Shown here: positions 1-20,088 of the stretch, piece by piece
Position numbering within the stretch: position 1 is the stretch's first letter
How the letters are laid out: every line of letters starts with the position of its first letter
Virus record (IMG/VR): IMGVR_UViG_3300046002_000825
Span: 1 to 20,088 of that record
Strand: one strand, 5' to 3'
DNA: 20,088 nt
Source: a virus
Notes under the pieces: generated by a model
Seen by the model: only the letters and a program-made list of their open reading frames with translations
What the model was told of the DNA's origin: nothing
Database searches by the model: none
Program-made: the position numbers and the translations under genes

Positions 1-43
1 AAATAATCGAACCGAAGTTCGGGGTAACATTTACTGTTGCCAT
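1..43 (-). CDS. 5' end of probable major capsid protein gene (partial)
   Basis: An ATG at position 43 opens a reading frame that runs off the left edge of the window after 14 complete codons (MATVNVTPNFGSII). It starts 17 bases after the stop of the scaffold-like gene and is preceded by an A/C-rich leader without a Shine-Dalgarno motif. The order terminase, portal, scaffold-like protein, next gene is where tailed phages normally place the major capsid protein, so that is the most likely identity. The visible residues alone do not prove it. Confidence 0.45.
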   Translation of the reverse strand, partial: MATVNVTPNFGSII

Positions 44-60
44 AATGTGTTTGTTTTAGT

Positions 61-1221
61 TTAAAATTTACTCTTAATTCTTAATTTTGAAGAATCAACA
101 CCATTGATAGCTCTTACTTTAAATCCATTCACGTTAATTTCACCAGCAGACGTTTGTCTAGGTTCTGTTGAAATGTTGTTTGATTTAGCTAACATCTCTT
201 TAATAGCGTCAGCTTTACCTTGTTCGTAAAAATGGTTTGCAATACTGTCAGTGTTTTCAGCAGCATACATTGCTTTATGATACCCAGTCATATCTGTTAC
301 TTCACCTTTTTCGTTTAAGAACTTCTTAAGTAGGTTAGTAATGTTTGATTGTTTATCTGCAACAGCGTCAGTATTTTGTAGATTAAACCTGAATGTTTTT
401 CCACCTGCGTTGAAATCAAAACCTTTGAAATCTTGTGTAAAAAACTTTTTGGTATTATCTTTAAATGCTGAATGCATTTGCTCAACTGATTGTTGATCCT
501 CTTTGTATCGATTGAAAAAATCAATTGCTTTTTGTTGATCTGGGTTTACATTAGACTTTAATTTAATTTCATCATAATATTTACTCTTAAGATCCTCTAG
601 AAAGCTTTTGGCTTTACCAACCTCTTCTTTGAAAGCGATACGTTTCTTTTTAATTTCTCGCTCATCATCCTCATCCTCATCATACGAAAAAGTTTCTTCC
701 ATGTGAAAGTCAATCTCATCTAAATCTAAATGTGGTTTTGTTTTCTTGTAATATTCTTTTAATAGAACTTCTGGGTTTAATTTAGAATAATCCGTATTTA
801 AACGAGTATAATCTTCTATATCTCCACCTGTTTCTTCCATAAAAGTAATTAACTTTTCAATATTCTCTGGTAATGGTTTACCTGATACTTTTAAATCATT
901 AATTGCTTTTTCTGCTTCTGCTTCAAGTTCTTTTGCTTCTTCAGTAGTTTCTGTAATATTAACTACAACTACTTCTTTCTCATCAACCGGTTCGGTAATG
1001 ATTTTTTGTTCGGTGTTTCCTTCGACCACTTCTTGCAATCCCATTTCGGGTTGTCCTGGCTGTAACACGCCTTCATCTGTTGTTTGCTCTTGAACGGCAT
1101 CGCCTACTGGTTTAGTTGTTAAATCTACTTTTGCAACAGACTGAGCTGATACATGTTTAATAGTAGGAACTTTAGCTTTTTTAATTTTAAAGTCACCCTC
1201 TTGTTTAATTTGTTCTGCCAT
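61..1221 (-). CDS. Putative capsid scaffold-like protein, acidic
   Basis: This 386-residue protein follows the portal gene and precedes the probable capsid gene, the usual place for a head-assembly scaffold. The sequence is highly charged and predicted mainly helical. A low-complexity Glu/Thr/Val-rich N-terminal third (about residues 45-105) is followed by an acidic run around residues 178-190 (DEDEDDERE) next to a basic KKKR cluster. The C-terminal half has helical segments and ends in a basic tail. No enzymatic motif is visible. Scaffolds diverge quickly and are recognised mainly by position and composition, so the function is inferred. A minor virion protein between portal and capsid is the main alternative. 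The start at 1221 is ATG, and the 31-base gap to the portal stop contains only A/T-rich leader. Confidence 0.55.
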   Translation of the reverse strand: MAEQIKQEGDFKIKKAKVPTIKHVSAQSVAKVDLTTKPVGDAVQEQTTDEGVLQPGQPEMGLQEVVEGNTEQKIITEPVDEKEVVVVNITETTEEAKELEAEAEKAINDLKVSGKPLPENIEKLITFMEETGGDIEDYTRLNTDYSKLNPEVLLKEYYKKTKPHLDLDEIDFHMEETFSYDEDEDDEREIKKKRIAFKEEVGKAKSFLEDLKSKYYDEIKLKSNVNPDQQKAIDFFNRYKEDQQSVEQMHSAFKDNTKKFFTQDFKGFDFNAGGKTFRFNLQNTDAVADKQSNITNLLKKFLNEKGEVTDMTGYHKAMYAAENTDSIANHFYEQGKADAIKEMLAKSNNISTEPRQTSAGEINVNGFKVRAINGVDSSKLRIKSKF

Positions 1222-1252
1222 GATAAAATATTATATAATTAGTTGTGTTGTT

Positions 1253-3670
1253 CTATTTAGGAGAGAACTGCTCCAAACCAAAACCGCCAAGATTATCAAA
1301 TCCTGCTGATTCAAAGTCTTTTGGTAATGTATTATTCTGTCTTTGTTCAATCAATTCAGATTGTTGTGTGGCTTGTAACTTTGTTCTTTGATCTTTACGA
1401 TCTTCCATCTTATTAAGTTTATCTTGAGCCTGAGCCAGTTGCATTTCTGCTAATTGCAATTGATAACTAAATTCTTCTGCCATTAACTGTTTCTTTATCA
1501 ATGCTTCCTGTTGCATCTTTTGAATCTCGAAATTTAACTTAGATTGCTCTAACTGTATTTTCTGTTCAGTAATTGCTTGCTGCTTTTGTACTTCAGCCAT
1601 AGCTGTTTCCTGTGCTAACTGAGCATTTGCTTGTGCTTGTGCTTGTATATTTGCTTTTTGGTTTGCTTGATCTCTTTCTTGTTTCTTTTTTCTTTTGTAT
1701 TTAAGAGATTGATTAGCTAACTTAATATTTTTAATTTGTCTTAAGTCAATAGCGTCTTCAAGGTCAATACCGCCTGATTGTAAAGCAACTTGTATGTTTT
1801 GTTCTAATTGTGCTCTTTCTTCTTCATCCGGTTCTAATTCTAGATATATACCAAAATCATGTAAGTTTAAGTTTTGTAATTCCTTCAATGTTTCAACTGA
1901 TGATACCGATATACTTTGCATTAATGAACTTGCCGTTAATGGAAAGTTTAATGAATCAGCAACTCTTCTTGAAATATTCTCACATATACGTAAAGTTAAA
2001 TATAAACTAGATTGTAATATGTGTCTTGTTGCAGTGTTTGAATTTGCTGCTGCCATTTTTTGTAAACCAACTAAAGCATCTCTATCTGGCGTACTAGCAT
2101 CTCTTGCTTCATTCAATCCGGTTACATCACGTATCATTTGTAAGTAATATTGATATGTTTGTATCAATGATTGTATCTTACCACTACCCGATGAAGTTTG
2201 TAATTCTTGTATTGGAATTTTAGCCCTGTTCATATCTCCATCTTGTGTCATTGATCTACCAACGATACTACCTGTTTGGAAATACATATTTAATGCTTCT
2301 GCTGGATTATAATTTGTACCATTACCTAAATCAACTTCGGCTAATCCATCAACATCAACAAATACTCCATCCGGAACTAATCTAGCTAATACTTGTTGTA
2401 TCTTTAAATGCGTTAACTGAATCATATCTGCAAACCCTGTTATACGGCTTACTAATGATTCAATTCTTCCTTTATACATTCTTGGTGCACAAATAGCATA
2501 ATTCATTTGTACTCTTGTTGTATCAGCAAATGGTCTCGTCATATTCTCTGCTAGTTTCCATTCTAACATTTTTTCGTGACCTAATATTTTTGCTCCTGAA
2601 TATAAAACTTCAATACTTCTTGATACTTTGCTAAATGTATCGCTTTCTGGTGGATTAAAATCATCCGTTTTTTCTAATGCTTTTTCTAAACCAACATCTG
2701 TTTGTTTAATTTTAAATACTTGATTAGAAAATGTTTTGTATTCAAAATACAATACCTGTACATTAGAAGTGTCATAATCTTGTCCGTAATAGTTACGTGT
2801 ATAATTTACATCACCTGGATATTTTTCAATCTCTTCTAAATCAGCTTTTGTTAAATGTGGAAATTGCATTTTAACCTCTTCTAACGTAACAGATCTAACT
2901 TCACCAACATAATATATATCTTCAAAGTTTGGATCCTCTGTGTAAGAATAAACAAGGTTAGCAGGATCAACATAATCTATTGTTACTCCTTCTGCTTTGT
3001 TCCAATTTGTTTTTGATGCCGCAATACCCAAAACAACTAAATCGTAATTTAATCTTTTGTTTATTAACGGATATTTATTGTTATCTAATATTTGACTTAT
3101 TACTTCTTCTTCAGCTATTTCAATTTCTTGTTTGTAACTTAATTGAAGTCTAATTTCTAATTCTTCTTTATCCTCTGGTAAATTAGCAGGATCCATAGTA
3201 TTATATAGATTTGCTCCTAACGTTCCTTGTATTTCATTTAAAAGATCTTTGGCCATCATGTCTTCAAGTATTGCAGAAGCATAATTTGTTTTCTTTTTAA
3301 TTGAATCTGGATCTTGTGCGTATGCTTTAATATCGTAGTTCTTGCTAGATATACCGTTAACAACGATGTCAACAAACTTAGGTATAACAGGTACAGGTTT
3401 CCAGTCAAGATTCAAATAAGATAAATCACCATTGATTGATAATTCATCTTTATACTTTTGAACTGATTGCTCACCTCTAGCATATAATCTTAATCTGTGG
3501 AAGTTCTGCCAGTTGGATCCCCATCTGTTTCCAGCGCCACCAACTCTATCACCTCTAAACCATTCGTTTTCAATAGCTCTACCTACTTTAGCTCCGTACT
3601 CGTAGCTTTGTTTCTCTGAATCTGGTACTACCTGACTAGGAAAAGAACTATTATTATTAGTATAAACCAT
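1253..3670 (-). CDS. Portal protein (crAss-like type)
   Basis: This 805-residue protein lies three bases downstream of the large terminase, the classic place for the portal, which forms the ring through which DNA enters the head and to which the tail attaches. The N-terminal half has the portal-like features: an early Trp/Arg-rich segment (about residues 38-70), a helix-rich region, and aromatic/acidic segments such as VDPANLVYSYTEDPNFEDIYYVGEV. A region near residues 500-540 includes DVTGLNEARDASTPDRDALVG, comparable with the conserved portal stretch seen in Bacteroidota podoviruses. From about residue 655 to 775 there is a long Gln/Ala/Glu-rich heptad region, consistent with the barrel or crown helices of large podovirus portals. 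The length and this Gln-rich tail match crAss-like portals as I recall them. The start is ATG at 3670. Confidence 0.85.
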   Translation of the reverse strand: MVYTNNNSSFPSQVVPDSEKQSYEYGAKVGRAIENEWFRGDRVGGAGNRWGSNWQNFHRLRLYARGEQSVQKYKDELSINGDLSYLNLDWKPVPVIPKFVDIVVNGISSKNYDIKAYAQDPDSIKKKTNYASAILEDMMAKDLLNEIQGTLGANLYNTMDPANLPEDKEELEIRLQLSYKQEIEIAEEEVISQILDNNKYPLINKRLNYDLVVLGIAASKTNWNKAEGVTIDYVDPANLVYSYTEDPNFEDIYYVGEVRSVTLEEVKMQFPHLTKADLEEIEKYPGDVNYTRNYYGQDYDTSNVQVLYFEYKTFSNQVFKIKQTDVGLEKALEKTDDFNPPESDTFSKVSRSIEVLYSGAKILGHEKMLEWKLAENMTRPFADTTRVQMNYAICAPRMYKGRIESLVSRITGFADMIQLTHLKIQQVLARLVPDGVFVDVDGLAEVDLGNGTNYNPAEALNMYFQTGSIVGRSMTQDGDMNRAKIPIQELQTSSGSGKIQSLIQTYQYYLQMIRDVTGLNEARDASTPDRDALVGLQKMAAANSNTATRHILQSSLYLTLRICENISRRVADSLNFPLTASSLMQSISVSSVETLKELQNLNLHDFGIYLELEPDEEERAQLEQNIQVALQSGGIDLEDAIDLRQIKNIKLANQSLKYKRKKKQERDQANQKANIQAQAQANAQLAQETAMAEVQKQQAITEQKIQLEQSKLNFEIQKMQQEALIKKQLMAEEFSYQLQLAEMQLAQAQDKLNKMEDRKDQRTKLQATQQSELIEQRQNNTLPKDFESAGFDNLGGFGLEQFSPK

Positions 3671-3673
3671 CTA

Positions 3674-5896
3674 TTATATTATTTTTGAACTAAAACCTTC
3701 GTTATTATATTTTTTAAAACCTAATGACACAGTCTCTTTTGGAGCGTGAAATACAGGTGTGTAAGCGTTTTTGTTGCAAGCCATTATAGCTAAACCTGAA
3801 CTAATAGTAGCATCATGCTTAGTTCTATTATTTATATTAAATCTAGACCAGTCATTCAAAGTTTTTTGAAAATACATATCCCCGTAGCCACCTTCTAATA
3901 AACCTACATATTTGTCAATGTACGATTCAATAGCCGCTGCATGAGCTTGTAACATATCTTGTGAAGCTGAAGGTATACCGCCAATTTCTTTTTCTGCTGG
4001 CGATAACTTATTCCATACTTTATCCGGTCTATTCATTGAATAACCTCTATATCCCCTTCTTTTTAAATAGTAAAGCAATCTAGGTTTGTTATTCTCTGCT
4101 AGTATTGGCATACCATAAAATACTAAAGCCATTAATACATCTTCAAAAAATATCTCCGCTGTTTGTGGTCTAGCTATATATTCTAAAAAGAAATGACTAG
4201 GCGGAACATCTTCCATTGAAAACTTTGTCAATCCGTGTAAAGCTCCTTTAGAACCTCTACTTTCATCAACTGTTCCTGATATATCGTAACTGTCACAACC
4301 AAATGCACCGCAATGTTCGTTACCAGGGTATTTAACTCCATTCTTTATAATCACACGATTTTGGAGATTTAGCGGAGGAATCCAAGAAATTAAAAATCTA
4401 CCATCTTTATTTGGTACAAACATAACTTTACTATCTTGTATACCGTTCTCCCATTGGAAGCTACCTTGTGTTATAACATTTGAGTTTCTTAGATCATCAT
4501 TATAATCTATTTGCTCATATATTTTTGTAAGGTTAAATAAAGATTGCTTTGCTTCATCTCTGAAAGCGTGTTGCTCAGTTCTTGGAAACTGTCTGTAGTA
4601 TTCGTTTAATGCATCTTGATCTGATTTCAAACCATCAACTTCATTTTGCCAATGCTCAATAACCCCGTAATCAATCCACATATCATCAGCTCCTTTAATA
4701 GGTTGCTCAGGTGTTAAGAAAACCGGCATACCAAATTTGTCCATGAAACCTTCAAAGTTCCATTCCATCGGTATAAATAAAGAATATAATCCAGAACTTG
4801 TTTGACCATTACGGTTACGTTTAGTTACATCTGAATTATAATATAATTTTTTAAAGTTGTCTCCTCCTTTATCTAAAGCATTTGAAGTAGAACCCATCAT
4901 ACACTTACCAACGATCTTACTACCTAACCTTACACAGGTTTTTGTAATACGCCAGTTATTTAAAATGTTATCCGGTCTTTCCCATTTACCACTTTCATCA
5001 TGAACTAATAATCTTAACTTTTCACCATCATAGCTATTGTCTCCAGTATTTTTCCAGTCAATCGTAGTATCTAATCCTTCAAGCTCTTCTAATTGTTCTT
5101 GAGCATCTAATTTTCTTCTTGTTAATTTTGATGCAGGTATTCTATAAGCTAATTCAGTTTTCGGACGGTCCATACCATCTTGAATTGGTTTAAAGAAAAA
5201 AGGATAGTTTATTGATATAGGTACAACCTTGTCTGTAAACATTTTCTTTGCATCGGCTCCTGACTTCGATAGTATTCCATATCTTGTATCAGAACTTAAT
5301 GTAGCTTGGTTAACTAACTCGGCAGAAGACATAAATGAAAATCCTGAACGTCTATTCTTTAAATAGCACATACCATAACATCTATTATCTGCTTTACAAG
5401 CTTCCCAAAATATAAAGAATACTCTATTGGATTCACGAAAATCCGGAGCGCCAACGTCAATCTTGCTCCATTGTAAATACATATAATGGGTACCGGTTAT
5501 ATAAGTAGGTACACCATTGTTGTAAAAAGAAAAACCTTCTTCTCTGTATTTGAATTCTGCATCAATAAAGTCATACCAATTTTCTTTGAATTTATCTGGA
5601 TATTTATTCCAGTCAAATACACTTTTGATACGCTCAAGCTCTTTTGGATATTTAGCTTGCTCCCAATATTGTTCTTCTTTCTTATTAGATCTTTTGTAAG
5701 CGTTTTCAATATAAGGTAATGCAATCTTTAAATTTTGTATCTCTACGATTTCACCAATCTTACCTGTCTTGCTTATAACAATTACGTCATGATCTTTATT
5801 ATATCCATATTCCCACTTCTTACTTTTATTAAGCCTACTTATAATAGTTGGTTTGATATAGTCAGTTAATGTGGTTATTAAATTTTGTTCGTACAT
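3674..5896 (-). CDS. terL: Terminase large subunit (ATPase/nuclease)
   Basis: This 740-residue protein is the DNA-packaging motor. The ATPase half shows a degenerate Walker A-like segment NRRSGFSF at residues 181-188, in which the usual GKS/T is replaced by GFS, and a Walker B-like LLVHDESGKW with Asp300 and Glu301. A likely coupling motif region is MMGSTSN (about 333-339). The C-terminal RNase H-like nuclease half shows the expected acidic positions: Asp535/Asp538 in FGCDSYDISG, Glu601 in LAENNKPR, and Asp695 in KHDATISSG. The stretch around residues 573-625 (IARPQTAEIFFED, then GYRGYSMNRPDK) closely resembles crAss-like terminases as I recall them. The ATG at 5896 shares one base with the stop of the upstream gene, so the two are probably translationally coupled. 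Confidence 0.92.
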   Translation of the reverse strand: MYEQNLITTLTDYIKPTIISRLNKSKKWEYGYNKDHDVIVISKTGKIGEIVEIQNLKIALPYIENAYKRSNKKEEQYWEQAKYPKELERIKSVFDWNKYPDKFKENWYDFIDAEFKYREEGFSFYNNGVPTYITGTHYMYLQWSKIDVGAPDFRESNRVFFIFWEACKADNRCYGMCYLKNRRSGFSFMSSAELVNQATLSSDTRYGILSKSGADAKKMFTDKVVPISINYPFFFKPIQDGMDRPKTELAYRIPASKLTRRKLDAQEQLEELEGLDTTIDWKNTGDNSYDGEKLRLLVHDESGKWERPDNILNNWRITKTCVRLGSKIVGKCMMGSTSNALDKGGDNFKKLYYNSDVTKRNRNGQTSSGLYSLFIPMEWNFEGFMDKFGMPVFLTPEQPIKGADDMWIDYGVIEHWQNEVDGLKSDQDALNEYYRQFPRTEQHAFRDEAKQSLFNLTKIYEQIDYNDDLRNSNVITQGSFQWENGIQDSKVMFVPNKDGRFLISWIPPLNLQNRVIIKNGVKYPGNEHCGAFGCDSYDISGTVDESRGSKGALHGLTKFSMEDVPPSHFFLEYIARPQTAEIFFEDVLMALVFYGMPILAENNKPRLLYYLKRRGYRGYSMNRPDKVWNKLSPAEKEIGGIPSASQDMLQAHAAAIESYIDKYVGLLEGGYGDMYFQKTLNDWSRFNINNRTKHDATISSGLAIMACNKNAYTPVFHAPKETVSLGFKKYNNEGFSSKII

Positions 5897-6174
5897 TATT
5901 TAGATCTCCCTTCTGCAAACCCTTTAAAAACTTTGCTTGCTTTTTCGCTCGCATCTTGAGCATCTAATTTTTGTCTTTCTTCTTCAATACGATTAAGTAT
6001 CTCGAACGCATCGAAGATGGCTAACTTTTTTGTTGCTGCAGCATTTTTTAATTTATCTGCGGCTAAGTCGTCTTCTCCATTATCTAAGATAGCTTCTTCA
6101 GCAACCTTAATTAACTCCAATACTGCTTTGTGTCCAGCTTGGATTATACTCTGCTTCGTCTCCTCTATATTCAT
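5896..6174 (-). CDS. Small helical protein upstream of TerL (possible small terminase)
   Basis: This 92-residue protein is predicted almost entirely helical (IEETKQSIIQAGHKAVLELI, then an AADKLKNAAATKKLAIFDAF region) with a charged, basic C-terminus (FKGFAEGRSK). It sits directly before the large terminase with a one-base overlap. Small terminase subunits often lie there and are small, helical and oligomeric, so it is a candidate for that role. I see no clear helix-turn-helix, so the assignment is positional only. The only Met is at the start, so ATG 6174 is the only sensible ATG initiation site. That choice forces a 68-base overlap with the tandem GroES-like gene in another frame. Confidence 0.75.
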   Translation of the reverse strand: MNIEETKQSIIQAGHKAVLELIKVAEEAILDNGEDDLAADKLKNAAATKKLAIFDAFEILNRIEEERQKLDAQDASEKASKVFKGFAEGRSK

Positions 6175-6724
6175 ATTTAATTACAATATCATTTGATTTC
6201 ATACAGTATAATCGTTTACCTTCTATAATAAATTCAAATTCCCCGTATGGTTTATATCCTACTAAGTCACCTGGTACTATTTTCGCTTCATTTAAGGAGC
6301 TATTACCATATTTTAGTATTCCAATAAGTCTTTGCTCTTTTTCTAAGCTAAAACTGTTATTATTTTTTATTGGCTGTATGAAGCAACGGTCGCCAAAAGC
6401 TTTCCAATTACCAACATCACCATATAAATATATCTGATCAAAATCTACAAAATACTTGTCTTCGTTAAAGTATGATCTACTGTTCTTTTGTTTACCCTTT
6501 ATATCATAAAATCTTCTAAAAACATTATGATGTATTATTACTTTGTCACCAACTTTAATATCAGTTGTTCCAAATAAGGGCACAGCTAAAACTTCAGCCA
6601 TATTATTAACAGCTTTAAAAGATTCAATCGATGTGTTAACAACCAAATCTTTATCACCTACTTTAACTGTATTGTCATACCTATTACCTACAGGTTTAAC
6701 AATAAAGCTAAATGCACTTCTCAT
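6107..6724 (-). CDS. Tandem GroES-like (co-chaperonin fold) protein
   Basis: This 205-residue protein appears to consist of two GroES-type beta-barrel domains. Domain 1 (about residues 4-102) begins like GroES (FSFIVKPVGNRYDNT) and has a hydrophobic tripeptide LVV at residues 27-29, where the GroES mobile loop carries IVL. It continues with MAEVLAVP, KVGDKVIIHHN (57-67) and a terminal YFVDFDQIYLYGD, matching the GroES order of GEVLAVG, VKVGDKV and the closing strand. Domain 2 (about 108-184) repeats the plan: GDRCFIQPI, RLIGILKYG, IVPGDLVGYKPYGEFEF, RLYCMKSNDIVI. Its presumed loop is short and lacks the hydrophobic tripeptide. The first base of the ATG at 6724 is shared with the preceding stop. 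The last 22 residues are encoded in DNA that also encodes the next gene. A T4 gp31-like role in head-protein folding is inferred, not shown. Confidence 0.7.
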   Translation of the reverse strand: MRSAFSFIVKPVGNRYDNTVKVGDKDLVVNTSIESFKAVNNMAEVLAVPLFGTTDIKVGDKVIIHHNVFRRFYDIKGKQKNSRSYFNEDKYFVDFDQIYLYGDVGNWKAFGDRCFIQPIKNNNSFSLEKEQRLIGILKYGNSSLNEAKIVPGDLVGYKPYGEFEFIIEGKRLYCMKSNDIVIKYEYRGDEAEYNPSWTQSSIGVN

Positions 6725-6951
6725 TAGTATTCTAAATCATATTCCACTGAAATAGCCATGTGACTGTTAAATTTCTTCCACGGCATAACTTCATCACTTT
6801 TCTTTATATAAATATTGTATGAATTATCAACTTCCTCAAATAGTATATGGGAGATTTTATGTCCCCCGTATACTTCTTGATTTACTGAATAGTGCATTGC
6901 GTCGTTTTTATAATCCGCTCCAATACTTATTTTTCTAATGACATTAGCCAT
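6724..6951 (-). CDS. Small conserved-type phage protein, function unknown
   Basis: This 75-residue protein is likely mostly beta strand. It opens with MANVIRKISIGADYKNDAMH and has a central GGHKISHILFEEVDNSYNIYI segment with an alternating hydrophobic pattern. It ends in VEYDLEY, overlapping the next start by one base (TAATG). I recognise the pattern from other marine Bacteroidota phage genomes but know of no function. Its place between the coiled-coil protein and the co-chaperonin-like protein, in the packaging/head operon, suggests a role in head assembly or a coupled process. No catalytic motif, Cys cluster or membrane segment is visible. Confidence 0.75.
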   Translation of the reverse strand: MANVIRKISIGADYKNDAMHYSVNQEVYGGHKISHILFEEVDNSYNIYIKKSDEVMPWKKFNSHMAISVEYDLEY

Positions 6952-7201
6952 TACTTTCTTCCTTCTCGATTTCAGTATAACTACCGTCTTCTAGGTTAAT
7001 ATTAATAGCACCATATTCAGATTCCAATTCTGATTTAAAATCCTCAACTTCTTTATTGACTTCAGCAACTTGATGTAATAACGAATGCTTTTGTGTTTCT
7101 AGAACACCAATGTTCGTTAACAATACGTTTAAGTCTTTTTGTTGAGCAACGATTTTTTCTAATTGATCTTTCTTAATAGTTTTTGTTTCCACTTTTTTCA
7201 T
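6944..7201 (-). CDS. Small coiled-coil protein, function unknown
   Basis: This 85-residue protein has a heptad-like helical region from about residue 10 to 60 (QLEKIVAQQKDLNVLL through EVEDFKSELESEYG). A short strand-like and acidic tail follows (INLEDGSYTEIEKEE). It overlaps the downstream gene by eight bases and starts 28 bases after the tRNA 3' end, so the tRNA lies just upstream of this head/packaging block. Parallel or antiparallel oligomerisation is likely from the heptads. Nothing indicates an enzyme. The start is ATG at 7201 (MKKVETKT). Confidence 0.75.
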   Translation of the reverse strand: MKKVETKTIKKDQLEKIVAQQKDLNVLLTNIGVLETQKHSLLHQVAEVNKEVEDFKSELESEYGAININLEDGSYTEIEKEESNG

Positions 7202-7229
7202 TTTACTTGATTTAATTGTTAATAATTAG

Positions 7230-7302
7230 TAGCAACGTACTGGAGTCGAACCAGTTTAAGCGGGCTTATGAGACCCGTGAGATACCTTACCTCCCACCTG
7301 CT
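7230..7302 (-). tRNA. tRNA with CAU anticodon (tRNA-Met-like)
   Basis: Read on the minus strand, the 73-base segment folds as a cloverleaf. The D stem GAGG/TCTC has a 7-base loop. The anticodon stem CGGGT/GCCCG has loop CTCATAA with anticodon CAT. The variable loop is five bases. The T stem ACTGG/CCAGT has loop TTCGACT. The acceptor stem pairs AGCAGGT with AC(G)TTGCT only if one G in the 3' strand is bulged, so the exact ends are uncertain. No CCA is encoded; the 3' end reads A-CTA. The A11:T24 pair is typical of bacterial initiator tRNA, but the anticodon stem lacks a perfect GGG:CCC set. Elongator Met or lysidine-modified Ile are alternatives. Confidence 0.8.
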
Positions 7303-7305
7303 ATC

Positions 7306-7322
7306 AGCTTACTACATAAGCT
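7306..7322 (-). other. Perfect 6-bp hairpin just upstream of the tRNA
   Basis: The sequence contains a perfect inverted repeat AGCTTA/TAAGCT with a 5-base loop, ending three bases before the predicted tRNA 5' end on the minus strand. It lies in the gap between the stop of the Lys/Met-rich gene (7335) and the tRNA. No T-run follows it on the minus strand, so an intrinsic terminator is unlikely. A processing or pausing element that helps release the tRNA from the operon transcript is possible. The short stem could also occur by chance in AT-rich DNA. Confidence 0.4.
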
Positions 7323-7334
7323 TAGTTATTTTAA

Positions 7335-7805
7335 TTAGCAACTTTTTTTCTTCATTTGCTTCATTGGCATTTTATTCATTTGTTTCATTGGGGATTTTTT
7401 TGCCATTTGCTTAGCAGGAGTTCTAGTATATTTATCCTCAAAACCTTTTTTACCTTCTACTTGAGTTTTTGTAACAGTAGTAGTGGCTCCGCTTTCTTTA
7501 CGAGTTTTGTTAGCCGCTTTATTACCAATGGCAGCCTTTTGTCTTTTAGTAAATAAATCACCCGCCTTATTGCTAGCTTCTATACTATCTGTAGCAGCAC
7601 CTATTTCAATACCACGATCTCTTTCTGATAGTTTTTTAATGCTTGCGCGCTTCTTAGCAGCTTCTTCTCCCGCTTTTACTAATCCTAAAGCTTTTTTTAC
7701 CTTAGGGTCTTCTTGACGCATTGGTGAACCACTCATTAATGTAGGAGAAATTCCTGCTCCAGTTTTTGTACCGTTACCTCTTCCTGGTGTTTGTTTGTAT
7801 GCCAT
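7335..7805 (-). CDS. Lys/Met-rich basic protein with SPMKQM-type C-terminal repeats
   Basis: This 156-residue protein is strongly basic and probably partly disordered. It opens with a Gly/Thr-rich segment (MAYKQTPGRGNGTKTGAG). A helical Lys/Ala-rich middle follows (VKKALGLVKAGEEAAKKR through AAIGNKAANKTRKE). It closes with repeated units: AKQMAKKSPMKQM, NKMPMKQM, KKKSC. The SPMK/PMKQM repeats resemble the basic Ser-Pro-Lys motifs of some DNA-binding tails. I have seen similar tails on small proteins of marine Bacteroidota phages without a known role. DNA or RNA binding, or a minor virion component, is an inference from charge. The start is ATG at 7805 after a T/G-rich spacer. Confidence 0.75.
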   Translation of the reverse strand: MAYKQTPGRGNGTKTGAGISPTLMSGSPMRQEDPKVKKALGLVKAGEEAAKKRASIKKLSERDRGIEIGAATDSIEASNKAGDLFTKRQKAAIGNKAANKTRKESGATTTVTKTQVEGKKGFEDKYTRTPAKQMAKKSPMKQMNKMPMKQMKKKSC

Positions 7806-7832
7806 TTTGTTTGTTTTGTTTTAGGTTAATTG

Positions 7833-8198
7833 TTATCTTGTTTTTGTGTATATTATTTTTGTAACTTTATTAGTGTAACAGTTTGTAGAAGTACATTCCA
7901 TAGTGCCGTTTTCCAACATCACATAATAGTTTAATGCTTTATCTTCTTCTTTGATACTTGATTTAATAAATATAGATTCTAAATTAATTCTAAAATCTCT
8001 GTTTATAAAACTTTCTCCTGTTACATTGCTTATCTGTTGTACTTTTAATTCACCTGCTGGTGTTTCCCAAAAGAACAAATGAGAAGATGGTTTATCCGGC
8101 ATCCACCAACCAATAAGTTGTAATGTGTTAATCTCTTCTTGCGCAAAAGTGTTTAAATTAAATAATCCAAACGCTAAAATTAAAATAAGTTTTTTCAT
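7833..8198 (-). CDS. Small exported protein with signal peptide
   Basis: This 121-residue protein begins with a textbook signal peptide (MKKLILILAFGLFNLNTFAQ): a Lys-Lys n-region, a hydrophobic core, and an AxA-like/Ala-Gln cleavage region followed by Glu, common in Bacteroidota secreted proteins. There is no lipobox Cys, so the mature protein of about 100 residues is likely periplasmic or released. The mature part looks beta-rich, with a Trp-Trp pair (GWWMPDKPSSHLFFWETP) and two Cys in CTSTNC that could form a disulfide. I do not recognise the family. A phage-encoded periplasmic protein could act in superinfection exclusion or envelope modification, but nothing here proves either. Confidence 0.75.
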   Translation of the reverse strand: MKKLILILAFGLFNLNTFAQEEINTLQLIGWWMPDKPSSHLFFWETPAGELKVQQISNVTGESFINRDFRINLESIFIKSSIKEEDKALNYYVMLENGTMECTSTNCYTNKVTKIIYTKTR

Positions 8199-8257
8199 AA
8201 TGATATAAATTTAATTAGATTAGTATTAATATATATATCACGCATAATATTTACTTT

Positions 8258-8569
8258 TTATTGTTTTGCATAAGCCTCTGCCTCCCAAGGTAATTTCTTA
8301 CTACCCTCTTTCATTGTAGCCCGGGGATATTTTTTACCTTTCCAGAATACATGTGAGTCGTTGTAATCTAAATCACCTCTATTCATTTGATCTAAATGAA
8401 CTTTCTCATGAGAGATTGTTTTATTCTTTTTTAATACAGCAGGCGAAACATTTTTATTTATAAGTATACTACCTTTATTTGTAGCCATACCTAAAACATC
8501 ATCACCCATATCTTGTTGATAGATAGGAGTGTTATCAATTTCGTATGGACTTCTTAGTTTGAACGCCAT
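8258..8569 (-). CDS. Minimal HExxH metallopeptidase-like protein
   Basis: This 103-residue protein contains a complete zinc-metallopeptidase signature, ISHEKVHLDQM, with His54, Glu55 and His58. A third possible ligand lies in the C-terminal LPWEAEAYAKQ (Glu96 or Glu98), the E-A-x-x arrangement of gluzincins. The core before the motif has a strand-like segment (GSILINKNVSP), comparable with the edge strand that precedes the active helix in such enzymes. There is no signal peptide or propeptide, and at about 100 residues it is far shorter than typical metalloproteases. It sits among small genes between the chaperonins and the head module. Prohead or virion protein processing, host-protein cleavage, or a non-catalytic metal-binding role are all possible. 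Confidence 0.7.
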   Translation of the reverse strand: MAFKLRSPYEIDNTPIYQQDMGDDVLGMATNKGSILINKNVSPAVLKKNKTISHEKVHLDQMNRGDLDYNDSHVFWKGKKYPRATMKEGSKKLPWEAEAYAKQ

Positions 8570-8580
8570 AAGTTTATATA

Positions 8581-8745
8581 TTAATTGTTCTCTTCTTTTT
8601 TACCACCTATATGCATCCACTTATGTAATGTATATCCTATTGATACCAATAACAAAGTTATTTTTAAGAATGGTTCTATCGCTGTCATACTTAACATTAA
8701 TGACACTGAGTTTAGAGTGTAAAGCTTCAAATCAGTAAATGTCAT
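8581..8745 (-). CDS. Small single-span membrane protein
   Basis: A 54-codon frame on the minus strand runs from ATG 8745 to TAA at 8581 and encodes MTFTDLKLYTLNSVSLMLSM, then a hydrophobic segment with IEPFLKITLLLVSIGYTL (about residues 23-40), and finally a basic/charged tail HKWMHIGGKKEENN. It fills the space between the neighbouring genes almost exactly: three bases after the upstream stop and 11 bases before the downstream start. That spacing is strong evidence it is real. One or two membrane helices are possible because residues 9-21 are also fairly hydrophobic. Small phage proteins of this shape may act as holin-like or membrane accessory factors, but it is outside the recognised lysis cassette. 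Confidence 0.7.
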   Translation of the reverse strand: MTFTDLKLYTLNSVSLMLSMTAIEPFLKITLLLVSIGYTLHKWMHIGGKKEENN

Positions 8746-8748
8746 TTT

Positions 8749-8964
8749 TTATCTTCTTTTAGCACGTTGCGTAATAGGCTCAAGTGGTGCGCCTCCGCAT
8801 CCACAATCTAATTTTAATTTCATACCATTTTTACCTCCGCTATATCCTTGTCCTTTTGGATAAGCAGACATATCTAATGGTCCGTCCCATAAATGGTTTA
8901 ATCCAGATACACCAGGTTTTTCCATTTTAACTAAGTGTGGGTCGATTGTTTTATTATTCATCAT
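8749..8964 (-). CDS. Small Gly/Pro-rich protein with CxCG motif, unknown
   Basis: This 71-residue protein begins MMNNKTIDPHLVKMEKPG. It has a Gly-rich central part (AYPKGQGYSGGKNGMKLK) and ends with LDCGCGGAPLEPITQRAKRR, combining a Cys-Gly-Cys-Gly-Gly motif with a basic tail. The two Cys are too few for a conventional zinc finger unless the protein dimerises. A short structural or virion-decorating peptide is equally plausible. I do not recognise a named family. It begins 18 bases after the upstream stop, in an unbroken run of co-directional small genes. The start at ATG 8964 is followed by a second ATG at 8961, and either could be used. Confidence 0.65.
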   Translation of the reverse strand: MMNNKTIDPHLVKMEKPGVSGLNHLWDGPLDMSAYPKGQGYSGGKNGMKLKLDCGCGGAPLEPITQRAKRR

Positions 8965-8982
8965 ATCTTTGTTGTTTAGTAA

Positions 8983-9285
8983 TTACATTTGAGGTTCTTG
9001 AGCTGGATCCATACTTGACATTGTTCTATCAAATGAATTCTCCATACCTGTTCCGAATACACCGTTAATTGTTGATGCACTTTGTGGACTAAATGGTACA
9101 GGTGCACCACTATTTTTAATATTAGGATTCATTGGTCTTGGCGTAGATGCTAAAGCAGGATTAGCCATTTTAGGTTGTGATGTTAAATCTGTATTTGCAT
9201 CCATCTTTGGATTTAAAGCTTGTGATGCGTTTGTATAATTGTCAACTGTCATTTTAGGTTGTACATCTTGTAAATAATTTTTCAT
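8983..9285 (-). CDS. Low-complexity Asn/Pro/Met-rich protein, unknown
   Basis: This 100-residue protein is low in complexity and probably disordered. It carries recurrent short units of the form QPKM/NPKM (VQPKMTVDN, LNPKMDANT, SQPKMANPA), a Pro/Asn-rich middle (STPRPMNPNIKNSG), and ends in DPAQEPQM. It overlaps the upstream winged-helix-like gene by four bases (ATGA), so translational coupling is likely. No catalytic motif, membrane segment or Cys is present. Similar disordered proteins in phages can be virion linkers or assembly factors. No specific function can be supported. Confidence 0.7.
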   Translation of the reverse strand: MKNYLQDVQPKMTVDNYTNASQALNPKMDANTDLTSQPKMANPALASTPRPMNPNIKNSGAPVPFSPQSASTINGVFGTGMENSFDRTMSSMDPAQEPQM

Positions 9286-9728
9286 CGTGTTTTATCTTTA
9301 TTAACGTTCTTTATTGCTGATTGTAAAACTGTGTCTGTATATGTTTTACCTCTCATTATAGTATTTCTTCTTTCGCTTGTTGGTATATCTTCGTCTCCAA
9401 TCATAATACGGTACATTCTACTTATTAGTTGTTTGCACTTGAAAGAGACTTTATATATATTGTATTTTTGAGTTGTATGGTTACGTTTTCTCCAAACCAC
9501 TATCCACCCTTCTTTTAACAACCTGTCCCAGCGCATCTTATCCCAACTATATGTATAAGTACCTACCTCATAATCATGTCTAGTAAAGAAATCTAAACAA
9601 TCAAAATATATTAATAATTCTAAATCTGCATCAGCAAGACCGTTATTTCTACAAGCCCATCTCCTAATTATTCTGTAATGTTTTAATAAACCAGATTCAC
9701 GTAGGTCACTAGCTTCTAACCGTTTCAT
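9282..9728 (-). CDS. Winged-helix (MarR-like) domain protein, putative
   Basis: This 148-residue protein has a pattern compatible with a winged helix-turn-helix. Helical segments (YRIIRRWACRNNGL, DADLELLIYFDCLDFF) are followed by SWDKMRWDRLLKEGWIVVWR, which reads like the recognition helix and first wing strand of MarR-type domains (LLKEGWI comparable with LxxKGLI). A second wing strand (KYNIYKVSFKCKQLISRMYR) and a basic C-terminus follow. It could regulate transcription or be a DNA-binding accessory protein. In phages such folds also occur in virion proteins. Both ends use ATGA-type four-base overlaps, with groES upstream and the low-complexity gene downstream, so it is tightly coupled to the chaperonin operon. 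Confidence 0.6.
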   Translation of the reverse strand: MKRLEASDLRESGLLKHYRIIRRWACRNNGLADADLELLIYFDCLDFFTRHDYEVGTYTYSWDKMRWDRLLKEGWIVVWRKRNHTTQKYNIYKVSFKCKQLISRMYRIMIGDEDIPTSERRNTIMRGKTYTDTVLQSAIKNVNKDKTR

Positions 9729-9988
9729 AATACAACAACTATATCTTGTAGTTTTATAACTGTATATTTATTACCTTCAAATTCAATAGTATGGCCAGCG
9801 TGTTTATCATAATATATTTCGTCACCTTCCTTAATGACTTTTATTTCATCACTGATCGATACAATTATTGCTTCTTTATATCTAATATCTTCACTGTCTT
9901 TTTCTTTTAAAATAAGACCGTTCTTTGTTTCTTTTGTAGCTTTTACCTTCTTAGGTAAAATAACTATATTATTACCTATTGCCTTCAT
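9725..9988 (-). CDS. groES: GroES-like co-chaperonin
   Basis: This 87-residue protein matches the GroES (cpn10) layout. It starts with MKAIGNNIVILPKKV, corresponding to the first beta strand. A mobile-loop region TKETKNGLILKEKDSED carries the hydrophobic tripeptide LIL at residues 25-27, where E. coli GroES has IVL for binding GroEL. EAIIVSISDEIKVIKEGDEIYYDKHAGHTIEF follows, equivalent to GEVVAVG, VKVGDKVLY and KYAG. The protein closes with KYTVIKLQDIVVVL. It should cap the adjacent phage GroEL during ATP-driven protein folding. It is slightly shorter than bacterial GroES (about 95 residues). The ATG at 9988 lies inside the end of groEL (17-base overlap), so expression is probably coupled. 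Confidence 0.92.
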   Translation of the reverse strand: MKAIGNNIVILPKKVKATKETKNGLILKEKDSEDIRYKEAIIVSISDEIKVIKEGDEIYYDKHAGHTIEFEGNKYTVIKLQDIVVVL

Positions 9989-11525
9989 TAATTCTAAGAT
10001 TATTGATTACACAATCGGTTGATAAAATAGTTGTAGCAACTGAAGAAGCATTCTTTAACGCAGACTTTGTTACAAGTAATGGGTCTATAATACCGGCTTT
10101 AATCATATTAACTGTTTCACCAGTTATAACATTTAAACCTAAGCCTTCTTCTTGGGGTATTGGTATTTCAATTCCTGCATTTAATAATATTGTATGATAA
10201 GGGGCTTTGATTGCGTCTAGTAATACCCATTCTCCTTCTGTTAATCCACCAATATACATTGCGGCATTTAATAAAGCAATTCCTCCACCTGGTACAATGC
10301 CTTCTTTAATAGCTGCTTTTGTTGCGCAGATTGCATCTTCTACTCTATCTGCTTTTTCTTTTAATTCTATATCAGATCCTGCGCCTACTTTTACAACAGC
10401 TACTTTGCCTGATAATCTTGCTAATCTTCTTTCCAATCTAATTACCTCAGCTGGATTCTTAGCTGTTTCTAATTGTTTTTTTACTGTATCAATAAGATCC
10501 AATACTTCTTGTGAATATTCTCCAACTTGAATAATGGTCTCTACATCGGTTGTTACAGCTTTAATACATGATCCTAAATGTTGTGGAGTTATAAGATCCA
10601 TATCATCTCCAAGATCTTCGTTAATAATTGTAGCACCTGTTAATAATGCTAAATCATCTAATGTATCTTTTTTATTAACACCGTATGTTGGTGCGTTAAT
10701 AACATTTGCCTTTAAATTACCTTTAACTTTGTTCATTGCAATTACTGAAAGAACTTGGGGTTCCATATCTGCAATAATAAGTAATGGCTTTTTTATTTTC
10801 ATACAGTGTTCTAAAGTACCTTGTATTTGTCTAATATTTTCAACTGGTGATTCAATGATAAGAACTAAAGCATTATCTAACTCTGCTGCTTTCTTTGAAG
10901 CATTAGTTACAAAATGTGAATTAACTAATCCTTTATCATATTGAATACCATCAATAACTTCTATTTCTGTAGTATTAAGATCTGACATTTCCATCATTAC
11001 GATACCATTGTCACCAGCAGCTCTAAAAGCATCTGCAATAACCTTACCTAATTCAGGATCATTATTAACAGATATAGTAGCCACGTTATCAATCATATCT
11101 CCTGATACTGGTATTGCAATACTTTCTAAGTATTTAATTACTTTTTCTGTAGCATTCTCAATACCTTCTTTTAATTCTCTGCTACTAGTACCTTTTGGAA
11201 CTTTATAAGCATGATTTAAAATAGAATGAGTTAATACTGTAGCGGTTGTTGTACCGTCTCCAGCTTCTTTAACTGTTTTTCTTGCGGCTTCCTTAAGTAA
11301 CGTTGCACCCATATTTTCTACTGGATCTAATAGTATAATACTATCCGCTACTGTTACACCATCTTTTGTAATTACTGGTCTACCAGCTCCATCTTCTAAT
11401 ATTACACATTTACCACTGGCACCAAGTGTTGAACTTACGGCTCTAGTTAATTTAGTAATACCTTCGAATATCTTATTCTTTGCATCTTCGCCAAAGTTAA
11501 GATTCTTTACGATTGCTTCTGTCAT
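9972..11525 (-). CDS. groEL: GroEL-like chaperonin
   Basis: This 517-residue protein is a full-length group I chaperonin. The equatorial ATP-binding region shows KDGVTVA, the phosphate-binding GDGTTTAT with Asp90, and Asp397 in RVEDAICATKAA, followed by the GGG loop (413-415). The apical domain is complete but has changes at substrate-contact positions by alignment with E. coli: Leu200 for Tyr199, His204 for Tyr203, Gln235 for Leu234, Ala263 and Met264 for Val263/Val264. The protein is about 30 residues shorter than E. coli GroEL because of a shortened equatorial loop and no C-terminal GGM repeat tail; it ends LRINEGNR. It probably folds phage virion proteins with GroES encoded just downstream. 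The ATG at 11525 follows a 62-base A/T-rich gap. Confidence 0.95.
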   Translation of the reverse strand: MTEAIVKNLNFGEDAKNKIFEGITKLTRAVSSTLGASGKCVILEDGAGRPVITKDGVTVADSIILLDPVENMGATLLKEAARKTVKEAGDGTTTATVLTHSILNHAYKVPKGTSSRELKEGIENATEKVIKYLESIAIPVSGDMIDNVATISVNNDPELGKVIADAFRAAGDNGIVMMEMSDLNTTEIEVIDGIQYDKGLVNSHFVTNASKKAAELDNALVLIIESPVENIRQIQGTLEHCMKIKKPLLIIADMEPQVLSVIAMNKVKGNLKANVINAPTYGVNKKDTLDDLALLTGATIINEDLGDDMDLITPQHLGSCIKAVTTDVETIIQVGEYSQEVLDLIDTVKKQLETAKNPAEVIRLERRLARLSGKVAVVKVGAGSDIELKEKADRVEDAICATKAAIKEGIVPGGGIALLNAAMYIGGLTEGEWVLLDAIKAPYHTILLNAGIEIPIPQEEGLGLNVITGETVNMIKAGIIDPLLVTKSALKNASSVATTILSTDCVINNLRINEGNR

Positions 11526-11587
11526 GATTTGATTTTATTTAATTTAAGTTGATAGTTGTATTATTACGTATATTTTACCATTTTAGG

Positions 11588-12058
11588 TTAAAACAGTTTA
11601 CTTTTAAATTTTTGATACAACCAAATAATTAATAATAGTAATATAATCCAGAAAGATAACCAAAACCAAAATGTTTTAGCTTCTTTCTTATCTACTGTCT
11701 TAACTTTTTCTTTCTTAGTTTCTTTAGTTACTGTTTTTGATTGTTTTTGGCTTGTTTTAGACACTATACTATCTTTTGAATATATAGTGTTATCTTTTTT
11801 ATTTTTAATCTTAATACGAGCATTAAAATACTTTTTGCCTTCTACAACGAATTCCTTAGTTGAATCGATCGGTATGATTTCTATTTCATGTGTATCAATG
11901 TTAAATTTAATTTCCGTTTTTGCAACTTCACTAATTGAGTCTTTCTGCACAACAGTCTCCACGATAGCCTTCTCTTCGACTTTATCGGTTCTATTTACTT
12001 TTCTTGCACCACACGCTAAAAATAATGTCGATAGCAATATTAAAATGTATTTACTCAT
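11588..12058 (-). CDS. Putative unimolecular spanin (lipoprotein with C-terminal membrane helix)
   Basis: This 156-residue protein has a lipoprotein signal peptide with lipobox FLAC (Cys16). A Lys/Glu/Thr/Ser-rich periplasmic stretch follows, including repeated KET/KTVTKETKKEKVKT units. A strongly hydrophobic C-terminal helix (about 129-148) and basic tail KFKSKLF complete it. An outer-membrane lipid anchor plus an inner-membrane C-terminal helix in one chain is the architecture of one-component spanins such as phage T1 gp11, which fuse outer and inner membranes in the last lysis step. Its position directly after the endolysin supports this. The short beta-rich piece (KFNIDTHEIEIIPIDST) is also compatible with u-spanin ectodomains. 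An alternative is a lipoprotein with an incidental membrane helix. Confidence 0.65.
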   Translation of the reverse strand: MSKYILILLSTLFLACGARKVNRTDKVEEKAIVETVVQKDSISEVAKTEIKFNIDTHEIEIIPIDSTKEFVVEGKKYFNARIKIKNKKDNTIYSKDSIVSKTSQKQSKTVTKETKKEKVKTVDKKEAKTFWFWLSFWIILLLLIIWLYQKFKSKLF

Positions 12059-12071
12059 ACTGTTTTTTTAT

Positions 12072-12533
12072 TTATTTATACGGAATATAACTTGTTTTCC
12101 CATTTACCCTAATTGCTTTTAAAATTTGTTTTCTTTGTTTACCAGTTGATTCATAAGATATATGAACCCAATCAGGGTTTTTATCCGTACCAAACTCCCA
12201 AATCATTTGATCAAATACTAAATTGTCTTTAATATAATTAAATATTTGAGCATTAGTAATTGATGTGCCGTCCATATCAATATCAATTGCTTCACCAGAA
12301 CAATGCTGAGAAGTCTGACTTCCACCAATAGCCGCATTCAAAGCTTTACTTCTATATCCTGAACTAATTCTGATAGGCACACCAAAATTATCTCTAATAG
12401 GTTGAAACACGTTCTCAGCTAATTTTTTAAAGTTTTCAATATGCTCAGGTGTTGGCATATTGCTAATTCCTTTTCTTTTAGCAGTGTTGCTCTTGGTTAC
12501 TTCTGCTAATGCTAAATTTTTACTCAGTTGCAT
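12072..12533 (-). CDS. Peptidase M15 family endolysin (D-Ala-D-Ala carboxypeptidase-like)
   Basis: This 153-residue protein has the peptidase M15A signature. A LAEVTKS/RKGISN start region is followed by IRISSGYRS, then the zinc-site segment SQHCSGEAIDID with His77 and Asp84 (seven residues apart, as in the family). The third ligand is His124 in DWVHISY, with Asp121 as the probable catalytic acid three residues before it. It should cut peptide cross-links of host peptidoglycan. No signal peptide is present, so release would depend on the holin encoded just upstream. I chose ATG 12533 (MQLSKNLALAEV), where the recognisable family begins; an in-frame ATG at 12587 would add 18 residues and deepen the overlap with the holin gene. 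With the chosen start, the overlap is 14 bases. Confidence 0.85.
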   Translation of the reverse strand: MQLSKNLALAEVTKSNTAKRKGISNMPTPEHIENFKKLAENVFQPIRDNFGVPIRISSGYRSKALNAAIGGSQTSQHCSGEAIDIDMDGTSITNAQIFNYIKDNLVFDQMIWEFGTDKNPDWVHISYESTGKQRKQILKAIRVNGKTSYIPYK

Positions 12534-12774
12534 CTTGTTCTTCGTTTTTGTTTTTAGTAAATATTGTTCCTGCCATGGATATGCCAAATGATACGGATGT
12601 CAAAATAAGAAATCCATTAAATATAAATTCTTCAATAACTAATTTGTTACCAATTATTCCCGTTATAACATCTGCTATTAACACAAATATCATAGCAAAA
12701 AAAGACACAACTCCAACAAATGTTTTTTCATTTATATTGTTGTCATCACTTAATAAATTTTTCCAAAATCCCAT
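12520..12774 (-). CDS. Putative holin (two membrane helices)
   Basis: This 84-residue protein has two hydrophobic helices (about residues 19-41, FVGVVSFFAMIFVLIADVIT, and about 49-72, EFIFNGFLILTSVSFGISM). A charged, hydrophilic N-terminus (KNLLSDDNNINE) and a charged C-terminus (TKNKNEEQDATE) flank them. This is the layout of class II holins, which form the inner-membrane lesion that times lysis. Its place between the spanin-like lipoprotein and the M15 endolysin, overlapping the latter, supports the call. A small membrane protein of other function cannot be excluded from the sequence alone. Confidence 0.7.
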   Translation of the reverse strand: MGFWKNLLSDDNNINEKTFVGVVSFFAMIFVLIADVITGIIGNKLVIEEFIFNGFLILTSVSFGISMAGTIFTKNKNEEQDATE

Positions 12775-12776
12775 AA

Positions 12777-13154
12777 TTATTTTATTGTATCTATTACTGT
12801 TATTGAATCTTTATTTGCGCCAATTACTTTGTCAAATAATGATCTTTTCTTGGGTACTTTATATTCGTTTATTTTTTTATTAGCTATTACTAAACAATCT
12901 TTTGTAGTGGCTATTTCTTCTTTTAGATTAAAGTTTTCATTTTTAAGATCAGAATTTTCTACTCTTAAAATATCTTTATAATTAACAACCTGTTCAACGT
13001 TGTCTTCTAACCCTTCGGTTTTTATTAATAAGCTATCCATATTCTCTACGTTATTAGAAAATATAGTATCAATTGCTACGACTTCTTTTTTAGTAACCCT
13101 AGATTTACTACACGATACTAATAGTACTACAAAAATTATAAATATTTTTTCCAT
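12777..13154 (-). CDS. Lipoprotein, putative outer-membrane spanin subunit
   Basis: This 125-residue protein starts with a short lipoprotein signal peptide (MEKIFIIFVVLLVSCSKS) whose lipobox LVSC puts the lipidated Cys at residue 15. The mature part is highly charged and helical, with heptad-like segments (VENSDLKNENFNLKEEIATT). It begins on the last base of the upstream gene, which encodes a membrane-anchored coiled-coil protein, and ends two bases before the holin start. Adjacent, overlapping inner-membrane and lipoprotein coiled-coil genes beside a holin and endolysin are the hallmark of a two-component spanin. The outer subunit is longer than Rz1, so the call is architectural only. Confidence 0.65.
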   Translation of the reverse strand: MEKIFIIFVVLLVSCSKSRVTKKEVVAIDTIFSNNVENMDSLLIKTEGLEDNVEQVVNYKDILRVENSDLKNENFNLKEEIATTKDCLVIANKKINEYKVPKKRSLFDKVIGANKDSITVIDTIK

Positions 13155-13414
13155 TATTCCAACCCTTTAATTTGATCCAACATTTCTAACTTAGTTGCTG
13201 CCCTGGCTAATGTACTGTCTGACTTACGCAGCCTTTCGTCTAATAAGTCGACTTTTTTTGTTAGGGCTTCCACATTGACGCCACATTTTTCTATCTGAGA
13301 CGTATAGTTCATTTTATTATCAACATATAAATAACCAACCGCTATTATTACTAAAAATAATAATCCTTTAACGGGGTCTTTTGAAAATTCTTTAAAATTT
13401 ATAGGTAATTCCAT
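13154..13414 (-). CDS. Membrane-anchored coiled-coil protein, putative inner-membrane spanin
   Basis: This 86-residue protein has a short cytoplasmic N-terminus, one transmembrane helix (about residues 16-31, GLLFLVIIAVGYLYV) and a periplasmic coiled coil (about 48-82, LTKKVDLLDERLRKSDSTLA and onwards). That is the type II membrane topology and heptad structure of inner-membrane spanins such as Rz. It is immediately followed, with one shared base, by a lipoprotein gene, and the lysis genes come next. A structural membrane protein or a holin accessory are alternatives. The start is ATG at 13414 after an A/T-only leader. Confidence 0.65.
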   Translation of the reverse strand: MELPINFKEFSKDPVKGLLFLVIIAVGYLYVDNKMNYTSQIEKCGVNVEALTKKVDLLDERLRKSDSTLARAATKLEMLDQIKGLE

Positions 13415-13439
13415 AATTATTAAATATTATTATTATTGT

Positions 13440-13829
13440 TTATTTAACTTCTACATTTACTTCTTCAATTATAACATCACCATCTACAACAGCAACAACA
13501 GTTTCTTCTGTGTTTGCAAAAGGTGGAGGTAATGTTACCATTACAGGATTAATTATTAGTTCAATTTGCTCAGCAATATTTAACTGCATAGCTGGAACAT
13601 CCATTGTTTCTTCCATCCAACCAATAACTTGCTCCTCGTTTAATTCTGGATAAGGTGTGAATGCATCAGGAGTAGGTGTTCCTACGGCTTGTGCCCCATA
13701 AATTTCCGCTGATATTCCATCTTTTGTTGTACCGTTGTACCTCCAATGCACTGTTGTAACAACATCTTGCATTCCGTCCTCGTCTACTCTGCAATCAAAT
13801 GCAGAAAAAATCCATTTGTAAGTGATCAT
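13440..13829 (-). CDS. Small conserved-type phage protein (DUF7936-like)
   Basis: This 129-residue protein begins MITYKWIFSAFDCRVDEDGMQ and includes DVVTTVHWRYNGTTKDG. This pattern recurs in small proteins beside tail-fibre genes in other phages and resembles the DUF7936 family as I recall it. The middle has a Pro-rich linker and a segment ELNEEQVIGWMEETM. The end is a Val/Glu-rich strand-like tail. The role is unknown; proximity to fibres suggests a fibre assembly or virion accessory part. The leader carries seven TTTA repeats (AAAT units on the coding strand) directly before the ATG at 13829, which may act as an A-rich ribosome-loading region. Confidence 0.7.
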   Translation of the reverse strand: MITYKWIFSAFDCRVDEDGMQDVVTTVHWRYNGTTKDGISAEIYGAQAVGTPTPDAFTPYPELNEEQVIGWMEETMDVPAMQLNIAEQIELIINPVMVTLPPPFANTEETVVAVVDGDVIIEEVNVEVK

Positions 13830-13831
13830 AG

Positions 13832-13859
13832 TTTATTTATTTATTTATTTATTTATTTA
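13832..13859. repeat. TTTA microsatellite, seven perfect copies
   Basis: Seven uninterrupted TTTA units occupy the 41-base gap between the fibre stop and the start of the DUF7936-like gene. On the coding strand the unit reads TAAA, so the tract forms an A-rich 5' leader ending two bases before the ATG. Slippage would change leader length without touching coding sequence. AAATAAA-type leaders occur before other genes here, so it may be an extended version of the normal translation-initiation context. Confidence 0.9.
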
Positions 13860-13870
13860 GTTTTTATTAT

Positions 13871-16666
13871 TTATGCCCAAGCCAGTGTTTTCCAACCTGA
13901 TCCATTAGTAAACACTTGTATTACTTCATCCTCTTTATTAAATATCATTAATCCTGCCAAAGGACTGCCTATATTATCCCTATCTGCGGTTGACATTGAA
14001 GGTGGAAGAAATCCTTTCGAATTTGATTTCAAATGAAGTATTGCACTTGCGTTTGGACTTGTCGTTCCTATACCTACGTTGCCGCCACTTGGATTTAAAG
14101 ATAATTGTCTTGGACTACCATTTGACAAAGTTGCTTGAATACTTGGCTCTCCTCCGTTTGTTCCTAAATAAAGTGACCTATTTCCATACCCATTATTTGC
14201 AATAATTGAATATCCATTAGCATCAACATCAAGTTTAGCACCAGGACTTGTAGTTCCAATCCCTACGTTGCCACCCGAAGTGATACGCATACGTTCGCTT
14301 GAAGTCGAAGGATTTCCACTTCCATCTGTAACAACAGTATTAAATGATAAATACCTACCCACTGAAACACCAGCCCCTTCTGTACCTGAAGTTAATCTCC
14401 ATCCTAAAGAATTGCCAAAGTTATTACCAAAATTAAAAAGATCTAAATGAGCATAAGATAAAGCATTATAGCCACCTGCATTTACTCTTAAATATTGATT
14501 GGTTGTTGCGTTACTTAATGAACCTTCTCCTAATTGTAATAATGTTTGAGGACTAGTAGTTCCAATACCTACGTTACCACTTGAATCAATTCGCATTCTT
14601 TCAGCATTGTTTGTACCTAGTACTAATGGTTGAGTTGATCTAGTGCCCACTCCTAAAGGAACTGCTCCTGATGTATTTACTGTAGATATAGTACCCGTTG
14701 CAAATCCTAAGAAAGATACACTTAATCCCCCTAATCCTAAATTATTACCACTACCGCTTATTAAAATGTTTTTTAAACCCGTTCCATTCCCAACTTGAAA
14801 AGCAGCACTTGGTATATTTGTTCCTATACCTACATTAGCACCGTTATCAAATATTTGGCTATTACCAATTGTATCAGCATCCGTCCATTTCGTTACATAA
14901 TTTGTTGTACCTGAACCGTCTACAGCACCACTACCTATTGGAATCTCTATAACATTACCTGAACTGTCTACCGCTAATCTCTGAGTAGCTGTACCTGTGA
15001 ATGAACCTGAACCGTATGAATTGAATTTGATTGCTCCGTTTGAAGCAATACGCATTCTTTCGGATTCATTGGTCTTAAAACCTAAATTTAATCCGTTAAT
15101 TTCTAAATTAACATTTACACTTGCAGTGTCATCAAAAGCATTTATTTTTCCGCCATTACTTAAACCAGTCGAAGGTTGAAAAGCAATATTTACATCTGAA
15201 CTTGGTCTTATTTGAAGTTTAGCATTTGAAAAAGGACTTGTCGTTCCGATACCGACGTTACCGCCTGAAGTGATACGCATACGTTCGGAGTCATTTGTAA
15301 ATAATGACATATTAGAACTTGAATCATAACCTATATACCCACTTTGAGAGTTTGTCGCTCCATTGTATGATAATTGTAAATAAGTAGTCGTTCCTGTAGC
15401 ACCTTCTAATTTTAATACTGTTCCAATCCCTGTTTGGCCTAAAACGTGTAATGTTCTTGCAGGACTTGTCGTTCCAATTCCTACGTTGCCATTTGAATTT
15501 ATATAAACCCTACTTACTCCGCCTGAATACAAAGATATTGCGTCTGCCGCTAATGAACCAAAATAAGCTATTCCGTTTGTTCCTTCTATAAACGCTCCCT
15601 CATAAGTGTTTGCATCTCTAAATCTACCTACTCCACTAACGTCTAATTTCCAAGCTGGACTTGCCGTTCCAATTCCTACGTTTCCTATTCCGTCAATTGT
15701 CATTCTAATATCGGAACTTACTCCCGAACGATGTGTATTAAATTGAATAATATCGTCAGTTGTAGTGCTTAAAAATTTAATTGCACCCCTAAAAGTTTCT
15801 GTTCCGCTACTTGATTTTCCAATCCATTGACTTGAATTATCTAAAGCGTTACCAACCTTTATGTTTCCTAAAGACGTAAGTTTGCTATCGGGAATTGTCG
15901 TTCCAATACCTACGTTACCCGAAGGTGTTAAGGTTAATTTTGTTCCACCAGCCGCTCCATTGTAAAATTCAAGATTACCAATTGTTCTACCGTTTTCAAT
16001 ATTCCATTCCGCACCCCCAATCCTTGTATCAATCATTTGATAAATAGGATAAGTTGTAGCCCAATTCCCATTAACAGAAACATTACCTGCAATACTTACC
16101 GCAACTCCACTTACTTCACTTATAATACTATTACCTAAAGATGTAGAGCCTGTGAATTTAGAAATGTAGTTTATTGTACCTGTTCCTGTAATTGGATTAG
16201 TTAAAGCAGCTTGTCCTCCTATATCAGATAATACCTGTGATGGTGTTCTTTTATGAATAGTGCTACCCGAATGCGTAAGGAAATCTCCTGTAGCATTAGC
16301 AACTGTAGATAACGATAAATCTACAAGTGAAGTTAATCCTCCTGTAACGCTCATAGCGTTTCCACTACCTGACCCTTTTATTATAGTTAAAGCTTCGCCA
16401 CTACCGTTTTTAGTAATAGAAGCGGCAACTCCACTTCCTGAAGAATGATTTATTATTAAATCTTTTGCTAATAAAGTATGTGTGCCTAAATCAACATTGC
16501 CTGTAGCACCTGTGTAAGGAACGTATATACCACTTACTCCTAAGTCAGAAAGCACTTGTGCACCTGTTCTATATTTTACAGTGGTACTGTCAGACACCAA
16601 AAACTTATCGGTGTCTACAGTAGCATTGTTTAAAGCTTCGAGCTGTACTTCGCTTTTAAATTTCAT
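13871..16666 (-). CDS. Large repeat-containing tail fibre / adhesin
   Basis: This 931-residue protein is the longest in the window and is Gly/Ser/Thr/Asn-rich. The N-terminus (ATVDTDKFLVSDSTTVKYRT, then GAQVLSDLG) is of the type seen in fibre attachment regions, and GAQVLSDLG-like text recurs as PSQVLSDIG. From about residue 250 it carries eight units with the core NVGIGT (near residues 250, 328, 394, 471, 611, 698, 801 and 864), most as GNVGIGTTSP and often preceded by ERMRI. This is the usual beta-structured shaft repeat of Bacteroidota phage fibres. The C-terminus (FLPPSMSTADRDNIGSPLAG, then a short tail with GWKTLA) is a common end module. No S74 chaperone domain is present. It probably binds host surface glycans. 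Confidence 0.85.
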   Translation of the reverse strand: MKFKSEVQLEALNNATVDTDKFLVSDSTTVKYRTGAQVLSDLGVSGIYVPYTGATGNVDLGTHTLLAKDLIINHSSGSGVAASITKNGSGEALTIIKGSGSGNAMSVTGGLTSLVDLSLSTVANATGDFLTHSGSTIHKRTPSQVLSDIGGQAALTNPITGTGTINYISKFTGSTSLGNSIISEVSGVAVSIAGNVSVNGNWATTYPIYQMIDTRIGGAEWNIENGRTIGNLEFYNGAAGGTKLTLTPSGNVGIGTTIPDSKLTSLGNIKVGNALDNSSQWIGKSSSGTETFRGAIKFLSTTTDDIIQFNTHRSGVSSDIRMTIDGIGNVGIGTASPAWKLDVSGVGRFRDANTYEGAFIEGTNGIAYFGSLAADAISLYSGGVSRVYINSNGNVGIGTTSPARTLHVLGQTGIGTVLKLEGATGTTTYLQLSYNGATNSQSGYIGYDSSSNMSLFTNDSERMRITSGGNVGIGTTSPFSNAKLQIRPSSDVNIAFQPSTGLSNGGKINAFDDTASVNVNLEINGLNLGFKTNESERMRIASNGAIKFNSYGSGSFTGTATQRLAVDSSGNVIEIPIGSGAVDGSGTTNYVTKWTDADTIGNSQIFDNGANVGIGTNIPSAAFQVGNGTGLKNILISGSGNNLGLGGLSVSFLGFATGTISTVNTSGAVPLGVGTRSTQPLVLGTNNAERMRIDSSGNVGIGTTSPQTLLQLGEGSLSNATTNQYLRVNAGGYNALSYAHLDLFNFGNNFGNSLGWRLTSGTEGAGVSVGRYLSFNTVVTDGSGNPSTSSERMRITSGGNVGIGTTSPGAKLDVDANGYSIIANNGYGNRSLYLGTNGGEPSIQATLSNGSPRQLSLNPSGGNVGIGTTSPNASAILHLKSNSKGFLPPSMSTADRDNIGSPLAGLMIFNKEDEVIQVFTNGSGWKTLAWA
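14277..14297. repeat. Direct repeat copy 1 within fibre gene
   Basis: Twenty-one bases starting GAAGTGATACGC are identical to positions 15267-15287. They encode the GGNVGIGT-adjacent ERMRITSGG unit of the fibre. Several looser copies lie between. Such exact copies in frame could let recombination add or remove shaft repeats. Confidence 0.85.
15267..15287. repeat. Direct repeat copy 2 within fibre gene
   Basis: Identical over 21 bases to positions 14277-14297, in the same reading frame of the 931-residue fibre gene. The 990-base distance is a multiple of three, so recombination between the two copies would keep the frame and shorten the fibre by 330 residues. Confidence 0.85.
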
Positions 16667-16684
16667 ATATTATATTTTATTAGA

Positions 16685-17800
16685 TTATCCAACCTTTGTT
16701 ACTAATACTCTAATAGGATTGGTTGGTGCTGTCGCAAATGTTACCGTTACTGTATTTACAGTTGGTCTAGATACGTCAGAGAATATAGTTTCGAATGTTA
16801 CTGTATCATATAATTGTACATTAACATCTTTTGTATTTAAGTTGTGCGTTATTGTTGATGTAACCGTTACTGTAGTAGCATAAGAAGTTGCTGCTGGTGT
16901 AGCTAAACTAACTGCTCCTGCTGTTACAACGAAATCAGAAGAACTGAATGATGCAATACCTGGTTCAGTATAAGTCGCAAGATCAATGTTATTTTGTAAT
17001 GTAGTCCAATCTGCTAAGGTGGTTGGAGCATTGACATTTGCAATAAGTAAATCACCTACCCTAACTTGTTCAGTAAAGAATGTACCATCTGCTGTAACTG
17101 CATACGTCCAACCTGTTTTAATTGCTGATGAAGGAGATACATCTAAGTCTGGTGTATTTGTAGCTGCGTTATATCCTCCTTGATAAACTAAAGCTGCTGT
17201 AGTAGAAGCATCAACATAATTTTTAACTAATGTCAATGCATCCATAGGGATTGCCCCAAATGTAGTCTTCTTAACATTACCATCGGCATCGTCATTAAAT
17301 AATAATGAATCACCTGAACTTGCTGTAGCTGTAGATCCAACAACAATAAAGTTAGATGCACCTACATAATTTAAGGATATAGTACCAGTTGTTGTAATTG
17401 TACCACCGGTTAATCCAGCTCCTGTAGCAACCGAAGTTACTGCTGTAGTTAAATACCCTTGACCAGTAACAAAATCATAAATTTGATCACCCGTAGCTAA
17501 TGATGTAGAACCATTAGAAACCGCTGCTGTAACAATAGCTAATGACGGAATTGGCCCAGTACCGTTGGTAATGGTTAATTGATTTGATGTTGTAGTTTGA
17601 ATTTCTGTAATATCACCATCTTGCCCTACATCTACCCAGTTTGTACCATCATAAAGCTTTAGCTTTTTATTTACAGAGTTATAATAGATCTGTCCTTCAA
17701 CCGCTGTGTATAACGTTGGGTTAGAAGTTGACGGTTGCACAACCGCATATTGTAATTGATTAGTAGTAAGATTTATACTACTTAAATATTGTATTGCCAT
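16685..17800 (-). CDS. Tail fibre-like protein with C-terminal HNLN domain
   Basis: This 371-residue protein is rich in Thr/Ala/Gly and probably trimeric beta structure. The N-terminal part (VEGQIYYNSVNKKLKLYDGTNWV) is a typical phage fibre module. A Gly/Thr-rich shaft follows (VTSVATGAGLTGGTITTTGT). A central domain around residues 205-280 contains VYQGGYNAATNTPDLD and QVRVGDLLIANVNAPT. The C-terminal 60 residues (ITHNLNTKDVNVQLYDTVTF, then a strand ending PIRVLVTKVG) resemble the end domain of the next fibre gene. It is likely part of the host-recognition apparatus. It sits 18 bases upstream of the big repeat fibre. Confidence 0.8.
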   Translation of the reverse strand: MAIQYLSSINLTTNQLQYAVVQPSTSNPTLYTAVEGQIYYNSVNKKLKLYDGTNWVDVGQDGDITEIQTTTSNQLTITNGTGPIPSLAIVTAAVSNGSTSLATGDQIYDFVTGQGYLTTAVTSVATGAGLTGGTITTTGTISLNYVGASNFIVVGSTATASSGDSLLFNDDADGNVKKTTFGAIPMDALTLVKNYVDASTTAALVYQGGYNAATNTPDLDVSPSSAIKTGWTYAVTADGTFFTEQVRVGDLLIANVNAPTTLADWTTLQNNIDLATYTEPGIASFSSSDFVVTAGAVSLATPAATSYATTVTVTSTITHNLNTKDVNVQLYDTVTFETIFSDVSRPTVNTVTVTFATAPTNPIRVLVTKVG

Positions 17801-17805
17801 AATTA

Positions 17806-18552
17806 TTAATTTATATATGCTTTACCTGAGAAAGCGCCGTTAAAAGTTATTGTTAGATCGTTAACTGTATTATATACAACAGAACCGAATACTTGGTTTT
17901 GATCATCATCTACTACAGATACAGATGGAAATTTATCTAAGTTGTGTACTACATTCCATACTGCCGATGCCACTAATTGTGTATATACAAAGTTCTTGTC
18001 TCCTCCATTTGGGTCTATGTTCGGATTAACAAATCCAGGATAAACAGCAAAAGCATAAAACTTATCCTGTAATATACTCCCGTGAGCATTCACTGCTTCT
18101 ATTTCGATGTCAAAGAAATTAGTATTTCCAACAACGGGTGTTATGCTAATAAACTTATATATACCGAAATTATTTAGATCATCACACTGAGCAATCATAA
18201 TAGCTTCACCCACCAATGTGTTTATATAGTCTATAATAACATTGCCTGATGTAGCAAATTTACTTATGCGCAATACCGTAATATTATTAAAAGGTGTACC
18301 AGTTCCACTACCATTAATAAAACTAATGGAACCCTGCTTTCTACCCGGTGCAATTTGATTTTGGAAAAAGAAATTGCTTTGACCTGCAATAGCAATAGCG
18401 CTTATCTCGTTGTAGAATTCAGCAATAGTACCTATCTCAAAATTCTTAGTTACATTTTTCTTTTTACCGTTTACAACCTTAGTTGATGAACCTATAACAA
18501 GATCTGTAGCTAGTATGTCTGTATTCCGTTGGTAGCTATAGATTATTGCCAT
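17806..18552 (-). CDS. Tail fibre/receptor-binding-like protein, shared end domains
   Basis: This 248-residue protein starts with DILATDLVIGSSTKVVNGK, then NVTKNFEIGTIAEFY, a short N-terminal anchor also recognisable in the next upstream protein (DLLLGTE...LTKNFAMDAI). The middle (about 70-185) looks like a beta-sandwich domain. The C-terminal domain (WNVVHNLDKFPSVSVVDDDQ, then TITFNGAFSGKAYIN) is a common phage fibre end module with the HNL(N/D) motif, and is related to that of the 371-residue fibre. A role in host binding or fibre capping is likely. It is separated from the next gene by five bases and from the previous by one, so it belongs to the fibre operon. Confidence 0.75.
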   Translation of the reverse strand: MAIIYSYQRNTDILATDLVIGSSTKVVNGKKKNVTKNFEIGTIAEFYNEISAIAIAGQSNFFFQNQIAPGRKQGSISFINGSGTGTPFNNITVLRISKFATSGNVIIDYINTLVGEAIMIAQCDDLNNFGIYKFISITPVVGNTNFFDIEIEAVNAHGSILQDKFYAFAVYPGFVNPNIDPNGGDKNFVYTQLVASAVWNVVHNLDKFPSVSVVDDDQNQVFGSVVYNTVNDLTITFNGAFSGKAYIN

Positions 18553-18553
18553 A

Positions 18554-19189
18554 TTATACTAAATTTACTTTTGATATATCAATTGTGAATGGCGATGAAT
18601 GTCCAGTCCACCCGTTTGTATTTGGATCAGTAGCTTGTAACCTTGCTGGATCAATACTGCTTATTGTTTTTGCTGTTATGCCAAAGGTCATATATTCACC
18701 ATCATCTTCTACGGTTAGCCAAAATGATTCTGCATAAGCTGTAAAAGCATCCCCACTACCAACGGAAATCATTGTAGGTGTGTCAATCATAGTTCCATTT
18801 AAAAACTTACCAAAGAATAAACTAGCAGGCGTTTCTCTATAATCGTTACCTACTTGGGCTTTAATTCTGATATAATATAAGCCTGGCTTAAATATAAATC
18901 TACCATTAGATTCGGTGTAGTAAACATCGTCTATATTACTATTTATATCATCACCTAATTTAATTGTATCTGTTAAACCAATTCTACTTTGTATCTCTGT
19001 TGTAACCTCAGCTGCTGCAACTAATGCTGGTTCAACACGTAATGGTGTTTGTTGCGCAAATAAAACTCGTATTGCATCCATTGCAAAGTTCTTAGTTAAA
19101 TGTGCTGAGCCTTCTTCTTTTATTTCTGTACCCAATAACAAATCACCCATTTCTGGTGTTGCCATTGGATATGCGATTATTCCTGCCAT
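18554..19189 (-). CDS. Fibre-associated protein with jelly-roll-like C-terminal region
   Basis: This 211-residue protein shares an N-terminal anchor segment (GDLLLGTEIKEEGSAHLTKN, then FAMDAIRVLF) with the neighbouring 248-residue protein. After a hinge with hydrophobic Val/Ala-rich text, the C-terminal part (about 93-205) has C1q/TNF-like features: RFIFKPGLYYIRIKAQV, then FFGKFLNGTMIDTP, then YAESFWLTVEDDGEYMTFG. That order of strands matches a jelly-roll receptor-binding head. The identity is a structural inference, not a family match. It is probably a short fibre or fibre tip of the adsorption module. Confidence 0.75.
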   Translation of the reverse strand: MAGIIAYPMATPEMGDLLLGTEIKEEGSAHLTKNFAMDAIRVLFAQQTPLRVEPALVAAAEVTTEIQSRIGLTDTIKLGDDINSNIDDVYYTESNGRFIFKPGLYYIRIKAQVGNDYRETPASLFFGKFLNGTMIDTPTMISVGSGDAFTAYAESFWLTVEDDGEYMTFGITAKTISSIDPARLQATDPNTNGWTGHSSPFTIDISKVNLV

Positions 19190-19207
19190 ATTTATATATT
19201 TAGTTTA

Positions 19208-19699
19208 TTAACAATTCCACTTGTCTAATGCAAGTTTTTTTCTAGTTGGTTCACCATTCGGTTTTTTCATTGGCCCTGGCATACCAGACATTCTAGCACA
19301 AAACGATTTTCTACGCTTCGCATCTTTACTACCCGGTTTTAACTCAGATGGTTTTTTAGTTACAGCTGTTTGTAATTTACTACCCGGGTTTTCTCTTCTA
19401 TAACTCGCAACTCCTTTTGCATTCAATCCTCCTTTAGGATCTTTACCCTCCTTACGTGTCCAAGCTGCCGTCTTTTTTAACGGACTTTCTTTTGTAATCT
19501 TCTCACCTTCCTTTAACATGCTTTTTGTAGGTTTTTTACCAGAACCCACATTAGCTCTAACATTATCCCATAATCCTCTTTGAGAAACACTACCGTCTTT
19601 TCTCTTTATCATTTCTTTCTTAGGTGGCGTTTGCCCAGATTTATTACTCATAACCCCCGACTTCTTAGCCGTAGGCTCAATTTTCTTTTTTGTTGGCAT
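19208..19699 (-). CDS. Basic phage protein with conserved FCARM/KWNC C-terminal domain
   Basis: This 163-residue, Lys/Pro-rich protein has a disordered basic N-terminal half and a compact C-terminal domain of about 75 residues. The domain runs AAWTRKEGKDPKGGLNAKGV, ASYRRENPG, AKRRKSFCARMSGMPGPMKK and ends ALDKWNC. I recognise this domain as recurrent in unrelated marine phages (DUF6321-like), with conserved Trp-Thr-Arg, Gly-Leu-Asn, Ser-Phe-Cys-Ala-Arg-Met and terminal Trp-Asn-Cys. Its function is unknown. I chose ATG 19699 (MPTKKKIEP), one base after the upstream stop; a GTG at 19726 in the same frame would add nine residues but overlap the previous gene. Confidence 0.8.
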   Translation of the reverse strand: MPTKKKIEPTAKKSGVMSNKSGQTPPKKEMIKRKDGSVSQRGLWDNVRANVGSGKKPTKSMLKEGEKITKESPLKKTAAWTRKEGKDPKGGLNAKGVASYRRENPGSKLQTAVTKKPSELKPGSKDAKRRKSFCARMSGMPGPMKKPNGEPTRKKLALDKWNC

Positions 19700-19700
19700 G

Positions 19701-19946
19701 CTATCTTGTTTTATATTTTTTACCACTCTCCGATTTAGTACCTAAACCATCATTACCTCTATTCTGTGCAGGTGATTCCCATCTCTGATTCTTGTGATCC
19801 CAATCTTTACCCTTAGCTCCACTTGGATCTGCTCTTCTCTTTCTCTGTGCATCTGCTTTCTTTGCTCTTCTGTCAGGGCTTTTTGCGTAAGCAAGATCTC
19901 TAGCTGCTTTTTTCTTTGCCGCCTCGGCGCTCAATTTCTGTGCCAT
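19701..19946 (-). CDS. Small, very basic protein, unknown (first gene of the run)
   Basis: This 81-residue protein begins MAQKLSAEAAKKKAARDLAY. It has a basic middle (AKSPDRRAKKADAQRKRRAD) and ends with KGKDWDHKNQRWESPAQNRG and a Gly/Lys tail. Related small proteins occur in marine phages, again without known role; the DWDHK segment recalls metal-nuclease-like text but is insufficient for an assignment. I chose ATG 19946 because the upstream in-frame extension starts at GTG and contains membrane-like text from intergenic DNA. A Bacteroidota-type promoter candidate lies about 40-70 bases upstream. Nucleic-acid binding is inferred from charge. Confidence 0.7.
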   Translation of the reverse strand: MAQKLSAEAAKKKAARDLAYAKSPDRRAKKADAQRKRRADPSGAKGKDWDHKNQRWESPAQNRGNDGLGTKSESGKKYKTR

Positions 19947-19989
19947 ATAAATAGATTTTAGTATACCTGTATCATTACGTATAAATAGT

Positions 19990-20018
19990 AAAACATACAT
20001 TGTAATATAATGCGACAA
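19990..20018 (-). promoter_or_regulatory. Putative Bacteroidota-type promoter
   Basis: On the minus strand, a TTG (20018-20016) is followed after 18 bases by TATGTTTT (19997-19990). This compares well with the Bacteroidota -33 TTG / -7 TAnnTTTG consensus (six of seven -7 positions, near-normal spacing). It lies in the only roughly 140-base non-coding stretch of the window, about 45 bases before the first gene of the long co-directional run. A transcript from here would start near 19983. The match is short and in AT-rich DNA. Confidence 0.4.
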
Positions 20019-20088
20019 TAGCCTACTACTATATAATATACCAGCTAATGTCACACTGTGTGTGGGATAAAAAATGCTATCAGATCCC

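Follow-up and report, generated by a model that had tools for sequence, protein, structure and literature searches.

A mosaic phage lysis cassette with candidate two-component and unimolecular spanins in the same gene cluster

The stretch of DNA analyzed here, which we refer to as the window, is a 20,088-base fragment of an uncultured virus. Open reading frame calls and Pfam matches place five genes on its minus strand in the order I-O-H-E-U, followed by genes for GroEL and GroES (Table 1). The original prediction described these five as an inner-membrane coiled-coil protein, an overlapping lipoprotein, a holin, an M15 endolysin, and a protein with a lipobox and a C-terminal membrane helix, and it read the first two as an i-spanin/o-spanin pair and the last as a u-spanin. 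All five reading frames lie at the claimed place and in the claimed order when checked on the minus strand, and the membrane helix or lipobox signals of I, O, and U are present by hydropathy and pattern scans. Topology calls throughout come from such simple scans rather than from SignalP or DeepTMHMM, and single cases may be wrong.

Table 1. Genes of the lysis cassette and its surroundings, in window coordinates
Feature	Position	Strand	Description	Evidence
Gene I	13154..13414	-	86 aa, i-spanin candidate	ORF, hydropathy
Gene O	12777..13154	-	125 aa lipoprotein, o-spanin candidate	ORF, alignment
Gene H	12520..12774	-	84 aa, holin candidate, two membrane helices	hydropathy
Gene E	12072..12533	-	153 aa, M15_3 peptidase endolysin	Pfam, PHROG
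Gene U	11588..12058	-	156 aa, u-spanin candidate	ORF, hydropathy, alignment, AlphaFold
Swapped-in I-O-H-E module	12074..13453	-		blastn, binned identity
GroEL	9972-11525	-		PF00118 3.2e-57
GroES	9725-9988	-		PF00166 1.4e-11
Gene D (DUF7936)	13440..13829	-	129 aa	PF25590 9.2e-26

The terminase encoded in the window is 63% identical to that of podovirus MW202828 and 44% identical to those of Flavobacterium elemo phages, and the terminases of Cellulophaga and Tenacibaculum phages are more distant. Given these similarities, a flavobacterial host is likely. MW202828 and the elemo phages have both GroEL and GroES, but several kb from their lysis genes. A profile search of genome contigs with I returned three weak loci only, so no host is named from it. 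Promoter and terminator scans gave results near shuffle level.

Protein I has one helix near its N-terminus (residues 13-33; mean hydropathy 1.75 at 13-31) and a predicted periplasmic part of about 53 aa. The helix agrees with the inner-membrane protein that had been proposed; heptad periodicity supports the proposed coiled coil only weakly (p=0.11 in the periplasmic portion of I, p=0.04 in O). The cytoplasmic tail is conserved (LPINFKEFSKDPVKG), and an alignment of 14 members contains 16 invariant columns, including P3, F9, D12, P13, G26-Y29, and D31. Conservation is highest in the cytoplasmic tail and helix (0.81) and lowest in the periplasmic part (0.60), a pattern opposite to the one expected if I served only as a periplasmic bridge.

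Protein O has a lipobox (LVSC, Cys15) and a mature length of about 110 aa. It is a putative lipoprotein, as claimed, and its overlap with I amounts to one base (13154), so that O is adjacent rather than embedded. Within the O subfamily alignment the lipobox Cys is invariant and the C-terminus carries the motif PKKRSxFDKV; dN/dS is about 0.22-0.24 against L175, L177, and L180, three related contigs. Both proteins have a periplasmic Cys, Cys44 in I and Cys87 in O, neither of which is invariant across relatives. At least one periplasmic Cys is found in 507 of 528 two-component systems, whose combined periplasmic lengths range from 62 to 300 aa (Kongari 2018, PMC6139136); the combined length for I and O, about 53 + 110 = 163 aa, falls inside this range. 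Thus the anatomy of a two-component system is present, namely an N-terminal helix protein, an adjacent lipoprotein, periplasmic Cys, and suitable length.

Database searches add little to these assignments. Neither Pfam nor PHROGs assigned a named function to I, O, H, or U: I had no match in PHROGs, O weakly matched phrog_3671 (function unknown), and three relatives of I matched the Rz-like spanin phrog_739 only at E 0.035 or worse. None of the candidate spanins I, O, and U has a sequence match to a proven spanin, which is not required, spanins being extremely diverse. Searches of annotated phages with I found only one unannotated 634-kb phage, and those with O, with o2 (described below), and with the U of contig L180 found none. 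The I family also has a member in LR745206 (L194:6001-6225), the record of an uncultured phage of 634,780 bp, where the next protein has 198 aa and a helix at its N-terminus.

Gene H is a candidate holin by its position and its two helices (19-37 and 50-68 by hydropathy), and it matched no Pfam or PHROG family. Its family comprises 147 loci, usually beside endolysins. The M15 endolysin is borne out by E, which matches Pfam PF08291 (Peptidase_M15_3, E=2.3e-21) and the endolysin family phrog_894 (5.8e-40); E starts at an ATG at 12533, with an in-frame TTG at 12587.

For the last gene, U, we recovered the claimed lipobox (FLAC, Cys16, by pattern scan) and C-terminal membrane helix (mean hydropathy 2.32 at 129-147; residues 128-150 in an AlphaFold model). 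Cys16 is the only Cys, leaving the periplasmic part without one, and lack of periplasmic Cys is among the u-spanin features listed by Kongari 2018 (PMC6139136). The lipobox and C-terminal helix are kept in 53 of 54 non-redundant members; about 11 of the 54 have an extra Cys and most have no other. In an alignment of 45 members C16, R19, K20, and D65 are invariant. The model consists of a signal helix, a beta-rich middle (strands 44-63, 69-78, and 80-99), and the C-terminal helix, with a mean pLDDT of 62.5 that rises locally to near 75 at the strands. Among fold matches to the model, a phage lipoprotein ranks first (2e-9). The sequence of U matched no solved structure, and its sole PHROG match is phrog_5885 (function unknown).

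Across relatives, drawn from viral contigs, U occurs directly 3' of M15_3, M15_4, GH24, GH19, and glucosaminidase endolysins, and this direct post-endolysin place is found in the window and in most relatives. Purifying selection is evident from a dN/dS of 0.14 against the related contig L004, and the window branch of U carries 16 synonymous and 9 nonsynonymous changes; U is retained under constraint and is not decaying. There is good support for U as a u-spanin in its topology, the lack of periplasmic Cys, the beta-rich model of modest confidence, and the constant place after diverse endolysins. The protein is probably an outer-membrane disruptor.

We considered whether such topologies might arise by chance and rejected this on background rates and on the conservation of all three spanin candidates in relatives. 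ORFs of 115-200 aa with a lipobox and a C-terminal helix occurred in 18 of 40 lysis neighborhoods versus 3 of 232 terminase-centered loci, and one of those three is U itself. Each of the three candidates comes from a family linked to lysis genes.

The I family was collected as 90 loci in 46 clusters, and the gene after I nearly always encodes a small exported protein. Among 86 such I-adjacent partners, a lipobox was scored present in 57 and absent in 29; of the latter, two are accounted for by an unrelated insert of 371 aa, and in two others the PQSC/PNSC site is doubtful. About 25 of the 86 therefore have no lipobox, most having either an ordinary signal peptide (VLAQ) or no signal peptide, and the idea that all O relatives are lipoproteins was dropped on these grounds. 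These counts rest on adjacency to I; an iterative O model also drew in o2 and some U proteins. Every member of the window's O subfamily keeps the lipobox. The predicted i-/o-spanin pair thus stands in its anatomy in the window and its subfamily and is insecure in the wider family, where O often has no lipobox and I is most conserved in its cytoplasmic tail and helix.

Several I/O loci have features of their own. At L187/G013, I/O is the sole spanin-like candidate seen in the portion of the record examined. For G002, G004, G009, G010, and G013, the suggestion that I/O serves as the sole spanin was weakened, as these records may be incomplete; G002 has a small lipoprotein elsewhere in its record. 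In several loci of the other O subfamily (G006:8963-9409, G005:9736-10182, G008:70309-71124, and G002:26522-26953) there is a third gene, which overlaps O at its 3' end. It encodes a signal-peptide protein whose N-terminal part resembles o2, with a C-terminal helix in G005 and G006. Many I/O cassettes have metallophosphoesterase-like genes immediately downstream (L233:6258-7118, L252:3083-4048, L205:7885-8631, and L211:8665-9414, the Pfam check covering L233).

The history of the cassette is legible in DNA comparisons with its closest relatives (L006, L010, L004, and L005), to which similarity is lost exactly over I-O-H-E. By blastn, the window and L006 share 96% identity over 6930-12073, and from 13454 onward they match again at 94.8%; up to 12073, L005, L006, and L010 are all 95-96% identical to the window. 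On the U side the break falls between the stop of E and the start of U, where L010, L005, and L004 behave like L006, and binned identity to L006 is already lower (64-79%) in the first half of U, with L004 closest there. I-O-H-E, whole or in part, is 71-80% identical to a different set of contigs (L016, L094, L175, L177, L178, L180, and L181). I/O is absent from relatives L004-L012, in which a small membrane protein, an M15_4 endolysin, U, and GroEL follow one another and, in several where the contig reaches, a DUF7936 gene lies upstream. Because identity is lost over I-O-H-E and regained on both sides, the whole module must have replaced a different holin-endolysin pair and left the resident U in place. 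GroEL and GroES, directly downstream of U and common to the U-only relatives, belong to the resident flank, as does gene D upstream of the module. Elsewhere in the window, a 931-aa tail-fiber-like protein (13871-16666) shows patchy similarity to relatives, which suggests mosaic exchange in this gene as well.

A search for the same trio in related phages recovered I-O-holin-endolysin-U on three further contigs, L180, L323, and L336. In L180 the order is I-O-H-GH19-U. L323 and L336 both have I-O-H-E-U, with I proteins 85% identical and U proteins only 48% identical, and the coexistence there is old, given this divergence of U. The doubling is therefore not unique to the window, and comparative evidence points to a recurring arrangement made by module exchange.

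Other genes occupy comparable places. Downstream of I-O-H, L252-L270 carry a different family with a lipobox and C-terminal helix (beginning CNPVKQVL), together with an endolysin of the GH24 or M15 type; the members of this family (L252:2191-2646 and relatives in L254-L270) have a periplasmic Cys, unlike U. Further proteins with a lipobox and C-terminal helix are found in L188 and L191. An overlapping gene pair, i2/o2, takes the place after the endolysin in L016, L094, L175-L179, and L181 (for example L094:5434-6160, L016:2862-3573, L181:7342-8053, and L175:2595-3315), and i2/o2 is also found at E loci that lack I/O, among them L129 and L135. In its structural model, o2 comprises a signal helix, a second helix spanning 31-94, and four strands (100-109, 117-126, 130-139, and 142-152), ending near a C-terminal Phe. 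Its leading PDB fold matches are the trimeric autotransporter anchors of AtaA (9vnj), Hia (3emo, 2gr8, and 2gr7), and YadA (2lme), with probabilities of 0.93-1.00 and E-values of 0.016-0.29. These models suggest that o2 is a candidate o-spanin anchored in the outer membrane by a beta-barrel rather than by a lipid; an outer-membrane protein as a possible o-spanin was proposed by Kongari 2018 (PMC6139136). A separate family, S (L001:10491-11114, L146:4344-4994, L219:8649-9197, and L215:1025-1612), combines an N-terminal membrane helix, a DTI/DTV-rich middle, and a beta-rich-looking C-terminal part, and may bridge the membranes in reverse, with its N-terminus in the inner and its C-terminus in the outer membrane.

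The reading we favor, with a probability of about 0.55, is that of a mosaic lysis cassette with two systems bridging the inner and outer membranes, in which U is the resident disruptor and I/O a two-component spanin that arrived alongside it. U would be placed with its N-terminal lipid in the outer membrane and its C-terminal helix in the inner membrane. After the holin opened the inner membrane and the endolysin cut the peptidoglycan, U would pull or fuse the two membranes. I and O, if they make contact, would form a second, two-component envelope-bridging complex that came with the new holin and endolysin by recombination. Most likely this complex acts as a two-component spanin alongside U, perhaps with some division of labor.

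The original prediction offered redundant lysis or another role for one set, and both are conceivable. Several observations leave room for other roles of I/O. About 15 of the 46 I clusters have a second spanin-like candidate within 4.5 kb (U, i2/o2, or another lipobox and C-terminal-helix protein), and several I loci already hold a good candidate after the endolysin, so I/O is maybe not the disruptor; the partners without a lipobox in about 25 related loci make a different envelope or holin-linked role possible. It is conceivable, with less confidence than we attach to two bridging systems, that U alone breaks the outer membrane and that I/O is a holin-linked envelope module rather than a spanin, for example an antiholin or lysis-timing sensor with I at the inner membrane and O reporting on the periplasm or outer membrane. 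The conservation profile of I fits such a role, an H-family gene lies within 1.7 kb in 52 of the 65 I loci with enough flank, and two groups with no lipobox (L214/L216 and L224-L233) have U downstream. However, the holin does not need I/O, as shown by the many H loci that lack the pair, and both the constant lipobox of the window's O subfamily and the I/O of G013, alone in the part of that record examined, argue for the spanin reading, which we rank ahead of a holin-linked regulator, if not by much. More speculatively, lysis in Bacteroidota phages may have two layers. An interchangeable disruptor slot after the endolysin would be filled by U, by other lipobox and C-terminal-helix proteins, or by i2/o2 with its barrel-anchored-looking o2, and a separate, conserved I/O complex beside the holin would represent a new class of lysis gene, not a spanin.

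It seems unlikely that module exchange has left both systems in place only for a time, with one of them redundant and being lost. The sharp module borders speak for this, as do relatives of the incoming module that hold i2/o2 where the window has U, but purifying selection on U, seen also on the window branch, and the retention of I-O-H-E-U in L323 and L336 despite the drift of U weigh against it. That the arrangement is a metagenome assembly chimera of two phages is very improbable: the window is a fragment from an uncultured virus and its identity breaks are abrupt, yet the borders fall at gene boundaries and the same gene order is found on independent contigs.

Kongari 2018 (PMC6139136) assigned 528 of 677 genomes to two-component systems, 58 to unimolecular spanins, and 91 to neither; since these sum to 677, each genome was placed in one category, in agreement with the premise of the original prediction that a phage ordinarily relies on one system. 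According to a 2025 survey, the spanins of Bacteroidetes phages are exclusively unimolecular (PMC12596118). Both the one-system-per-phage scoring and the unimolecular-only statement are challenged by a recurring cassette in which a two-component candidate stands next to a unimolecular one. Published surveys do not report spanin doubling, and searches of an open-access library for papers on doubled systems yielded none recognizable by title or abstract. Natural material with both spanin types together, alone, or swapped makes interchangeability and division of labor directly testable.

Among known systems, U most resembles the u-spanin gp11 of phage T1 in its lipobox, Cys-free periplasmic domain predicted to be beta-rich, C-terminal helix, and place as last lysis gene (PMC6139136). 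It differs in standing next to a two-component candidate and in its best fold matches, which are lipoproteins of uncultured phages and of Cellulophaga phage phi17:1; T1 gp11 itself has no detectable sequence or fold match to U. The only annotated phage found with U was Flavobacterium phage 11b (NC_006356), where the homologue gp49, annotated as hypothetical, lies right after a GH19 endolysin; unlike the window, phage 11b had no I/O relative in the 10 kb examined. Unimolecular spanins are annotated in the flavophages Ingeline and Nekkels, phages of marine Flavobacteriia (PMC8776804). Like U, these are predicted u-spanins, but each is the sole spanin annotated in its phage. The I/O pair is unlike Rz/Rz1 of lambda and PseT.3/PseT.2 of T4 in its short I, long O, single shared base, conserved cytoplasmic tail of I, O relatives without a lipobox, and position before the holin. 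It is like them in its adjacent N-terminal-helix protein and lipoprotein, periplasmic Cys (PMC6139136), total periplasmic length within range, and linkage to a holin and an endolysin.
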